In this document: piece by piece, positions 1 through 64,000 of the stretch
Numbering within the stretch: the first letter of the stretch is position 1
Layout of the letters: every line of letters starts with the position of its first letter
Source of the DNA: Cyclobacteriaceae bacterium
GTDB lineage: Bacteria; Bacteroidota; Bacteroidia; Cytophagales; Cyclobacteriaceae
Reading direction: 5' to 3'
Length of the DNA stretch: 64,000 nt
Assembly: GCA_028285445.1 (NCBI GenBank)
Contig: JANQPQ010000024.1
Coordinates: forward strand, 62,001 to 126,000
Position numbers and translations under genes: made by a program
Notes under the pieces: model-generated
Databases searched by the model: none
The model's input: the letters and a program-made list of their open reading frames with translations, nothing else
What the model was told of the DNA's origin: nothing

Positions 1-379
1 CGGTATCATAATACAACTCGTCAAGGAAATCGTCATTCTTACTCTTCAATAACTCTATAAGATCTTCAAGAGATTTGTCGTAAGTCGATTTGAGGTTCTC
101 CCAGCCAATGGCTTCAAGTTTGTCATTAGATAGCCAATTCTCTTCGCAATCATCGGTTTTGCTTCCCTGGCCGGTTTCGATTTTTAAGATTGCCTCACAA
201 CGCCATAAAGTCAAATGGTTAATTATTTCAGCAATACTGTGCAAACCCTCAATTGGCCTTTTGAAGTATTCAGCGCCGTCGACTTGATTCAGTTTCCTCT
301 CAAAGGTGCCTCCAATCCAGGGTTTTCCGCTGTGGATCTCCTCAAGTTGTGTAATGATATTGCTTATCGCGTTGTTCAT
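1..379 (-). CDS. DinB-family protein, partial (3' end outside window)
   Basis: This reading frame starts at an ATG (377-379) and runs off the left edge; about 126 residues are visible. It looks like a DinB/YfiT-type four-helix bundle: a helical N-terminus, a Gly/Trp turn (GKPWIGG), then an EIINHLTLWR stretch, where the family carries the first metal-binding His, and an acidic helical C-terminus. DinB-like proteins are metal-dependent enzymes, often thiol S-transferases, but no substrate can be assigned here. It lies 12 bases downstream of the grpB-like gene on the same strand, so the two are probably cotranscribed. The other metal-binding His residues would lie beyond the edge and cannot be checked. 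Confidence 0.7.
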   Translation of the reverse strand, partial: MNNAISNIITQLEEIHSGKPWIGGTFERKLNQVDGAEYFKRPIEGLHSIAEIINHLTLWRCEAILKIETGQGSKTDDCEENWLSNDKLEAIGWENLKSTYDKSLEDLIELLKSKNDDFLDELYYDT

Positions 380-391
380 TTAGATGATTGC

Positions 392-913
392 TTATGCTAC
401 TTCTGATAGTATGGATTCGATGAATGATTTAGCCTTTTCCTCTTTCAATGCCGCATACCGCTTTTTATCCTGGTTTGCCTCTTGGGCAATGGCCAACTTC
501 AGTTGTTCATATTGTATTCTGGCATCCGAATTTTTTCTCAAATAATCTCGAAAAGCCAAATGCCTTTTTAGTTCGATACCCTCGCTATGGCAGGCATAGA
601 GATGATGCCCGATTGTGTCTAATACTTCATGATTCTGGTTGCTGTTTCGCTTAAAAACTTCCCGGCCAACGATGCCTTGATCGCCGACATGAATATATCC
701 TAATGATTGTAAGTTCTTTATGATGACACCCAATTGCCCTGGTTTGCTATATACAATATCTAGATCAATTATTGGTTTCGCCGCCAGCCCCATTACCGCC
801 GTGCTGCCAACATGTTCAATGGTGAGGTCGGGAATGGCAAGTGCGCCAATTATTGCCGTCTTGATTTCATTGAAATGCTTTTTCCAAATTGGTTTGTGGT
901 GGACAATAAGCAT
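392..913 (-). CDS. GrpB family (UPF0157) nucleotidyltransferase-like protein
   Basis: A 173-residue protein with ATG start. The N-terminal half carries the family signature HVGSTAVMGLAAKPIIDLDI (about residues 35-54), where the Gly-Ser and the Asp-x-Asp pair resemble the active site of the nucleotidyltransferase fold. A second family block, HHLYACHSEG followed by HLAFRDYLR (about residues 103-125), is also present. Length is normal for GrpB proteins (about 170). The biochemical role of the family is not established; it is often predicted to transfer nucleotides to small molecules. It sits just upstream of the DinB-like gene and 18 bases downstream of the DUF481 gene. Confidence 0.9.
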   Translation of the reverse strand: MLIVHHKPIWKKHFNEIKTAIIGALAIPDLTIEHVGSTAVMGLAAKPIIDLDIVYSKPGQLGVIIKNLQSLGYIHVGDQGIVGREVFKRNSNQNHEVLDTIGHHLYACHSEGIELKRHLAFRDYLRKNSDARIQYEQLKLAIAQEANQDKKRYAALKEEKAKSFIESILSEVA

Positions 914-931
914 ATCACAATACGAATTTGT

Positions 932-1690
932 TCAATTGTTCTTCAAGTTAAATCCAAAAGTCAAGAAATTGTCCTGCTGCTTTTGGCCTTCAATAACAAC
1001 ACTTTCATAAGTGTGAAGATAGTTCACCTTGAAGTTTAAGAACTTCCAAATTGGAAATTCTAAAGCGATATCGGCCTGCCAGCGAAAGTTATTACTTTGC
1101 TCAAGCGATGGTTGAAAAAAACTTTCATGACTTAGAATAACCTTTTTTTCAAAGAGATGATACTTGCCATTTACCCAAATGGTTCCACGGAAAGTACTGA
1201 TAGATTGGTCGCCATTAAACTCAGCACGATTGAATAAGCCATTGGTAAATTCAGTTTGCTCATACTCGCTTGAAACAGAAATGCGCAAAGAGTTGCTGTT
1301 CTTTTTAAGAACCTGGAAGGTTACGCCGGCCCCCAGCAAGTACCGCAGGTCAATTTCCCTTCTGAAATTAGTACTTACAAAACTCAGCAGTAGGGGATAG
1401 ACCTTCCGGTCGGGGTTGAAGTAGATAAAATTTAAGCTAAGTATATCTTCATCAGCCTTCTCTTTACCGAACTCCTGGTAGACATAGGAGTTCTTGGTTT
1501 CAAATACCCAGTTGTTCTTGGTTTTTAAGCTCAGATCCGATTTCGCCCTAAAAATTAACGTTTCCACGTTTCCGCTCTGCCAAAAACCAGTTAGCGCCAG
1601 ACTCGCCTTGAGTTTTAGGGAGTCAGACTCATTGTTTTGTGCGAATAAGCTGAAGGGGAATAGGAAGAAGATATAATAAAATTTTTTCAT
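932..1690 (-). CDS. DUF481 outer-membrane beta-barrel protein
   Basis: A 252-residue protein with a clear signal peptide (about residues 1-17, ending SLFAQ) followed by alternating hydrophobic/polar beta strands rich in aromatic residues, as in DUF481 proteins (YdiY family, salt-induced outer-membrane proteins). Strands such as ASLALTGFWQSGNVET near the start match the family, which opens with a Gly-rich 'G..SGN..' strand. The chain ends in a hydrophobic strand (FLTFGFNLKNN). Outer-membrane location is inferred. It lies six bases downstream of the membrane-protein gene at 1697-2323 on the same strand and may belong to the long minus-strand transcription unit. Function is unknown. Confidence 0.85.
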   Translation of the reverse strand: MKKFYYIFFLFPFSLFAQNNESDSLKLKASLALTGFWQSGNVETLIFRAKSDLSLKTKNNWVFETKNSYVYQEFGKEKADEDILSLNFIYFNPDRKVYPLLLSFVSTNFRREIDLRYLLGAGVTFQVLKKNSNSLRISVSSEYEQTEFTNGLFNRAEFNGDQSISTFRGTIWVNGKYHLFEKKVILSHESFFQPSLEQSNNFRWQADIALEFPIWKFLNFKVNYLHTYESVVIEGQKQQDNFLTFGFNLKNN

Positions 1691-1696
1691 TGCTAC

Positions 1697-2323
1697 TCAT
1701 TCTAAACTGTTGTCCTCCATAACCAACTCTAAATTTTCGTCTAGTATCAGCCACTTGCATTCTCCCATTCTTAAAGTCGGAAACCCCACGGTATCACTGC
1801 GTTCTTTGTGAATTAATATGAGTTCCAAAGTATCTGGTTTCTGATAGAGTCGGGCGTCGTGATTCCAAAAAGGAGGGTCGTAGTGGAATATCTTAGAAGA
1901 GCCTTGATTGACTCTCCCCAGGTCCCAGGTCTTCAAGTTGCCATGTAGCCTTAGTTCAATTGTACTTATTCCCGATTGGTTGGTGAGCTTAACAAATACC
2001 TTGTTTCCAACCTGGCCCTGCAATGGCAGAACGAAAAGTACGGAAGGGATATTGATAAGAAGGATAAGGGCGGCAATTAGAATTTTTCGGTGAGAGAATG
2101 TTCTATTTATCCAGGCAAAAAGGCCCAATAATATCATGGCTAATATTGCCAGCCAGAAGAAAGCGAAAAGCCAGAAAAATCCGACTATCTCCAATATTTC
2201 GAAATCAACTGCGAAGAAATATCGTGCTGCTGCCCAGGTAAGAAAAATGATCCAGCCACCAATGAACGCTATTAGCCCGATAAGCCGACTTATACTTAGA
2301 AGTTTCTTATTTCTAAATTCCAT
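1697..2323 (-). CDS. Integral membrane protein with C-terminal beta-rich domain, unknown function
   Basis: A 208-residue protein, taking ATG at 2323 as start. A longer frame begins with TTG at 2368 but would overlap the upstream flavoprotein gene. Three strongly hydrophobic segments (about residues 9-31, 40-66 and 78-98) are followed by a soluble domain of about 105 residues containing FVKLTNQSG and LRLHGNLKTWDLG, which reads like a small beta sandwich facing the periplasm. I do not recognise a named family. It starts 20 bases after the geranylgeranyl-reductase-like gene and is six bases from the DUF481 gene, so cotranscription is likely. Confidence 0.75.
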   Translation of the reverse strand: MEFRNKKLLSISRLIGLIAFIGGWIIFLTWAAARYFFAVDFEILEIVGFFWLFAFFWLAILAMILLGLFAWINRTFSHRKILIAALILLINIPSVLFVLPLQGQVGNKVFVKLTNQSGISTIELRLHGNLKTWDLGRVNQGSSKIFHYDPPFWNHDARLYQKPDTLELILIHKERSDTVGFPTLRMGECKWLILDENLELVMEDNSLE

Positions 2324-2343
2324 TAAATCAAAAGGCTTGAAAT

Positions 2344-3570
2344 CTAACCTCCAACCAGAAGCTTCCAATAAAACCTTGGCCTCACCAGTTCCTGTTTCAA
2401 ATCAATGTTATCTAACATAGATGTTAACAAAGTTCTGATTGATTGGTTGTTGTTAGCTTTCCTGACAATGAAGTTAAAAAGCTGTGGGTATTTAAGAAGA
2501 TTCTGCATAGAGCGGCTTACTCGTAGTTCTTTCCACATTTTACTATACACCAATTGATCGTAGTGTTGGTTGAACTTTGCGCTAAAGTCATTCTCGGCCA
2601 TGGCCATGGCAACATGCTCAGCGGCCAGCCTGCCGCTGCGAATGGCGTTGCCAATACCTTCACCTGTAAAGGGGTCAATTAGACTGGCAGCATCTCCGAG
2701 CAATAGAAATCTATCTCCGGAGATAACTCTCTTTTTGGATCCAATAGGGAGGCCAAAACCTTTTGGCTCCTCTAGTGGGGTAGCATTTTTAAATCGACTG
2801 GATAGGTGCGGATGGTTGGCAATGACCTCTTCCAACTTAGATTTGAGATTCAACCTTTTCTTGCTTACTACACTTGACAATATGCCTAATCCTACATTGG
2901 CCTGGTTGTTAGGAAGCGGAAAAATCCAGAAGTATCCCGGTAGAAGTTCTTTATAGAAATGCAATTCGATTCTCTGACCTTCAGGGAAATCCACGTTTTG
3001 GTAATACTGCCGCAGTCCGGCGCAATGATGATCTTTTTCGATACTATCTGAAGTAAGCAATCGGCGGCAAATGGATTGTGCACCATCGGCTGCCAGCAAT
3101 ATTTTCGCAACAAAGCCACCTGATCGGGTCTCTACGGATATTTCTTTCTCAGTTGTCTCGATATCTTTTATTTCCTGTTCCAGAAAGATACTGACCCCCT
3201 CAAGCCTTGTGATCTGGTTAAACCAAAATCTATCAAAGTCTGATCTTTTAGCTACATAGCCTGCCGCCTTGTCATGGTTTGGGTTCTGGAAATCCATATC
3301 TAGTTTGCTGCTATTTGGAGCGTAAAACCTTACTCCATTAACGCCTTGCTTCTCGGCAAACGATTCAAACTTCATAGCTAGACCAGGATCCATCCTGTAA
3401 AACTGGTTAATGACATCTGCGCTCAAGGCGTCTCCACAGATTTTGTCCCTCGGAAAAGTGGCCTTATCAATTACCGCTATCTTAATACCCTTCCCTGCAA
3501 GTTGGTATGCCGCTGCGCAACCAGCGGGGCCAGCGCCAACAATTACTACGTCATAAGAGTTGTCAACCAT
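2344..3570 (-). CDS. Geranylgeranyl reductase-family FAD-dependent oxidoreductase
   Basis: A 408-residue flavoprotein. The N-terminus has the FAD dinucleotide-binding motif DVVIVGAGPAGCAAAYQL followed by the family block FPRDKICGDALSA. A second FAD contact, LLLGDAASLIDPFTGEG, lies about two thirds along. This is the layout of the geranylgeranyl reductase / digeranylgeranylglycerophospholipid reductase group, which reduces isoprenoid or other lipid double bonds; many Bacteroidota members have no tested substrate. The start is ATG at 3570, since the longer frame would begin with TTG at 3591. It follows the oadB-like gene with a gap of about 50 bases. The link to the Na+ pump is positional only. 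Confidence 0.9.
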   Translation of the reverse strand: MVDNSYDVVIVGAGPAGCAAAYQLAGKGIKIAVIDKATFPRDKICGDALSADVINQFYRMDPGLAMKFESFAEKQGVNGVRFYAPNSSKLDMDFQNPNHDKAAGYVAKRSDFDRFWFNQITRLEGVSIFLEQEIKDIETTEKEISVETRSGGFVAKILLAADGAQSICRRLLTSDSIEKDHHCAGLRQYYQNVDFPEGQRIELHFYKELLPGYFWIFPLPNNQANVGLGILSSVVSKKRLNLKSKLEEVIANHPHLSSRFKNATPLEEPKGFGLPIGSKKRVISGDRFLLLGDAASLIDPFTGEGIGNAIRSGRLAAEHVAMAMAENDFSAKFNQHYDQLVYSKMWKELRVSRSMQNLLKYPQLFNFIVRKANNNQSIRTLLTSMLDNIDLKQELVRPRFYWKLLVGG

Positions 3571-3623
3571 AGGAGCTGAAAGATAGGGCAAAATAGGGAA
3601 GTAGTTAATGGCAAAGGGGTGTC

Positions 3624-4814
3624 TTATGCCAGAAATGAAATCAATACACCAGCTGCCACAGCAGAGCCAATTACTCCCGAAATATTAGACGCCATGGCAT
3701 ATTGCAGAAGATGATTGCTTGGGTCATGCTTAATCGCGAGGTCGTTTGCTACCCTTGCAGCCATGGGTACAGCACTTAATCCAGTAGCTCCAATTAGTGG
3801 GTTTATCTTCTTCTTTGCCAGCAAGTTATAGATCTTTACGGCGAATATGCCCCCTGCAATTGATATAGCAAATGCTACAAAACCACCAGCGATAATGAGT
3901 AAGGTTTGAATGTTTAGGAAAGCCGAAGCCGTCATGGTAGCACCAACTGCCAACCCAAGGAAGACGGTAGCGGTATTGAGAATGGTATCAGATGCTGCTT
4001 TGCTCAATCTACCGGTTGATGCCCCAATTTCCTTTACAAGATTGCCAAAGAAAAGCATACCCAATAATGGTACGGAAGAGGGCACCAAAATGGATACCAC
4101 CGTACCCACTCCAATTGGAAATAAAATTTTCAACGTTTGAAGGTCTTTTACTTCACGCTTTGGGGGAAAGAGCTTGTCTTGCTCTTTCATATTTATTTGG
4201 AGTTCTTTTTTGGTCATTGTGAACCTCACCACGAAGGGGATGATTACAGGCACCAGGGCCATGTAGGAGTATGCGGCAATGGCAATAGGCCCCAAAAGGT
4301 GGGGAGCTAATTTTATCGTAGTATAAATGGCTGTAGGGCCATCGGCACCACCTATAATGCCTAGCGCTGCGGCTTCTTTCAAAGAGAAACCAAAAGCAAC
4401 CGCCGAAATAAGTACGGTGAAAATTCCTATTTGCGCCGCAGCTCCAAAGAAGGCCAACCTTAAGTTGCGCAGCATAGGCCCAAAATCCGTCAGAGCGCCC
4501 ACGCCCAAAAAGATAATTGGAGGCAGAAAGCCAGTTTTGATAAGCGAGTAATAGATGAAATTCATGATACCGTGCTGCTGGGCTATCTGGAAGAGGGTAA
4601 GGGATTCATCTATTTTCTCAACACCCATTTGTCCGCCGGGAAAATTGGCCATCAACATGCCAAAGGCAATTGGCACCAACAGTAAGGGCTCATATTGCTT
4701 CTTTATGCCCAGATATAACAGGCCAAAAGCGATTACTATCATCAATAAATATGCGGGCTGCGCGATTAACTGCTGCAATGCAGTCATCTCGTAGATTTTT
4801 TGAAGTAAATCCAT
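3624..4814 (-). CDS. oadB: Sodium ion-translocating decarboxylase beta subunit (OadB-type)
   Basis: A 396-residue polytopic inner-membrane protein with about ten or eleven hydrophobic segments. The diagnostic loop GGADGPTAIYTT (about residues 155-166) carries the Asp known in OadB/GcdB/MmdB to take part in Na+ and proton movement, and the C-terminal SNISGVIGSAVAAGVL motif is also typical. The subunit decarboxylates carboxybiotin carried by the alpha subunit and exports two Na+ per turnover. The gene directly follows oadA (13-base gap) in the order gamma-alpha-beta, so the complex is complete here. The substrate may be oxaloacetate, but the beta subunit alone does not decide that. Confidence 0.95.
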   Translation of the reverse strand: MDLLQKIYEMTALQQLIAQPAYLLMIVIAFGLLYLGIKKQYEPLLLVPIAFGMLMANFPGGQMGVEKIDESLTLFQIAQQHGIMNFIYYSLIKTGFLPPIIFLGVGALTDFGPMLRNLRLAFFGAAAQIGIFTVLISAVAFGFSLKEAAALGIIGGADGPTAIYTTIKLAPHLLGPIAIAAYSYMALVPVIIPFVVRFTMTKKELQINMKEQDKLFPPKREVKDLQTLKILFPIGVGTVVSILVPSSVPLLGMLFFGNLVKEIGASTGRLSKAASDTILNTATVFLGLAVGATMTASAFLNIQTLLIIAGGFVAFAISIAGGIFAVKIYNLLAKKKINPLIGATGLSAVPMAARVANDLAIKHDPSNHLLQYAMASNISGVIGSAVAAGVLISFLA

Positions 4815-4827
4815 ATAGTAAGATAGA

Positions 4828-6723
4828 TCAGCTTAGGCGGATGAGCACGTCATCATCCAGTACATCATCGGAATCATTGACTAGTATCTCGGTAACTGTA
4901 CCCTCGATTTCAGATTTGACGGCATTGCTGACCTTCATGGCCTCTATATAGCAGACAATGTCTCCAACGTTGACGTAGTCGCCCACTTTCAGGCCGGAAT
5001 CACCAGTTTCTTTGGTCATGTAAACAGTACCCTCAAGAGGAGCAGTTATTGACTTTGCGGAAGATCCATTTGTGGAAACTACCGGCTTCTTTATCTCCAC
5101 AGCTGGTGCGCTACCATTACTTCCGTTGGAAGATTGCAGGTTGGCGTCGTAGGAAACTGAAACTTTGAATTTCTCTCCATTAACATCAATGTTAAGTGTT
5201 TTTGGTTGAGCTGGAGTGGTTGCACTAGCTTGCACAGCTGCCGGTGTGGTTTTCGGTTCGGCAGTTCCCTTCCTTTCGGCAAGATCTTTCTCAAAGGCAG
5301 TTTTGGCTTTTCCAGACTTGTAGTCTTCGTATTGAGCCGGGTGCATAGCATATTCGAATAGCTCCTCATCGTCAGGGCCAGTTTCCCAGCCATTCTCTTC
5401 CATCTTCGCTCGGAACTCCCCAAGTGCATCAGGCTGCAAATCTTGCGGATCACCCTCAAAGAACTCGCGCTCTTGAGCCTTGGCTAATGCTTTCAACTCA
5501 TCTGCAACAGTTCCCGGCAATCTTCCTGACTTGCCCAAAAGCATGTCCCAGGTATTGTCATCCAGCAACGACCAACGCTCCTTGCCTTTCATCATCTGCA
5601 TTACATTGATAAGCGCAGCATTTTTTACATATTGGCTATAGGGCGTAACCAGTGGTGGATATCCCATCATTGGCCAAACGTGTTGTACTTCTTCAAAAAG
5701 AGCCACCAGTAGCTCGTCTTGAGTAACTGCTGGCTTGTTGTTCTTATCCATCCATTTGTTGAGACTGGCAAGATTGTTCTCAAGATCAGCCATCAAGCTA
5801 CCCATCATACCTCCCGGCAAGCCTGGCCCAATGAGCAAAGCATTCATATGCCTGTTTTTAGGGTTGATGTAATAACCGAGAAACTCATCAATAAACTCTT
5901 GGGTTAAGGAGCGCGCCTGCATGTAAGCCTTCATGTTTATATCAGGCACTGAGAAGCCAGCATCTTTTAGCATTTCATGTACTGTAATCAGATCTGCCAG
6001 TACGGTGCCATAGGAGAGGGGTTCCATAGCAACATCAATGAAATCAGCACCAGCTCTTGCTGCTTCCAGCGAGGATGCAACACTAAATCCAGGACCGGAA
6101 TGACCGTGGTACTGTACCACTATATCAGATTTTATTGCCTTGATGCCCTCTACAATCCGTCCCACGGTAACCGGGCGGCCAATTCCAGCCATATCTTTAA
6201 TACAGATTTCCTGGGCACCCATGTCAATCAACTCGCCGGCCATCTTAATATAGTAATCTGCAGTATGGAGCTCTGAATGAGTGATGCAAAGGCAACATTG
6301 AGATATCATGCCACCTTCCTTAGCATATTCAATTGATAGCTGAAGATTCCTTGTGTCATTGAGGCCATCAAAAGATCGGGCGATATCTGTTCCCTGGATT
6401 TTCTTCAGCTTAAACATCAGGCGTCTCACATCCCTGGGCACTGGATACATGCGAATGCCATTTAAGCCTCGCTCCAGCATGTGTGTTTGTATACCAGCAT
6501 CATTAAAAGGCTGGGTCCACTCACGTACCGACTTGTTAGGATTCTCTCCGTAAAGAAGATTGATTTGTTCAAAACCTCCGCCATTGGTTTCAATCCTTCG
6601 AAAGCAACCCATGTCAATAATGGGCTCTGCCACTTTTACTAATTGATCTACTCGCGGCATATATTTCCCGGAGGATTGCCACATGTCTCTGTAGATAAGG
6701 CTTAGTCCAATTTCTTTGCTCAT
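4828..6723 (-). CDS. oadA: Oxaloacetate decarboxylase alpha subunit (carboxyltransferase plus biotin carrier)
   Basis: A 631-residue cytosolic subunit. Domains in order: HMGL-like carboxyltransferase barrel (about 1-270), conserved PYC/OADA domain (about 290-460), an Ala/Pro/Thr-rich linker (about 480-555) and a biotinyl domain whose EAMKVSN motif places the biotin Lys near residue 597. Metal ligands look intact: Asp in YRDMWQS, Lys in ICIKDMAG and the His pair in YHGHSG. The N-terminal block is divergent: YRDMWQS replaces the usual LRDAHQS and NGGGFEQ replaces WGGATFD. Substrate may therefore differ from oxaloacetate. It lies between oadG (10 bases upstream) and oadB. Confidence 0.92.
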   Translation of the reverse strand: MSKEIGLSLIYRDMWQSSGKYMPRVDQLVKVAEPIIDMGCFRRIETNGGGFEQINLLYGENPNKSVREWTQPFNDAGIQTHMLERGLNGIRMYPVPRDVRRLMFKLKKIQGTDIARSFDGLNDTRNLQLSIEYAKEGGMISQCCLCITHSELHTADYYIKMAGELIDMGAQEICIKDMAGIGRPVTVGRIVEGIKAIKSDIVVQYHGHSGPGFSVASSLEAARAGADFIDVAMEPLSYGTVLADLITVHEMLKDAGFSVPDINMKAYMQARSLTQEFIDEFLGYYINPKNRHMNALLIGPGLPGGMMGSLMADLENNLASLNKWMDKNNKPAVTQDELLVALFEEVQHVWPMMGYPPLVTPYSQYVKNAALINVMQMMKGKERWSLLDDNTWDMLLGKSGRLPGTVADELKALAKAQEREFFEGDPQDLQPDALGEFRAKMEENGWETGPDDEELFEYAMHPAQYEDYKSGKAKTAFEKDLAERKGTAEPKTTPAAVQASATTPAQPKTLNIDVNGEKFKVSVSYDANLQSSNGSNGSAPAVEIKKPVVSTNGSSAKSITAPLEGTVYMTKETGDSGLKVGDYVNVGDIVCYIEAMKVSNAVKSEIEGTVTEILVNDSDDVLDDDVLIRLS

Positions 6724-6733
6724 CGCTCTAGCT

Positions 6734-6973
6734 TTAACCCTTTTCTATTCTGGTGATTTGTGCTTTACCTTCTGTAATTGTATCCACAGCGGCTGAAATA
6801 GCCGCTACCTTCGCTGTTGAGATGCCCGGGTTAGGATCATTGTCAATTGGTGCTAACCAACCAACTAGTCGGGTCAACAGATTACCGGTGATTACCACCA
6901 ATAACAACACTGCAAAAACCGTTATCATACCTACGGCTAGCAGTGATACTGCATTTGATATTTCGCCACCCAT
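6734..6973 (-). CDS. oadG: OadG-type gamma subunit of Na+-pumping decarboxylase
   Basis: A 79-residue protein with one N-terminal membrane segment (about residues 9-31, AVGMITVFAVLLLVVITGN) and a short polar tail containing AKVAAISAAVDTI, as in OadG/DUF4191-like gamma subunits. OadG anchors and assembles the alpha and beta subunits. It is the first gene of the oadG-oadA-oadB order, ten bases before oadA. Small size and low conservation make sequence assignment alone weak, but the position is decisive. Confidence 0.85.
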   Translation of the reverse strand: MGGEISNAVSLLAVGMITVFAVLLLVVITGNLLTRLVGWLAPIDNDPNPGISTAKVAAISAAVDTITEGKAQITRIEKG

Positions 6974-7162
6974 TTCGTTGGGAATCGATCAAGCCAGCTA
7001 ATTTAGGAGCTAAATGATTGCGGAGCTAGTATTTTCGTAAATCTTCACCCTAATTTTACATAACTGGGTAAACACTGGCTTCGGCGCGAAATTGCTCGTT
7101 TGAGCTTAAAACGGTGCTTTTAGTATAGAAAATTGCAAGTGGAGCTAACGCAAAGGGCCTGG

Positions 7163-8263
7163 CTAAGCATTTTTTATGGCAATAACCTCAATTTCCCGAA
7201 GTTTACCCTTCAGTTGAACCGCTCCCAGAGAGCTGGATTGATAACCGTTTAAGGCGTCGATTTGAGAATATAACTCGCTGGATATCAATAGTTTCTCTTG
7301 ATATTGATTGCAGATTGATTGGAGCCTGGCAGCGGTGTTAATAACGTCACCATAAAAGGCGATATCTCTTCTAATGTTACCAACTTCTGCTACTGTGATG
7401 GGCCCTCCATTGGCACCTGCCTTGAATTCAGGCAAAATGCCGTATTTACCCTCATAATAATCTGCTCTGCTGGCAATGGATTGCTGAAAGGCAAAGAATA
7501 TTTCCAGAAAGTTGTTAGAATGAAGACCTTTCTCTTTCTCCCAAGTTAGCACGATCTCGTCGCCAACATACTGGTAAATCTCGGCATCGAATCGGTCAAC
7601 AAGGAAATTGATGTCGTCAAAACAGTCTTTTATCAGTTCACTAAACTTAATACTGCCTAGTTTTTCAGCATATGTTGTAGAAGAAGTCAGGTCCAGGAAC
7701 AGGAATATGCGATCCTCCATTACGGGCTTATGGTAGCGGCCAGTGAGAAAACTGATCAGGTTATTGCTACCTACTTTTTTCGTGGTTTGCAATATGAAAT
7801 TTAGTAGTACTAGCAGAAAGGTCATATAGATTAGCACCACAATCATGGCATAAAGCATTTCCCGATTGAATGCAAAATTGTCCAATTCAGTTGGGTCAAT
7901 GAGGCCAAATAACGATATCACTCCAGAAACCACCAGGAAACTGGCAGCGATACCAGCCATATACATTAATGATTTTAACAGGATTACTCTTCCAAATGAA
8001 TAGCGATCTAATTTGAAATGATCTGCGATTTCGTTGATACCAATAAATAGGAAACTGAAGAAGACGGAGAAAGTAAGACTTTCAAAGAGCTGCTGCGGAG
8101 CAATCCAATACTCTGCCAACGGGCCGAAGGTACTAATATCCAAACCAAGGTAGCTAATCAGGGCACGCAAGGACATTAGCGATACCAGTGATAATCCATT
8201 AATGCTGATCATCCAGTAAAGGAAGATGAAAAGATAGGTTGGAAGCTTCTTTCGTAAAGCCAT
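7163..8263 (-). CDS. Membrane-bound class III adenylate/guanylate cyclase
   Basis: A 366-residue protein. The ATG at 8263 is chosen; a longer frame would begin with TTG at 8269. The N-terminal half holds about four or five membrane segments (about residues 10-160). The C-terminal half is a class III cyclase catalytic domain: first metal Asp in IFLFLDLTSST, second metal Asp in YVGDEIVLTW, and the transition-state Asn/Arg helix in GDVINTAARLQSI. All catalytic residues appear present, so it should make a cyclic nucleotide; adenylate versus guanylate cannot be decided by eye. It stands alone and is divergent from the PIG-L deacetylase gene, with 220 bases between them. Confidence 0.92.
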   Translation of the reverse strand: MALRKKLPTYLFIFLYWMISINGLSLVSLMSLRALISYLGLDISTFGPLAEYWIAPQQLFESLTFSVFFSFLFIGINEIADHFKLDRYSFGRVILLKSLMYMAGIAASFLVVSGVISLFGLIDPTELDNFAFNREMLYAMIVVLIYMTFLLVLLNFILQTTKKVGSNNLISFLTGRYHKPVMEDRIFLFLDLTSSTTYAEKLGSIKFSELIKDCFDDINFLVDRFDAEIYQYVGDEIVLTWEKEKGLHSNNFLEIFFAFQQSIASRADYYEGKYGILPEFKAGANGGPITVAEVGNIRRDIAFYGDVINTAARLQSICNQYQEKLLISSELYSQIDALNGYQSSSLGAVQLKGKLREIEVIAIKNA

Positions 8264-8342
8264 GTGCAAACTTAGGAAAACTTTATTTGCTATTAGTGCC
8301 GGTTGTTAACTAGTCGATACCATTGATCTTGAGGTAATTAAG

Positions 8343-8358
8343 CGGCAAACCTTTGCCG
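8343..8358. repeat. 16-base perfect inverted repeat (CGGCAAA-CC-TTTGCCG)
   Basis: Two perfect 7-base arms separated by two bases lie in the spacer between the divergent cyclase and deacetylase genes, about 40 bases upstream of a TATCTTTG promoter-like element. There is no T-run, so it is more like a protein-binding site than a terminator. No cognate regulator is evident. Confidence 0.35.
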
Positions 8359-8395
8359 TCTATCTAAAATACATTTTTCAGTTTTGCCAATGAGG

Positions 8396-8403
8396 TATCT
8401 TTG
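8396..8403 (+). promoter_or_regulatory. Candidate -7 element TATCTTTG upstream of PIG-L gene
   Basis: The octamer matches the Bacteroidota consensus TAnnTTTG exactly and lies about 80 bases before the GTG start of the deacetylase gene. No good TTTG -33 element is found at the usual 17-23 base spacing, so support is partial. Confidence 0.3.
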
Positions 8404-8483
8404 AACTTCAATGCGCTAGCGGGTGCCGAACTTTTAGATATTCGCGGCGTTAGAGTTGATAAATTAAAACCATCCTTGTAGCA

Positions 8484-11006
8484 GTGAATTGCATTAAGAA
8501 AATCCTACTATCGGTTGCCATGCTAATGGTACTGGTCGCCAGCACATTGGCGCAACAACCTAAGAAATACACATCTTCCGAAATTCTCTTAAAACTGAAG
8601 AAACTGAACGTGTTGGGAACGGCGTTGTATGTGGCAGCACACCCCGATGATGAGAATACGCGAATGATTGGTTACCTGGCAAATGAACGGCTTGTGAACG
8701 CGGCCTATCTTTCTGTTACCCGGGGCGATGGCGGGCAGAATGAGATTGGTACGGAGATCAGAGAATTGCTGGGAGTGATAAGAACACAGGAACTCCTGGC
8801 CGCCAGGCGAACTGACGGTGGGCAGCAATTCTTCACTAGGGCAAACGATTTCGGTTATTCCAAGACTGCAGAGGAAACCCAGAAATTTTGGGACAGAGAC
8901 GCAGCACTAGGCGACGTGGTGTGGGTGATTAGGAATTATAGACCAGACGTAATAATTACCAGGTTCCCACCAGACAAAAGGGCGGGGCATGGTCAGCATA
9001 CTACTTCTGCAATTTTTGCCGAGGAAGCCTTTGATTTAGTAGGCGACAAGACCAAATACCCAGAGCAACTGCAGTTTGTTGAAACCTGGCAACCCAAGAG
9101 GCATTTTCTCAATACGGGACGCTGGTGGAATCGGGAGATTAACAAAGATACACCGGGAGTTATCTCTGTGGATGTAGGTACTTATAATCCCTATTTGGGC
9201 AAATCGACCAACGAAATTGCAGCCCTCAGCAGATCAAAGCACCGTAGCCAGGGATTTGGTGCGATAGGTACGAGAGGTAGTCAGATCGAATTTCTGGAGT
9301 TGAAGAAGGGCGAGCCGGCCACAAACGACATATTTGATGGTATAGATATTAGCTGGAATCGGGTCAAGGGAGGTTCAAAGATTGGCGCGAAAGTGGAAGC
9401 TGTTATTGCTAATTTCGATCATAGTAACCCAGCGTCAATTGTTACCGAATTGCTCTCGATTCGATCTGATGTAGCAAAGCTTAAGGATGAATTTTGGAAG
9501 AACAGAAAGCTAAAGGATATCGACGAGCTGATCAGGGCTAGCCTCGGGCTTTATATTGAGATGACTGCTGATGATCACTACTATTCTTCCGGCGATAGTA
9601 TCAAGCTAAGAGTAGAAGCAATTAATCGCTCTGCTGTGCCTGTAAGCCTGGTAAGTATCAATCTAAACAAGATCGGTGGCACTGAGTCTGTGGAAAAACC
9701 ACTGGAGCATAACCAAAGGTTGAATTTAGATGTAAAGAGAAAATTGGGAGCAGTTGAGAGTTTTGAACCATACTGGTTACAAAAAGAAGGCTCCTTGGGT
9801 ATGTATGCCGTGGGAAATCAGCAGTTGATTGGAAGCCCTGAGAATGCGGCCGTTTTTCCCGTTCATTTCAATGTTGATGTGGCTGGCACCCATTTGAGTT
9901 TTGAAACGCCCGTGGTTTACAAATGGCGAGACCCTCGATTTGGCGAGAAGTACAGACCCATTGTCACCGGCCCTCCCGTATTTGTGGACATCGAGAAGAA
10001 GGTATATATTTTGGCTAATGAGCAGCCCAGCTCGGTAAAAGTTCGAGTGAAATCAGGTAAGCTGAACATTGCAGGACAGGTGAAGCTGCAAGTGCCTGCC
10101 GGCTGGAAGGTTACCCCAGAGCAAATTGATTTTGCAATTGAAAATAAGAGTGCAGAAGAAACATATGAATTCATGGTGCAACCGCCCGCCGGCGAAAGTC
10201 GTGTCGAGTTAGGAGCGGTGGCCACTTATGAAGGGCAAAACTATAGCAAAGGACTAACCACCATTACATACGATCATATCCCTACACAAACCATCTTTCC
10301 TAAAGCCAGGGCCATAGCGGCAAAGCTGGATATTGAGCGTAGAGGTGAGAATATTGGCTATATCATGGGTGGTGGTGATGAGGTTAATATTAGCCTGGAA
10401 CAAATTGGCTACAATGTGTGGAATATGAATGACGACGAGGTTACTGCACAGAACCTGAAAGGTCTCGATGCAGTTGTGCTTGGAGTACGAGCGTTGAATC
10501 TAAATGAACGGATCGGCTTTCAAATGCCTATTCTGCTGGATTATGTAAAGAATGGAGGAACACTAATTATCCAATTCAGTAAGTTCTTTGGTATGAAAAC
10601 ACAGAATTACGCTCCATTCCCATTTAAGATATCTCGGGACAGGGTGGCGGAAGAAGATGCAGCTATGCGTATACTGGAACCAGACCATCCTATATTCAAT
10701 TACCCCAATAAGATAGAGCAAACTGATTTCGACAATTGGGTACAAGAGCGTGGTTTGTATTTTTCAAACGAATGGAGTGAAGAATATACTCCACTGCTTT
10801 CCAGCAATGACACCGACGAAAATGCTAAAAATGGTGGCCTTTTAGTGGCTAAGTATGGTCAGGGTTACTACATATATACCGGTTACTCCTGGTTTAGGCA
10901 ATTGCCGGCGGGCGTACCTGGTGCCTATAAAATCTTCACTAATATGATTTCTATTGGGAAGAAAGAACCTGCTATAGCTCCGGAGTTGGGAGATGCAAAT
11001 AAGTAG
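8484..11006 (+). CDS. Secreted PIG-L family deacetylase
   Basis: An 840-residue protein starting with GTG, chosen because it gives a full signal peptide (Lys-Lys, then a hydrophobic core, ending TLAQQ near residue 25). The PIG-L/LmbE domain (about 40-300) has the zinc motif AAHPDDE (residues 51-57) and the later His motif GHGQHTTSA (about 168-176). PIG-L enzymes hydrolyse N-acetyl groups from sugars such as GlcNAc. The remaining 500 residues contain beta-sandwich-like stretches and a C-terminal region (about 590-830) resembling a class I glutamine amidotransferase-like fold, probably non-catalytic. It precedes a coupled small membrane protein and Na+/solute symporter, suggesting a periplasmic deacetylation and uptake pathway. 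Confidence 0.9.
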   Translation: MNCIKKILLSVAMLMVLVASTLAQQPKKYTSSEILLKLKKLNVLGTALYVAAHPDDENTRMIGYLANERLVNAAYLSVTRGDGGQNEIGTEIRELLGVIRTQELLAARRTDGGQQFFTRANDFGYSKTAEETQKFWDRDAALGDVVWVIRNYRPDVIITRFPPDKRAGHGQHTTSAIFAEEAFDLVGDKTKYPEQLQFVETWQPKRHFLNTGRWWNREINKDTPGVISVDVGTYNPYLGKSTNEIAALSRSKHRSQGFGAIGTRGSQIEFLELKKGEPATNDIFDGIDISWNRVKGGSKIGAKVEAVIANFDHSNPASIVTELLSIRSDVAKLKDEFWKNRKLKDIDELIRASLGLYIEMTADDHYYSSGDSIKLRVEAINRSAVPVSLVSINLNKIGGTESVEKPLEHNQRLNLDVKRKLGAVESFEPYWLQKEGSLGMYAVGNQQLIGSPENAAVFPVHFNVDVAGTHLSFETPVVYKWRDPRFGEKYRPIVTGPPVFVDIEKKVYILANEQPSSVKVRVKSGKLNIAGQVKLQVPAGWKVTPEQIDFAIENKSAEETYEFMVQPPAGESRVELGAVATYEGQNYSKGLTTITYDHIPTQTIFPKARAIAAKLDIERRGENIGYIMGGGDEVNISLEQIGYNVWNMNDDEVTAQNLKGLDAVVLGVRALNLNERIGFQMPILLDYVKNGGTLIIQFSKFFGMKTQNYAPFPFKISRDRVAEEDAAMRILEPDHPIFNYPNKIEQTDFDNWVQERGLYFSNEWSEEYTPLLSSNDTDENAKNGGLLVAKYGQGYYIYTGYSWFRQLPAGVPGAYKIFTNMISIGKKEPAIAPELGDANK

Positions 11007-11067
11007 CTGATACCCGAGCGGTAACGGTCTACTTATTTATATTTGATAGTACCAAACCAACATTACT

Positions 11068-11223
11068 TTGAGCCAGACTAATCCTGATCCTCCAAGCGAT
11101 CATCACGACGATATTGAGTCCCCTCCATTGTTGGGCAAGTGGCCCAATCTCTATGCCGTTGTGCTCGGCACCCTCGCGGTTCTCATCATCATCTTCATTC
11201 TGCTCACTAACGCCTATTCATGA
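11068..11223 (+). CDS. 51-residue single-span membrane protein coupled to the symporter
   Basis: A short frame with TTG start and TGA stop. It has a Pro/Asp/His-rich N-terminus (about 20 residues), then GKWPNLYAVV and one hydrophobic helix (about residues 29-47). The stop overlaps the ATG of the following symporter gene in an ATGA arrangement, which argues for translational coupling. Domain content beyond the single span is not recognisable. It could be a symporter accessory subunit, which is inference from the coupling. The TTG start is the only start in frame that gives the entire protein. Confidence 0.65.
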   Translation: MSQTNPDPPSDHHDDIESPPLLGKWPNLYAVVLGTLAVLIIIFILLTNAYS

Positions 11224-12914
11224 ATCAGATCGATTGGATAGTACTGTTTGGTACGTTAGCTCTTATAGTCAGCTATGGCATCTGGAAATCCAGAGATAAC
11301 AAGAATATTGAAGGCTACTTACTGGGTGACAAAAGCCTGAAATGGTGGACAATTGGGCTGTCTGTAATGGCTACCCAAGCCAGTGCAATCACCTTTCTTT
11401 CTACACCCGGACAGGCATTCGAAGATGGCATGCGCTTCGTGCAATTCTATTTTGGTTTGCCCCTGGCCATGGTTATTCTCAGCATCACGGCAATCCCTAT
11501 TTATTACAGGTTGAAAGTTTTTACGGCATATGAATACCTGGAGACACGATTTGATCTCAAAACGAGGTCTTTGGCAGCTTTTCTATTTCTGATTCAAAGA
11601 GGGTTAGGCGCTGGCATAACCATCTATGCGCCATCAATTATTCTTTCAACAATTCTTGGCTGGAGTCTTTTCACCACCAATTTCATAATTGGCTTCCTGG
11701 TGATAATTTATACGGTGGCTGGAGGTACTAAGGCTGTGAGCCAAACGCAGAAACTACAAATGGCTGTAATGATGGGAGGGATGATTACAGCAGGAGTATT
11801 CGTGATACTGAATCTGCCCACTGACGTTTCGTTTGGTGACGCCATGAAAGTGGCAGGCAAGATGGGTAAGATGAACATAGTGAATCTCGAGTTTGATCTC
11901 ACTGACCGATATAACCTCTGGTCTGGCCTGATAGGGGGTATGTTTCTGGCGCTGGCATATTTCGGAACTGACCAATCGCAAGTCTCCAGGTATCTATCAG
12001 GAAAATCCATCAAAGAAAGCCGATTGGGGCTTCTTTTCAACGGCCTGTTAAAAGTACCAATGCAGTTCATTATTCTTTTCATCGGCATGATGGTATTCGT
12101 CTTCTATGTATTCAATACTCCTCCGGTGTATTTTAATCAGGTGGAAAGGGAGAAACTGCGAACCAATGATCAGTTTGAGGAGAGGTTAACCCAGCTGGAA
12201 AATGAGCATAATGATTTATCATCACGTAAAGCGGTAGCCATCAAAGGGATGCTGGAGGCAATGGACGCCGGGGATGAGCAAACCGTTACAAGTCAGCAGC
12301 AAGAAGCTCTCAGCCTTAACGATAGATCCAAAGAGATAAGAGAGGAAATAGGTGAGATGGTAGTTCAAAATAACCCTGATGCCAAAAAGGATGATAGGGA
12401 TTATGTTTTTATCAATTTCGTAATGAACGAGTTGCCTATCGGGGTGGTGGGCTTACTTTTTGCTGTGATATTTTCGGCAGCCATGTCATCTACCTCTTCT
12501 GAGTTGAATGCATTAGCTTCAACCACCACGGTTGATGTTTACAAAAGGAGTATACGGAAAGACGGCTCACCTGAACACTATCTAAAATCATCGCGCTGGA
12601 TGACACTGGGGTGGGGAATGTTTGCCATAGCATTTGCCACTTTTGCTACGGAGATGGAGAACCTGATCCAGGCGGTAAATATACTGGGCTCCTTATTCTA
12701 TGGTACCATCCTCGGGATCTTCGTCTCAGCCTTTTATGTAAAGTACATTAAGGGTACCGCAGTGTTCATTGCGGCCCTGATAACCGAGGCAATAATCCTG
12801 GGACTTTATTTCTTTACGGATGTGGCCTTTCTACTGTACAATATAATTGGCTGCCTTCTAGTGGTGTTCATTGGCCTGATCCTGCAGCGGTTTATGGGGG
12901 AAAGTGGTAATTAG
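11220..12914 (+). CDS. Sodium:solute symporter (SSS family)
   Basis: A 564-residue inner-membrane transporter with about 13 hydrophobic segments. Typical SSS features are the N-terminal WWTIGLSVMATQASAITFLS helix with Na+-site residues, GLPLAMVILS, and the late block FSAAMSSTSSELNALAS, which carries the second-site Ser/Thr residues. Between about residues 300 and 400 lies a long charged, coiled-coil-like soluble insertion (QLENEHNDLSSRK and neighbours), which is not part of the core fold. The solute is unknown; the neighbouring PIG-L deacetylase suggests an amino sugar or related glycan product. A four-base overlap links it to the preceding small gene. Confidence 0.93.
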   Translation: MNQIDWIVLFGTLALIVSYGIWKSRDNKNIEGYLLGDKSLKWWTIGLSVMATQASAITFLSTPGQAFEDGMRFVQFYFGLPLAMVILSITAIPIYYRLKVFTAYEYLETRFDLKTRSLAAFLFLIQRGLGAGITIYAPSIILSTILGWSLFTTNFIIGFLVIIYTVAGGTKAVSQTQKLQMAVMMGGMITAGVFVILNLPTDVSFGDAMKVAGKMGKMNIVNLEFDLTDRYNLWSGLIGGMFLALAYFGTDQSQVSRYLSGKSIKESRLGLLFNGLLKVPMQFIILFIGMMVFVFYVFNTPPVYFNQVEREKLRTNDQFEERLTQLENEHNDLSSRKAVAIKGMLEAMDAGDEQTVTSQQQEALSLNDRSKEIREEIGEMVVQNNPDAKKDDRDYVFINFVMNELPIGVVGLLFAVIFSAAMSSTSSELNALASTTTVDVYKRSIRKDGSPEHYLKSSRWMTLGWGMFAIAFATFATEMENLIQAVNILGSLFYGTILGIFVSAFYVKYIKGTAVFIAALITEAIILGLYFFTDVAFLLYNIIGCLLVVFIGLILQRFMGESGN

Positions 12915-12933
12915 TCATTAGTCATCAATAAGT

Positions 12934-12987
12934 AGTCATTAGTCAATGGTTTAAAATCTAGTAACCAAGGACCAATGACTAATTACT
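12934..12987. terminator. Imperfect inverted repeat between convergent genes, with local TAGTCATT repeats
   Basis: Arms AGTCATTAGTCAATGGT (12934-12950) and its near complement ACCAATGACTAATTACT (12971-12987) pair at 15 of 17 positions around a 20-base loop. A further TTAGTCATTAGTCA copy precedes the left arm at 12911-12924. Its position between the converging symporter and DUF2911 genes suggests a shared transcription end. There is no long T-run, so the terminator role is an inference. Confidence 0.4.
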
Positions 12988-12998
12988 AAGGACAAATC

Positions 12999-13886
12999 TT
13001 ACTTTAGAGCGGCGATCTTACGATCTAGTTGACCCTTGAAAGTATTGTTGTAGAAATTCAAAGTACCTCCGGTAGAATTCTTTCCCTGTTCATGAGCCTT
13101 CTCCAAAGATGCCAGGGCTCCTTTCTTGTCACCCATTTTAGCTTGAATGTCAGACTTTAGCTCATAACGAAACATACTTGGACCATGCTCAATAGCTTTG
13201 TTAATCCATTCCAGGGCTTTATCAAGGTCTTTGTCGTTGTTATAATAGTAGTTTGCTGCCTGGTTAAATGTGTTGGCTGCTGCGCTGTAGGGGTTTTCCA
13301 TAGTAGAAGCAATTTGCTCCATAACCTGGCTGTCAGTGTTAGCTTCTACATTTAATGCGAAGTGCATGTTTTCCCACCAGAAATCAATTGTAGCCGTGCT
13401 ATTAGTTACTGCACCAAATGTGAAGGTCATTGTTTCAGTGTTCCAATCCATTTTCTCTGCCTTCACCGTAAAGCGAGCCTGCTCTTCTTCCTCCTTATAG
13501 TTGCCAGGGTTATTGCCATTCAGACTTAGGTTTTTATAGAGAGCTACTTTCCAATCAGCATCACCTAAATGAGTAAAGATGCTGTATTCGCCAGCAGGCA
13601 CATCAGTGCCATTAATCTTTACATCTTCACTAAAAGTAATTTGAGTAGGAGCCCCCGCCCCAGTTCGCCAAATTGTACCATTAGGTAGCAGGAAGTCATC
13701 CCCGGCACCAAATATCTTTCGCCCCTTAACTCCTGGTCGGCCGTAGTCGATTGTTACTTCGCCTAAACCAACTTCTTGAGTTATGATTCCTCGTGGACTT
13801 GGGCTAGGTGTATTGATTTGGCCATAAGTTGCCAGTGGAGCAGCGATCAAAACGGCCAATACAGTTCTGATAAAATTACTTTTCAT
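12999..13886 (-). CDS. DUF2911 domain protein with C-terminal TPR-like repeats
   Basis: A 295-residue secreted protein with signal peptide (about 1-22, ending TYGQ). The DUF2911 domain follows (about 30-175) with the typical blocks DYGRPGVKGRKIFG, IWRTGAGAPTQITF and PAGEYSIFT. The C-terminal part (about 195-290) has two or three TPR-like helical pairs, including DKDLDKALEWINKAIEHGP. DUF2911 is common in Bacteroidota; its function is not established. The gene stands alone and converges on the symporter. Confidence 0.9.
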   Translation of the reverse strand: MKSNFIRTVLAVLIAAPLATYGQINTPSPSPRGIITQEVGLGEVTIDYGRPGVKGRKIFGAGDDFLLPNGTIWRTGAGAPTQITFSEDVKINGTDVPAGEYSIFTHLGDADWKVALYKNLSLNGNNPGNYKEEEEQARFTVKAEKMDWNTETMTFTFGAVTNSTATIDFWWENMHFALNVEANTDSQVMEQIASTMENPYSAAANTFNQAANYYYNNDKDLDKALEWINKAIEHGPSMFRYELKSDIQAKMGDKKGALASLEKAHEQGKNSTGGTLNFYNNTFKGQLDRKIAALK

Positions 13887-13996
13887 GGGTATCGTTGTTT
13901 GATTTTTTTAGAACAATTTTGAACCAGCCAAATTATCAAAAAAGCCCGGTTTTAGGAAAATGTCACGACGAATAACCTACAAAGCTTACCAGAAGA

Positions 13997-14620
13997 ATGG
14001 GAATCAGAGGTAAAGGCAAGGAATTGCCTCAGGCGTTTTACCTAAGATCTGATGTTAACGTAATAGCCAGGGATCTGTTAGGGAAGTACCTGTTTACCAA
14101 TTTTGATGGCAACCTCACTGGTGGCAGGATTGTGGAAGTAGAGGCTTACTGTGGGGCTTCGGATAAGGCCTGTCATGCATATCCTAATAAGATGACTAAG
14201 AGGACCAGTATCATGTTTGAACATGGGGGATTGGCCTATGTCTATCTCATTTATGGCATTCATAAGTTGTTTAATATTGTTACCAACGGAGCTGGAATAG
14301 CAGATGCGATCTTGGTTAGAGCGATAGAGCCTTCACATGGGACCAGTATTATGGAGCGGCGACGTAACTCGTCAGTTAATAAGAAGGGTTTTTCATCTGG
14401 TCCCGGTAATGTGGCTATGGCCCTGGGAATCGACTTAAGCCACTATGGAGCATCGTTGCAAGGCCCGGAAATTTGGATTGAGGATTTTGGAGAAGACGAC
14501 TTTGCAATTCAAACTACTACCCGTATTGGGGTTGATTATGCTGGCGAAGATGCCTTATTGCCATGGCGCTATTACATTGGCGGGAATAAACACGTTAGCA
14601 AAATGCCTAAAGGCGAGTAA
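13997..14620 (+). CDS. mpg: DNA-3-methyladenine glycosylase (AAG/Mpg family)
   Basis: A 207-residue base-excision repair enzyme that removes alkylated purines. It matches the AAG fold: LLGKYLFTN, the catalytic Glu block GRIVEVEAYCG (about residues 43-53), the HAYPNKMTKRT segment, VYLIYGIHKLFNIVT (Tyr intercalation loop region) and SGPGNVAMALGI near the C-terminus. Length is typical (about 200). Start ATG at 13997; there is no strong Shine-Dalgarno. It is divergent from the DUF2911 gene and followed 63 bases later by the PD40-OmpA gene. Confidence 0.95.
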   Translation: MGIRGKGKELPQAFYLRSDVNVIARDLLGKYLFTNFDGNLTGGRIVEVEAYCGASDKACHAYPNKMTKRTSIMFEHGGLAYVYLIYGIHKLFNIVTNGAGIADAILVRAIEPSHGTSIMERRRNSSVNKKGFSSGPGNVAMALGIDLSHYGASLQGPEIWIEDFGEDDFAIQTTTRIGVDYAGEDALLPWRYYIGGNKHVSKMPKGE

Positions 14621-14645
14621 ATGTGGTATCTATCTTGCTTTACAC

Positions 14646-14653
14646 TAATTTTG
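14646..14653 (+). promoter_or_regulatory. Candidate -7 element TAATTTTG before the PD40-OmpA gene
   Basis: An exact match to TAnnTTTG about 30 bases before the ATG at 14684. The -33 element is not convincing, so this is a low-confidence promoter call. Confidence 0.25.
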
Positions 14654-14683
14654 TTGGCAGAATAAATCAAGATAGCGGTTTAA

Positions 14684-16264
14684 ATGATAGCGCGCCTTTT
14701 TGTTGTATTGTTTCTCTTTGGGGCTGTATTGCCTGTTTCTGGGCAGCCAGACGCTGCACAGTTTAATTCCGTAGCAGAGGAGTTTCAACCTATATTCTCT
14801 CCGGATGGAAGAACACTATACTTTGTTCGGGGCAGTGTGTCATCCAATATTGGTGGTGTTAAAGACAAGGGAGATATCTACTACTCTGCTTTCTTGGATA
14901 CGGCCTGGACTTCTCCAGCAAATATTGGGAGGCCAATAAACAGCGTTGATGCAAATGGAATCGCGGGGTTTTCGCCTGACGGTAAAACTATGTATCTCTA
15001 CGGGCATTACAACAACGACGGAAGCAAAGCGCGTACTCAAGGCTTGTCACAAAGCTATTATGCCAATGGTAAGTGGGGAGTCCCGAAAAAACTGCCAATA
15101 GAATACTTTCTCAATAAGAGCCAAGAACTGTCAGCTACTATTTCGAAAGATGGCAGAGTGATGGTCCTGTCAATGGACTCATTTGGCTCTTATGGTGGTG
15201 AAGACTTATATGTTAGCTTTCTGCAACCTGACGGAACATGGTCTCAACCCAAGAATATGGGGTCAGTCTTAAATACAAAGTTGCAGGAAATGACTCCACA
15301 CATCTCAAATGATAATACCAGGCTGTACTTTGCGTCTAATGGCCACGAGGGTTACGGTAGTCGCGACATCTTTGTTAGTAACCGGCTCGACGATACCTGG
15401 AGAACTTGGTCCGCTCCAAAGAATTTGGGAGCTGAAATTAACTCGGAAGGTTTAGAGCTGTCTTTCCAGTTTGTGGAGGACGACCTGGCCATGTTTATCA
15501 CGACACAAAATAGTGATGGCTATGGGGATATCAGGTTTAGACGATTTAATGATGAGGAGTTGAAGGAGTTATTGCCAGAGACAATAGCCATTGAAAATCC
15601 AAAGAAGCCAACAATCGATCTGCGTGAAGTCACCGAACTAGCTGATGCTACGAATCTCATAAATGTTTTTGGAACAGTAAAGAACGCTTCCACCTCATCA
15701 GCTTTGGGAGCTATTATAAAAGTTACGGGAGAGAAGGGATTCGCAAGAGAACTTGCGGCTGACGAAAATGGAGGCTATTCAATTCCACTACCAACTGATG
15801 ATTCCTATCGATTTGAGTTAGAAGCACCGGGATTTCTCACAGTTCATGAAGGCCTAGAACTTAGGACGCAGGAAATTGCTATCCTGGAACTGAATTTCAA
15901 TATGTACCCCATTACCGTGGGTACCACAATAAAGCTTGATCATGTTATATTTCATCAGGGTACGGCGAATCTGATTGATTCGTCATCTGACCAATTGGAT
16001 ATTGTTACTCAGATGATGAAAGATAATCCCGCTATAAATATTGACCTCTCCGGGCACACTGACAATCGTGGTAGTTTTCGTTTGAACCTGCAGCTTAGCC
16101 AACAGCGAGTGGAGAAGGTAAAAGAGTATTTGGTAGCTCATGGCATAACGGAGGCACGCATATCAGGCAAGGGTTATGGTGGTACCCGTCCAGTTGCAAG
16201 TAATGCCAGTGAGGAAACCCGCAAGTTAAATCGACGGGTGGAGTTTACAATTGTGAGGAATTAG
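14684..16264 (+). CDS. PD40 beta-propeller / OmpA-domain envelope protein
   Basis: A 526-residue exported protein with signal peptide (about 1-20, ending VSGQ). PD40/WD40-like repeats are seen as FSPDGRTLYFVRG, FSPDGKTMYLYG and later ISNDNTRLYFASNG (about 30-300). A carboxypeptidase-regulatory-like beta domain follows (about 320-400). The C-terminal OmpA peptidoglycan-binding domain (about 410-526) carries LSGHTDNRGS and the NRRVEF ending. This layout is common in Bacteroidota and anchors an outer-membrane or periplasmic propeller to peptidoglycan. It converges with the gamma-glutamyltransferase gene, only five bases away. Confidence 0.92.
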   Translation: MIARLFVVLFLFGAVLPVSGQPDAAQFNSVAEEFQPIFSPDGRTLYFVRGSVSSNIGGVKDKGDIYYSAFLDTAWTSPANIGRPINSVDANGIAGFSPDGKTMYLYGHYNNDGSKARTQGLSQSYYANGKWGVPKKLPIEYFLNKSQELSATISKDGRVMVLSMDSFGSYGGEDLYVSFLQPDGTWSQPKNMGSVLNTKLQEMTPHISNDNTRLYFASNGHEGYGSRDIFVSNRLDDTWRTWSAPKNLGAEINSEGLELSFQFVEDDLAMFITTQNSDGYGDIRFRRFNDEELKELLPETIAIENPKKPTIDLREVTELADATNLINVFGTVKNASTSSALGAIIKVTGEKGFARELAADENGGYSIPLPTDDSYRFELEAPGFLTVHEGLELRTQEIAILELNFNMYPITVGTTIKLDHVIFHQGTANLIDSSSDQLDIVTQMMKDNPAINIDLSGHTDNRGSFRLNLQLSQQRVEKVKEYLVAHGITEARISGKGYGGTRPVASNASEETRKLNRRVEFTIVRN

Positions 16265-16269
16265 CTAAC

Positions 16270-17976
16270 CTAATAACCGACGGCGGCGTCATCTCCGCGT
16301 GGGTCAGCACCACCTTCCAATCTTCCATCTTCCAATACCAAAATGCAGTCTAATTTTCCGTATCCGTTGCGTTCTCGAAGGTTGTGTCCCATATCCTGGA
16401 GCCTCTGGATAGTAGCGCTATCAAATGCATTTTCATGATACATAATCATATCGGGCCTCCATTGGTTATGAAACCTACCTGCTGAAACGGCTTCTTGCAT
16501 AGTAAGCCCGTGATCTATCACATTAACTATTGCCTGAAAAACGGATGTAATTATAGTTGAGCCTCCAGGCGTTCCCACCACCATTAACAGCTTACCGTCC
16601 TTTTCCACGATTGTAGGTGTCATGGAACTTAACATACGCTTACCTGCTTCAATAGCATTGGCTTCGCCGCCAACCAGGCCGTACATGTTGGGGAAACCTG
16701 GCTTGATACTGAAGTCGTCCATTTCATTATTCAAAATGAACCCTGCTCCAGCTACTACCACTTTAGACCCATACCCACCATTAAGTGTAGTGGTTACAGA
16801 AACGGCATTACCCTGAGCATCAACAACCGAGAAGTGGGTTGTCTCCATGCTTTCAGCTATAGTGAAATCGCCAGCCAAAATTTCATCGCTGTTAGTTGCT
16901 CGTTCGGGGTTGTAGTTTTCAAATCGAGATTTCAGGTACTCCTCATCCAACAGGTTTGAAACAGGAACCTGATAGTAGTCGGGGTCGCCTAAATGTGTGG
17001 CGCGGTCCGCAAACACCCGGCGCTCAGCCTCTGCCATTAAGTGAGCTGATTGGGCGGTATTCGGGCCCATGGAACCAAGGTCAAAGGGCTCTACCAGTTT
17101 AAGTAGTTGAGCCAATGCAATGCCACCACTGGAGGGAGGAGACATAGATATAATTTTGTGCCCGCGATATTGAGTAATAATTGGCTCGCGCCACACGGAT
17201 TTGTAGTTTATTAAATCTTCATGTGTAATTATGCCGTTGCCTCTCTGCATTTCTGCCACAATAAGATCAGCAGTTTCTCCTTCATAAAATCCAGCTCTTC
17301 CATTGTCACGCACTCTTTCCAGTGTGCCAGCAAGATCCTTGTAATAAATAGAGTCACCCTCATTCCATTTTTCCTTCATGAGGAATTCAGGAAGAACTGA
17401 ATTGTACTTTTCGAAATTCTCCTGCTGGCCGGTAAGCATCCGGGCTTCGCGGGCGGTTAGCAAGAAGCCATTTGCGGCTATATCAATAGAAGGTTGGATA
17501 AGCTCTTCCATAGCTAGGCTACCATATCGCTCATGAGCGACAAACATGCCATCAACGGAACCGGGTACTCCTGCAGCTAAATGCCCCCGGGTGCTCAGTC
17601 CCTCAACGGGAATGCTGTCGCCTCCAATGTACATGTCCCGGCTGGCGGCTGATGCTGCCATCTCCCTAAAATCCAGGGCATCGGTAGACCCATCATTATT
17701 TCGGATCACCATGAAGCCACCACCTCCGATATTTCCTGCGGTAGGATAGACCACCGCTAAAGCAAACTGAACAGCAATAGCCGCATCAACGGCATTGCCC
17801 CCTTTCTTGAGGACATCAACTCCTACCTGTGAGGCAAGGGGATGTGCACTTACTACCATTCCGTTTTCGGCAATTACTCCACGCTCTTGCGGCTTTTCGG
17901 TAGATTGTTCCGATTGGGGACCACAGGAAAAGGCGATGAGTAATAATAATACGAAGCAAATATTGAGGCGATTCAT
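16270..17976 (-). CDS. ggt: Gamma-glutamyltransferase, lipoprotein type
   Basis: A 568-residue Ntn-hydrolase precursor that cleaves gamma-glutamyl bonds such as those in glutathione. The N-terminus is a lipoprotein signal ending LIAFSC (Cys18), so the enzyme is probably tethered in the periplasm. The processing nucleophile is the second Thr of METTHFSVVD (near residue 380), preceded by the large subunit blocks GNAVDAAIAVQFAL and GNIGGGGFMV; PSSGGIAL and the small-subunit Gly-Gly stretch GTPGGSTIITSV are also present. All expected catalytic features are there. It has no operon partner. Confidence 0.95.
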   Translation of the reverse strand: MNRLNICFVLLLLIAFSCGPQSEQSTEKPQERGVIAENGMVVSAHPLASQVGVDVLKKGGNAVDAAIAVQFALAVVYPTAGNIGGGGFMVIRNNDGSTDALDFREMAASAASRDMYIGGDSIPVEGLSTRGHLAAGVPGSVDGMFVAHERYGSLAMEELIQPSIDIAANGFLLTAREARMLTGQQENFEKYNSVLPEFLMKEKWNEGDSIYYKDLAGTLERVRDNGRAGFYEGETADLIVAEMQRGNGIITHEDLINYKSVWREPIITQYRGHKIISMSPPSSGGIALAQLLKLVEPFDLGSMGPNTAQSAHLMAEAERRVFADRATHLGDPDYYQVPVSNLLDEEYLKSRFENYNPERATNSDEILAGDFTIAESMETTHFSVVDAQGNAVSVTTTLNGGYGSKVVVAGAGFILNNEMDDFSIKPGFPNMYGLVGGEANAIEAGKRMLSSMTPTIVEKDGKLLMVVGTPGGSTIITSVFQAIVNVIDHGLTMQEAVSAGRFHNQWRPDMIMYHENAFDSATIQRLQDMGHNLRERNGYGKLDCILVLEDGRLEGGADPRGDDAAVGY

Positions 17977-18053
17977 TTGTAAGTCGTTCAGGTTTGTGGA
18001 TGCAATTTAATGTACTTGCTATAAATGTGAGAATTCGTTTTGTAAGTTGTTGC

Positions 18054-20414
18054 CTATTTTAAGTGTTCTTCAAACAGTTTAAGAATACGCTTGTACTCGT
18101 CAGTCCAACTGCTTGGCTCCCTAAATCCATGACTCTCTAAAGGATAGACAGCCAATTCCCAGTTATCCTTACCAAGTTCGATAAAGATCTGGGACAACCT
18201 CACCACATCTTGGAACTGCACGTTGGTGTCAATCATTCCGTGAGCCATTAACAATGGCCCTTGTAATCCTTCCGCAAAATAGATAGGGGAGCTACGCCTG
18301 TAAGCAAGGCTATCTTCAACCGGACTGTTTAGAATATTGGAAGTGTAGGGGTGATTGTAATGGGCCCAGTCGGTAACGGACCTAAGTGCAGCACCTGCAG
18401 CAAAGGTCTCCGATTCGTTGAACATGGCCATTAACGTAATGAAGCCACCATAAGAGCCTCCATAGATACCTATCCTCTTAGGGTCAACATTGTGGCTGGC
18501 AACCAAGTACCTGGCGCCATCAACCTGGTCGCTTAGATCTTTACCGCCCATATGTCTATAGATAGCTGTGCGCCAATCTCTGCCATAACCGGCACTACCG
18601 CGATAGTCAATGTCAAGCACCGTATATCCTAAATCTGCCAGAAGGTTATGAAACATATATTCCCGAAAGTAACTGCTCCACCATTTGTGAGCATTCTGGA
18701 GGTATCCCGCACCGTGAACGAAGATCACGGCTGGTCCATTGTTTTCAGGGTTCTCTGGTTTGTAAAGCCGGGCCGGGACATCAACTCCATCGGCCGCTTT
18801 GAAAGTTACATACTCCGGTGAACGCCACTGGTAGGAAAGGAATTCCTCACTCAGCGAGTTGGTTATCTGTGATGAGCTAGCGTCTGCCTCAGTTTGCGCC
18901 CAGTGCAACTCCCATGGTCGGGTTGCTGAAGAATGCCTGATTGCCATTTTGGAATTATCTGGCGATAAAGCCACATCATTTCGGCCTGGCATGGTGGTAA
19001 GTTTCTCCATTTTGCCCCCTTTAATTGGCATACGGTAGAAGTGCCGGATTCCACTGTCGTCTTTATTGGATGAGAAATACCACGATTGTTTGTCAGCTGA
19101 AAGCGCCGGGTTGTATATCTCAAATTCACCCTTGGTAAGAGCTTTCTTTTTCCCATTGCCTACATTTAGCGTGTAAAGGTGGGAGTAGCCACTTTCCTCA
19201 GATTGGAACCAGATAGTCGAATTGTCAGGCAGCCACCCAATAGTACCACTGGAGAATTGCGACCAATTGATGCCGGGTCCGGCCACCCACGCTTCGTCTC
19301 TTTGCCGGTCCAGGGTTTTTAAACTTCCGGTGTTAGCATCAAGTAGTGTGATCCAACGGTCTTTGTGATCGTCGGAACGGAAAATGGCTATTGCCTTGCT
19401 ACCATCATCAGACCAGAAGGGCCCATGGGCAAATACTTTGCGATCTTTAGGCTTATGGTCTTTGTATCTATCATAGTCGCCGTGATAGTCTGGAGTATCC
19501 TGTATGCCTGCCAATTCTCCAGTCTTGACCTTATAAGCAGTATCCGTCGCGATGTTATAAATCCACATTTCGCGTTTCGAGGTTGCTGAGCCAACCTTAG
19601 GCCTTGCATTTAGATTTTCCGTAAAGCCAGATTCTGTTACGTAGTTGGGTACATCGGTGCGTTTGGGGCTTGCGCCGCCGGTTCTTAAATAACTAACGAA
19701 ATCTCCCTTTGGGCTAAGCCTGATATTAGTAATGCCATCTTTACCAATGTATATTGTCTTTGGGCGTTTGGGCCTCTCTGCCTCCCGGTGGCTGTTTCTT
19801 GCTTCCCGCCGTTCTTTGCGTTCTGCGAGTACTGCGATCAGGGCTAGTTGATCATCCTCAACCCACTGTTCCTGATTCGGCGATTTCCGACCTTTTGAGT
19901 CTGTGCCAGTTTTGAAATCTGTGAGTTTGGTTGTGTAGCCATTAGCAATATCCCAAGAATATAGATTCCTTGAAAGTTGGTAGATAACCTGATCCTCCGC
20001 TAATGAGAATCTGGGAGATGAGACTGAGCCAATACCGTTAGTAATCTGCTGGGTTTGGCTAGTGGTTATATCATATAGATAGAGGTCTCCATTTCTGGTG
20101 TAAAGCTTTTTTGATTTGGCCCTATTGTAAGTCCCAAAGCGGGAGGGAAGGTTGAGCCTTTCACTAGGCAATACCTTTACCGGTCCATTGGAACCAATTT
20201 CAAACTTATATAATGAATCTGCCGGGTTCTTATCAGGGTTCCAGTTGAAGTAAATGGTATTTCCATCCTCCGACCAATAAATGCTGCTGGGGGAAGAGCC
20301 GATCCAGTTAGGATCGCGCATGATCTTTTCAACGGTTAGTGGTGCTAATTGGGAGAAGGCAAAAGAAGATGTTAAAATGGTGACGAAAAGTGGAAGGATA
20401 ATTCTGATTTTCAT
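18054..20414 (-). CDS. S9 family peptidase (dipeptidyl peptidase IV / prolyl oligopeptidase type)
   Basis: A 786-residue secreted serine peptidase with signal peptide (about 1-22, ending AFSQ). The N-terminal half is a beta-propeller with PD40-like repeats; the C-terminal alpha/beta hydrolase domain has nucleophile Ser654 in GIYGGSYGGF, Asp729 in HGMIDTNV and His762 in PLESHGF. Before it, NNGPAVIFVHGAGY is the usual oxyanion-side strand. These enzymes release dipeptides from peptides in the periplasm. It stands upstream of ggt on the same strand, 77 bases apart; both act in peptide turnover but cotranscription is not certain. Confidence 0.95.
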   Translation of the reverse strand: MKIRIILPLFVTILTSSFAFSQLAPLTVEKIMRDPNWIGSSPSSIYWSEDGNTIYFNWNPDKNPADSLYKFEIGSNGPVKVLPSERLNLPSRFGTYNRAKSKKLYTRNGDLYLYDITTSQTQQITNGIGSVSSPRFSLAEDQVIYQLSRNLYSWDIANGYTTKLTDFKTGTDSKGRKSPNQEQWVEDDQLALIAVLAERKERREARNSHREAERPKRPKTIYIGKDGITNIRLSPKGDFVSYLRTGGASPKRTDVPNYVTESGFTENLNARPKVGSATSKREMWIYNIATDTAYKVKTGELAGIQDTPDYHGDYDRYKDHKPKDRKVFAHGPFWSDDGSKAIAIFRSDDHKDRWITLLDANTGSLKTLDRQRDEAWVAGPGINWSQFSSGTIGWLPDNSTIWFQSEESGYSHLYTLNVGNGKKKALTKGEFEIYNPALSADKQSWYFSSNKDDSGIRHFYRMPIKGGKMEKLTTMPGRNDVALSPDNSKMAIRHSSATRPWELHWAQTEADASSSQITNSLSEEFLSYQWRSPEYVTFKAADGVDVPARLYKPENPENNGPAVIFVHGAGYLQNAHKWWSSYFREYMFHNLLADLGYTVLDIDYRGSAGYGRDWRTAIYRHMGGKDLSDQVDGARYLVASHNVDPKRIGIYGGSYGGFITLMAMFNESETFAAGAALRSVTDWAHYNHPYTSNILNSPVEDSLAYRRSSPIYFAEGLQGPLLMAHGMIDTNVQFQDVVRLSQIFIELGKDNWELAVYPLESHGFREPSSWTDEYKRILKLFEEHLK

Positions 20415-20470
20415 GGCGTTGGTGTTCGGGCCGTGAAAATAGAAAAAAAAAGCACGTATTAGAATTGCTT

Positions 20471-20650
20471 TTATGTCATACGCACTTTTTTAGTGCGCTT
20501 GGCCCTTTTATGCTTTTTAGGATTGTAAAAGGTCTTACGAGTTTTGGGCTTAATCACTTTGGTAGAGTTAGGCGAAAGGATAGAGCAGCCCTGGGTAGAG
20601 GCCAGTAGGGGCAATAGGAAGAGAATTACAAGAATGATTCTTAGCCGCAT
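20471..20650 (-). CDS. Small basic lipoprotein, unknown function
   Basis: A 59-residue protein from ATG at 20650; a longer frame would begin with TTG at 20659. It has a hydrophobic leader ending in LASTQGCS, which resembles a lipoprotein box, followed by about 38 residues with Lys/Arg-rich ending (NPKKHKRAKRTKKVRMT). Short lipoproteins with basic tails are frequent in Bacteroidota and rarely characterised. It lies upstream of the S9 peptidase gene on the same strand, 56 bases apart. Confidence 0.55.
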   Translation of the reverse strand: MRLRIILVILFLLPLLASTQGCSILSPNSTKVIKPKTRKTFYNPKKHKRAKRTKKVRMT

Positions 20651-21075
20651 GAGTGTCAAAGATAACTATAGAACGGAGAAAGGGGCGTTAGATTCTGCTA
20701 GTGATGTCCCAATAACCAGGATATTTGGACATTTTCGGTAGTGTTACTTTAATATAAGTCACATAATAATTTGATAATCAATAAGTAATGCTAAAAACTG
20801 TATAAATTATAAGGATTTAAGGAAAAGTTGTGATTAACGGATTTAATATTAAACTTAATAAAGAACTTTTAATAAGGTATTGAAATCTTTTGAAGTATTG
20901 CTTTAATTCCCTGTTAATACGGGAATTGTTACTTTACTTGCATGGCATTTTTTCCTAAATTATAGAATATAAGAACCATAAAAACTCCAAAAATAATGAG
21001 TGAAGCGATTTTGAAACTACGCAGTGCAGTCTATAGGTTCGGAGGCAAATTACAAACCTCTAAACTTTTATTGCT
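20651..21075. other. AT-rich intergenic region with an inverted repeat
   Basis: This 425-base stretch has no convincing gene other than the doubtful N-terminal extension from 20996. It is strongly AT-rich between 20740 and 20990. It contains a perfect inverted repeat, AATTCCC (20905-20911) and GGGAATT (20921-20927), nine bases apart, followed by TTACTTTACTTG, which loosely resembles a -7 region. It is the likely regulatory region for the downstream genes. Confidence 0.5.
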
Positions 21076-21246
21076 ATGCGTAAATCTATTTTCAAAAGAA
21101 TCGCTTACTCAGTCGCAGTCATCCTCACAGGTATCATCCTCTGGTCAGCTGCACCACAAGCTGAACTCAGGGCTGACGATGACGACCACTGTGCCCCAGG
21201 ACATGACGCCTGGCCACGATGCGCTTGGAATAAGCCGAAAGTTTAA
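21076..21246 (+). CDS. Putative small secreted peptide (56 residues)
   Basis: A frame of 56 codons with ATG start and TAA stop. Its product has a near-ideal signal peptide: basic start MRKSIFKR, a hydrophobic core (AYSVAVILTGIILW) and a polar end (SAAPQAEL). A short mature part contains four consecutive Asp, two Cys and Trp residues (RADDDDHCAPGHDAWPRCAW). It overlaps, in a different frame, a longer open frame starting at 20996, and its last 44 bases overlap the proposed start of the membrane protein at 21203. I favour it as real because the long frame reads as low-complexity Ser/Gln exactly where this one reads as a signal peptide. Confidence 0.5.
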   Translation: MRKSIFKRIAYSVAVILTGIILWSAAPQAELRADDDDHCAPGHDAWPRCAWNKPKV

Positions 21247-21979
21247 GCCAGTATCTGAAGAAGAATTAGAAGATCCGCAGAAAGGACAGGCTCAGCGATC
21301 TAACGGGAAGAGCAGAACGGGGATAAGTAGACTCAGTAAATTACTGAACTTTAAGTCCACGATTCTCAAGGTTTCCAATGCATTAGTTTCGCTATGGCTC
21401 AATCCTCGACTGAGGACTGGAATGATCCTGTTGCTGATAGCAGCACCGGTATCTAGATTCTTCTATCTAATTCTTCCACCAGAGGGATTTGGCGAGTACT
21501 TCATCCAGACTGATCTGATAACGATAGTTAATAGTATCGAGGGTCAGGATTGGTATTACTTCTCATTGTACTATTGGGCCTTTACCCTGAGTGAGCTCTG
21601 GGCACCCATGATTGTGTTTCTTGGAATTTTCTTTCTATTTCCAAAGAAGTATTACCCATCCTACTTGGTTGCGGTTCCTTTCGGATACTATGCTGCCCTA
21701 CTCATTCATAGGCTGTTTGCTACATCAAACGAGAACTTCCACAACGGCGTGGGATTCTCAACTGTGGCTTTGTTCATAGTTTTCACAATTGTGATGTTTG
21801 TTGTAAGTGATAAGATACTTTTCAACGACAATCACCGCAAGCGTGCTATTGAGGCCCGTATCATTGGCCTTATCAATATGCCGGGTATGGATTGGAAGGA
21901 CAAGGAAGAGTTACTTAAGAAAGAGGCAGAGCAGGCCACCAAGGAGAAGAACAACGAGCTATTTACCCGAACTGGGTAA
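21203..21979 (+). CDS. Four-span membrane protein, unknown function
   Basis: A protein of 258 residues if it starts at the ATG at 21203; the open frame extends upstream to ATG 20996, but that extension overlaps the small secreted-peptide frame and reads unlike a protein. About 65 polar residues precede four hydrophobic segments (around MILLLIAAPVSRFFYLILP, PMIVFLGIFFLFP, AVPFGYYAALLIH and ALFIVFTIVMFVV). A charged C-terminal tail of about 50 residues is rich in Lys and Glu. No family recognised. It ends just before a strong terminator. Confidence 0.65.
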   Translation: MTPGHDALGISRKFKPVSEEELEDPQKGQAQRSNGKSRTGISRLSKLLNFKSTILKVSNALVSLWLNPRLRTGMILLLIAAPVSRFFYLILPPEGFGEYFIQTDLITIVNSIEGQDWYYFSLYYWAFTLSELWAPMIVFLGIFFLFPKKYYPSYLVAVPFGYYAALLIHRLFATSNENFHNGVGFSTVALFIVFTIVMFVVSDKILFNDNHRKRAIEARIIGLINMPGMDWKDKEELLKKEAEQATKEKNNELFTRTG

Positions 21980-22000
21980 AACGTTACATCCATAAAATTC

Positions 22001-22034
22001 AAATAGCGCTACTTCACGGTAGCGCTATTTTTTT
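22001..22034 (+). terminator. Intrinsic terminator after the membrane protein
   Basis: Perfect 12-base arms AAATAGCGCTAC and GTAGCGCTATTT flank a six-base loop, and the right arm continues into seven T residues in total. This is a classic rho-independent terminator 21 bases after the stop at 21979. Confidence 0.9.
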
Positions 22035-22076
22035 GTCCCAACCAGTAATCAGTTTCAACCTTTATATTTTATCTTC

Positions 22077-22089
22077 GTATTTATAATAC
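22077..22089. promoter_or_regulatory. Short AT-rich dyad GTATT-TAT-AATAC upstream of the PadR gene
   Basis: A 13-base inverted repeat 25 bases before the PadR start, within an AT-rich promoter-like stretch. PadR regulators commonly bind AT-rich dyads in their own promoters, so an autoregulatory operator is possible. The repeat is short and could be chance. Confidence 0.3.
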
Positions 22090-22113
22090 AAATATTAATT
22101 AAATAGATGTATC

Positions 22114-22434
22114 ATGTCTTATAACCTGGGTTCCCTGGAAGAAATGATTCTATTGATCGTCCTAGTTATGGAAGGGGAGGCTTATGGTGTATCTGTTGCT
22201 GAAGCTTATATGGATCAAACCGGTAAATCAATCTCAATTCCGGCTATTCATACAGTGCTTAGACGCCTCGAAAAGAAGGGTTTTATAGCCTCGCAAGTTG
22301 GTGGCTCTACTACGCTAAGGGGAGGCCGCAGCAAAAGAATATATCATGTCACCAAAGGTGGCTATGCCATGCTCAAGTCCATTCAAGATAATAGAAATCA
22401 GCTATGGAAGATGGTACCCAAATTCAATGGCTAA
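22114..22434 (+). CDS. PadR family transcriptional regulator
   Basis: A 106-residue winged-helix protein. Typical PadR blocks: LGSLEEMILLIVLVMEGEAY at the N-terminus, the recognition-helix region SIPAIHTVLRRLEKKGFI, and the wing GGRSKRIYHVTKGGYAML. The family normally represses nearby transporter genes and responds to small molecules or stress. Its stop codon is immediately followed by the ATG of the FtsX permease (no intervening base), a PadR-permease pairing that is very common in Cytophagales. It probably controls this operon. Confidence 0.93.
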   Translation: MSYNLGSLEEMILLIVLVMEGEAYGVSVAEAYMDQTGKSISIPAIHTVLRRLEKKGFIASQVGGSTTLRGGRSKRIYHVTKGGYAMLKSIQDNRNQLWKMVPKFNG

Positions 22435-25062
22435 ATGAATTCAGAAGTTAGAAATCCCGTTCAACCGCCGCAATGGGCTGATAGGTTCCTGGAATGGTTT
22501 TGTGCCAGTCACCTGGTAGACGAAATCCAGGGGGATCTACGAGAAGCCTTCTACTTACGTGCCCAAAAGACGAGTGTAACAAAAGCCCGGTTCCTCTTCA
22601 TTTGGGAGGTATTCAAATCATTTAAACTCTCATCTATGCAAGAAGATAACAGTAACTCCAGTTCATCACCAATTACCCCGATGAACTATTTCAAAATAGC
22701 TTATCGTAGTGCTTTAAAGGCCAAGCTTTATTCATTTATCAACATCGCAGGGCTAAGTATTGGCATGGCATGTACCTTACTAATACTACTATTTGTAATT
22801 AATGAACTCAGTTTTGACAAGTTCCATGAGAAATCGGATTCTATTTACCGGATTGTAGAAAAGTACACCGATGATGAAGGTGTGGTATTCGAGCACTCAG
22901 CAAGTGTTCAGTGGCCAGTAGCGGGGGCCATTTCAGCTGATTATCCCGAGATAAAAACGGTAAGAATATATAAGCCCTTTAGAAAGGTTCCTCTGGTTAG
23001 TAAAGAAGACAAGCAAGACCCTTTCTACGAGGAACGACTTTACGTAACTGACTCCACTTTCTTTGATATCTTTTCGTTTGAGATTGTACGCGGTGGTGAC
23101 AATCCTCTTGAAGGCCCAAATCTGGCTGTGCTGACTGAATCTACCGCCAGGAGATACTTTGGCGACGAGGACCCGATCGGGCAGACATTGTTATTGGAAA
23201 CCACCCTGCCCATAACAGTTACGGCCATTACTAAAGACACGCCGCCGAACTCACACTTCAAGTACGATATACTGGTTTCAAGTGGAAATCTCAGGGATAT
23301 TTTCGTCGCTACCGGCAACCGCTTTGGTTGGAGTGGCTGGTATTGGAATCCGGTGCAAACTTACTTGCTCCTACCAGAGCGATTATCCCAGGCCGATGTA
23401 GACCAGCAACTTCCAGAGTTTACGAAGAAATACTTCCCGGAAAGGGTTAGGCCTGATATGTACTTGCAGCCATTAACCAGTATTCACCTTGGCTCGCACC
23501 TTTATCAAGAGTTGGAGGTCAATCGCTCAGAGAGTTCTATTTATATCGCGCTTTCCATTGCCATTTTTATTCTGCTAATAGCTTCTATCAATTTTATCAA
23601 CCTCAGCACAGCTCGATCAATGCAGCGTGCCAAAGAAGTGGCTATGCGCAAAGTAATGGGGTCATCCCGGAGGCAGTTGGTACTGCAGTTTCTAACCGAG
23701 TCTGTATTGTTAAGCATATTAGCTCTGTTAATTGCTTGTGGATTAATTGCCGTCTTTTTGCCATCCTTTCAATCGCTAGTGGAATCAGTAATTCCCGTTG
23801 CAACCTTGCTAACTCCGCAGTTGATTGCAATTATTCTGCTGGCCACATTGGTATTAGGCATGATTTCAGGATTGTATCCTGCTATTAGCTTGTCATCTCC
23901 AAGACCTGCAAGCATTCTGAAGTTAGCAGGTGGCTCGGGAGGGGGCAGGGGTGGCTCGCTTTTCAGGAAGGTATTAGTGGTATTTCAATTTGCCATTTCA
24001 ATAGTGCTGCTAATATCCGCTACAGTGGTAATACAACAGCATCAGTATCTAGTTAATAAAGAGCTTGGCTTTGATAAAGAGGAGATTGTGATGATACCTG
24101 TCAGTGGTACCTCAGTCAAGAGAAACCTCCGATCTTTCAAGGAAGAATTGCTGAAGAATTCACAGGTTATCGCTTCTTCTGCAGTTTCAGACATCATAGG
24201 CAACGATGTGCCCAACAGACCTTTTGGGTTACCCGGTCGGGAAAATGCTCTAGACCTGCCCGGACTTTTTGCAGACTTCGATTTCGTAAAAACTTTCGGA
24301 GTTAAACTACTTGAGGGTAGGGATTTCTCCAGAGATTTTGGTACTGACCATGAGAAATTCTTAATCAATGAACAGGCGCTGGCACTGCTGGATAGCACCG
24401 GATGGGAAAATCAGAATATTCAATGGCGGCAACCACGGCAGATAATCGGGGTGGTGGAAGATTTTCACTTTGCTGACCTGCGGCAAGAAATTCGCCCGTT
24501 GGTAATTACGGTTGATTTGGGCTGGACATCATACATAGCAGTTAGAGTAGCTCCTGGTCCAATCTCGGAGACAATAACCAGGCTTGAAGAAACCTGGAGA
24601 TTGTTTGAGCCGGATCGCCCATTTGTGCCATTCTTCCTAAACGAAAGATTGGAAGGAACCTATCAATCTGAAAAATCCGCAGGAGTAATGGTGGTCTATT
24701 TCTCAATTTTGGCAGTGATAATCGCCTGCCTGGGACTACTTGGATTGACCACACATAGTACAGAATTAAGAATAAAGGAGATCGGTATTCGCAAAGTACT
24801 GGGGGCATCTACAAGTAGCATTCTTCGGCTCCTTACATCCAATTTTGCAGTACTGGTGGTAGTTGCCAACGTAATTGCTTGGCCAGTGGCTTGGTACCTG
24901 CTTGGTGAATGGCTTCAGGGCTTTACCTACCAAGTGAATGTTAGCTGGTGGCTCTTTGTTGCTGCTGGCGTGGCAACGCTGCTAATCGCGACAGCAACCA
25001 TCAGTTTGCAATCACTTAAAGCTGCTAATACAAACCCGGTAGAAACCTTAAGAGATGAATAG
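22435..25062 (+). CDS. ABC transporter permease with permease-prefix domain (FtsX/MacB type)
   Basis: An 875-residue membrane protein. The N-terminal prefix (about 1-65: PPQWADRFLEWFCASHLVDE, then EIQGDLREAFYLR) matches the permease-prefix domain seen in PadR-linked Cytophagales transporters. It is followed by a first span, a MacB periplasmic core, an FtsX block (IASINFINLSTARSMQRAKE) with three spans, a second periplasmic core, and a final FtsX block (GLTTHSTELRIKEIGIRKV). No ATPase gene is present in the window, so its ATP-binding partner must be encoded elsewhere. It overlaps the next gene by eight bases. Confidence 0.93.
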   Translation: MNSEVRNPVQPPQWADRFLEWFCASHLVDEIQGDLREAFYLRAQKTSVTKARFLFIWEVFKSFKLSSMQEDNSNSSSSPITPMNYFKIAYRSALKAKLYSFINIAGLSIGMACTLLILLFVINELSFDKFHEKSDSIYRIVEKYTDDEGVVFEHSASVQWPVAGAISADYPEIKTVRIYKPFRKVPLVSKEDKQDPFYEERLYVTDSTFFDIFSFEIVRGGDNPLEGPNLAVLTESTARRYFGDEDPIGQTLLLETTLPITVTAITKDTPPNSHFKYDILVSSGNLRDIFVATGNRFGWSGWYWNPVQTYLLLPERLSQADVDQQLPEFTKKYFPERVRPDMYLQPLTSIHLGSHLYQELEVNRSESSIYIALSIAIFILLIASINFINLSTARSMQRAKEVAMRKVMGSSRRQLVLQFLTESVLLSILALLIACGLIAVFLPSFQSLVESVIPVATLLTPQLIAIILLATLVLGMISGLYPAISLSSPRPASILKLAGGSGGGRGGSLFRKVLVVFQFAISIVLLISATVVIQQHQYLVNKELGFDKEEIVMIPVSGTSVKRNLRSFKEELLKNSQVIASSAVSDIIGNDVPNRPFGLPGRENALDLPGLFADFDFVKTFGVKLLEGRDFSRDFGTDHEKFLINEQALALLDSTGWENQNIQWRQPRQIIGVVEDFHFADLRQEIRPLVITVDLGWTSYIAVRVAPGPISETITRLEETWRLFEPDRPFVPFFLNERLEGTYQSEKSAGVMVVYFSILAVIIACLGLLGLTTHSTELRIKEIGIRKVLGASTSSILRLLTSNFAVLVVVANVIAWPVAWYLLGEWLQGFTYQVNVSWWLFVAAGVATLLIATATISLQSLKAANTNPVETLRDE

Positions 25063-26491
25063 GATTAAATTATTAACCTCGTGCTTATTAATTATTTCAG
25101 CGGTTACAGCAAATAGCTCTGATATCAAACTATCCCTGGTCGAGTTCGATGTCCAGAATTGGCGGAAAGAAGATGAGAAGCTCTCGGTGAAACTGACTAT
25201 TGAATGGAACAATGCATGGAACAACAAGAAGAATCATGATGCAGCCTGGGTTTTCTTCAAGATTGGCAGGTCCAGTGCTGGTAATTTTACTACGCATGCC
25301 TTGTTGGCAGCTGATGGCCATGAGGTGATGGCCTCCAATGGTGTAGAACCCGAAATCGATGTTCCTTCAGATAGGGTGGGCTTTTTCATCTATCCCAAAG
25401 AGAATTACCGTGGAAACGTCAGGTGGACACTCCGAATGCGGCTTGATCCGGCCAGCTTTCAGCGGCTGAGTCAGTTTGATATTCATGGCAAGGCTTTCGC
25501 CCTGGAAATGGTCTATATCCCCAGGGGGGGCTTTACATTGGGCGACCCCGACACAAGAGCTTTAGAGTTCGGTGCATTTTTCAAGTCAGATGCTGAAGGT
25601 AAACCTTCCGGTTTGATCGATATAAAATCAGAGGATGAAGTAGCAGTGGGCCCACAGGAGGGAAGCCTGTATTATATCGCTGGTAATCCAGCTTATCAAG
25701 GCGATCAACAAGGTCCCGTCCCTGCTACTTTCCCAAAGGGGTTTGAGGCTTTCTACATAATGAAGTATGAGACGACTCAAGGGCAATATGCCAACTTCCT
25801 CAATACGCTGTCTTCAGGTCAAACTATGTTTAGGGCAAATTTCGGTGTCAAAGGCTACTACAAGAATCGGGGCAGTATTTACATAGACAAAGATGTGTAT
25901 ATGGCTTCAGCACCTGATAGACCAGCCAACTATATTAGTTGGGATGATGGTCTGGCTTTTGCCGACTGGGCTGGACTTAGACCGATGACGGAATTTGAAT
26001 TTACCAAAGCAAGTCGTGGCCCTGGAAAACCTGTCGCTAATGAATTCCCATGGGGAAGTGGCAATAAGAGCCGTTTGTCTCGAACTGTAAACCACGAAGA
26101 TAACTTGGTAATGACCAACGGTTGGGATCAATCCATGCTGGATGATAGCAACAGAGATGTTTTTGGGGCTTCTTACTTCTGGGTAATGGATTTGGCAGGT
26201 AGTGTTTGGGAAAGAGTAGTATCCATCGGGCATGAAAATGGAAGAGCTTTCATTGGCAGCCACGGTGATGGTAGAATAAGTGGGCAGGGATTTGCAACAA
26301 ATGAAGATTGGCCGCAAGGTGATGTAGGCAGTGGGGGATTTGGCTACCGAGGTGGTGGTTATTATGAACACAACCGGCCAGCAACAGAGTTTAATCCGCA
26401 CAGCCCTATTGCTTATCGAAGGTTTGGAGCTTGGGCAGGGGGTAATAGAAGCATTGCTTACAGCAATAGATATGTGCGTTCAGCAGAGTAA
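25055..26491 (+). CDS. Secreted SUMF1/FGE-fold protein lacking catalytic cysteines
   Basis: A 478-residue exported protein with a signal peptide (about 1-21). After a beta domain of about 130 residues, the formylglycine-generating-enzyme-like fold starts at EMVYIPRGGFTLGD (about 155) and continues with YETTQGQYANFL, PANYISWDDGLAFADWAGLR, PMTEFEFTKASRG and MDLAGSVWERVVS. The only Cys is in the signal peptide, so it cannot act like classical formylglycine-generating enzyme, which needs a Cys pair; binding or a structural role is more likely. It overlaps the permease gene by eight bases and is followed by a strong hairpin, so it closes the PadR operon. Confidence 0.9.
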   Translation: MNRIKLLTSCLLIISAVTANSSDIKLSLVEFDVQNWRKEDEKLSVKLTIEWNNAWNNKKNHDAAWVFFKIGRSSAGNFTTHALLAADGHEVMASNGVEPEIDVPSDRVGFFIYPKENYRGNVRWTLRMRLDPASFQRLSQFDIHGKAFALEMVYIPRGGFTLGDPDTRALEFGAFFKSDAEGKPSGLIDIKSEDEVAVGPQEGSLYYIAGNPAYQGDQQGPVPATFPKGFEAFYIMKYETTQGQYANFLNTLSSGQTMFRANFGVKGYYKNRGSIYIDKDVYMASAPDRPANYISWDDGLAFADWAGLRPMTEFEFTKASRGPGKPVANEFPWGSGNKSRLSRTVNHEDNLVMTNGWDQSMLDDSNRDVFGASYFWVMDLAGSVWERVVSIGHENGRAFIGSHGDGRISGQGFATNEDWPQGDVGSGGFGYRGGGYYEHNRPATEFNPHSPIAYRRFGAWAGGNRSIAYSNRYVRSAE

Positions 26492-26526
26492 TTAGGATGA
26501 TTAATAGATCATAGATTTATTAATTA

Positions 26527-26553
26527 AAAGCGGGTGGCTAGGCCACCCGCTTT
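26527..26553 (+). terminator. Strong hairpin terminator of the PadR-permease-SUMF1 operon
   Basis: Perfect 12-base arms AAAGCGGGTGGC and GCCACCCGCTTT enclose a three-base TAG loop, starting 36 bases after the stop codon. The T-run is short (three), but stem strength and position support termination. Confidence 0.8.
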
Positions 26554-26638
26554 AGCGTTAAAAAGACATGGAAATGAATGCCGATAGCCTGGATTCAGGT
26601 CTATTTCCAAGTAGTCTTACCCAAATTGTTTCTTATTC

Positions 26639-27073
26639 TCACAGGAAAGTTGGCAGGAATCGCTGCTTGATTATTTCCGTGTTTACAAGTACGATATCAT
26701 AAATCATCCCAATACACATTCCCCTTAATTCTACCATTTTTCCTGGCGTCAAACCCTGCATAGAATCCCTGTGGCTGGGGTCGATCACGCAGCGTATGTT
26801 TCGCTCGTGTTCCTCACTCTCAAGGATTACTACCGTTTTGCCATTGGCATCAATTTCAATGCCCTTTACCTCTCCATATACCTGGAGCGTTTGGTTGAGA
26901 AAGTTGTTCTGGATGTCTTTGGCGCTGTTAGAGAAAATGCCTAAAAGCATTTGTGATGACAGTCGCTTGGTGCTGAAAGTGGTTGCCCGTTCAATTTCAC
27001 GAGTGAAGACTAGTGCCAGTATGGGCAGTATAAGCGCCGCGATAATTAAGCCAGGGGAAAAAGTTTCGAACAT
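26639..27073 (-). CDS. OB-fold (tRNA_anti-like) membrane-anchored protein
   Basis: A 144-residue protein with an N-terminal membrane segment (about 5-24) and a C-terminal OB-fold-like domain: QNNFLNQTLQVYGEVKGIEI, then TVVILES, RNIRCVIDP and MVELRGMCIGMIYDIVLVNTE. This pattern is that of the tRNA_anti-like OB-fold family of small exported or anchored Bacteroidota proteins. Ligand and function are unknown. The gene at 27436-27843 is a clear paralogue on the same strand, separated by about 360 bases. Confidence 0.75.
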   Translation of the reverse strand: MFETFSPGLIIAALILPILALVFTREIERATTFSTKRLSSQMLLGIFSNSAKDIQNNFLNQTLQVYGEVKGIEIDANGKTVVILESEEHERNIRCVIDPSHRDSMQGLTPGKMVELRGMCIGMIYDIVLVNTEIIKQRFLPTFL

Positions 27074-27435
27074 GACGAATGCATTTGGTTTAAAACTACT
27101 TTAGTGGTTTTTATGGGTTAAAGGTATGTTGCCAGATAAGGTTGACAGAGTGGTATAGGTACACTTAAAGTCAACACTTTGGCTGGTACGGTGAACAATT
27201 AGTGTACATGCATTTTGGTAGTAAGGCTGGTTCATGAAAAAGCTGGTAAATTGTGTTTGCTATTTAATCGACCTAACTGATTGACAATAAAGTTGAAAGC
27301 GCACGTTACTTTGTTGGATTCCATTTTGGATGGACACGAAAGGCGACTATTGATGATTTTAAGCCGGCCAAGAAAAGGTTGGGGCAGTAAAAGAAAATCT
27401 ATCACCGCCCAACCTTTTGGGTCAAAGGAGGTTCT
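27074..27435. other. Intergenic region between the two OB-fold paralogues
   Basis: About 360 bases without a convincing gene. A plus-strand open frame at 27281-27478 is not believable as protein. The region holds the likely promoter of the 26639-27073 gene and a terminator-like hairpin (see 27373-27418). Confidence 0.6.
27373..27418 (-). terminator. Hairpin after the second OB-fold gene
   Basis: AAAAGGTTGGGGC (27373-27385) pairs with GCCCAACCTTTT (27407-27418) with one bulged G and a 21-base loop. Read on the minus strand it lies 17 bases past the stop at 27436 and ends in four T residues, so it probably ends this transcript. Confidence 0.5.
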
Positions 27436-27843
27436 TTACGCTAGCGTGCAATCAAGCATTACCACTCCCGAAATGTAGCCAGCACATAAGCCCTTAATCT
27501 CCACTTTCATACCTACTTCCAAGCCTTGGGCTGATTGATCTTCATCAGAACTCATAATACAGCGAACCCTTCGGCTTTCATTCGTATCAAGTGTAAGTAC
27601 GGTGTCGCCGTTCTCATCCACTTCCACCTTCAATAGTTTCCCAACGACACATATTCTCTTATTGAGAAAGACCTCGTTGGCATTTTCCTCGTCTGTAGAA
27701 TATACGTAATGAAGCTTGGCTGCGGAGATCTTGAATTCTGGTGTGAATTTTTCGAATTCTCTGCTGAGAGAAAAAGCAATAAAAGAGACAACTACTCCGA
27801 TTAGTAGTAAGCCCCTTGAAAATCTGTTGTTCCTCCTTGTCAT
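27436..27843 (-). CDS. OB-fold (tRNA_anti-like) membrane-anchored protein, paralogue
   Basis: A 135-residue protein built like its neighbour at 26639-27073: an N-terminal membrane anchor (about 10-28), a short linker and an OB-fold domain (ANEVFLNKRICVVGKLLKVE, TVLTLDT, RVRCIM, KVEIKGLCAGY). Shared pattern positions are FLN, V-G, D-NG-TV, RC, QGL and G-C-G. The two genes look like a local duplication that has diverged. Function unknown. Confidence 0.75.
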   Translation of the reverse strand: MTRRNNRFSRGLLLIGVVVSFIAFSLSREFEKFTPEFKISAAKLHYVYSTDEENANEVFLNKRICVVGKLLKVEVDENGDTVLTLDTNESRRVRCIMSSDEDQSAQGLEVGMKVEIKGLCAGYISGVVMLDCTLA

Positions 27844-28090
27844 TTTTAATAGGATTTAATTCAAATAATAGTCCGTTGTAAAAAACAACTAGGCAAACAT
27901 ACGGGAGGAAGTAAGTCCCTATAAATTAGGGAGGTATACATGCTGTAAACACCTTCAAAGTAGGCAGTAGACAAAAGGTGAACATCAAGCCGAAAACGTT
28001 GATTCTAGCCTTTTAGGGCTATTTTATGTGGTAACGACTTGGGCCGTTTTCCAGGGGATCGAATTCAATGGACCGCCAAATAAACGGCCT

Positions 28091-29095
28091 TTATTGATTG
28101 TGTTTTGCCAATTCCGAGAAGTTGACGTAGAAAATATTGCCATTACCATTGCTATCAATTAAAGCATGGTACTCGTCGGCGGTCAGAGCCACATCATAAC
28201 TCGATTTTAGGCTTGATCGGTCGCTTGTGAAGAAAAATGTTTGACCGTCAGCAGAAACAAAAGGGCAGAAATCAAGAAACCTGCTGTTAATACCGTTACC
28301 AAGATTCGCAGCTGGTTTCCATTCGCCGGCGTCATTCTTGAAGCTTATGTAGAGGTCACCACCACCAAGGCCATCGTCTCTTCGGAACGAACCAAAAACT
28401 AAGTAGGATTCGTCCGCGCTCACGTAGGCATTAAACTCGTCCTTTTCGCTGTTGACCCCTTCACTAAGAGATACCGGCTCCTGGTACTCTCCATTTTCAA
28501 ATACACTCATGAATATATCCTCTCCACCTTTACTTGATTCGCGTCGAGCAGTGTAATATAAATTGCCATTGGCAGCCACCGACGGGTAGAATTCATTGCC
28601 AGGGGTATTTACGGGCGCACCAATATTCCGAAGACTGTCCCAGCTATTTCCAGTTTTCGTGGCAACCCATATATCATGGTCCTTCGTCTCAGTACCCTCA
28701 TCGATTGGCCGGTTGGATACAAAGAAAAGTTGGGAACCATCAGGTGAAAAAGCGGGTTCCAGGTCCGTGAACCTCCCTGAAAATGACGCCACCTCAGCTG
28801 GCTGCCATTCCCCATCAACCTTTCTTACCTGCATAATAACATTCAGGATGCGTTTGGAACTAACCCGAGTAAAGAAAATCTCGTTGCCATCTGGCGAGAT
28901 AGCAATATCCCTTTCAAAATATCGTGTCGAAACTATGTCTGGTGCGAACATTTGCAGCTCTGATGAAGCATTTTCCCAAGTAATATTGCCGGCAGAAGTT
29001 TGATTCGATCCGTTTACCTGGTCGTTGGCATTTTCAGGATTGGTACAGGAAATTGCAGTAATAATGAAGAGCAAAAAGAAACGAGACATCAGCAT
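28091..29095 (-). CDS. PD40 beta-propeller lipoprotein
   Basis: A 334-residue lipoprotein if started at ATG 29095 (ATG 29089 is also possible); the leader ends in IITAISC, a good lipobox. Repeats of the TolB/PD40 type are evident: ISPDGNEIFFTRV, FSPDGSQLFFVSNR, VAANGNLYYTARR, VSADESYLVFGSF and VSADGQTFFFTSDR, spaced by about 45-55 residues, giving a five- or six-bladed propeller. Such proteins usually serve as periplasmic or surface binding scaffolds. No operon partner is visible; it is divergent from the permease at 29263. Confidence 0.88.
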   Translation of the reverse strand: MLMSRFFLLFIITAISCTNPENANDQVNGSNQTSAGNITWENASSELQMFAPDIVSTRYFERDIAISPDGNEIFFTRVSSKRILNVIMQVRKVDGEWQPAEVASFSGRFTDLEPAFSPDGSQLFFVSNRPIDEGTETKDHDIWVATKTGNSWDSLRNIGAPVNTPGNEFYPSVAANGNLYYTARRESSKGGEDIFMSVFENGEYQEPVSLSEGVNSEKDEFNAYVSADESYLVFGSFRRDDGLGGGDLYISFKNDAGEWKPAANLGNGINSRFLDFCPFVSADGQTFFFTSDRSSLKSSYDVALTADEYHALIDSNGNGNIFYVNFSELAKHNQ

Positions 29096-29262
29096 AGTTG
29101 TATAGGTTTGGATTGGCAAAGTTAAGTGGGGTAAAGGAATTGCCGAATGTTATTTTATAAGTGGAAACACCAATGCAACTTTGTTGTCGTTATTGAAGTC
29201 TAAACAGCAGGCGTAACTTATTGCTACTGTGTATCGTCTTAATTGAATCAAACTAACTTAAA

Positions 29263-31632
29263 ATGGTCAAGAACTACATCAAAACCGCACTACGAAACCT
29301 ACTCAAAAACAAGCTCACTTCCTTCATTAATATATTTGGCCTTGCCCTTGCCATTGGCTGCAGCCTGGTAGTTTACGTGTTCATCAATTTCGAATTTACG
29401 ATGAATAGCTTCCATGAGAACAAAGACAATATTTACCTGGTGACCAATGTTGTAGAACGCGATGGCAACTCGCAGGAATGGGGCGACTCACCGTCGCCAA
29501 TAGGAGCGATGCTGAAGCAAGATTTTTCGCAGATTGACAAGGTAGTACGATTCGATGGCCGTGGCGGCGTAATGCGATACAATGACAAAGTATTTCAGGA
29601 GTTTGTGAGATATGCCGACGATGACTTCTTCAATATGTTCACTTTCAAATTAAAATGGGGAAGTGCTGACGCGCACAAAGAACCATCAAAAGTGATCATC
29701 AGCGAAAGAATTTCAGATAAGTATTTTGGATCAAATAATCCAGTTGGAGAACAGATCACCTTCACCTTTGGTGACAAGGTGTTATCTTATGAAATAGGCG
29801 GAGTGGCCGAGAAGTTTCCCAACAAGTCAAGCTTCAACTTCAATATATTGGCTTCTTATGATCAGATTAAACTTGCTGATGAAGAGATCGATTTTGAAGA
29901 CTGGACTGATTTCATTTCGGCAACGTTCATTCAGGTTAATGACCCACAACAAGTAGATATCATCAGGGAGAAGATGGACAAGTACGTGGCATTACAAAAC
30001 GCCGCGGATGAGGATTGGCCAGCTAGCTCTTACCCGATTAGATCATTTAATAACTTCTTTACAGAGCGACATGATGTTTGGGGTTCAGTGATTGGTAGTC
30101 AAGATCCGGTTGCAAGGGTGGTCTTGTCGATCATTGGCATATTCATGCTGGTGTTAGCCTGTTTCAATTATATTAATATAGCGGTGGTGTCAGCAACAAA
30201 GCGACTGAAAGAGATTGGTATCAGGAAAGTAGTTGGAGGTAGCAGGAAGATGATAGTTTGGCAGTTTCTCAGCGAAAATGTAATCATCACCTTCTTTGCC
30301 CTGGTGCTAGGAGTAGTTTTTGCCTGGACTATGTTCGTTCCATGGTTTGATAACCTTTTTACCATTGGACTTACTTTGGATCTCTCTGATCCTATTCTTT
30401 GGTTTTTCTTTATTGCCATCCTGCTCATCACCGGTGTTGCATCTGGAGCATATCCTGCGTTTTACATATCCTCATTTAAGGCTGTAAGTATCTTTCGTGG
30501 TAAGCAGAAGTTCGGTGGCAAGAACATCTTTACCAAGATCTTCCTCACCTTCCAGTTTGTACTTGCCTTGCTGACAATAGTCTGTGGCATCATGTTCGTG
30601 CAAAATGTTGATTATCAGCGAGCCAGGGATTGGGGTTACAATCAGGAGCAAACACTGGTAGTGCCGGTTCCCGACCAGGCTGCATATGCGGAATTAAGGA
30701 ATGAGGTTATCCAGAACCCAAATGTTATCGGCCATGCCGGCTCAGCTAACCATCTGGGAAGATCCAATCGATTGGCAGTTGTTGAGATAGTAGATAAGAA
30801 ATACGAGTTTAGAACCTTAGGAGTGGGAGAGGACTATGTGGAAATTATGGAGCTTCGTTTGTTACAAGGAAGAAGCTTTGATAAGAATTTACGGACGGAT
30901 ATTGATCAATCTATTCTTATCAATGAAACGATGATGGAGAAAATGGAATGGGAGGATCCAATTGGCAAATCCCTAACCTTTGATAGTGTTGAGTACTTCG
31001 TGGTTGGAGTGCTTGAGGATTTTCACTACCAGAGTTTCTGGAACAAAATTCGCCCGACCTTCGTCCGACTCGCTGAAGAAGAAGATTACCGGTTTCTGTC
31101 ATTACGCGTAAAAGCTGGTTCAGCTGTAGAAACTGCTGACTATTTGGAAGCGACATGGAAAAAAATGTTTCCTGATCTTCCATACACTGGTTTTTATCAA
31201 GATCAGGTGTTCGACAACTATTTCCAGGAGTTGGATGGCCATGGAAAAATCATGGCCTTTACCGCAACCCTCGCGGTTATTCTATCCTGCATGGGTTTGT
31301 TTGGGCTTGTTTCTCTTAATGTTGCACGTAAAATGCGAGATTTCAGTATTCGAAAAGTACTGGGAGCAGGGTTAAGCAGCATAGTTGGCGGAGTCAATCA
31401 GCAATTCATTTGGTTGCTAGGAATTGCTGTCGTGATCGGTGGCCCGTTAAGTTATTTTGTGATGCAACTGTTCTTTGCCTCTGTCTATGATAGTGGCTAC
31501 TATATGCCGGTGGAAGTGCTTTCTGTGATGTATGGTGTATTCCTTCTGGTAATAACCGCCGTCGTCACCGTAAGTTCTCAGGTTTATAAGGTATTGGTAT
31601 CCAATCCTGTTGACTCACTTCGCAATGAGTAA
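29263..31632 (+). CDS. ABC transporter permease (FtsX/MacB type)
   Basis: A 789-residue membrane protein without the prefix domain of its relative at 22435. It has the standard layout: N-terminal LRNLLKNKLTSFINIFGLAL with the first span, MacB-like periplasmic core (about 45-250), FtsX block with VSATKRLKEIGIRKVVGGSR and three spans (about 280-410), a second periplasmic core and a closing FtsX block with RDFSIRKVLGAG (about 670-780). The ATPase is not in the window. Its stop codon directly abuts the stop of the convergent TrpF-like gene. Confidence 0.93.
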   Translation: MVKNYIKTALRNLLKNKLTSFINIFGLALAIGCSLVVYVFINFEFTMNSFHENKDNIYLVTNVVERDGNSQEWGDSPSPIGAMLKQDFSQIDKVVRFDGRGGVMRYNDKVFQEFVRYADDDFFNMFTFKLKWGSADAHKEPSKVIISERISDKYFGSNNPVGEQITFTFGDKVLSYEIGGVAEKFPNKSSFNFNILASYDQIKLADEEIDFEDWTDFISATFIQVNDPQQVDIIREKMDKYVALQNAADEDWPASSYPIRSFNNFFTERHDVWGSVIGSQDPVARVVLSIIGIFMLVLACFNYINIAVVSATKRLKEIGIRKVVGGSRKMIVWQFLSENVIITFFALVLGVVFAWTMFVPWFDNLFTIGLTLDLSDPILWFFFIAILLITGVASGAYPAFYISSFKAVSIFRGKQKFGGKNIFTKIFLTFQFVLALLTIVCGIMFVQNVDYQRARDWGYNQEQTLVVPVPDQAAYAELRNEVIQNPNVIGHAGSANHLGRSNRLAVVEIVDKKYEFRTLGVGEDYVEIMELRLLQGRSFDKNLRTDIDQSILINETMMEKMEWEDPIGKSLTFDSVEYFVVGVLEDFHYQSFWNKIRPTFVRLAEEEDYRFLSLRVKAGSAVETADYLEATWKKMFPDLPYTGFYQDQVFDNYFQELDGHGKIMAFTATLAVILSCMGLFGLVSLNVARKMRDFSIRKVLGAGLSSIVGGVNQQFIWLLGIAVVIGGPLSYFVMQLFFASVYDSGYYMPVEVLSVMYGVFLLVITAVVTVSSQVYKVLVSNPVDSLRNE

Positions 31633-32247
31633 TTAATCGTCGTCTTCCAGGGCTTCCAGTATGTCCATCAGCTCATCATAGTCTTTGTAGCCGGGCCTGA
31701 TCTCTTCGCTTCCCTTTAGCGAAATTCCTTTAAGAGGCACGCTACTTAGCACATGATGCACATTATTCTTATTAATGCCGTAGCCCAGTATTACGGGATA
31801 GTCTTTTGCTACTTGCTGGATTAACTTTCTCTCATCGATTTGTAGCTTATCATCATTGCTGATAATGAGATAATATTCTACCTGGTGTACCGTGGCTTTC
31901 AACAACTCAAACAATTCTTCCTCATGAAGGTCGATGTAGTCGTTGATATTAATTCTTAGGATAAGCTTCTCGCAGATAGATTTAGCACGTTCTAACTCCT
32001 GGTGGTTGCGGAGCTCAAGATATTGGATTGGATAAGAAGGATAATAAATCAGTTCATCATTTATCTCTCCCACAAAATCAATTCCAGCCACCCACTCCGC
32101 AATTTCCCTAAACTTCATTAGTTCCATATAGTACTCTGATTGCGGGTCAATATTGAACCCGATCAGTTGTACTCCCATGCCGGCGCAATATCGGGCGTCA
32201 CTTAGGTTTGTAACCTGAGAGATTTTCACCAAAGTTTTAAGTGCCAT
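31633..32247 (-). CDS. TrpF-like TIM-barrel protein lacking the catalytic Cys
   Basis: A 204-residue protein resembling phosphoribosylanthranilate isomerase: LVKISQVTNLSDARYCAGMG at the start aligns with the TrpF KICG-x-T...DA...GA pattern, VQLIGFNIDPQSEY with the GF..p.S.R block, and VILGYGINKNNVHH with the C-terminal GGI...NV block. The catalytic Cys of KICG is replaced by Ser (KISQ), and no trp genes are nearby. It is therefore probably not a working PRA isomerase; function is unknown. It is divergent from mnmA. Confidence 0.7.
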   Translation of the reverse strand: MALKTLVKISQVTNLSDARYCAGMGVQLIGFNIDPQSEYYMELMKFREIAEWVAGIDFVGEINDELIYYPSYPIQYLELRNHQELERAKSICEKLILRININDYIDLHEEELFELLKATVHQVEYYLIISNDDKLQIDERKLIQQVAKDYPVILGYGINKNNVHHVLSSVPLKGISLKGSEEIRPGYKDYDELMDILEALEDDD

Positions 32248-32319
32248 TTTCTTAGTTATTACTAGACAAAGTAAGCCATTTTATTGTTTCATATGAACTG
32301 GCAGAAGCCTGAGAAGGGC

Positions 32320-32327
32320 TATATTTG
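32320..32327 (+). promoter_or_regulatory. Candidate -7 element TATATTTG for mnmA
   Basis: An exact TAnnTTTG match about 70 bases before the mnmA start. The -33 element is not clear, so only the -7 half is supported. Confidence 0.35.
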
Positions 32328-32398
32328 CGGATAATTCCACTTAGGGATAGAATATTTGTTTTACAAGGTAGGCTTTGAACCTACTGAAAGGAGGCAAA

Positions 32399-33517
32399 AT
32401 GAGTAAAAAAGGAAGAGTGCTGGTGGCTATGAGCGGTGGCATTGATAGCTCACTGGCAGCAGTATTACTGCACGAACAAGGCTACGAAGTAATTGGCATG
32501 ACCATGAAAACCTGGGATTATGCCAACTCAGGAGGTGGCAAAAAAGAAACCGGCTGTTGCAGCCTTGATTCTATTAACGATGCCCGAAACATCGCGGTAT
32601 CTTTGGGGTTCCCACACTACATACTTGATATCAGGGAAGAATTTGGCGATTATGTGATTGACCATTTCACCAGCGAGTACCTGGACGGTAGAACACCAAA
32701 CCCTTGTGTCTTGTGTAATACACATATCAAATGGGATTCACTGCTGAGAAGGGCTGATAATCTTGACTGCGAGTACATAGTAACCGGCCATTATGCCAAA
32801 GTAAGAGAAGAAACTGGCCGATACATTATTTCAAGGGGAAAAGACCTAAACAAGGATCAGTCTTATGCACTTTGGGGAGTTTCTCAAGAGAGCCTAAGCC
32901 GCACCATGCTTCCCCTAGGGGAGCTAACCAAACCTGAGATCAGAGATATGGCCCTTGACCGAGGCTTTGTGGAGCTCGTAAACAAGTCGGAATCTTATGA
33001 AATATGCTTTGTGCCAGACAACGACTATAGGGGTTTCCTAAAGAGGAGAGTTCCTAATCTTGAAGAGGATGTAAGCGGTGGTGAGTTTATTTTGGAAGAT
33101 GGAACCGTGGTTGGACAGCACGAAGGTTATCCGTTTTACACAGTTGGCCAACGTAAGGGATTAGGAGTAGCCTTGGGTTACCCAGTGTATGTTACGGAGA
33201 TACAGAAGGAGGCCAATCGAGTGGTACTGGGAACATTTGATGAGCTGGCTCGAGACGGCATGTACGTTAAGAAACTGAATATGAGCAAGTACCAAAGTTT
33301 AAATGAGAGGTTGGACACTGTAACGAAAGTGCGCTACAATGATACTGGCACTCCAGCCGTTATAGAGCAGGTAGGGGATACCATGAAAGTTTTCTTTGGC
33401 AAAGGGGTACATGCCATAGCACCAGGCCAGGCAGCTGTTTTTTATGAAGGAGACGATGTAGTAGGGGGGGGATGGATTCATTCGAGTTTTAACCAACATG
33501 TTGCGGCAAAGGTCTAA
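32399..33517 (+). CDS. mnmA: tRNA-specific 2-thiouridylase MnmA
   Basis: A 372-residue cytosolic enzyme that thiolates U34 of Lys, Glu and Gln tRNAs. The start is ATG 32399, preceded by a strong Shine-Dalgarno (GAAAGGAGG, 32386-32394), rare in this phylum; an in-frame TTG lies at 32375. PP-loop ATP site: MSGGIDSS (residues 11-18). Catalytic Cys pair: NPCVLCN (near 103) and YEICFVPDNDYRGF. The C-terminal part has VGQRKGLGVALGYPVYV. All hallmarks are intact. It is the first gene of a plus-strand run and overlaps the following lipoprotein gene by 20 bases. Confidence 0.97.
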   Translation: MSKKGRVLVAMSGGIDSSLAAVLLHEQGYEVIGMTMKTWDYANSGGGKKETGCCSLDSINDARNIAVSLGFPHYILDIREEFGDYVIDHFTSEYLDGRTPNPCVLCNTHIKWDSLLRRADNLDCEYIVTGHYAKVREETGRYIISRGKDLNKDQSYALWGVSQESLSRTMLPLGELTKPEIRDMALDRGFVELVNKSESYEICFVPDNDYRGFLKRRVPNLEEDVSGGEFILEDGTVVGQHEGYPFYTVGQRKGLGVALGYPVYVTEIQKEANRVVLGTFDELARDGMYVKKLNMSKYQSLNERLDTVTKVRYNDTGTPAVIEQVGDTMKVFFGKGVHAIAPGQAAVFYEGDDVVGGGWIHSSFNQHVAAKV

Positions 33518-34283
33518 ATACATATTCTATTGCCTGGTCGTGCTGGTAGCTGCTGGTTGTAGTCGTCAAATCGAACCAAACTTTGATGACTTTGGCTATA
33601 ACTATTTTCCACTGAATGTTGGAGATTTTAGAGTTTACCAGGTTGAGCAAATCACCTTTCGGGGAATTGACGTGGGAACTGATAGTCTCGACTTTCAATT
33701 AAGAGAGCATGTGGTGGATTCCTTCATCAACCAAGCTGGCGGAGTTTCTTATAAGGTTGAAAGATCTACAAGGCTATTGCCTACTGACCCCTGGGTTTTG
33801 GATTCCGTGTGGACAGCCCGCAGAGATGAGGTAAGGGCCGTTAGCACTGAAAACAATACGCCTTTTATTAAGCTAGTCTTTCCTATAAGCGAAGGCAAAA
33901 CATGGGATGGAAACAAACTAAACAACGCTCCTTGTACAAATGATTTAGGGCTCTCTGACTCCCTCTACTGTGATGCCTATGAAATGGTAAGCATCAGGGA
34001 GAACTTTGAACTAGATACGATGGTCTTTGAAAATACCATTACCGTCATCCAGCAAGATAGCAGGGACCCTCTTTTTATTACTAGCGACGATGTGAGAAAA
34101 GAGGTATATCAATTAGATGTTGGCTTGGTTTATAAGGAATCGTTCGTTGTAAATTACGTGCAATGTGCCGTTGGTGCCGATAATAGTTGCTGCTTAAACG
34201 GGGATCTGAATCCAACCTGCGTGACCACCGTCGATCGTGGTTTGGTGTTAAAGCAAGTACTAATAGATTCTGGAGTAGAATAG
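33498..34283 (+). CDS. Lipoprotein of unknown function
   Basis: A 261-residue protein with lipoprotein signal ending VLVAAGCS (Cys21). The mature part begins with NYFPLNVGDFRVYQVEQ, a pattern frequent in Bacteroidota lipoproteins (beta-rich, N-terminal 'YFPL..G..W.Y' block). Several Cys occur near the end (VQCAVGADNSCCLNGDLNPTC), possibly disulfide-bonded outside the cytoplasm. No named function. It overlaps the end of mnmA by 20 bases and precedes the subtilase by 65 bases. Confidence 0.8.
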   Translation: MLRQRSKYIFYCLVVLVAAGCSRQIEPNFDDFGYNYFPLNVGDFRVYQVEQITFRGIDVGTDSLDFQLREHVVDSFINQAGGVSYKVERSTRLLPTDPWVLDSVWTARRDEVRAVSTENNTPFIKLVFPISEGKTWDGNKLNNAPCTNDLGLSDSLYCDAYEMVSIRENFELDTMVFENTITVIQQDSRDPLFITSDDVRKEVYQLDVGLVYKESFVVNYVQCAVGADNSCCLNGDLNPTCVTTVDRGLVLKQVLIDSGVE

Positions 34284-34348
34284 GATGGCAAGGACTTTGA
34301 GATTATTGAAACTACAAGTACTTGAATTACGATATATGGGGTAACGAA

Positions 34349-35977
34349 GTGATAAAGATCGAAACCATACTAAAATTACTGGGGATATGGTTATTGCTGT
34401 TAATGTCAGCAGTCATCGCCGTGGCGCAGGATCGCTATGTGGTTCACTTTAAGGACAAGAATGGTACGCAGTTTCGTATTGATAGACCCGAAGAGTTCTT
34501 GTCACCGAGGGCAATCGCCAGGAGATTGAAAAGCGGTGTCGCTGTAACAGCCGAAGATTTTCCAGTCAACCCAAGCTACTTGTCTGGCCTGCGGAATCAA
34601 GGTGCGGAAGTTTTCTATGCGTCCCGATGGTTTAATGCTGCCTTAATTGAGGTAAATAGTGAAGACCTGGCGGCAATATCTTCCTTGCCATATGTCGACG
34701 CCGTTGAATTTGTTGCCCCAGGCAACAAGCTAACAGCACAAGCAAATATTCGCCGGGTAAAGCGACAAACCGGCAGAAGTAGCATCATGTCCTCAGATAT
34801 TCAAAATGAGATGTTAGGGGTTGATGTGATGCATCAGGACGGCTTTGATGGTGAAGGATTAATCATTGCAGTTTGTGACGGCGGTTTTGCCAATGTAAAC
34901 AGCATCGATGCCTTTGAACACCTGTACAATACAAATCGGGTGTTACACACCTTCGACTTCACAACCAACACTAGCGATGTGTACCGTTTTAGTGATCATG
35001 GAACTGGTGTGCTTTCTGCCATCGCCGGTTTAGAACAAAACCAATTTACCGGTACTGCGCCCGGTGCCAGTGTAATGTTATTCGTAACTGAAGACGTATT
35101 TAGCGAGTACAGGATTGAAGAGTATAATTGGCTTTTTGCCGCTGAGGTAGCTGATAGTTCCGGGGTTGATATCATCAACACCAGCTTGGGGTATAGTACA
35201 TTTTCTGATCCAGCTATGAACTACACCTATGCGGATCTCGATGGTCAAACTACAGTTATAAGTCGTGCTGCCACAACTGCTGCTACCAAGGGTATGCTTG
35301 TTGTAAATAGCGCTGGCAACTCTGGTAACAAGTTGTGGAATTTCATAAATGCACCATCTGATGCCAAGGGCATACTTGCTATTGGCGCCGTTACTACTAA
35401 TCAAACACGATCTTCCTTCAGCTCTTTTGGCCCTACGGCAGATGGACGGACGAAACCTGAATTAGTAGCACTGGGTACGGCAACAAGTGTAATCAACGGC
35501 AATGGCAACAATGTAAATTCCAGCGGAACTTCTTTTTCGTCTCCATTAATTGCAGGCTTTGCCGCTGGCATTTGGCAGGCGAATCCTACACTTTCTAGTA
35601 GTGAGTTACGCGATTTACTAATGCAATCAGGTAGCAATGCTGGCGATCCCAATAACGAAATTGGCCATGGAATACCTAATTATTCGGCAATAAAGAATAT
35701 CCAGAACCAACAATCGCAGCAAGAAAATTTCCAGATATTTCCAAACCCGGTTTTTAATTCCCATCTCAGCATCACCACCCGAGATCCCATCGAGTTCAGC
35801 ACAGCAACTGTTTCGCTGTTCAATCTTTCAGGGCAACAACTACTGGCGAGGGAAGTGTCTTTCAATTGGCTTAACGTCTCAAGGCAGATAGACTTTAGTG
35901 TAATACCAGCTGGTGTTTACATCCTGCAAATTACCGCCGAAGATACCAGTAATCGTTTGAGGGTAGTTAAGCAGTAA
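34349..35977 (+). CDS. Subtilisin-like S8 peptidase with type IX secretion sorting domain
   Basis: A 542-residue secreted protease. GTG at 34349 is chosen because it begins a proper signal peptide (IKIETILKLLGIWLLLLMSA, ending VAQ); an in-frame TTG lies at 34322. After a propeptide of about 120 residues the S8 domain shows Asp177 in IIAVCDGGF, His217 in FSDHGTGVLSAIAG and Ser in SSGTSFSSPLIAG. The last 80 residues (FQIFPNPVFNSHLSI to PAGVYILQI) are a T9SS type A sorting domain, so the mature enzyme should be exported across the outer membrane. The T9SS machinery itself is not encoded in this window. Confidence 0.95.
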   Translation: MIKIETILKLLGIWLLLLMSAVIAVAQDRYVVHFKDKNGTQFRIDRPEEFLSPRAIARRLKSGVAVTAEDFPVNPSYLSGLRNQGAEVFYASRWFNAALIEVNSEDLAAISSLPYVDAVEFVAPGNKLTAQANIRRVKRQTGRSSIMSSDIQNEMLGVDVMHQDGFDGEGLIIAVCDGGFANVNSIDAFEHLYNTNRVLHTFDFTTNTSDVYRFSDHGTGVLSAIAGLEQNQFTGTAPGASVMLFVTEDVFSEYRIEEYNWLFAAEVADSSGVDIINTSLGYSTFSDPAMNYTYADLDGQTTVISRAATTAATKGMLVVNSAGNSGNKLWNFINAPSDAKGILAIGAVTTNQTRSSFSSFGPTADGRTKPELVALGTATSVINGNGNNVNSSGTSFSSPLIAGFAAGIWQANPTLSSSELRDLLMQSGSNAGDPNNEIGHGIPNYSAIKNIQNQQSQQENFQIFPNPVFNSHLSITTRDPIEFSTATVSLFNLSGQQLLAREVSFNWLNVSRQIDFSVIPAGVYILQITAEDTSNRLRVVKQ

Positions 35978-36014
35978 TTTCTGTTTATCTTTAGGCAATT
36001 CTTAGCAGATTCCC

Positions 36015-36665
36015 ATGCCTATAATAGCCCCGTCAATTCTCGCAGCCGATTTCGCAAATATCCAAAGTGAAGTAGAAATGCTTAACAGCAGTGAAGCCGA
36101 TTGGCTTCACATCGATATTATGGATGGAAGGTTCGTTCCTAACATTTCTTTCGGACTGCCAGTGTGCAAAGCCATCCAAAAGCATGCGCAAAAGCCAATG
36201 GATGTGCATCTGATGATAGAGAATCCTGAGAATTACGTTGAGGCTTTCAAAGAAGCGGGGGCTGATATTATTTCAGTACACCTTGAGGCCTGCTCTCATC
36301 TTCATCGTAACATCCATCAGTTAAAAGAGCTTGGTTGTAAGGCTGGAGTGGCTATTAATCCGCATACCCCCATTAGTCATTTGGAAGATGTCATCAAGGA
36401 TATAGATCTGGTTTGTATGATGTCTGTAAATCCTGGTTTCGGAGGACAAAAATTCATAGAACACAGTTTCGACAAGGTAAAGCGGCTTAGGGAATTGATA
36501 GATAGGCATGGAAGTGCCGCACAGATAGAAGTGGATGGAGGAGTAAATCAAGACAACGCACCTGCCTTGATTAATGCGGGAGCTGATGTATTGGTAGCTG
36601 GAAGCTTCGTTTTTAGTTCACCCAATCCCCTGGACACTATATCCCGACTGAAAAGCGTTAATTAA
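36015..36665 (+). CDS. rpe: Ribulose-phosphate 3-epimerase
   Basis: A 216-residue TIM-barrel enzyme interconverting D-ribulose 5-phosphate and D-xylulose 5-phosphate in the pentose phosphate pathway. Family blocks are complete: APSILAADFANI, the metal site LHIDIMDGRFVPNISFG, MDVHLMIENPE with catalytic region, VCMMSVNPGFGGQKFIE and EVDGGVN with the second catalytic Asp. Length is standard. It lies 37 bases after the subtilase and 17 bases before the TonB receptor, so transcription may be shared. Confidence 0.97.
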   Translation: MPIIAPSILAADFANIQSEVEMLNSSEADWLHIDIMDGRFVPNISFGLPVCKAIQKHAQKPMDVHLMIENPENYVEAFKEAGADIISVHLEACSHLHRNIHQLKELGCKAGVAINPHTPISHLEDVIKDIDLVCMMSVNPGFGGQKFIEHSFDKVKRLRELIDRHGSAAQIEVDGGVNQDNAPALINAGADVLVAGSFVFSSPNPLDTISRLKSVN

Positions 36666-36682
36666 GCGGCAAAACCGGCCTC

Positions 36683-39037
36683 ATGCAGAGAATACTCTTT
36701 TTGCTTTTGGGATTATTCTTAATTACCCCCTGTGTTTTAGGTCAGGGCAGAATTACTGGTACCATTACGGAACAAGACGGACCGGTGGTTGGCGCCAACA
36801 TACTGGTGCAGAATATCGGGATTGGTACTGCTTCTGATGAAAATGGAGCGTACCGTATCAATGTTCCCGCCAACGTTAAGTTATTCCTGGTAATCAGCCA
36901 CATAAACTACCAAGAGTTTAGGGATACCGTTTCGGTTGCTAATGGGCAGGAGTTGGTGCTGGATGTAGAACTTATTCGCAATGTAAATGTATTGAACCCT
37001 GTTCAAATCACCGGAGATCAAGAAGAGGATGCAAGAGAGCAGGTTAGCATTTTCGAAATTGAGCCTCAAGCCATAAAGACGCTTCCTACACCATTTGGTG
37101 ACTTTAGCTCGGTGTTATTTACTCTTCCCGGGGTAGTGGGGAACAATGAGCTTTCCTCCACTTACTCAGTCCGCGGAGGAAACTTTGATGAGAACCTGGT
37201 CTATGTAAATGATATTCCAATTTATCGGCCATTGCTAATCTCTTCAGGTCAGCAGGAGGGGTTGAGCTTTATCAACGTTGATTTAGTTGAGTCCGTATCG
37301 TTTTCAGCTGGAGGTTGGCAACCTAAATACGGAGATAAGCTCTCATCATCACTTAACGTAAATTACAAAGAACCAAAGGAATTTGCTGCTACGGCAACTT
37401 TGGGATTACTTGGGGGATCATTACATGCCGAAGGTAGGGTAGGGAGAGCAAGTTTCTTAGCCGGGGTCAGGCATAAAAACAGCCGCTATCTACTAAATAC
37501 TTTTGATACCGATGGGCAGTACTTGCCGAAGTTTACCGACGTGCAATCATTGGTAACGTTACCCATTGGCGACAAGGGCACGGAGCTGTCACTACTTGGT
37601 TCATATGCCCGCAATGAGTACTTCGTAGAACCTCAAAGTCGAGAGACCGAATTTGGGGCATTTGGCTTTGGAGCATTTAGACTATTCGTTGCATTTCTTG
37701 GTGCCGAACAGTCTGAATACGAGACATTGCAAGCGGGCTTGAAACTGAAGCATCGATTCGGACAGAAGTTGTATTCAGACTTCATTGTTTCGGCCGTACA
37801 GTCACAAGAGCTTGAGATGTCAGATGTTGAAGGAGCTTATAGACTCTGTGATGTAGACAATGATCCTTCCTCTGCAAGCTTCAATGACTGCGTTTTCGTT
37901 AGGGGTATTGGTACAAATTTCAACTTCAAGAGGAATGAGCTAGATGTACAACTGCTCAATGTTGAAAACAGATCGATATGGGCCCTTAATGGCACCACAA
38001 GCATTGAGTTTGGAGTAGGTTACAATAGGCAATCTATCGATGACACCCTAGACGAGTTTGCGTTTGTTGATTCTGCCGATTTTGTAACTATTACTGAAAA
38101 CGTCTCTTCCGACAATGATATCCAAAGCAACCAGTACACTGCATATCTACAGGCTGGTCATACTCTGGCAAGGACTACGTTAACTTATGGTGCACGACTG
38201 AACTACTGGGATTTCAATGAGCAGTTACTTTTCAGTCCAAGGGCTCAGATCTCTTATCGACCCGGGGGCAATAGAGATATTGTTCTAAGAGGCGCCGTTG
38301 GCCTTTATCAACAACCTCCGTTTTTCAGAGAGTTACGGGATTTTAGCGGACAACTAAATCGAGACCTCAAGGCGCAATCAGCGGTACATCTAATTGCGGG
38401 CCTGGACTATAACTTCCAAATATGGAATCGAAACTTCAAGTTTTTGGCAGAAGGTTATTATAAGTATCTCTACAATGTAGTGCCCTATGACATTGATAAT
38501 GTGCGCATTAGATATTACGCAACTAATGCTGCCAAGGCATATGCAGTTGGGGCTGATTTCAGGATCAACGGCGAATTTGTACCAGGAACAGAGTCCTGGT
38601 TTAGTTTGGGCATTCTTTCAACGCGAGAAGATTTTGAAGAAGACTCAAGAGGGTATATTTCCCGCCCCACAGATCAAAGGCTTAACTTGGGCATAGTTTT
38701 TCAGGATTACTTTCCTGGTGATCCCACACTTCGTGTGAACCTGGGCTTACTCCTGGGGACTGGCTTTCCCTTTGGACCCCCCAACAACATAGATAGTCGC
38801 ACAATTTTTGGAGGTGAAGAATATACCAGGGTTGACGTGGGCTTTTCAAAAGTGTTTAATTTTCAGCCGTCATCTCAGCTGAAATCTTTGTGGCTCGGTT
38901 TGGAGATACTGAACTTACTCGGTGCAAGCAATCCTATCAGCTTTATCTGGATTGAAGATTTTTCCAACAATCAGTTTGCCGTTCCTAACAATCTCTCAGC
39001 CAGATTTCTTAATCTTAAGTTGATTGGCCGTTTCTAA
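36683..39037 (+). CDS. TonB-dependent receptor with N-terminal carboxypeptidase-like domain
   Basis: A 784-residue outer-membrane receptor: signal peptide (about 1-20, ending VLGQ), a CarboxypepD_reg-like beta domain (about 22-105, with GANILVQNIGIGTASDENG), a plug domain (about 130-235, with TLPGVVGNNELSSTYSVRGG and GGWQPKYGDKLSS), then a beta-barrel to the C-terminal strand LNLKLIGRF. It should import a bulky substrate with TonB energy; no SusD partner follows, so it is not a typical Sus pair. Substrate unknown. Confidence 0.93.
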   Translation: MQRILFLLLGLFLITPCVLGQGRITGTITEQDGPVVGANILVQNIGIGTASDENGAYRINVPANVKLFLVISHINYQEFRDTVSVANGQELVLDVELIRNVNVLNPVQITGDQEEDAREQVSIFEIEPQAIKTLPTPFGDFSSVLFTLPGVVGNNELSSTYSVRGGNFDENLVYVNDIPIYRPLLISSGQQEGLSFINVDLVESVSFSAGGWQPKYGDKLSSSLNVNYKEPKEFAATATLGLLGGSLHAEGRVGRASFLAGVRHKNSRYLLNTFDTDGQYLPKFTDVQSLVTLPIGDKGTELSLLGSYARNEYFVEPQSRETEFGAFGFGAFRLFVAFLGAEQSEYETLQAGLKLKHRFGQKLYSDFIVSAVQSQELEMSDVEGAYRLCDVDNDPSSASFNDCVFVRGIGTNFNFKRNELDVQLLNVENRSIWALNGTTSIEFGVGYNRQSIDDTLDEFAFVDSADFVTITENVSSDNDIQSNQYTAYLQAGHTLARTTLTYGARLNYWDFNEQLLFSPRAQISYRPGGNRDIVLRGAVGLYQQPPFFRELRDFSGQLNRDLKAQSAVHLIAGLDYNFQIWNRNFKFLAEGYYKYLYNVVPYDIDNVRIRYYATNAAKAYAVGADFRINGEFVPGTESWFSLGILSTREDFEEDSRGYISRPTDQRLNLGIVFQDYFPGDPTLRVNLGLLLGTGFPFGPPNNIDSRTIFGGEEYTRVDVGFSKVFNFQPSSQLKSLWLGLEILNLLGASNPISFIWIEDFSNNQFAVPNNLSARFLNLKLIGRF

Positions 39038-39070
39038 AGTGATCCCCCAAATTACGGTATTGTTGTTTGT

Positions 39071-39103
39071 CAACCCCGGCATAGGTAAAAAACGCAGGGG
39101 TTG
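39071..39103. repeat. Inverted repeat CAACCCC...GGGGTTG between receptor and next gene
   Basis: Perfect 7-base arms separated by 19 bases, located 34 bases after the TonB receptor stop and 80 bases before the next gene. No T-run follows, so terminator function is uncertain. A second small dyad, GGTTAT (39140-39145) and ATAACC (39155-39160), lies closer to the next start. Confidence 0.35.
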
Positions 39104-39183
39104 CACTTGTTAATTAATCTCAAATTTTAAATTTTTGCGGGTTATAACTATTAGATAACCTAAAAGTAATTTGAAATAAAAGG

Positions 39184-39672
39184 ATGAAATCAATGAAACG
39201 ACTCTCGATGTTGGCGATGAGTGCACTTCTAATCGGTGCATTATTTACCAAGGTTCAAGCTCAAGACGCTGAAATTACCGATGAGCAACTGCGAAGGTAT
39301 GCGATGCTACAAGAGGTTGTAACAGCCATGAAGAAAGACATTAGCACTGAACTTAATGCTATGATCAAAGCCCAGGACGGAATGACTGGCAAACGCTACA
39401 AGGAACTTGCTGCCACCAAAGGAGATGCTGGCAAGCTGGAAGAAATTGGAGCAAAAGACTTCGAAATCAAGTTTTTGGAGCTTACTGACAAAATGAAAAA
39501 TGAGCGCACAGAATCTATCAAAACTGTAAATAGCGCTATTGCTACTAAGATGATTGGCGACCGGGGCAAGGTTTACAAGAAAATTAAGGATGCCTTGAGT
39601 TCTGATACTGAGCTTAAAGCTAGATATGATGCCATCGTAGCCAGGCTGCAACTAGCAGAGGACGAAAGCTAG
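39184..39672 (+). CDS. Secreted helical protein, unknown function
   Basis: A 162-residue exported protein: signal peptide (about 1-26, ending KVQAQ) followed by an almost entirely helical, charged mature part beginning ITDEQLRRYAMLQEVVTAMK. Its start resembles DUF4168-type periplasmic proteins, but I cannot assign it firmly. Single gene ending in a strong terminator. Confidence 0.75.
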   Translation: MKSMKRLSMLAMSALLIGALFTKVQAQDAEITDEQLRRYAMLQEVVTAMKKDISTELNAMIKAQDGMTGKRYKELAATKGDAGKLEEIGAKDFEIKFLELTDKMKNERTESIKTVNSAIATKMIGDRGKVYKKIKDALSSDTELKARYDAIVARLQLAEDES

Positions 39673-39692
39673 TCCTCATTACGGAACATAAG

Positions 39693-39724
39693 AGCCCGGG
39701 AATGCTTTTCCCGGGCTTTTTTTG
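39693..39724 (+). terminator. Intrinsic terminator after the secreted helical protein
   Basis: Perfect 10-base arms AGCCCGGGAA and TTCCCGGGCT around a five-base loop, followed by a run of T residues. It starts 21 bases after the stop codon. Textbook rho-independent terminator. Confidence 0.93.
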
Positions 39725-39825
39725 TGCCCAAAATGTAACATCTAGCGGGTTATTTGTGGGAAAGGCTTGTACAGCTTTATTATTATTGTTTTCGCTATCT
39801 TTAGCCATATTTAACCAAAACAAGC

Positions 39826-40440
39826 ATGTTTACAGAGAATGAAGTGGCAGCAATTGTTGCCGATAATGAAGTGAAGGAGAAAGTTGTAGCACTAAGAAAG
39901 GAATTTGTAAAAGCTGAGGCACCCTTTCTAGAGATAGACGACCACGATTTCCTGAGCCTCTTGATAATGACCCCCTCTGTGGGTATAGCATTGGCCAATG
40001 GCAGTGTGAGCTTGTTTGAGGAAATGGCTCTCAATAAGAAAGCTCGCAAGCTCTCCAAAGGAGGCTATTTTATGAAGAAAGATCCGGTAGTGGTGGCCAT
40101 GGGGTTTTTCATTAAGAAATACGACGACTGGCAAGATAAATTCTATGAAGTACTAAGATTTTCCATGGAAAGGGTGATTGACAAGCCACAAATGATTACC
40201 GGACATGAGAACGATGAAGAGCTTAGCGACGAGGAATTTTGCCTGGAGGGTCTAAGAGCTCCATTTCTATTTATCAGGTGTTTAACTTCATTTTTTATGA
40301 ATGAGGAAGATGAGGATATTGTTCGCCCTCGGAGTGTATCTAAGGTTGAACACGAGCGCATAGTTGATATTGGCCACCGGCTGGCGTTTGACGATATACC
40401 TCTCTTCAAACGCTTTCTGGCCACTTTTAAGGTTAAATAA
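39826..40440 (+). CDS. Cytoplasmic protein of unknown function
   Basis: A 204-residue acidic protein with no signal peptide or membrane segment. It is largely helical; visible stretches are FLSLLIMTPSVGIALANGS, FMKKDPVVVAMGFFIKKYDD and ERIVDIGHRLAFDDIPLF. No family recognised. A TATCTTTA stretch about 30 bases upstream could be a weak promoter. The next gene, also of unknown function, starts 59 bases later, and gyrA follows. Confidence 0.7.
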   Translation: MFTENEVAAIVADNEVKEKVVALRKEFVKAEAPFLEIDDHDFLSLLIMTPSVGIALANGSVSLFEEMALNKKARKLSKGGYFMKKDPVVVAMGFFIKKYDDWQDKFYEVLRFSMERVIDKPQMITGHENDEELSDEEFCLEGLRAPFLFIRCLTSFFMNEEDEDIVRPRSVSKVEHERIVDIGHRLAFDDIPLFKRFLATFKVK

Positions 40441-40499
40441 GCTGCAATTCCCTCAAAATAAAAACTTGAGATTTCAGTTAGGTAGGCAGGCAAATACTA

Positions 40500-41573
40500 A
40501 TGCATAGAGCTCGAAAAATCGCTGTTTTCACATTTGCTTTGCTTGTAGCCATTTCAGCTGCGGCCCAAAACCCCATTCCCATGGGCCCTTATATTGGCCA
40601 AAAGCCCAAAAGAAGCTTAATTAGGACATTTCTGAATAAGTTCACGCTGGGGGTAAGCACCGGGTATGGAAAAACGCTTTACAGCCATAAGTTTGATGGC
40701 GGGGTGGGGCTTATACAAAAGGGGCCAGATAGCCTCTTCATCTTCGATAACGTCCTCAACGTTTCAAACGATACCATTTCGCTGGTGCACACGGGCTGGC
40801 TTAACAATCCGGTGGCACTTAACTCAGTGATCATTGGTACCGATACAATCTCTGCTAATGGAATACCTATTGATCCCGGAGATTTCATTATAGACACAGA
40901 TACTGCACGGGTTCGATTGCGCGGCAGAGGGAGAAATACACCCATTAAGCTCACGCTGCATGCTAAAATCAATCGTTACCGCGTCGGGGGTGGAATGGCT
41001 TTTGAATTTCAACGTATTCGGAGTTTCACTGCCAGGGATTTCCAAGGTAGCATCACAGGCTTTACGCCAACATTTAAGAGAGCCACATGGAAGAAGTATT
41101 TTGGTTTGGTTGGTGGTACCATTTACGAATCCAGGAATTTTGCAGTAGTAGGTGAGGCAGAGTTGGGAATAATCAAATTAGGAAGAAACTGGAATCCGGC
41201 GGTTTTAAGGAAAGGCATTTTCGTAAACGTTGGAGTTAGTGCCGAACAAAGATTTTCGGAAATTCTTACGGTATTTTTTCGACCTTCTTTTGAATTCAAA
41301 ACCTATACCATTGATATTCCTGAAAATTCCATTTCAATTAACCATAACTATCATGGTTACTACTTCAATTTTGGTGTAAAGCTTCAGTTGCCTGAGCTAA
41401 GACGCTGCCCGATTAAGCGGTGCTCTACCCAGCTAAACCATGTGCATTGGGGCACAGAATATCGCAGTAGGAAGCATCCATTCTGGAAATGGCAAAACCC
41501 GAATTACGGAGAAAACTATAAGAAGCTTATCAAGTACAAAGGCAAGAATAAACGTAAAATCAACCCCTACTAG
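40500..41573 (+). CDS. Probable outer-membrane protein of unknown function
   Basis: A 357-residue protein with a signal peptide (about 1-22, ending AISAAAQ). The mature part has alternating beta-strand patterns (FTLGVSTGYGKTLYS, YRVGGGMAFEFQRI, VNVGVSAEQRFSEIL, YYFNFGVKLQLP), suggesting a small beta-barrel. It ends in a very basic tail of about 60 residues (PFWKWQNPNYGENYKKLIKY and GKNKRKINPY) that would follow the last strand. I do not recognise the family. It lies 166 bases upstream of gyrA. Confidence 0.75.
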   Translation: MHRARKIAVFTFALLVAISAAAQNPIPMGPYIGQKPKRSLIRTFLNKFTLGVSTGYGKTLYSHKFDGGVGLIQKGPDSLFIFDNVLNVSNDTISLVHTGWLNNPVALNSVIIGTDTISANGIPIDPGDFIIDTDTARVRLRGRGRNTPIKLTLHAKINRYRVGGGMAFEFQRIRSFTARDFQGSITGFTPTFKRATWKKYFGLVGGTIYESRNFAVVGEAELGIIKLGRNWNPAVLRKGIFVNVGVSAEQRFSEILTVFFRPSFEFKTYTIDIPENSISINHNYHGYYFNFGVKLQLPELRRCPIKRCSTQLNHVHWGTEYRSRKHPFWKWQNPNYGENYKKLIKYKGKNKRKINPY

Positions 41574-41679
41574 GCGCCTATTTTAGTTCTAGATTTAATC
41601 GCGCTTTATTTCCCTCAAATTCTTATTTGTAACATCGAAAATGGCTGACTTCCCGCCCGAAATTCTGCGGCAAAATGTG

Positions 41680-41687
41680 TATTTTTG
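41680..41687 (+). promoter_or_regulatory. Candidate gyrA -7 element TATTTTTG
   Basis: An exact TAnnTTTG match about 52 bases before the gyrA start codon in the 166-base spacer. No clear TTTG at -33, so the call is partial. Confidence 0.4.
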
Positions 41688-41739
41688 CAGGTCGTTTTTA
41701 GGGGAATAACCCCCCTTATTTTCTTATCGAAAATTTAAT

Positions 41740-44247
41740 ATGGCTGAAGATTCAAATCAGAATATAATCCCTATCAATATAGAGGACGAAATGCGTGGAG
41801 CTTACATCGATTATTCGATGTCGGTAATTATTTCACGAGCTCTTCCTGACGTCAGAGATGGCCTCAAGCCAGTTCACCGCAGAGTGCTTTATGGCATGCA
41901 GGAACTGGGGGTCAATTACAATAAACCACATAAGAAATCAGCAAGGATTGTGGGTGAGGTACTAGGTAAGTACCACCCCCATGGTGATTCATCTGTGTAT
42001 GATACCATGGTAAGAATGGCGCAGGAATGGTCATTAAGATATCCTTTAGTTGATGGCCAGGGTAATTTTGGGTCTATTGACGGTGACTCCCCGGCGGCAA
42101 TGAGGTATACAGAAGCCAGGCTGCGGCGTATTGCTGAAGAAATGTTGACAGACATCAACAAAAATACCGTTGATTTTCAACCCAACTTTGATGACTCACT
42201 CAATGAGCCAACAGTGTTACCCGGCAAAATTCCCAATCTGCTGATCAATGGATCTTCAGGGATTGCTGTTGGAATGGCCACCAACATGCCACCACATAAC
42301 CTCAGGGAAGTGGTAAATGGTACTATAGCCTATATTGATAACAACGACATTACCATACCGGAATTGATGGAGCATATTACGGCTCCAGACTTCCCCACTG
42401 GTGGTACAATTTATGGCTTCCAAGGAGTACGGTCTGCCTTTGAAACTGGTAGAGGAAGGGTTGTAATGAGGGGCAAGGCGGAGTTCCAGCAGAACAAGAG
42501 TGGTAAAGAGCAAATAATAGTTACCGAGATTCCTTATATGGTTAATAAGGCCGCAATGATTGAAAAAATTGCCGGTCTGGTTAACGAGAAGAGAATTGAA
42601 GGAATTACAGATATCAGAGATGAGTCTGACCGGGATGGGCTGCGAGTTGTGTTCGATCTAAAGAAAGACGCAATTCCTAACATTGTCCTCAACAACTTAT
42701 ACAAATACAGCCAGCTTCAGTCTTCCTTCGGGGTTAATAATGTTGCCCTCGTAAAAGGAAAGCCTCAACAGCTTAACCTTAAGGAACTCATCAAACACTT
42801 TGTTGATCATCGACATGAGGTAGTAATCAGGAGGACTAAGTATGAATTAGAAGAGGCAGAGAAAAGAGCACATATTCTACAAGGCTATTTGATTGCATTG
42901 GATAACCTGGATGAGGTAATTGAATTGATCCGAAATTCAAGGGATCCTGAGGTAGCCAAAGAAGGCCTGATAAAGAAATTCGAACTAAGCGAGATTCAGG
43001 CCAAGGCAATCCTGGAAATGAGGCTTCAGAGATTGACTGGTCTTGAGAGGGAGAAGATTGTGAAGGAGTACGATGAGGTAATGGCACTTATCAAGCAACT
43101 GCAGGAAATCCTAGCTGATGAAGATAAAAGGATGTCAATCATTAAGGATGAATTGACTGAGGTACAGGATCGCTACGGAGATGACAGAAGGACGGATATT
43201 GTTCACAGTGCTGATGATATCACCGTTGAAGATATGATTCCGGATGAGGATATGGTTATTACCATTAGTCATCAGGGGTATATCAAGCGAACACCACTAA
43301 CTGAGTACAGGGTGCAGGGAAGAGGTGGTGTAGGTTCCAGGGGAGCGACTTCCAAAGATGACGATTTCACAGAACACCTCTTTATCGCGAGCGCTCACAA
43401 CTATCTGCTAATATTCACTGAGTTTGGTAAAGTGTATTGGCTAAAAGTATATGCTGTGCCTGAAGGAGGTAAGACAGCAAAAGGGAGAGCCATCCAGAAT
43501 TTGATAAACATTGAATCTGAAGATAAGGTAAAGGCTGTTATCAATGTTAAGGACCTTGGCGACGAGGAATATGTGAACAGTAACTTTCTTGTGATGTGCA
43601 CCGTGAACGGAGCAATCAAAAAGACCTCTCTGGAGGCATATTCAAGACCTCGCCAAAACGGAATCAATGCCATTAAGATCAATGAGGGAGACAGCCTTTT
43701 GGACGTGCAGTTAACAAATGGAGACAACCATATTGTAGTTGCAGTGAGTTCCGGTCGTGCTATCCATTTTCACGAAAGTGACGCCCGGCCCATGGGAAGA
43801 ACTGCGGCAGGTGTTAGAGGAATTACTGTAGGTGGGGATGACAGAGTGGTAGGTATGGTTTGTATTAGCAAATTGGACTCAAATCTGCTGGTTGTATCAG
43901 AGAAGGGTTACGGTAAAAGATCTGCAATTGATGAGTACCGCATTACAAAGCGAGGTGGCAAAGGAGTTAAGACAATAAACGTTACACCTAAAACTGGCAA
44001 GCTTGTTGCAATTAAGGAGGTTGTTGACGGTGAAGAGTTGATGATCATTAACCGTTCAGGTATTACCATTCGTATGGCTGTTAATGATTTGAGGGTGATG
44101 GGAAGGGCCACGCAGGGTGTGAAATTAATAAGACTTAATGATGATGATGAGATATCCTCGATTGAAAAAATCGAGAATATTGATGTGGATGAAGTGGAGG
44201 CTAAAGAGGGTGAAAAGGCTGAAACTAAGGAGAAAAAAGATGAATAG
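41740..44247 (+). CDS. gyrA: DNA gyrase subunit A
   Basis: An 835-residue type II topoisomerase subunit that breaks and rejoins DNA. The quinolone-resistance region ([19 protein letters not shown]) retains Ser84 and Asp88, the wild-type (sensitive) residues, and the catalytic Tyr123 is in [10 protein letters not shown]. The C-terminal domain has beta-pinwheel blades; the [10 protein letters not shown] segment (near 530) is the probable GyrA-box, and KRGGKGVKT recurs later. An acidic tail ([12 protein letters not shown]) closes the protein. Length and order of blocks fit GyrA rather than ParC. Confidence 0.96.
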
Positions 44248-44322
44248 CTTTGCGTTCCAAACGCATCTGTTTACTAATTTTATATTATGACTAAATTTGA
44301 AATGCAACAGAACCGTGATACT

Positions 44323-45480
44323 ATGAAACGAGTTACTTTACTTGCTGTGTTCAGTTTGGTGGCAGTGTTTGCTTTAGCACAATCATCAGCTGTCAACAAG
44401 GCGGAGACCTTCAGAAAAGATGGTAAACTTGCTGAGGCAAAACCACTTGTTGATCAGGCTATCGAACACGAAAAGACCAAGGACAAAGGTAAAACCTGGT
44501 ACGTTCGGGGGCAGGTTTATGAAGATATCGCAACCTCAGCCGATCCAGCTGTAACTAGCATCGATAGTGATGCGGCCAACAAGGCAATAGAAGCTTACGC
44601 CAAGGTGCAAAATATGGAAAAGGAAGGTAGCACCTACTACAGTTTTGCTCAGATTAGAATTGACAATATGTGGGCGGCATTTCTAAATGCTGGTGCCAGT
44701 AAGTATGGTGAGGGAGATTATGAAAGTGCCATAAACAACTTTCTAATTTGCCAGAAGGTTAAGCCCATGGATACCACTGCTTACCTTTATGCTGGCGCTG
44801 CAGCTCAATCAGCAGAAAAATATGACCTCGCATTGGAGAGCTACTACAAGTTGGTTGAATTGGGTAGTAAAAAAGCCGATGTATATGGTAGCCTTATCGC
44901 CTTGGAAAAGCTACACAATAGAGATACAGCAAAGGCAATGGCATTGGTTCAGGAGGCATTAGAGCATAATCCTGGCAACGACGGTCTGAAGCGTGAGGAA
45001 ATAAATCTTCTGATCATGACCAATAAGTTGGAAGATGCCAAGGCAAAGCTACTAGCCACCATTGAGGATGATCCAGACAATCACCAATTGTACTATAGCC
45101 TGGCCTATATGTATGATGAAACAGGCGATGACGACAATGCAGTAAAGAGTTACGAGCAGGCACTGGGAATTAAGCCAGATTTCTTTGAGGCCAATTTCAA
45201 CCTGGCAGTATTGCTTTATAATAAGGGGGCAGAAAAGTATAAAGAGGCTAATAATCTTAGCATTCAGGAGTACCAAAAGAAGGGAGCAGATATCGAAGCT
45301 GAGGGTAAAGAATGGTTGGCAAAGTCACTTCCTTATTGGGAAGCTGCTTACGGCGCCAAGCAAGATGATCTAGCCACTATTAGCAACTTACAAAGTGTTT
45401 ACGTAAGGCTTAAAATGAACGACAAGGCTGAAGAAATGGCCAAGCGTGCTGAAGAACTTGGTGGAATGCCAGATAACTAG
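44323..45480 (+). CDS. Secreted TPR-repeat protein
   Basis: A 385-residue exported protein from ATG 44323, chosen because MKRVTLLAVFSLVAVFALAQ is a clean signal peptide; an in-frame ATG lies 36 bases upstream. Tetratricopeptide-type helical pairs are visible (FRKDGKLAEAKPLVDQAIEH, YGEGDYESAINNFLICQKV, YDLALESYYKLVELG, LYYSLAYMYDETGDDDNAVK, YEQALGIKPDFFEANFNLAV). TPRs act as protein-binding scaffolds; the partner is unknown. It follows gyrA by 75 bases and ends in a bidirectional hairpin. Confidence 0.9.
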   Translation: MKRVTLLAVFSLVAVFALAQSSAVNKAETFRKDGKLAEAKPLVDQAIEHEKTKDKGKTWYVRGQVYEDIATSADPAVTSIDSDAANKAIEAYAKVQNMEKEGSTYYSFAQIRIDNMWAAFLNAGASKYGEGDYESAINNFLICQKVKPMDTTAYLYAGAAAQSAEKYDLALESYYKLVELGSKKADVYGSLIALEKLHNRDTAKAMALVQEALEHNPGNDGLKREEINLLIMTNKLEDAKAKLLATIEDDPDNHQLYYSLAYMYDETGDDDNAVKSYEQALGIKPDFFEANFNLAVLLYNKGAEKYKEANNLSIQEYQKKGADIEAEGKEWLAKSLPYWEAAYGAKQDDLATISNLQSVYVRLKMNDKAEEMAKRAEELGGMPDN

Positions 45481-45507
45481 GATTTTACCTGGGTAACAAT
45501 ATCAAAG

Positions 45508-45538
45508 GCCTCTCAGCTGTTTGCTGGGAGGCTTTTTT
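45508..45538. terminator. Bidirectional hairpin between TPR gene and histidine phosphatase gene
   Basis: GCCTCTCAGC (45508-45517) pairs with GCTGGGAGGC (45523-45532) with one G-T pair and a five-base loop, followed by six T. It ends right at the stop of the minus-strand gene, so it can serve the plus-strand transcript well and perhaps the convergent one. Confidence 0.85.
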
Positions 45539-46040
45539 AGTATCTCAAGATGGTCACTTTTCCGGTGCCTACTTCCGACGCAGATATAACCAGCACGTTG
45601 CCGTAATCGGAGTCATCAAATTGCTCAAACTTCTCTTCGCCAATTAGTATGTTGGCTAAATACGGAGTGGTGTTAGAGTGCCCACTTATGATAACCGTAC
45701 CACCGGGATATTTTCTGATGATGCCTCCTAGGAATTCGTTAAGTCCCTTGAAGTCATAATTCTGTATCTCCAGGCCATGCTTTTCAGCCAAGGGTTGAAC
45801 TGTACCCATCGTTCTTTTGTAGGGCGTGGAATAGATAGCATCAATACTTTGCGCACTCAACAATTGGCCTAACTTCTCAACTCGCTGTAGGCCCTCCTCA
45901 TTCAAACTTGGGTCCTTGGGGTCATCTTTGGACTTTTCAGCATGTCTTACCAGAATGAATGTCGTTGATTGCTTCTGGGCACTGGCCCCTAACGCCAAAG
46001 AGATTAGAAATACAAAAAGAAGGGATAACCTGGGCATCAT
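45537..46040 (-). CDS. Secreted histidine phosphatase-superfamily protein
   Basis: A protein of 167 residues from ATG 46040 (ATG 46037 follows; an upstream TTG at 46064 is less likely). Signal peptide ends GASAQ. The catalytic His block FILVRHAEKS and the second His block VIISGHSNTTPYL are intact, with NEEGLQRVEKLGQLL between. Family members act as small phosphatases (SixA, phosphoglycerate mutase relatives); substrate unknown. It is last in a minus-strand run after the ECF sigma genes. Confidence 0.88.
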   Translation of the reverse strand: MMPRLSLLFVFLISLALGASAQKQSTTFILVRHAEKSKDDPKDPSLNEEGLQRVEKLGQLLSAQSIDAIYSTPYKRTMGTVQPLAEKHGLEIQNYDFKGLNEFLGGIIRKYPGGTVIISGHSNTTPYLANILIGEEKFEQFDDSDYGNVLVISASEVGTGKVTILRY

Positions 46041-46102
46041 AATTTCTTTGTTGATTTTTGCCAAGGTAATTCTAAATGTAGAGAATTGGAAGCCGTTTTG
46101 TC

Positions 46103-46606
46103 CTAGAGGTCTTTCACCAAATTGAACGAGATTTTGGAAATTTCTCCATTCATTGCAACGTCTACTACTGATCTAAAAGTGGTGTCACTTTGCTTCTCTA
46201 TAACTAACCCCTTAAAAAGCATCAATCCACTATTAGCCTCCAGAAGGGGAAATGTAACATAGTCATTCTTTTCTTCCCAGCTTGTCAAATCACGATGGAA
46301 GTGTTTGATCCTAAGTTCAATTCCGTTTTCCGTTTCAACAAGTATAAAGAACTCGTAAAAATTTACTTTTTCATCTTTTAGGTACCTGAACATGCCCATC
46401 ATGGCGCCATCTCTCGCCACTGACCAGCTTTCCTCAACCTTGCCCCCAAATCCTTCTCCTTTCCAGTTGCCCGCTAGCCAGGCAAACTCCGCCAAGGTTG
46501 GCTTGTTATCTACTGAATCTATTACCTGCATTTGGGCCTTGGTGGAGATGTTTAAGGAAACTCCGAGCAGTAATGCAATGGCAAATTTTGCTATCAGTGG
46601 CTTCAT
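46103..46606 (-). CDS. DUF6265-family secreted protein
   Basis: A 167-residue exported protein: signal peptide (about 1-24, ending STKAQ) then a lipocalin-like single domain beginning EFAWLAGNWKGEGFGGKVEE. The 'LAGNW' opening and the GAMMGMFRYLKD and LRIKHFHRDLTSWEE blocks match DUF6265. Probably a small beta-barrel binding a ligand; function unknown. It lies between the VOC gene (20 bases) and the phosphatase gene. Confidence 0.8.
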   Translation of the reverse strand: MKPLIAKFAIALLLGVSLNISTKAQMQVIDSVDNKPTLAEFAWLAGNWKGEGFGGKVEESWSVARDGAMMGMFRYLKDEKVNFYEFFILVETENGIELRIKHFHRDLTSWEEKNDYVTFPLLEANSGLMLFKGLVIEKQSDTTFRSVVDVAMNGEISKISFNLVKDL

Positions 46607-46626
46607 ATGATGACGGCTAGCCTTGA

Positions 46627-47502
46627 CTACTTAGGTTGTAGCAAAAGGGATTCATTCCCAAGAGGATCAACAAATCGAATGTAGTATCCGGAAGTAGAAA
46701 ATTGTTGCGTTTCAGCAATCAAAGTTGCTCCGGCAGATTTTAGCAGGCCCATACTACTTTCCAAATCGGGGGTGGAAAAGATGAGTGATACTTGAGATTG
46801 ATCTTCATTCGATTGCCTTACCAGCAGATCTTTGTTGTAGTGAAGCATGAAGGCAAAGCTGTTGTCTGCATGTTTAAGAGGAAGTGCATCAGGGAGATAG
46901 TCTTCGGAATACACCTCGAAGCCAAGTCCATCAACATAGAAATCCCGGGCAAGGTCCATATTGGCCATCGCAAACCCGGTATTATAAATTCGGGGCTCCG
47001 CGAAATTGGGTACATCCCTGACTTGCACCTCCACCAGGCTGTGTCTATTACCAAAGGGATCTTCGAATGTTATACCAATACCAATACCATTACGTGAAAG
47101 CGATTGAGGGTGGAACTGCACATTCTTGCTCCGAAGTTGGTCTATTGTTAGTAAAAGACTGTTGGCCATAAAGGCTATTTTAGCATGAGTTTCACTTTCG
47201 AAATCAATCCGATTAGCAGTTGCTGCCTTTGTTAGTTTTACTGGAAAGTTTTGAGTTTCTAACCAGGCCTCATCTGAAGTTTGGTTCTTAATACCAAAGC
47301 CCATAGTTTCTCCGTAGAATTCGGCAGCTCTACTGATATCAGAAACTTTTATTTCAACTCCATAGAATTTAACCCCACTACCTTTTTTAGAGGCAATAAT
47401 GCTTGCAAATGAAGTATTATCCAATTCTGTTTTCGGAGATGAGACGTATAGAGTCGCTGAAAGAGCTGCTGCGAGAGTGAGAAGAATTTTAACTGCTTTC
47501 AT
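46627..47502 (-). CDS. Secreted or anchored protein with two VOC (glyoxalase-fold) domains
   Basis: A 291-residue protein with an N-terminal hydrophobic segment (about 5-20) and two VOC domains: the first starts at FYGVEIKVSDISRAAEFYGE (about 46) and the second at YNTGFAMANMDLARDFYVDG (about 172). Each ends in a DPFGN or DPLGNE block (FEDPFGNRHSLVEV, FVDPLGNESLLL). VOC domains bind metals or small molecules, for example in lactoylglutathione or dioxygenase-type chemistry. It directly follows the YCII-fused anti-sigma gene (one base apart), so one regulon is likely. Confidence 0.88.
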   Translation of the reverse strand: MKAVKILLTLAAALSATLYVSSPKTELDNTSFASIIASKKGSGVKFYGVEIKVSDISRAAEFYGETMGFGIKNQTSDEAWLETQNFPVKLTKAATANRIDFESETHAKIAFMANSLLLTIDQLRSKNVQFHPQSLSRNGIGIGITFEDPFGNRHSLVEVQVRDVPNFAEPRIYNTGFAMANMDLARDFYVDGLGFEVYSEDYLPDALPLKHADNSFAFMLHYNKDLLVRQSNEDQSQVSLIFSTPDLESSMGLLKSAGATLIAETQQFSTSGYYIRFVDPLGNESLLLQPK

Positions 47503-47503
47503 G

Positions 47504-48055
47504 TTAATGCTTTATTAGTTTTCTAATCTGAATTGTGCCACCAAGCTTGAAATGGGGGTGAGACCGAGCCACGATTTCCGCTTCCTCATAGTTTTCAGCC
47601 TCAACCAAGAAAAACCCAGATAATATTTCATCTCCGAATTCACTGCCTGGTTTTTTCAACATGCTGGGCTCAACTGCAATTTCGTCGCCATGAACAAATC
47701 TTGATTGTAAAGTCAGGTCTCTCCAGTTTCTGTACTCGCTCACAAAATCTACATCCTGGGTTATAAATGCCATGTCATGCTGAAGCATAAATAGAAATGT
47801 GGCCTTCTCGATGCGTGAAGTACTGCTGTTTCCTTGCCAGTATCCTGCCAGGTAAGCAATGCCTACGAGGAGCAAAGAAGCAGCCCATTGTAGCCATTTT
47901 CTAGATCTATTGTTTACAATTAACCGATTGGTTTTTAACATGTTAAATAGCTCTTTTTCAAGTTTATATGGAATATCCTTCTCAAGGGGTAGTTCTTCCA
48001 AACCTTGTTTTTCTTCCGGGGTTAATTTGAATTCTTTACTCATATTCCTTTCCAT
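47504..48055 (-). CDS. Anti-sigma factor-like membrane protein fused to a YCII/DGPF domain
   Basis: A 183-residue protein; ATG 48055 overlaps the sigma stop by one base, and ATG 48043 with GGAAAGGA just upstream is an alternative. The N-terminal part (about 1-55) is a charged cytoplasmic helix region followed by one membrane span (about 58-72). The C-terminal part is a YCII/DGPF domain: MLQHDMAFITQDVDFVSEYR, FVHGDEIAVEP, DEILSGFFLVEAENYEEAEI and RSHPHFKLGGTIQIRKL. DGPF proteins are known partners of ECF sigma factors in other phyla as separate proteins; fusion to a membrane anti-sigma is unusual. It would transmit a periplasmic signal to the sigma factor. Confidence 0.8.
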   Translation of the reverse strand: MERNMSKEFKLTPEEKQGLEELPLEKDIPYKLEKELFNMLKTNRLIVNNRSRKWLQWAASLLLVGIAYLAGYWQGNSSTSRIEKATFLFMLQHDMAFITQDVDFVSEYRNWRDLTLQSRFVHGDEIAVEPSMLKKPGSEFGDEILSGFFLVEAENYEEAEIVARSHPHFKLGGTIQIRKLIKH

Positions 48056-48579
48056 TAAATATCATCACCTAAATAGCCTCTCATGGCTTTTCTTGCCTGG
48101 AATAGCTGACTCTTACTAGTTCCTTCAGAGATATTCAGCATTTCGCCAATTTCCTTGTGGGTATAACCATGCACGTCATGTAATAACAGTACCTGTTTGT
48201 ATCCTGCGGGTAAGGCGCTAATTGCTCCCTCCAGGTCGAGAGCTGAACCAGGGGGCGCGGAAATAACTTGAAGTTGAGATGTTCCCTCAAGGCTGGTGCT
48301 CGCTTCTTTTGTGGCTCGCCTTATAAATTCTTTGTTAATATTTATCATTATGGCCGTTAACCAGGTCTTCAACGAAGACTTCCACTGGAACCCTGAGAGT
48401 TGTCTGATGGCTCTCATCCAGGTCTCTTGGAACATTTCTTCAGCAACTTTCACGTTGTGAGAAGACAATCTCAGCGAAAACTGGTAGAGATACGGGCCGT
48501 ATTGCGCGTATATGGCCTTGAAAGCCGTCTCAGAACGAGATTTAAGGAACTGATCTACAAGTTGTCTGTCGGATTCCAT
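48055..48579 (-). CDS. ECF-family RNA polymerase sigma factor
   Basis: A 174-residue sigma-70 factor from ATG 48579; an upstream in-frame GTG at 48600 is possible. Region 2 (about 15-80) has ETAFKAIYAQYGPYLYQF and AEEMFQETWMRAIRQ; region 4 (about 110-165) has ALPAGYKQVLLLHDVHGYTH and the helix-turn-helix KEIGEMLNISEGTSKSQLFQ. It is the first gene of the operon sigma / anti-sigma-YCII / VOC / DUF6265 / phosphatase. The stop overlaps the next start by one base, indicating translational coupling. Confidence 0.93.
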   Translation of the reverse strand: MESDRQLVDQFLKSRSETAFKAIYAQYGPYLYQFSLRLSSHNVKVAEEMFQETWMRAIRQLSGFQWKSSLKTWLTAIMININKEFIRRATKEASTSLEGTSQLQVISAPPGSALDLEGAISALPAGYKQVLLLHDVHGYTHKEIGEMLNISEGTSKSQLFQARKAMRGYLGDDI

Positions 48580-48668
48580 TGATAGATAATATGCAACCAC
48601 TTAGTGCAATAAGAAGTCTAATAGTTGTATGGTCACAATTAATTACTGATTCAATTTCGAAAACATGT

Positions 48669-48688
48669 CAAAATTGTCGTCAATTTTG
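48669..48688. promoter_or_regulatory. 20-base perfect inverted repeat in the sigma/ankyrin spacer
   Basis: CAAAATTG-TCGT-CAATTTTG: two perfect 8-base arms around a four-base centre, about midway in the 162-base gap between the divergent sigma and ankyrin genes. No T-run, so a dimeric regulator site is more likely than a terminator. Confidence 0.4.
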
Positions 48689-48741
48689 TGCCCATAACAG
48701 CATATTTATCGTATTCTCATATATAATCTGAATTTAAAGTT

Positions 48742-49821
48742 ATGAACCGAAGAGTGATTTTACTTGTAGGGCTTGTGGCCACAGGTGGATTGTTATCTGC
48801 ACAAAGCTACCGGTGCTCTGATTTGGTAAGGGCAGCGGAAAGAGAAAATGTAGAGAGAGTGGCTGAGATTCTAGAGTCTGGTGATTTCGATGTCAATTGT
48901 GTATACAGACAAGATAGTGGCCCAAGGACGGCTTTAAACGCTGCAGCGAGAAATGGCAATTTAAATATAGGAAGGCAACTGTTGGAAGCTGGCGCAGAAG
49001 TCGATTTTCGCGGCAGAGGTGACGCCACTCCGTTAATTGCAGCTTCAAGAGAGGGCCATTTCAAGTTCGTAAAGTTGCTGGTAGAGAATCACGCAGATGT
49101 TAATGAGAAGATAATGGGTGATGGCACTGCACTAATTGCCGCAGCATACGGCGATAATTTTGACATTGCCAAGTACTTAATAGAGAATGGTGCAGATGTA
49201 AATGACAGGTCATTTGGTGATGGCACACCATTATTGGGCGCTCTGAATAGTGAGAACTACGAGATGACACAAATGCTGCTTGAAAAAGGAGCGGACCCTA
49301 ATCTTGGTTCTCCCGGAGATGGAAAGCCTATCCTTATTGCAAGCGAATCTGATGACCCTCAGCTCATGTCACTATTAGTGAGACATGGTGCCAATGTAAA
49401 TAGAAGCTCCATCGGTGATGGTACAGCCCTTATTGTTGCAGCTCGACGGGGTAGCCTTGAAACTGTAAAGGAGTTGGTCAACCGTGGAGCTGATGTTAAT
49501 AGATCCTCTTCAGGTGATGGCAACCCTTTGATCGAAGCCTCGAAGAACGGGCATTACGACATTGCAGAGTATCTTATTGAGAACGGTGCAGAAGTTGATG
49601 CTCTGGTAAAAGGAGATGAAACACCATTAATTAATGCTGCAGCTAATGGCCATTTGGATGTAGTTAAATTGCTCGTGGAAAAAGGAGCTGATGTGAACAA
49701 ATCCGCATGGGGCGGTGGGATGTTTAGATCTGAGCTCAGGACACCATTAAATATGGCCCAGAAGTATGGCCATAAGGATGTAGAGGATTATTTGTTGTTG
49801 AAGGGAGCGACAAAAAGATAA
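48742..49821 (+). CDS. Secreted ankyrin-repeat protein
   Basis: A 359-residue protein with signal peptide (about 1-20, ending LSAQ) and about nine ankyrin repeats filling residues 25-355, each about 33-35 residues (typical: LIAAAYGDNFDIAKYLIENG, ADVN). Most turns read GDGT/GDATPLI instead of the standard DG.TPLH, a distinctive variant. Periplasmic location is inferred from the signal. Repeats bind proteins; the partner is unknown. It is divergent from the ECF sigma operon. Confidence 0.92.
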   Translation: MNRRVILLVGLVATGGLLSAQSYRCSDLVRAAERENVERVAEILESGDFDVNCVYRQDSGPRTALNAAARNGNLNIGRQLLEAGAEVDFRGRGDATPLIAASREGHFKFVKLLVENHADVNEKIMGDGTALIAAAYGDNFDIAKYLIENGADVNDRSFGDGTPLLGALNSENYEMTQMLLEKGADPNLGSPGDGKPILIASESDDPQLMSLLVRHGANVNRSSIGDGTALIVAARRGSLETVKELVNRGADVNRSSSGDGNPLIEASKNGHYDIAEYLIENGAEVDALVKGDETPLINAAANGHLDVVKLLVEKGADVNKSAWGGGMFRSELRTPLNMAQKYGHKDVEDYLLLKGATKR

Positions 49822-49836
49822 ATCAACTCAGCTTTA

Positions 49837-50628
49837 TTATTTCTTTTTACCGGGCCGGGTAATTTTATCTTCCAGGGAGAGCATCCTATTTTCAAGCATA
49901 AGAATTCGTTCATCGAGCATCTTGGGTGGATTAAGGTAGGTGGTGTATGCTCCCTTAACCTGCCAAGCTTCTAAAATCTCATCTTTCTTAAGGCTTGTTG
50001 TTGGGTAATTGGGGTCATCCGCAATAAGATCAATTGATTTGGTTGTTGTTGCTTGTAGCCTCCTGGTGATGATGCCGTCAGCGGTAACAATCGCATATAT
50101 GTTGCCAATCTTAAACTGTGCTGGCGAAACCAATGCTGCCAAAAGAATATCTCCATGATGCAGGCCATTGTGGTTGTATTCCATCTCGCTACCATTGAGT
50201 TCAAAAGCCCTTGATGATCCTTTGAAATTTACAGGCAACTCTATGTAGGGGAGGTTTGAGACAAAATCCTTGTTCTTGTAGTTAACTACGTATTCCAGGT
50301 AGTTATCTACCCTCACCAAGCCGATGCCACCTTTTCGATAGGCCTTTTCTGGTGCTTTGGTAAACTTATGAGCGACGTCAAGTTTCTTATTGAGTATATC
50401 AAAGCTGTAAAGGTCGCTTACCGATAATTCCTTGTTGAGGAGCAAATCTATTGATATGCCAAAATAATTTGCAATTTGTATGATGGTCGCAATTTTTGGC
50501 TCCGCTCGACCTTCCTCGTAGGCACCAACACTTCCTCGCGTAATATCAAATATTTCCGCAAATCCAGCCTGAGAGAGCTTTTTGAGTGATCTTATCTTCT
50601 TTATGTTTTTACCTATGTTGGATGTCAT
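49837..50628 (-). CDS. XRE-family regulator with C-terminal S24/LexA-like domain
   Basis: A 263-residue DNA-binding protein. N-terminal helix-turn-helix (about 6-65) with LKKLSQAGFAEIFDITRGSV and GAYEEGRAEPKI. A C-terminal S24-like domain (about 130-230) is visible as YIELPVNFKGSSRAFELNG and LHHGDILLAALVSP, IGNIYAIVTADGIITRRL. The usual catalytic Ser/Lys pair is not obvious (the Ser lies in GSEM rather than GDSM; RRL in place of the Lys), so self-cleavage is doubtful. It is divergent from the YbjN/PspA operon and shares its 188-base promoter region, so it is a candidate regulator of that operon. Confidence 0.85.
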   Translation of the reverse strand: MTSNIGKNIKKIRSLKKLSQAGFAEIFDITRGSVGAYEEGRAEPKIATIIQIANYFGISIDLLLNKELSVSDLYSFDILNKKLDVAHKFTKAPEKAYRKGGIGLVRVDNYLEYVVNYKNKDFVSNLPYIELPVNFKGSSRAFELNGSEMEYNHNGLHHGDILLAALVSPAQFKIGNIYAIVTADGIITRRLQATTTKSIDLIADDPNYPTTSLKKDEILEAWQVKGAYTTYLNPPKMLDERILMLENRMLSLEDKITRPGKKK

Positions 50629-50651
50629 GTCATAAAGTTATGCTAATATTT

Positions 50652-50681
50652 TTTGCAAAACTAAAACTTTTGGTATTTTTG
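50652..50681 (+). promoter_or_regulatory. Promoter of the YbjN-PspA operon (TTTG-18-TATTTTTG)
   Basis: TTTG at 50652-50655 and TATTTTTG at 50674-50681 match both Bacteroidota sigma elements with an 18-base spacer. The start would fall about 125 bases before the ATG at 50817. The best promoter match in this window. Confidence 0.6.
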
Positions 50682-50816
50682 TTCGTTATAATATGTAGTT
50701 ACCTAATTAGCTAAAAAGTAATACGACTCAATATTGATAAAAGATTTGAAAGCCATAAATTCACGAGTCATACTAACAAAAGATATTAGCAATCAACTTT
50801 AAAATAATCAGCCATC

Positions 50817-51212
50817 ATGAGTGAAAACTATTTTCAGAAAGTAAAGGACTACCTGCAAGAATTAGATTATAACATAACCCACGAAAACGAAGAGGAAGGC
50901 GTAATAGTAGTAGAAAGCGAGTCTAATGGAATAATTAATCTGGTTTTGGGCGTTGCCGATCCATTACTAATTGTAGAGCAATTCATATTTGAATTGAACA
51001 ATGCATCGCCGGATGTTTATAAGCAATTATTGCAAAAAAGCCGTGATATTATTCATGGAGCATTCGTTCTGGATGATACCGGAACCAAAGTATTATTCAG
51101 AAATACACATGAGTTGGAGAATCTGGATCTCAATGAGATAGAAGCCACACTTAACTCTCTTTCGCTGTTGCTTGGAGAGTACGCAGAAGAAATCATTCAG
51201 TTCAGTAAATAA
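50817..51212 (+). CDS. YbjN-like (secretion chaperone-fold) protein
   Basis: A 131-residue cytosolic protein with the alpha/beta pattern of YbjN/type III chaperone-like proteins: YFQKVKDYLQELDYNITHEN, then EGVIVVESESNGIINLVLGV, and a C-terminal helix ending LSLLLGEYAEEIIQF. Such proteins often sit with PspA family members, as here. Probably the first gene of the operon continuing to 55948. In the enterobacterial yjfI-yjfJ neighbourhood the first position is filled by another small protein of unknown role. Confidence 0.8.
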   Translation: MSENYFQKVKDYLQELDYNITHENEEEGVIVVESESNGIINLVLGVADPLLIVEQFIFELNNASPDVYKQLLQKSRDIIHGAFVLDDTGTKVLFRNTHELENLDLNEIEATLNSLSLLLGEYAEEIIQFSK

Positions 51213-51241
51213 TATAACTAACGACTATAAATTATATCAAT

Positions 51242-51967
51242 ATGAAAGTTTTTAAGAGACTATTTAAGATTGGTGAGGCCGAGGCGCATTCAGCTATCGA
51301 TAAATTGGAAGATCCTATAAAGATGACTGAGCAGGGTATCCGCGATTTAAAATCAGACCTTGATAAGAGCTTACAGTCATTGGCGGAAGTTAAAGCCATG
51401 GCGATTAGAGCTAAAAACGAGTCTGAATCTCATCGTAATAAAGCAAAAGATTACGAAAACAAAGCCATGCTTCTCTTGAAGAAAGCGAAGGATGGCAATA
51501 TGGATGCCAGCGAAGCAGACAGGCTGGCTAGCGAGGCTTTGGTGAAGAAGGATGAAGCCACTACTCAAGCTGCTAGGTCTAAAGAGGAGCAAGAGAAGTT
51601 TGAGAACAATGTAGCTCAACTAGATCAGAACGTAAAAAAGCTCAAGTCGCAGATCAGCCACTTTGAAAATGAGCTAAAGACACTAAAGGCTCGTGTTAAG
51701 GTGAGTTCAGCAACAAAAAAGCTAAACAAGCAGATGGCCCAGATCGATTCTTCAAGTACGGTTTCGATGCTTGAGAGGATGAAAGACAAAGTAGAGGAAG
51801 AAGAGGCTTTGGCTGAATCTTATGGAGATATTGCCAACGAAAGCAGAAGTCTGGACGAGGAGATCGATGCAGCCATAGAAAGTGGATCAGCAGAAGAGAA
51901 GGCGTCAGACGACTTGGCTGCCTTAAAAGCAAAGCTTGGCATGGATAAAAAAGAAGGAGAGGAGTAG
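51242..51967 (+). CDS. PspA/IM30 (phage-shock A) family protein
   Basis: A 241-residue, nearly all-helical protein of the PspA/Vipp1/IM30 family, which binds stressed inner membranes and assembles ESCRT-III-like rings. Family features: LFKIGEAEAHSAIDKLEDPI at the start, KMTEQGIRDLKSDLDKSLQS, and coiled-coil heptads to about residue 160, then a short acidic tail. It follows YbjN by 29 bases, and its stop codon lies inside a hairpin/T-run (51959-51982). Among enterobacteria the corresponding gene is yjfJ. Confidence 0.93.
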   Translation: MKVFKRLFKIGEAEAHSAIDKLEDPIKMTEQGIRDLKSDLDKSLQSLAEVKAMAIRAKNESESHRNKAKDYENKAMLLLKKAKDGNMDASEADRLASEALVKKDEATTQAARSKEEQEKFENNVAQLDQNVKKLKSQISHFENELKTLKARVKVSSATKKLNKQMAQIDSSSTVSMLERMKDKVEEEEALAESYGDIANESRSLDEEIDAAIESGSAEEKASDDLAALKAKLGMDKKEGEE

Positions 51968-51982
51968 GAACTCCTCTTTTTT
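51959..51982 (+). terminator. Terminator-like hairpin overlapping the pspA stop codon
   Basis: GAGGAGT (51959-51965) and ACTCCTC (51970-51976) form a perfect 7-base stem with a four-base loop and are followed by six T (51977-51982), immediately before the ATG of the next small gene. The TAG stop of pspA is inside the hairpin. This would reduce downstream transcription relative to ybjN-pspA; partial termination (attenuation) rather than complete stop is likely, since the downstream genes are closely spaced. Confidence 0.75.
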
Positions 51983-52138
51983 ATGATTAATACAATGAAC
52001 AATTTCCTAAAAATCTTTCTGGTAGTAGTAGTTCTGCTCTTCATATCTAGCTTCCTGTTTAGATTTCTGTTGAAGATTGGGATCATAGCCCTGGTAGTAT
52101 TGGGAATTATCTACCTTGCAAGAAAGGTATTTGAATAA
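51983..52138 (+). CDS. 51-residue membrane protein in the PspA operon
   Basis: A short frame of 51 residues (ATG 51983, TAA stop; a second ATG at 51995). Nearly all of it is hydrophobic: FLKIFLVVVVLLFISSFLFR, then LKIGIIALVVLGIIYLARKV, so one or two membrane spans with a basic middle. It begins right after the hairpin T-run and ends 14 bases before the DUF4178 gene. Similar small hydrophobic genes accompany PspA loci (for example PspD/PspG-like proteins). Function unknown. Confidence 0.75.
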   Translation: MINTMNNFLKIFLVVVVLLFISSFLFRFLLKIGIIALVVLGIIYLARKVFE

Positions 52139-52152
52139 AGAATATTGATAGA

Positions 52153-52704
52153 ATGGGATTATTCGACTTCTTAAAGAAAAAAGAGAAAGAGCCTGATTAC
52201 GACGTAACCAACCTCAAGCTCACAGATCTCGATCATGGATTTATTGTAGACTACAATTTGAAGTCGTGGCAGGTAAAAGAGGTGTACGAATACGATTGGG
52301 GTAACAACAACTTCAGCCAGGAGTTCATGCTTGATGCCGGCGACGAGGTGGTTTACCTGGGCATTGAGAATAAAGGCGAGTTGTGGATTACAGTGAATAA
52401 GTCCATAAATATTAGAGAATTGGGTGAGGACATCATTGATAAGACAATTAGGAAAGAGCGCCCACCGAAGAAGTTAGAGTATGACGGTACTACCTTCCAC
52501 TTAGATTCGGACAATGCTGGATATTTTAACGACAAAACCAAGGGGACTGATGATTGGGAAGAGTTAATTTCCTGGGAATATTATGATGATAATGAAGAGC
52601 AGGTACTAGGAATTACACAGTGGGGTGAAAGAGATTTCGAGGCGTCGGTAGGGAAGGTTGCGAAGGAATATGAATTTTCCGACATAATTCCTGCCAGTTC
52701 TTAA
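52153..52704 (+). CDS. DUF4178 domain protein
   Basis: A 183-residue cytosolic protein with one DUF4178 domain (about 20-175): LTDLDHGFIVDYNLKSWQVK, then YEYDWGNNNFSQEFML, and VYLGIENKGELWITV, VLGITQWGERDFEAS. DUF4178 proteins commonly occur near PspA, DUF350 and spermidine synthase-like genes; their biochemical role is unknown. It starts with GLFDFLKKKEKE, a basic amphipathic start that may touch the membrane. It lies between the small membrane protein and the lipoprotein. Confidence 0.88.
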   Translation: MGLFDFLKKKEKEPDYDVTNLKLTDLDHGFIVDYNLKSWQVKEVYEYDWGNNNFSQEFMLDAGDEVVYLGIENKGELWITVNKSINIRELGEDIIDKTIRKERPPKKLEYDGTTFHLDSDNAGYFNDKTKGTDDWEELISWEYYDDNEEQVLGITQWGERDFEASVGKVAKEYEFSDIIPASS

Positions 52705-52722
52705 AATACCTTAACTTTAACC

Positions 52723-53463
52723 ATGAGAATGCAGCAAATGATGAAGCCTACCAGAATACTACTAGTACTAGCTGCCTTGGCGCTGCTGTCAAATTGCGGC
52801 GGGAAAAAATTTACCAAGAATTATATCGATGAAGTTGTAAGGGATATGCCTACGGGCAGGGTATTTAGCGTAATTCTGCATGATATGGATGTGCAGGGCA
52901 ACTTCATGCATGATTACTATCATCAATACAAAATAATTGAGGAGACAGAGCCAGGAAAGCCCGAAGAGGAGCTTACTGGTTGGGTTGAAGTTAGTGAAGA
53001 CTACTTTAACCAAAACGTTAATAATATGGGCATGGAGCTGGTTCATCGGGGAGAAGATGGTAAGGTGGTGAAATCTGTGAGCCCTCCTGGCTACAACAAC
53101 TATGTGGGCAATCCCAAGTATGGTCATTGGCAGAGCAGCGGTGGGCATAGCTTCTGGGCCTTTTATGGGCAGTACGCCTTCATGTCGTCCATGTTTAATT
53201 TAATGACCTACCCTGTCCGGCGGTCATATTATGATGACTACCGAGGCGGCTACTATGGGCGGCGGCCTTATTATGGACCCACAGTTGGCGGATCTCCTTA
53301 TTATGGAACAAACAGCCCTTATACACGCTCTACCAGGCCAAATTCGACCTGGAGTAGAAATACCTCAACTTTCAAGAATCGGGTGGCCAGTCGTACTTCC
53401 AGATCAAGCTCTCGCTACGGTGGCTCTCGTAGCCGCTCCAGAGGGGGAGGATTTGGAAAATAA
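52723..53463 (+). CDS. Lipoprotein with Arg/Ser/Gly-rich tail
   Basis: A 246-residue protein (ATG 52723; ATG 52741 gives a shorter leader). The leader ends ALLSNCGG, a probable lipobox. Residues about 30-165 form a mixed domain (EVVRDMPTGRVFSVILHDMD; YHQYKIIEETEPGKPEE; PPGYNNYVGNPKYGHW). The last 80 residues are rich in Tyr, Arg, Ser and Gly and end in RSRGGGFGK. The RGGxF ending recalls DUF1190-type lipoproteins of the yjfM group, but the resemblance is only in the tail. It precedes DUF350 by 29 bases. Confidence 0.8.
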   Translation: MRMQQMMKPTRILLVLAALALLSNCGGKKFTKNYIDEVVRDMPTGRVFSVILHDMDVQGNFMHDYYHQYKIIEETEPGKPEEELTGWVEVSEDYFNQNVNNMGMELVHRGEDGKVVKSVSPPGYNNYVGNPKYGHWQSSGGHSFWAFYGQYAFMSSMFNLMTYPVRRSYYDDYRGGYYGRRPYYGPTVGGSPYYGTNSPYTRSTRPNSTWSRNTSTFKNRVASRTSRSSSRYGGSRSRSRGGGFGK

Positions 53464-53492
53464 TGGAAGCCTTAGCCTAAACAAGCATACCT

Positions 53493-54359
53493 ATGTTTAC
53501 CTACTATCTCGATGCCGCAATTACTACTGTAATTTACCTGGCAGCATCGTTCGTACTGTTCATTGTTGGCAAGTTCGTTTACCAGATATTTCACCCGAAG
53601 GTGAAGGTTGCATATGAGCTAGTTGAACATGATAACTTTGCATTCGCCATTTCTTACGTAGGTTACTACATCGGGCTTTTGCTTGCAGTAGGTAGCGCCG
53701 TAGTTGGGGAAAGTAGCGGTCTTTGGCTAGACCTTATGGATATTGGCGTGTATGGAGCTTTGGCTATTGTGCTGCTTAACCTTTCAATCATCATCACGGA
53801 TAAATTCATACTGCGGCAGTTTAGTGTTAAGAAAGAAATCCTGGAAGACAGAAATATGGGTGTGGGTGTTGTGGAAGCGGCAGTTGCAATTAGTACAGGT
53901 CTTATAATCCTGGGAGCAATCCATGGCGAAGGTCACGGTGATGGCGGACCGATCGTTACCGCCGTTCTGTTTTGGTTGTTCGGCCAAGTTTTACTTTTTG
54001 CTACCACTATCTTCTATAATGTTGTAATTCCTTACAATGTTCATAAAGAACTTGAGAAAGATAACTTAGCAGCCGGTATTGCATTTGCCGGCGCCATCAT
54101 TGCCGTGGCCAACCTAATCCGTTTTGCCCTTGCTCATGACTTCGAAAGCTGGATTTTGACAGTTGAAGATGTTTTAGCCGATGTTGCTATAGGTTTGGTA
54201 TTCATTCCTTTAATGAGATTTCTTACTGACAAACTCTTGCTACCTGGGCAAAACCTCACCGATGAAATCGTCAATCAGGAGGTCCCTAATGTGGGAGCGG
54301 CGTTGGTAATGGCATTTGCTTACATTGGCGGTTCCATTCTTATAACCTGGGCACTTTAA
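53493..54359 (+). CDS. Tandem DUF350 membrane protein with fourfold repeat
   Basis: A 288-residue membrane protein with about eight hydrophobic segments. It contains four matching motifs, each an Asn followed by small residues that begins a membrane helix: NFAFAISYVG (Asn48), NMGVGVVEAA (Asn121), NLAAGIAFAG (Asn191) and NVGAALVMAF (Asn266), spaced 70-75 residues. DUF350 proteins are made of two such repeats, so this is a tandem DUF350. The family is linked to PspA and polyamine-type genes (YjfL in enterobacteria). Possibly forms a channel or ring in the membrane; unproven. Confidence 0.9.
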   Translation: MFTYYLDAAITTVIYLAASFVLFIVGKFVYQIFHPKVKVAYELVEHDNFAFAISYVGYYIGLLLAVGSAVVGESSGLWLDLMDIGVYGALAIVLLNLSIIITDKFILRQFSVKKEILEDRNMGVGVVEAAVAISTGLIILGAIHGEGHGDGGPIVTAVLFWLFGQVLLFATTIFYNVVIPYNVHKELEKDNLAAGIAFAGAIIAVANLIRFALAHDFESWILTVEDVLADVAIGLVFIPLMRFLTDKLLLPGQNLTDEIVNQEVPNVGAALVMAFAYIGGSILITWAL

Positions 54360-54406
54360 GATCTCATTAAGCCAGCAGACATTTCCTGTTTGTTTAATTT
54401 AGTGGT

Positions 54407-55948
54407 ATGGCCTTAAGATCTAACATCTTGAAGGTGGCACTTTTCGCTACAGGATTGGCAGGTATAGTCGCCGAATATACCTTGTCAACTATGGCCACTT
54501 ATTTCTTGGGTGATTCGGTTTTTCAGTGGACCATGATAGTGTCTATTATGCTCTTTGCCATGGGCTTTGGCAGTAGACTTAGTAAGAACATCAAGACTAA
54601 CCTGCTGCGCAACTTCATCACAATTGAGTTCGTGCTATCCATTCTTACAGCATTTGTGTCAGTTATTACTTATACCGTTTCGGCCTATTTTGAATATACA
54701 GGGGCAATTATCTACCTACAGAGTATAGTCATCGGACTATTAATTGGTATGGAGATTCCTATTGTGATAAGGCTCAACGATGAATTCGAAGACCTACGGG
54801 TAAATGTTAGCACCGTAATGGAAAAAGATTATTACGGTAGCTTACTGGGCGGGATGTTCTTCGCTTTTGTCGGATTACCCTATTTGGGACTTACCTACAC
54901 GCCATTCATTCTGGGGAGTATTAATTTCTCTGTGGCGCTTGGACTTTTTCTTGTGCTGAGGTCGAATTTGGATACAAAGGTTCGTAGCAGGTTAACAGTT
55001 GCTACCATATCGGTAATGCTTACAATTGCAACAGGAGTAGTGCTCGCGAAGGACATTATTCGTTATGGTGAGCAATCTAGGTACAAAGACAGGGTGGTGT
55101 TTGATGCGCAGACCAAATACCAGAAAATTGTCATGACGCAGTCTGACCAGCATTTCTGGCTATTTATTAATGGCAATCAGCAACTCAGTTCTATAGATGA
55201 AGTCTTGTATCATGAGCCGTTAGTGCATCCTGTAATGGCTCTTTCTCGCAGCCCTACTGATGTTTTAATTATGGGAGGCGGAGACGGAGGAGCTGCCCGG
55301 GAAGTGCTAAAGTATTCATCGGTGGATAGAATTAAGCTTGTTGATCTTGACCCAGTAATGACAAGGCTTGGACAGGAACACCCACTTCTGGTTGAGATGA
55401 ATGCTGGTGCAATGAATCATCAAAAAGTGGAAATAATTAATGAAGATGGGTTTACATATTTGGAACAGGACTCATCATATTATGATGTGATTATTATTGA
55501 CCTTCCGGATCCGAAAACTGTGGAACTGGGCAGGCTCTACTCATTTGAATTTTACAAGTTGTGTGAAAAGAGATTACGGCCCAATGGTTTGATAATCACG
55601 CAAGCTGGTAGCCCTTACTATGCCGCCAGAGCCTTTAATTGTATTAATGCTACGTTGTCAGAAGCGGGTTTTAGCACAGTGCCACTCCATAATCAGGTTG
55701 TTACATTAGGTGAATGGGGCTGGGTGATGGGTGCAAAGGTTGGTAGCGCAGCAGAGTTAAAGGAGGCTTTGAAAAGTTTACGCTACGATAACGTCGCAAC
55801 CGATTGGATTAACCATGAAGCCATGACCTTGATTACCTCATTTGGAAAGAAGATATTTATTGATGACGACAAGCCCGTGGAAGTTAATCGCATACACAAT
55901 CCTGTTTTGTACAAGTACTACCTTGACGGGAATTGGGATTTATATTAG
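54407..55948 (+). CDS. Membrane-anchored spermidine synthase-like aminopropyltransferase
   Basis: A 513-residue protein: about seven membrane segments (residues 7-215), then a soluble spermidine synthase domain (about 220-490). Aminopropyltransferase motifs are intact: INGNQQLSSIDEVLYHEPLV (substrate loop), GGGDGG (290-295), LVDLDP, IIIDLPDPKTVELGRLYS (catalytic Asp) and LIITQAGSPY. It should transfer the aminopropyl group of decarboxylated AdoMet to an amine acceptor on the membrane-facing side. It ends the plus-strand operon, 26 bases from the end of the convergent helicase gene. A second paralogue lies at 61362. Confidence 0.9.
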   Translation: MALRSNILKVALFATGLAGIVAEYTLSTMATYFLGDSVFQWTMIVSIMLFAMGFGSRLSKNIKTNLLRNFITIEFVLSILTAFVSVITYTVSAYFEYTGAIIYLQSIVIGLLIGMEIPIVIRLNDEFEDLRVNVSTVMEKDYYGSLLGGMFFAFVGLPYLGLTYTPFILGSINFSVALGLFLVLRSNLDTKVRSRLTVATISVMLTIATGVVLAKDIIRYGEQSRYKDRVVFDAQTKYQKIVMTQSDQHFWLFINGNQQLSSIDEVLYHEPLVHPVMALSRSPTDVLIMGGGDGGAAREVLKYSSVDRIKLVDLDPVMTRLGQEHPLLVEMNAGAMNHQKVEIINEDGFTYLEQDSSYYDVIIIDLPDPKTVELGRLYSFEFYKLCEKRLRPNGLIITQAGSPYYAARAFNCINATLSEAGFSTVPLHNQVVTLGEWGWVMGAKVGSAAELKEALKSLRYDNVATDWINHEAMTLITSFGKKIFIDDDKPVEVNRIHNPVLYKYYLDGNWDLY

Positions 55949-55974
55949 ACAATAACTTCTTTAGCGGAGCGCAG

Positions 55975-58692
55975 CTAGCCTTTGGAAGATATAATATCAA
56001 GTATACCTTCTATACAGGAGTCTCGGTCGTAATACCAATTGGAGAATGGAAGCGGCAACATCCGCACTCCTGATCGATCCAGGATTTCATATTCGATGAT
56101 GCTGTTAGCATGAAAGAACTTTCCAGGGTAGCCGATTAGATTGAGCCCATAGTATGAGCCATCGGTAGTTTCTAACAGGACGTCAATCAGAATTCCAGCC
56201 AACTCGTAACCCAGGTGGATACTCTTCACCTTGCCTTCAAGAACATCTGCAACGCTGGCAATGAATTTGTCTCCTTCCTGGTGAATTTCATCGTTGATTG
56301 CAGGGTTGCCAATAGTACTGATATACATACCAAGCAATGAATCTCCGGCAAGATCAGATGCTTGCAAAGACATGAATGAGGTCAGTTCAAACTTCGATCT
56401 TGTAACCGTGACATTGAATGTAGGGCGGGTGTTAAGATAATTATACGCCGTTGCATGCGATTCCTTGTCTATACACCAAGAGATAAGAACTATATCGCGC
56501 TCATCTCCCTGGAATTCATAAGGGGTGCCAACTTTTATCTTGTGTCTTTGGATATTATGCAGTGAAATCTTCCTTTCAATTAATACCTTAAGATGTTCGG
56601 CCTGATTTCTAAAGGGGCTGATAATCCCTATGGTGTTAGCTACCTCCGGCCTGAGATCTTCTTCATTTTGTACCACTTCCAGAAGGTGGTCAATGATTTT
56701 CATGGCCTCAATCTCATTAACCCCATTTTTATCCCTGTAGCCATTCACATAAACTACATTGGCAGTGTCGGCATTGTGGTGTGGAAGGGCTTTTATTACT
56801 CTGAGCTTGTTATCGTAGAAATGCTGATTACTGAATCGTATCAGGCTTTCATTTCCCCTAAAGTGTTCATCCAGAAAAACCACTTGGTCTTGAGAAGTGA
56901 TTTTGTGGAAATAAATATCAAGGATGCTATTGTCTCGATAATTAAGATAATTGTCAGGAAAGTTGGTGACATCATATTTTTCGGCCAGTATTCGGTTGAA
57001 TCTCCTGGAAATAAAGCTATAATGCCTCAGTTGCATGGGATCACCAACTATCACCACCTTCTTTGCTCTTTGCAACGCTGGAAGGCAAGAGGCTATATCG
57101 CATTGCGTGGCCTCATCAATTATAACAACGTCAAACATGTCGCTGTCCATAGGGAATACTTCATACAAGTCACTTAGTTTACAAGCCCAGATGGGAATTG
57201 CGCGGAAGATGATATTAAAGTTAACCTCAGACATCAGTTCCTCCTGCTTGCCTAGCGTTCTTGCCCGAAGTGCTTGCAAGAATGTGCGGAGCATTTTCCG
57301 ATAGTTTTTCAGGGTACTCCAAAGTCGGTATTCATATTTCAATTCTATGTACCGCTTTAGATTCTCGATGTGTTTTTCTTTACGTTGGTAATATTCTAAT
57401 GCAATTTCCCAATGCGGGTGTTGAAGGCTGTTGCGCCACTTGATGTAGCGTTTTTTTAGAGTAGCAAATACGCCTGACTTCTCTTCGAACAAAAACTTGC
57501 CCCATGTGAGGTCATCTTCTATCTGATCATATAATTTCGTCTCCAGATCCTTAAGTCTGGCTGCGTCTGCCGCAATCTGGATCTTAGGCTTATCAGCTTC
57601 GTCCTCGCTTAAAGCGTATATTGCTGGAAGCCCGGATAAAATAATCTTGAGTTTATGCTTTAGTAGCCTCAAATACTCTCTGCTACCAGCTCGAATAGCC
57701 ACACCATCAATTTCTAACTCCTTCTCAATTTTATCAATAATCACATCTACTGCCTGGTTGGTCTTGGAAACAATCAGCACAGATTTGCCCCTGGTAAGTT
57801 GGTCTATGGCAGCTGCCGCGATTGTATAGGACTTGCCCGTACCGGGAGGGCCGATAACCAAGGTTTCGTCAAAGTGGTTGATACTATCGAGAATATTTTG
57901 TTGGGGTACGCTTAAAATTGCAGGTACATATGTACTTTCCTGCTCCGCTCCACGAACTTCCTGAAGATCGGGCCTGCTAAAATTATCTACAGCCCTGGAA
58001 TATTCCGCCAGATCTGCCATTTCCTTTAGTTCTGAAATGACTCCCAATGTTCGAGATGAGTGAGTGATAACTCCGAGGCCCATGGCTGGATAAATGGTAA
58101 TTGTTTCGTTCTCAGATTTCCATTTATGCTCTACTTCAGATTTCTTAGACAGTGTTGGATAAAGCAACAATTGCTCTGCATCAAAATTGTTGAAATTATC
58201 TTCAAACATCCCCCTGAGGTTTCCAAAACTGCCAAAGTCCTGAGGAGCAGCCAGGATGTCTGCAAAAAGCTCAGTAATCTCCAGGGAACTGTCCTTCCGG
58301 TAAGGTTCAAGGAATGTAGTATTGGGAAATGCCAGAGATCGATTTATTTTGAGATAGTGTTCGTCATCTTCGTCTTTTATGATTTCAGCTGGATAGAAGA
58401 ATAGGGGCGCCGCCAGTCGGTGCCGCCGGTTCTCGTTTCCAACCTTCCCGCAAGCAAAGCAGGTAAAAAGATAAAGAGACTTCTCCTTTTCGTATTCCGC
58501 AAGTTTCTTAATTACCTCCCTCGAGTATTCCTGGCTTATTGGTAGCGTCGGTAAATTCCCATTTATCAACTCGTCTTTACCTTTCAGTAGAAGTTTGTTC
58601 TCAACTTTCGCGGAAAAGAAATTGGTAAGGTTGACCGTTCTGGTGTCGGCTTCATAACAATCTTTGTAGAGTTTAAGTAGGTTCTGCATCAT
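55975..58692 (-). CDS. Superfamily I helicase / AAA ATPase
   Basis: A 905-residue protein with a UvrD/Upf1-type SF1 core. N-terminal 270 residues are a separate domain (CFACGKVGNENRR near 78). Walker A is GPPGTGKSYT (281-290), SKTNQAVDV is motif Ia, the Walker B-like DEATQ is at 526-530, and later motifs include VVFLDEHFRG and VTVTRSKFEL. The C-terminal 90 residues (YGLNLIGYPGKFFHANSIIE) resemble a nuclease-fold or substrate-binding domain but catalytic residues are unclear. It is the last gene of the minus operon, three bases after the FAD gene, an unusual partner for envelope and polyamine genes. Confidence 0.9.
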   Translation of the reverse strand: MMQNLLKLYKDCYEADTRTVNLTNFFSAKVENKLLLKGKDELINGNLPTLPISQEYSREVIKKLAEYEKEKSLYLFTCFACGKVGNENRRHRLAAPLFFYPAEIIKDEDDEHYLKINRSLAFPNTTFLEPYRKDSSLEITELFADILAAPQDFGSFGNLRGMFEDNFNNFDAEQLLLYPTLSKKSEVEHKWKSENETITIYPAMGLGVITHSSRTLGVISELKEMADLAEYSRAVDNFSRPDLQEVRGAEQESTYVPAILSVPQQNILDSINHFDETLVIGPPGTGKSYTIAAAAIDQLTRGKSVLIVSKTNQAVDVIIDKIEKELEIDGVAIRAGSREYLRLLKHKLKIILSGLPAIYALSEDEADKPKIQIAADAARLKDLETKLYDQIEDDLTWGKFLFEEKSGVFATLKKRYIKWRNSLQHPHWEIALEYYQRKEKHIENLKRYIELKYEYRLWSTLKNYRKMLRTFLQALRARTLGKQEELMSEVNFNIIFRAIPIWACKLSDLYEVFPMDSDMFDVVIIDEATQCDIASCLPALQRAKKVVIVGDPMQLRHYSFISRRFNRILAEKYDVTNFPDNYLNYRDNSILDIYFHKITSQDQVVFLDEHFRGNESLIRFSNQHFYDNKLRVIKALPHHNADTANVVYVNGYRDKNGVNEIEAMKIIDHLLEVVQNEEDLRPEVANTIGIISPFRNQAEHLKVLIERKISLHNIQRHKIKVGTPYEFQGDERDIVLISWCIDKESHATAYNYLNTRPTFNVTVTRSKFELTSFMSLQASDLAGDSLLGMYISTIGNPAINDEIHQEGDKFIASVADVLEGKVKSIHLGYELAGILIDVLLETTDGSYYGLNLIGYPGKFFHANSIIEYEILDRSGVRMLPLPFSNWYYDRDSCIEGILDIISSKG

Positions 58693-58695
58693 TGC

Positions 58696-60234
58696 TTAGC
58701 CTTCGATATGGTGCTTACCCTTAAGTAACCTTACTGCTTCAATCCCAGAATCCATAGCTTCAAAGAGCAAGGGCAACCGGCTGTTGTCAACTCCGGCATA
58801 CACTAAGTTCTCTGCCGAGCGTCTGTGGTTCTTATCATCAAATAAGTAACCAGGTGATGGGATAGGCATTGCATGCCCCATGGCTTTCATGTGAACCGCT
58901 TCAATGTTGTTTTTCAAATCCTGATCAAAGTACATCGATATCTTATCAATGGTAGCTTGTGCGATTTGCACTTTGTTGCTTTCAACATTGATTAAATCAT
59001 TCCTGCTTTCGGGTGGCAGGCAATAATAGGCCGTAAATACTCTCTTTCGATTGCCTGGGTTTTGTGTGTCAGAATCAATAAAACCAAGAAAGGTCTCATC
59101 TTCGGTTAACATTTCATTTTGGCAATAACCAGGAGTTGGAAGAGCCCCTGTGCAAATTACATTGACCACTATCCAGGGGGCATATCCTGTTGTGGCGAAC
59201 AACTCACCGTCGTCAGGAAAAACATATTTTAGGGCATGCTTCTGACCGGCATAAATTATTTGATTGGTATTAACCTGTATTACTTCATTTCTCACTATAT
59301 CAATTACCTCAACCGCAAATCCACTGTTAGGTTTTTTTACAATTTTCGATATGAGTTGCTGGGTTACAAGATGCTCTTCGCCAACAAAGCTCTTCATTTT
59401 CTCAATGAAGTAGTAGTTGCCTTGTGGCGGTGAGAATAATTCAACCACTTGATTATAGTAGGGCCTGCAGGCGAAATAGTGGATTCCGGCCAGGGCTGAG
59501 ACACTTGAGGCTTCAGCTCCGTAGTCGTCTTTCATATGGTAATCTATTCCTCTAGTGAAATCTGGTGTAAGGGAAAGGTTTTGCTCCAGAAACTTCAGAA
59601 AACTTATATCATTCAGTTGATGCAGTTGCTTGGAAATGGAACGGGTCGGCATCACCATCTGTCCACTAAAGGGAAGTATGAGCTTTAAAAAGTCATTCTT
59701 AATTGGCCCTTCGGCAAGCACATCCCTGCGAATAACCCCATGATCAAAGCACTGGTTCTTTCTGCGGTGCATAATCAAATGCTGTTCCTCGTTGAACCCC
59801 CAAGACTGCTTCCAAGGTTGGTACTTAATGATTTCTAACCTTTCGAGTAGACGTAACACTTCCGTGCCATAATTCTTGGGATATGCTAAGTCGTAGTGTG
59901 CACCTTGCGAGATTGGTAATCCATTGTGCTTGATGGATGATGAGCTACCCCCAAACTGTGTCGATAACTCGTATACCTTAAAGTCATCATAACCCTGCTC
60001 TTTCAGTTCGCAGGCTGCAGCCATGCCGGCCACCCCGCCACCAACCACAAGGGTTTCTATTTTCCTGGGTTGTCCGGTTGGAAGAGATAGCTTGTTCAGA
60101 AGTAGGTGGCCTACCGTAGCATCGGAATGGACCGTAATCGGATAATCACTTGTGTCGGTTTGCCAATCGCACGATTTGAGCAACAACGGCAAAGTGATGA
60201 GGGAGCTCTTCTTTATAAAATCGCGTCTTTTCAA
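58696..60234 (-). CDS. Exported FAD-dependent oxidoreductase (amine oxidase-like)
   Basis: A 512-residue flavoprotein starting at TTG 60234. The N-terminus KRRDFIKKSS resembles a twin-arginine motif, followed by LPLLLKSC, a possible lipobox, so export as a folded flavoprotein and membrane anchoring are both plausible. The FAD motif ETLVVGGGVAGMAAACELKE lies at about residues 61-80, and the C-terminal FAD motif is VYAGVDNSRLPLLFEAMDSG. This is the layout of amine-oxidase-like flavoproteins. In this operon it could oxidise an aminopropyl product; substrate untested. Its start overlaps the stop of the membrane protein by four bases (TTGA). Confidence 0.85.
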   Translation of the reverse strand: MKRRDFIKKSSLITLPLLLKSCDWQTDTSDYPITVHSDATVGHLLLNKLSLPTGQPRKIETLVVGGGVAGMAAACELKEQGYDDFKVYELSTQFGGSSSSIKHNGLPISQGAHYDLAYPKNYGTEVLRLLERLEIIKYQPWKQSWGFNEEQHLIMHRRKNQCFDHGVIRRDVLAEGPIKNDFLKLILPFSGQMVMPTRSISKQLHQLNDISFLKFLEQNLSLTPDFTRGIDYHMKDDYGAEASSVSALAGIHYFACRPYYNQVVELFSPPQGNYYFIEKMKSFVGEEHLVTQQLISKIVKKPNSGFAVEVIDIVRNEVIQVNTNQIIYAGQKHALKYVFPDDGELFATTGYAPWIVVNVICTGALPTPGYCQNEMLTEDETFLGFIDSDTQNPGNRKRVFTAYYCLPPESRNDLINVESNKVQIAQATIDKISMYFDQDLKNNIEAVHMKAMGHAMPIPSPGYLFDDKNHRRSAENLVYAGVDNSRLPLLFEAMDSGIEAVRLLKGKHHIEG

Positions 60235-61349
60235 TTCTCTAATAGGAGAGATTTAATATAAGGATTCTTGCTATTGGCTTTCCAGATGTAACCATCAATA
60301 ATATAATGTGCTACTTGTGGTGTCGAAAGAAACGCCAATGCTAAGGCTTGGGCAAAAGGTGTTTCCAAGGCCCTAAAGGGGTAAGTTAATATTTGCTGAA
60401 AGAAATTTTCATTATCTCGATACATAAACATGTCCCACAAGTATTCCTCGCCAAGCGCCAGGATAAACACAACCATCAGCATAAATATGACATTTATGAG
60501 AGCTGATGAAATGGTAAACTTGCCGGCCGCTTGTGCCTTTTTTCGTTCTGTATAAAAGAATATTAGGGCCAGGTAGGGGATGCCATGTGCCACAACGTTA
60601 GTTAAGGAGAAAACGAAATCCGAGTTGAAGTATACGATACCGATAAACCAATTTAAGGCAGTAGTAAGTATCCACAGCCACTTGCCCCAGGGAAAGTATA
60701 ATGCACCCTTGCGATGATGATAAATTTCTTCTGTTAGCCAGGCAATTATTACAAGGAAGTAGGTAGCGGTCAGAATATTATTAGATATGAGCAATGTAGA
60801 TTGGTTAATAAACGGCAGGGATGTCAGCGCTGATCTCAAATTGAAAAAATCGCCTTCAATGAACCAACTAAAATTTCTGGCGGTGTTAATATGCCAATAA
60901 AATACCGGGTATAGCATACCGAAGTAAATCATGAATTTGTCCGAAATAATCTTCTTGACGTCAATCCATCCATACCGGGCCCGGTACAACTGCATGAAAC
61001 CGTATTGTTGCTTTATGAAGTGATAAAGCGCCAGATATGCCAAGACAGTCCAGAATAACTGTATGGAAATGGAGGCCAGTGCAAAGAACCCTACTAGACT
61101 TAGTAAGGGCGCCGCAATTAGCGTCCTTCGATGGCTCCGGAATTCCTCCTTATCAAGGTATGTTCTGAAAATAGTGCTCCAAACATGGCTAACATCTATT
61201 CCCACAATGATTATTACCCAAAACCATAGTGGTATATCTTGGCTAATAACTCGCTCTGGAAGAGAGAAGGCTAATAGCCAGCAAAACCAAACAGGTAAAA
61301 CCAGTACAAGGAGATCTATTGTTCTTGAGAATAACCAAACTTTTCTCAC
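60231..61349 (-). CDS. Polytopic membrane protein, unknown function
   Basis: A 372-residue protein from GTG at 61349 with about nine or ten hydrophobic segments. Motif-like polar blocks on loops: HVWSTIFRTYLDKEEFRSHR (about 55-75), LYHFIKQQYGFMQLYRARYG (about 108-127) and EYLWDMFMYRDNENF (near 305). No family recognised; conserved His and Arg in loops suggest an enzyme or metal-binding membrane protein. It lies in a tight minus operon: 12 bases after the aminopropyltransferase paralogue and overlapping the FAD oxidoreductase by four. Confidence 0.8.
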   Translation of the reverse strand: MRKVWLFSRTIDLLVLVLPVWFCWLLAFSLPERVISQDIPLWFWVIIIVGIDVSHVWSTIFRTYLDKEEFRSHRRTLIAAPLLSLVGFFALASISIQLFWTVLAYLALYHFIKQQYGFMQLYRARYGWIDVKKIISDKFMIYFGMLYPVFYWHINTARNFSWFIEGDFFNLRSALTSLPFINQSTLLISNNILTATYFLVIIAWLTEEIYHHRKGALYFPWGKWLWILTTALNWFIGIVYFNSDFVFSLTNVVAHGIPYLALIFFYTERKKAQAAGKFTISSALINVIFMLMVVFILALGEEYLWDMFMYRDNENFFQQILTYPFRALETPFAQALALAFLSTPQVAHYIIDGYIWKANSKNPYIKSLLLEN

Positions 61350-61361
61350 AGTGCAATGTAA

Positions 61362-62822
61362 CTAGAATTTCCAGGTGCCCTCATTGTAGAGTTGGTAAGC
61401 AATGGGTGAATTCATAGTGTTTATTGTGGAATCACTTACCACTGTGGTGACTTTTCCAAATGAGGTCATCATTTCTAAGGCCTCTTTGTTTAACCATTTC
61501 GTGGGAATATTAATTTCAGCTTGCAGCAGGCTTCCGTGCAATTGGTTAGAGTTTTGGGAGGTGGAAGCCATTATCCATCCCCACTCTCCGAGGGAAGGTA
61601 TTTGATTGTGCATTTTTAGGGTTGAAAACCCACTTGCCTTTAGAGTATTGTCTATCACTTTGAAGGCATTAGTTGCAAAATAGGGGCTACCTGCTTGTGT
61701 CACCAGAATTCCATTGTCATTAAGGACGGAAGCGCACATTTGGTAAAACTCCAGTGTGTAATACTGGTTTAGCTCAATGTCCAGAGGGTCTGGAAGATCG
61801 ATGATAATGGCATCATACTTACTGCGTGCCTCGCTTAGGAATCTAAAGACTTCGCGATGATGTATGCTCACCCCGGAATGCGTCAATGAATTTTTATTGA
61901 GGCTGGTAAATAAATCAACGGTTGATCCCATCTTGGCTAAAGTGGTATCTACTGCAATTAGATCGATGTGAGTCGGCGCGTGTTTTAATATCTCAGCAAC
62001 TGCGAGTCCATTTTCACCACCAACAATGAGCACCTTCTGCGGCTTGTCAATTAAGCTCAATCCGGAGTGAACTAAAGGTTCAAAATATAAAGCATAATCA
62101 ATTGAACTAAAGTAATTTAAGCCATTATAATAGTACCAATAGTGGCCTTTCCATAAAGTGATATCAACTTCCTGAAAGGAGGTCTTACCGGAAAAAGTCA
62201 CCTGGTCATAATATTTAGATTGGTTGGCGTATAGTACCACTTGAGGTGTAAAAAGTAGATTAACAGCTACTAGTCCCACCGACATTATAATAAATGTGGA
62301 TGAAGCAAGCATAGCAGTACTTCCAACCAGGTAGGCGGCGTACAAGAGTCCCGCGAAGCTAGCAAACCCAAAAGCTATATATTGGTCCAGAACGATGGAA
62401 GTAATTATTCCTATAACGGTTCCAAGAACTGCAACTTTCAACGTTAAAGTGAGGCCTTCGGAATGTAAAGGGTTTTTCATTGAAAGGGTGATGCTTATTG
62501 AGAGCAGGGCGATAACCCCTAGGATAACAAGATTTATTTGCTGCCAATATCCGTAAAGCCAATAAACAATGCTAACTGATAAGGCGCCAGTGATTATGCT
62601 GGCTAACACCAGTATTTGCTCCAGACGGTTTGTATGGGGGATAATCTTAAGCGTGCCAACTGATGAAATTACAAGGATAACTGCCGCCACTATGTAATCG
62701 CTTAGGTGAAAGCCGTAGTAATAAGTACCAATTGCTAGTAGTTCCCGCAAAATTGCACCCAGCAACAATGCCAGCGTAAATATTATGCTCAGGTGAATGA
62801 AAGCAGGTCTGGTAAATTTCAC
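61362..62822 (-). CDS. Membrane-anchored aminopropyltransferase paralogue with altered active site
   Basis: A protein of 486 residues from GTG 62822, with GAGGG upstream; an in-frame TTG at 62834 is also possible. It has the same plan as the gene at 54407: membrane segments in the first 200 residues, then a spermidine synthase-like domain. Key motifs are changed: GGGDGG reads GGENGL, and DEVLYHEPLV reads DYALYFEPLV. IIIDLPDP and LVTQAGSPY are retained. It may bind the nucleotide but use a different acceptor or be regulatory. It sits between speD (57 bases upstream) and the membrane protein. Confidence 0.85.
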   Translation of the reverse strand: MKFTRPAFIHLSIIFTLALLLGAILRELLAIGTYYYGFHLSDYIVAAVILVISSVGTLKIIPHTNRLEQILVLASIITGALSVSIVYWLYGYWQQINLVILGVIALLSISITLSMKNPLHSEGLTLTLKVAVLGTVIGIITSIVLDQYIAFGFASFAGLLYAAYLVGSTAMLASSTFIIMSVGLVAVNLLFTPQVVLYANQSKYYDQVTFSGKTSFQEVDITLWKGHYWYYYNGLNYFSSIDYALYFEPLVHSGLSLIDKPQKVLIVGGENGLAVAEILKHAPTHIDLIAVDTTLAKMGSTVDLFTSLNKNSLTHSGVSIHHREVFRFLSEARSKYDAIIIDLPDPLDIELNQYYTLEFYQMCASVLNDNGILVTQAGSPYFATNAFKVIDNTLKASGFSTLKMHNQIPSLGEWGWIMASTSQNSNQLHGSLLQAEINIPTKWLNKEALEMMTSFGKVTTVVSDSTINTMNSPIAYQLYNEGTWKF

Positions 62823-62878
62823 AGTTACCCTCAAATTTTGAATTATTCGAAAAAATGAAGCTGGCCAAGCATAGTTAA

Positions 62879-63172
62879 CTACAGCTGAGTTAGCCTGTAT
62901 GCCTCTAACTCAATCATGAAATTCTTGTACATCTTGCGGTTGCAACTTGCCAGCTCAATGTAGGTTTTGCCTTCTTCAGGAAACGTGTGCACAGCAAAGT
63001 GGCTTTCTGAAATTAGCCAAATTCCGGTATAGCCATATGGCTCAAAATGATGTTCCATAAAGTTTATTATGCCAAATCCGGAATTTGTCAGTAACTCTTC
63101 GAAATCTTGTTTAAGGGCATCGGGGTCAGTGTCTGTTACCCACCCGCTGTAATTATCTATTCGTGCTTCCAC
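62879..63172 (-). CDS. speD: S-adenosylmethionine decarboxylase (SpeD, prokaryotic class 1B)
   Basis: A 97-residue proenzyme starting at GTG; slightly shorter than usual (about 115-130). The pyruvoyl-forming Ser57 in SESHFAVHTFPEEGKTYIE, the processing His62 and Cys77 in IELASCN are all present at the spacing known for prokaryotic AdoMetDC. It supplies decarboxylated AdoMet, the aminopropyl donor. First gene of the minus operon containing an aminopropyltransferase paralogue. No ornithine or arginine decarboxylase is in the window, so putrescine must come from elsewhere. Confidence 0.93.
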   Translation of the reverse strand: MEARIDNYSGWVTDTDPDALKQDFEELLTNSGFGIINFMEHHFEPYGYTGIWLISESHFAVHTFPEEGKTYIELASCNRKMYKNFMIELEAYRLTQL

Positions 63173-63409
63173 AAGTTTTGGTTAAAAACCTATTCGAAGA
63201 TAACCTATTTATGGTTGGTGTGCGAGGCGTGCTGCCTTTCTGTCGTCACCATCCGTTAGATATCTTCTCGGCCCGGTTTGGTTTCCATTTTGAGTGGACA
63301 TTTTCCAAATGAGCTTCAACAATGCTGCAGCTTTGTTTGAGTTCCCTTCTTCTGACAAATGCACCACTTGGCTACTTTCGCCGCATAGCCCTAACTACAC
63401 TTTTCGGTT

Positions 63410-64000
63410 ATGACAAGGACAAAAGCTAAGATTATTTGGTTGTTTACATTGCTTATTGGTTTGGCAATACAACCTGGAGAAGCCAGGCAATCAAAAGTGC
63501 AATTATATGGCCAGCAATACGAGTTGGAGCCAGTAGCAAAGAACGCTAAAACATCTTCCAATTTAACTGGATTGAACTTTGTTCGGTTTAGTCGTACGCT
63601 GAACAAAGCGAGTGTCAATCAACTTTCATCTTCATTTCCGCAAGTGGTGGGATACTACGGCGACAATATTTATCTGATTTATGGAGATGCCGACCTCCTA
63701 AGCTCAAGATATAGTGTTGAAATGACCGGGGCGCTGAAACTGGAAGCAGCGATGAAGATGGGGAATCAGGTGGAAGGGGTCGTAGCTGGTAAAGACGTAG
63801 AGTCAGGAAATGAATCAACAGTAGATATCATATATGTAGGCCCAAAATCCTTATCCCAAAAGTCGGTAATAAGCGGGTTTGATGTTGAGGTGGTTAGGGC
63901 TAATGATGATGCCAATAGTATTACGGTAATCGCTTCAAAGAATGAGCTGGAGAAAATAGCCTCACTTCCGTGGGTGGTAGCTATTGAGAGAAGTAGGGGC
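63410..64000 (+). CDS. Secreted protein resembling a subtilase propeptide, partial at right edge
   Basis: A frame from ATG 63410 open to the window end (197 codons). It has a signal peptide (LFTLLIGLAIQPGEA, about 1-25). The end of the visible part, KIASLPWVVAIERSRG, and the overall alternation resemble the propeptide of type IX-secreted S8 peptidases (compare SSLPYVDAVEF in the S8 gene at 34349). The catalytic domain, if any, is outside the window, so the family call is tentative. It is divergent from speD. Confidence 0.5.
   Translation, partial: MTRTKAKIIWLFTLLIGLAIQPGEARQSKVQLYGQQYELEPVAKNAKTSSNLTGLNFVRFSRTLNKASVNQLSSSFPQVVGYYGDNIYLIYGDADLLSSRYSVEMTGALKLEAAMKMGNQVEGVVAGKDVESGNESTVDIIYVGPKSLSQKSVISGFDVEVVRANDDANSITVIASKNELEKIASLPWVVAIERSRG

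What the first reader, a model, noticed from the sequence alone, without database searches (positions are those of the whole stretch)
50817..63172. Two convergent operons form a PspA / DUF350 / aminopropyl-transfer envelope system
Seen: YbjN, PspA, small membrane protein, DUF4178, lipoprotein, tandem DUF350 and membrane aminopropyltransferase on plus; speD, second membrane aminopropyltransferase, polytopic membrane protein, exported FAD oxidoreductase and SF1 helicase on minus, ends 26 bases apart. Known: enterobacterial yjf loci link PspA, DUF350 and a polyamine-conjugating ATP-grasp; here aminopropyl enzymes replace it. Inferred: decarboxylated AdoMet from SpeD feeds two membrane-bound transferases that modify a membrane or peptide target, controlled by PspA-type stress. 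The combination with an oxidoreductase and a helicase is, as far as I can tell, not a described system.
Basis: partly seen in the sequence, partly recalled or inferred. Interest (0 to 1): 0.85.

Follow-up and report, generated by a model that had tools for sequence, protein, structure and literature searches.

The report
Membrane aminopropyltransferase with lysine-tailed envelope protein
A known bacterial membrane-stress operon in this genome encodes an aminopropyl-adding enzyme next to an envelope lipoprotein that always ends in lysine in its relatives, which suggests the enzyme builds a spermidine-like tail on that lysine; this would be an undescribed protein modification that can be tested by mass spectrometry.

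Summary
The genes are as described, with corrections: "YbjN" is CesT/Tir-like, and the second transferase has lost its donor-binding residues. The plus operon (CesT/Tir, PspA, DUF4178, lipoprotein, DUF350, 7TM spermidine-synthase-like APT1) is already published (Ravi 2024, group two). SpeD feeding such fusions was proposed in 2019. New here: (1) The speD, polytopic and FAD genes belong to a compact cassette (SpeD, long DUF4178, small one-TM peptide, DUF350, APT, Tat-exported amine oxidase-like protein, polytopic protein) seen in 77 of 80 fetched loci; the other three are contig-truncated. (2) A C-terminal residue code. Acceptor candidates linked to an APT end in lysine (103/103). Those linked to the ATP-grasp peptide-spermidine ligase end in Gly, Ser or Ala (Lys 0/21). 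Homologous lipoproteins in three genomes without this APT end in Arg. (3) APT topology is N-in, 7 TM, C-out, which predicts a periplasmic catalytic domain. Best model: APT1 aminopropylates the lipoprotein's terminal lysine, giving a tail that resembles glycyl-spermidine. Evidence against: four relatives with intact APT1 and the Lys tail lack a recognisable SpeD, and nothing is shown biochemically. The helicase is not a conserved member. Roles of APT2, the FAD protein and the polytopic protein are inferred.

The parts
50817..51212 (+).
   Evidence: PF22550 E 6e-53
51242..51967 (+). PspA/IM30 family protein
   Evidence: PF04012 E 3e-46
51983..52138 (+). 51-aa membrane protein with strongly hydrophobic stretch, no Lys tail
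   Evidence: ORF and hydropathy
52153..52704 (+). DUF4178 protein
   Evidence: PF13785 E 6e-19
52723..53463 (+). Lipoprotein ending ...RSRSRGGGFGK; proposed aminopropyl acceptor
   Evidence: translation; Gly-Lys end in all complete homologues from genomes with APT1
53434..53463 (+). Conserved C-terminal tail RSRGGGFGK plus stop; Lys codon 53458-53460 is the proposed modification site
   Evidence: Arg tails in three genomes without this APT
53493..54359 (+). Tandem DUF350 (YjfL-like) membrane protein
   Evidence: PF03994, two stretches
54407..55948 (+). APT1: 7TM plus spermidine-synthase domain, active-site residues intact, catalytic domain predicted periplasmic
   Evidence: NF002956 546 bits; residues; topology
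55975..58692 (-). SF1 helicase; probably a lineage-specific passenger, not part of the conserved system
   Evidence: PF13086/PF13087; absent from cassettes
58696..60234 (-). Exported amine-oxidase-like FAD protein with Tat motif (KRRDFIKK) and lipobox-like Cys22
   Evidence: PF13450, PF01593; conserved RR and Cys; nearest solved structures include polyamine oxidases
60231..61349 (-). Polytopic membrane protein of unknown family, four invariant His in the family
   Evidence: no Pfam/NCBIfam hit; alignment A4; confident AF2 model of a homologue; no PDB match
61362..62834 (-). APT2: degenerate membrane spermidine-synthase paralogue, probable pseudoenzyme
   Evidence: H64F, D88N, R93A, E108A, D140E relative to E. 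coli SpeE numbering
62879..63172 (-). SpeD, class 1b AdoMet decarboxylase with processing Ser and catalytic His and Cys
   Evidence: PF02675; motif ESHFAVHTFPE...C

Best explanation
The plus operon is a PspA-linked envelope system in which the 7TM-anchored aminopropyltransferase APT1 transfers the aminopropyl group of decarboxylated AdoMet (made by SpeD) to the side-chain amine of the C-terminal lysine of the co-encoded lipoprotein (...GGGFGK). The lysine side chain is an aminobutyl amine, so the chemistry is the same as putrescine to spermidine. The product, glycyl-N6-(3-aminopropyl)lysine, would resemble the glycyl-spermidine end that the ATP-grasp ligases YgiC/YjfC make on peptides, differing by one carboxylate. 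In the compact cassettes the acceptor is instead a one-TM peptide ending in His-Lys. The charges predict a periplasmic catalytic domain, so dcAdoMet would have to cross the membrane, perhaps through the 7TM domain or DUF350. The Tat-exported FAD protein may oxidise or remove the group, and APT2 may be a non-catalytic partner of the FAD protein. Shown by computation: gene content, synteny, tail code, residue loss, charge pattern. Inferred: donor, acceptor, compartment, all enzyme roles.
For: Compact cassette in 77/80 loci with a tail of HK in 77/77, one of them through fusion to DUF4178L. Seven distant APT contexts also end in Lys. PspA-type lipoproteins in APT1 loci end Gly-Lys, 19/19. ATP-grasp-linked acceptors end in Gly, Ser or Ala, Lys 0/21. 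Orphan lipoproteins in three genomes without this APT end in Arg. Lipoprotein and membrane APT co-occur: 20 of 21 genomes with an APT versus 2 of 38 without. APT active site intact in 104 of 107. Topology charge bias in 107/107. Tat and lipobox on the FAD proteins. Only one SpeD and no soluble spermidine synthase in the genome. Acceptor peptides have a more positive N-terminal flank, 58 to 5.
Against: No biochemical data. G398, G406, G418 and G430 have APT1 and the Gly-Lys tail but no detectable SpeD; the class 2 search had no positive control. A periplasmic catalytic domain needs an unknown dcAdoMet export route. G433 has a membrane APT with no visible Lys-tailed partner. The counts are not corrected for phylogeny, and sampling outside Bacteroidota is thin. 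A C-terminal Lys also serves peptidoglycan attachment in Braun's lipoprotein. The window's FAD and APT2 proteins are divergent from those in the compact cassette.
Confidence: 0.5

Rival explanations
1. The terminal Lys serves Braun-type attachment: an L,D-transpeptidase links it to peptidoglycan, and the APT modifies something else.
For: Braun's lipoprotein is attached to peptidoglycan through its C-terminal Lys (papers); the lipoprotein and peptide tails are predicted extracytoplasmic.
Against: Lys tracks the APT: Gly/Ser/Ala when the enzyme is an ATP-grasp ligase, Arg when the APT is gone. No L,D-transpeptidase was seen in the loci examined, though this was not searched systematically.
Confidence: 0.17
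2. APT1 with SpeD modifies a membrane lipid or another small molecule; the Lys tail is only a recognition or anchoring signal for assembly of the complex.
For: Li et al. 2019 (from memory) found no spermidine and no complementation of a spermidine synthase mutant; Ravi et al. 2024 propose aminopropylation of other substrates.
Against: Does not explain the residue switch between APT and ATP-grasp systems, nor why only the last two residues are invariant in the compact peptides.
Confidence: 0.2
3. SpeD and APT1 simply make spermidine from putrescine.
For: All compared catalytic residues are kept in APT1; NF002956 equivalog score above cut-off.
Against: Membrane fusion, tight linkage with DUF350, DUF4178 and a lipoprotein, predicted periplasmic domain. 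Several relatives carry a separate frame of about 430 aa matching both SpeD and SpeE besides APT1.
Confidence: 0.1
4. The minus-strand operon is an unrelated neighbour with no functional link to the plus operon.
For: Only the APT2-FAD pair or FAD recurs beside APT1, in few relatives; POLY and helicase do not.
Against: APT2-FAD is convergent with APT1 in G404, FAD is beside APT1 in G444, and SpeD, FAD and POLY homologues sit in one operon with an APT in about 70 genomes.
Confidence: 0.1

Closest known systems
PspA group two operon of Ravi et al. 2024 (PMC11237479): CesT/Tir-PspA with 7TM-spermidine synthase, DUF350, lipoprotein, DUF4178
   Same: Same gene set as the plus operon.
   Different: The paper's text does not mention the lysine tail, the orientation of the catalytic domain, APT2, or the polytopic protein; its supplementary tables were not available to me.
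AdoMet decarboxylase plus MFS-spermidine-synthase fusion with DUF350 (Li et al. 2019, Biochem J, BCJ20190561; not held, abstract from memory)
   Same: SpeD linked to a membrane aminopropyltransferase and DUF350, with a non-putrescine substrate proposed.
   Different: No acceptor was identified, as far as I recall; here a terminal lysine is proposed.
Enterobacterial yjfIJKLMC and ygiBC loci with peptide-spermidine ligases (Pederick et al. 2023, cited)
   Same: PspA, DUF350 and a membrane-anchored acceptor candidate with an RGGFG-type tail in several members.
   Different: ATP-grasp ligase instead of SpeD and APT; acceptor ends in GG rather than Lys.
Hypusine/deoxyhypusine on eIF5A (established knowledge)
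   Same: A polyamine-derived aminoalkyl chain on a lysine side chain.
   Different: Aminobutyl from spermidine on a cytosolic internal lysine, unrelated enzyme.

Membership tests
PspA group two operon (Ravi 2024) | CesT/Tir-PspA dyad | tested here: met
   PF22550 and PF04012 adjacent
PspA group two operon (Ravi 2024) | 7TM segment fused to spermidine-synthase domain | tested here: met
   PF01564 at 266-442, seven hydrophobic segments
PspA group two operon (Ravi 2024) | 8TM DUF350 and DUF4178 proteins | tested here: met
PspA group two operon (Ravi 2024) | Ctha_1186-type lipoprotein | tested here: inconclusive
   a lipoprotein is in the right place and conserved in relatives; the Ctha_1186 model itself was not available
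PspA group two operon (Ravi 2024) | RHH regulator as final gene (optional in the paper: 'in some cases') | tested here: not met
   the final plus gene is APT1; the convergent helicase follows
SpeD plus membrane aminopropyltransferase system (Li 2019) | SpeD with processing Ser, catalytic His and Cys | tested here: met
SpeD plus membrane aminopropyltransferase system (Li 2019) | absence of spermidine in cells and no SpeE complementation | not testable with these tools
   needs experiment; only the genomic absence of soluble SpeE was seen
ATP-grasp peptide-spermidine ligase (yjf) system | GSP_synth ATP-grasp gene in the locus or genome | tested here: not met
   no PF03738 match in G000
Catalytically competent aminopropyltransferase (APT2) | dcAdoMet-binding acidic residues | tested here: not met
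   D88N, E108A, D140E
Catalytically competent aminopropyltransferase (APT1) | dcAdoMet-binding and catalytic Asp residues | tested here: met
   all nine positions, with E108D
Flavin amine oxidase | FAD-binding motif and amine-oxidase domain | tested here: inconclusive
   PF01593 above cut-off in window and L018 proteins, but PDB similarity is mostly in the FAD-binding part

The most novel reading that the evidence does not exclude
Bacteria carry two interchangeable ways to put a spermidine-like tail on an envelope protein: ligating spermidine to a C-terminal Gly (ATP-grasp), or building it on a C-terminal Lys with an extracytoplasmic aminopropyltransferase. N6-(3-aminopropyl)lysine would be a new bacterial protein modification, a hypusine-like mark, with an exported flavin oxidase as eraser or maturation enzyme and a pseudo-transferase partner.
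Probability: 0.4. Interest if true: 0.92.

Novelty: new variant of a known kind. Interest (0 to 1): 0.75.

Why it matters
Published work on this operon family, as far as I could read it, left the acceptor of the membrane aminopropyltransferase unknown. The lysine-tail code names a specific residue on a specific protein, so an open question becomes one mass-spectrometry experiment. It would link PspA membrane stress systems to a new lysine modification and unify the ATP-grasp and aminopropyltransferase branches under one product chemistry.

Tried and rejected
The polytopic protein was considered as a Brp/Blh-like carotenoid oxygenase because of its invariant histidines: no Pfam match and no fold match in PDB despite a pLDDT 91 model; rejected as unproven. 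A first AF2 run with four sequences gave pLDDT 55 and was discarded. Defence-system reading: PADLOC hits were domain-level only (helicase core; mad2 on the synthase domain) and were rejected. Helicase as a member: not conserved in cassettes. Shared terminator between the convergent ends: no unusual fold. The distant POLY-like hits in L021-L027 are not in the cassette. Plasmid tblastn for the lipoprotein found nothing. The G397 lipoprotein tail without Lys is an artefact of a contig end. Li 2019 and the ATP-grasp amidoligase paper, PMID 20023723, are not held; Pederick 2023 was seen only as a citation.
Full report
What is there. The window lies in a 5.48 Mb, 57-contig genome of unnamed organism; the nearest named loci are Bacteroidota. 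All reported genes are present. Domain searches identify CesT/Tir-like (PF22550), PspA, DUF4178, a lipoprotein, two DUF350 stretches and a 7TM spermidine-synthase-like protein (APT1) on the plus strand, and SpeD, a second such protein (APT2), a polytopic protein, an amine-oxidase-like FAD protein with a Tat motif, and an SF1 helicase on the minus strand. The genome contains no other SpeD and no other spermidine-synthase domain, and no ATP-grasp GSP_synth gene.

What is already known. The plus operon matches the second PspA group of Ravi et al. 2024, which lists the CesT/Tir-PspA dyad, the 7TM-spermidine synthase, DUF350, a lipoprotein and DUF4178, and suggests aminopropylation of other substrates. 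That paper cites Li et al. 2019 for AdoMet decarboxylase linkage; from memory, that paper showed functional AdoMet decarboxylases beside MFS-spermidine-synthase fusions and DUF350, without spermidine. Ravi et al. [quoted passage not shown]

The minus operon. The polytopic protein was used to scan genomes: at least 529 relatives, 80 loci kept. In 77 loci it sits in a near-invariant operon: SpeD, a long DUF4178 protein, a small gene, a short DUF350, a membrane APT, the FAD protein and the polytopic protein. The three exceptions are short or truncated contigs. SpeD was found within the fetched stretch in 71 of 80; the short DUF350 was matched by sequence in 65. The set is mostly Bacteroidota, with MAG contigs labelled Leptospiraceae, Verrucomicrobia, Melainabacteria and Acidobacteria. 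The window carries a divergent, partial version, without the small peptide, long DUF4178 or short DUF350. In other genera of the same family or order only pieces recur: APT2 and FAD convergent with APT1, also with a 26-base gap, in G404, an APT2-like gene with FAD in G410, and FAD beside APT1 in G444. The helicase does not recur as a member.

The lysine tail. The small gene of the compact cassette encodes a one-TM peptide that ends in His-Lys in 76 of 77 loci; in the 77th (L082) it is fused to the DUF4178 protein and still ends HHK. Positions further from the end are variable. The peptides were picked by their HK ending, but of 8,792 small ORFs in the same loci only 90 end in HK, about 14 more than the peptides themselves, and Lys ends 12.7 percent of long ORFs. 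Distant loci agree: Gemmatirosa RHGK, Novosphingobium SHK, Burkholderia SHK, Tritonibacter VK, Ensifer SGK, Alteromonas SGK on a lipoprotein, and G434 YGK. In PspA-type loci the lipoprotein ends Gly-Lys in all 19 genomes where it lies near APT1, the window included, and Lys also ends it in six further genomes with APT1 elsewhere or across a contig break.

The contrast. In E. coli the corresponding proteins YgiB and YjfM end in GG and lie beside YgiC and YjfC, annotated as peptide-spermidine ligases; Pederick et al. 2023 report that activity (title). Seven further DUF1190 proteins from plasmid records end GG or, once, GS; six of them have a YgiC homologue within the fetched stretch. In Bacteroidota, 12 proteins beside GSP_synth genes end in GG, GS, SS or HA, never Lys. 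Three genomes have the PspA-type lipoprotein but no PspA-type APT: their tails are RRRR, RRRR and RKRR; G433 and G450 are one genus, so this is about two independent events. These counts are not phylogenetically corrected. Gly-N6-aminopropyl-Lys and Gly-spermidine differ by one carboxylate, which is the chemical reason for the proposal (inference). A search for aminopropyl-lysine wording found no paper in the library.

Enzymes. Nine residues of the E. coli SpeE active site are kept (E108 as Asp allowed) in 104 of 107 membrane APTs. The exceptions are the window's APT2 and the two APT2-like proteins of G404 and G410, all beside an FAD gene or in its operon. APT2 is therefore best read as a pseudoenzyme. 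Loop charges give N-in, seven TM, C-out in all 107 sequences (mean 9.9 Lys+Arg on the in side, 0.9 on the out side; TM7 median hydropathy 2.1). This places the synthase domain outside the cytoplasm, consistent with lipoprotein and peptide tails there and with Tat export of the FAD protein, but it needs dcAdoMet export. The FAD profile is nearest to polyamine and other amine oxidases, mostly in the FAD-binding part. The polytopic family has four invariant His plus invariant Asp and Glu residues; AF2 gives pLDDT 91 for the homologue in L018, which one search identifies as Pedobacter sp. Leaf170, with no PDB match.

Problems. G398, G406, G418 and G430 have APT1 and the Lys-tailed lipoprotein but no SpeD found by family or by close homologue (a 0.3 E-value hit in G430 is not significant); the active site was checked in G406, G418 and G430. 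The class 2 decarboxylase search had no positive control, and no SpeD motif was seen near three of these loci. Either another supply of dcAdoMet exists or the donor differs there. G433 has a membrane APT without a visible Lys-tailed partner. Everything beyond sequence is inference, so the mechanism is held at about even odds.

Noticed in passing
L028-L107, SpeD genes: Compact-cassette SpeDs have Ser at the position of the catalytic Cys in 66 of 69 matched sequences, while the window, L200 and L203 keep Cys; activity of the Ser form is worth testing.
   Followed up: partly
compact cassettes versus PspA-type loci: The penultimate His of the tail (HK) occurs where the compact-type FAD gene is linked; loci without it have GK or VK tails. 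Gemmatirosa, with FAD, has HGK.
   Followed up: partly
L082 5091-6596: Chitinophaga skermanii has the long DUF4178 protein fused to the HK peptide, which supports a cytoplasmic N-terminus of the peptide.
   Followed up: yes
L040 3297-6770: Solitalea agri has a tandem duplication of DUF4178L, HK peptide and DUF350 before one APT.
   Followed up: no
L195 5658-6551 and L193 5457-6356 (oriented coordinates): In the genomes without detectable SpeD, G406 and G418, a similar ORF of about 298 aa lies just upstream of the Lys-tailed lipoprotein in both; it may be a cupin/JmjC-like protein (from memory, not searched).
   Followed up: no
L191 7481-8272: A potassium-channel-like ORF precedes APT2 in G404; Ravi et al. 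mention a potassium channel in the ATP-grasp group.
   Followed up: no
window 49837-50628: A helix-turn-helix regulator with a LexA/S24-like C-terminus (by eye) is divergent from the plus operon, a candidate regulator.
   Followed up: no
genomes G397, G404, G405, G407, G410, G415, G422, G440, G448: Relatives carry an open frame of about 415-480 aa matching both SpeD and the synthase domain, probably a soluble SpeD-SpeE fusion for ordinary spermidine synthesis, apart from the APT1 locus.
   Followed up: no
window 60231-61349 and alignment A4: Unnamed polytopic family with invariant His, no Pfam family and no PDB fold match.
   Followed up: partly
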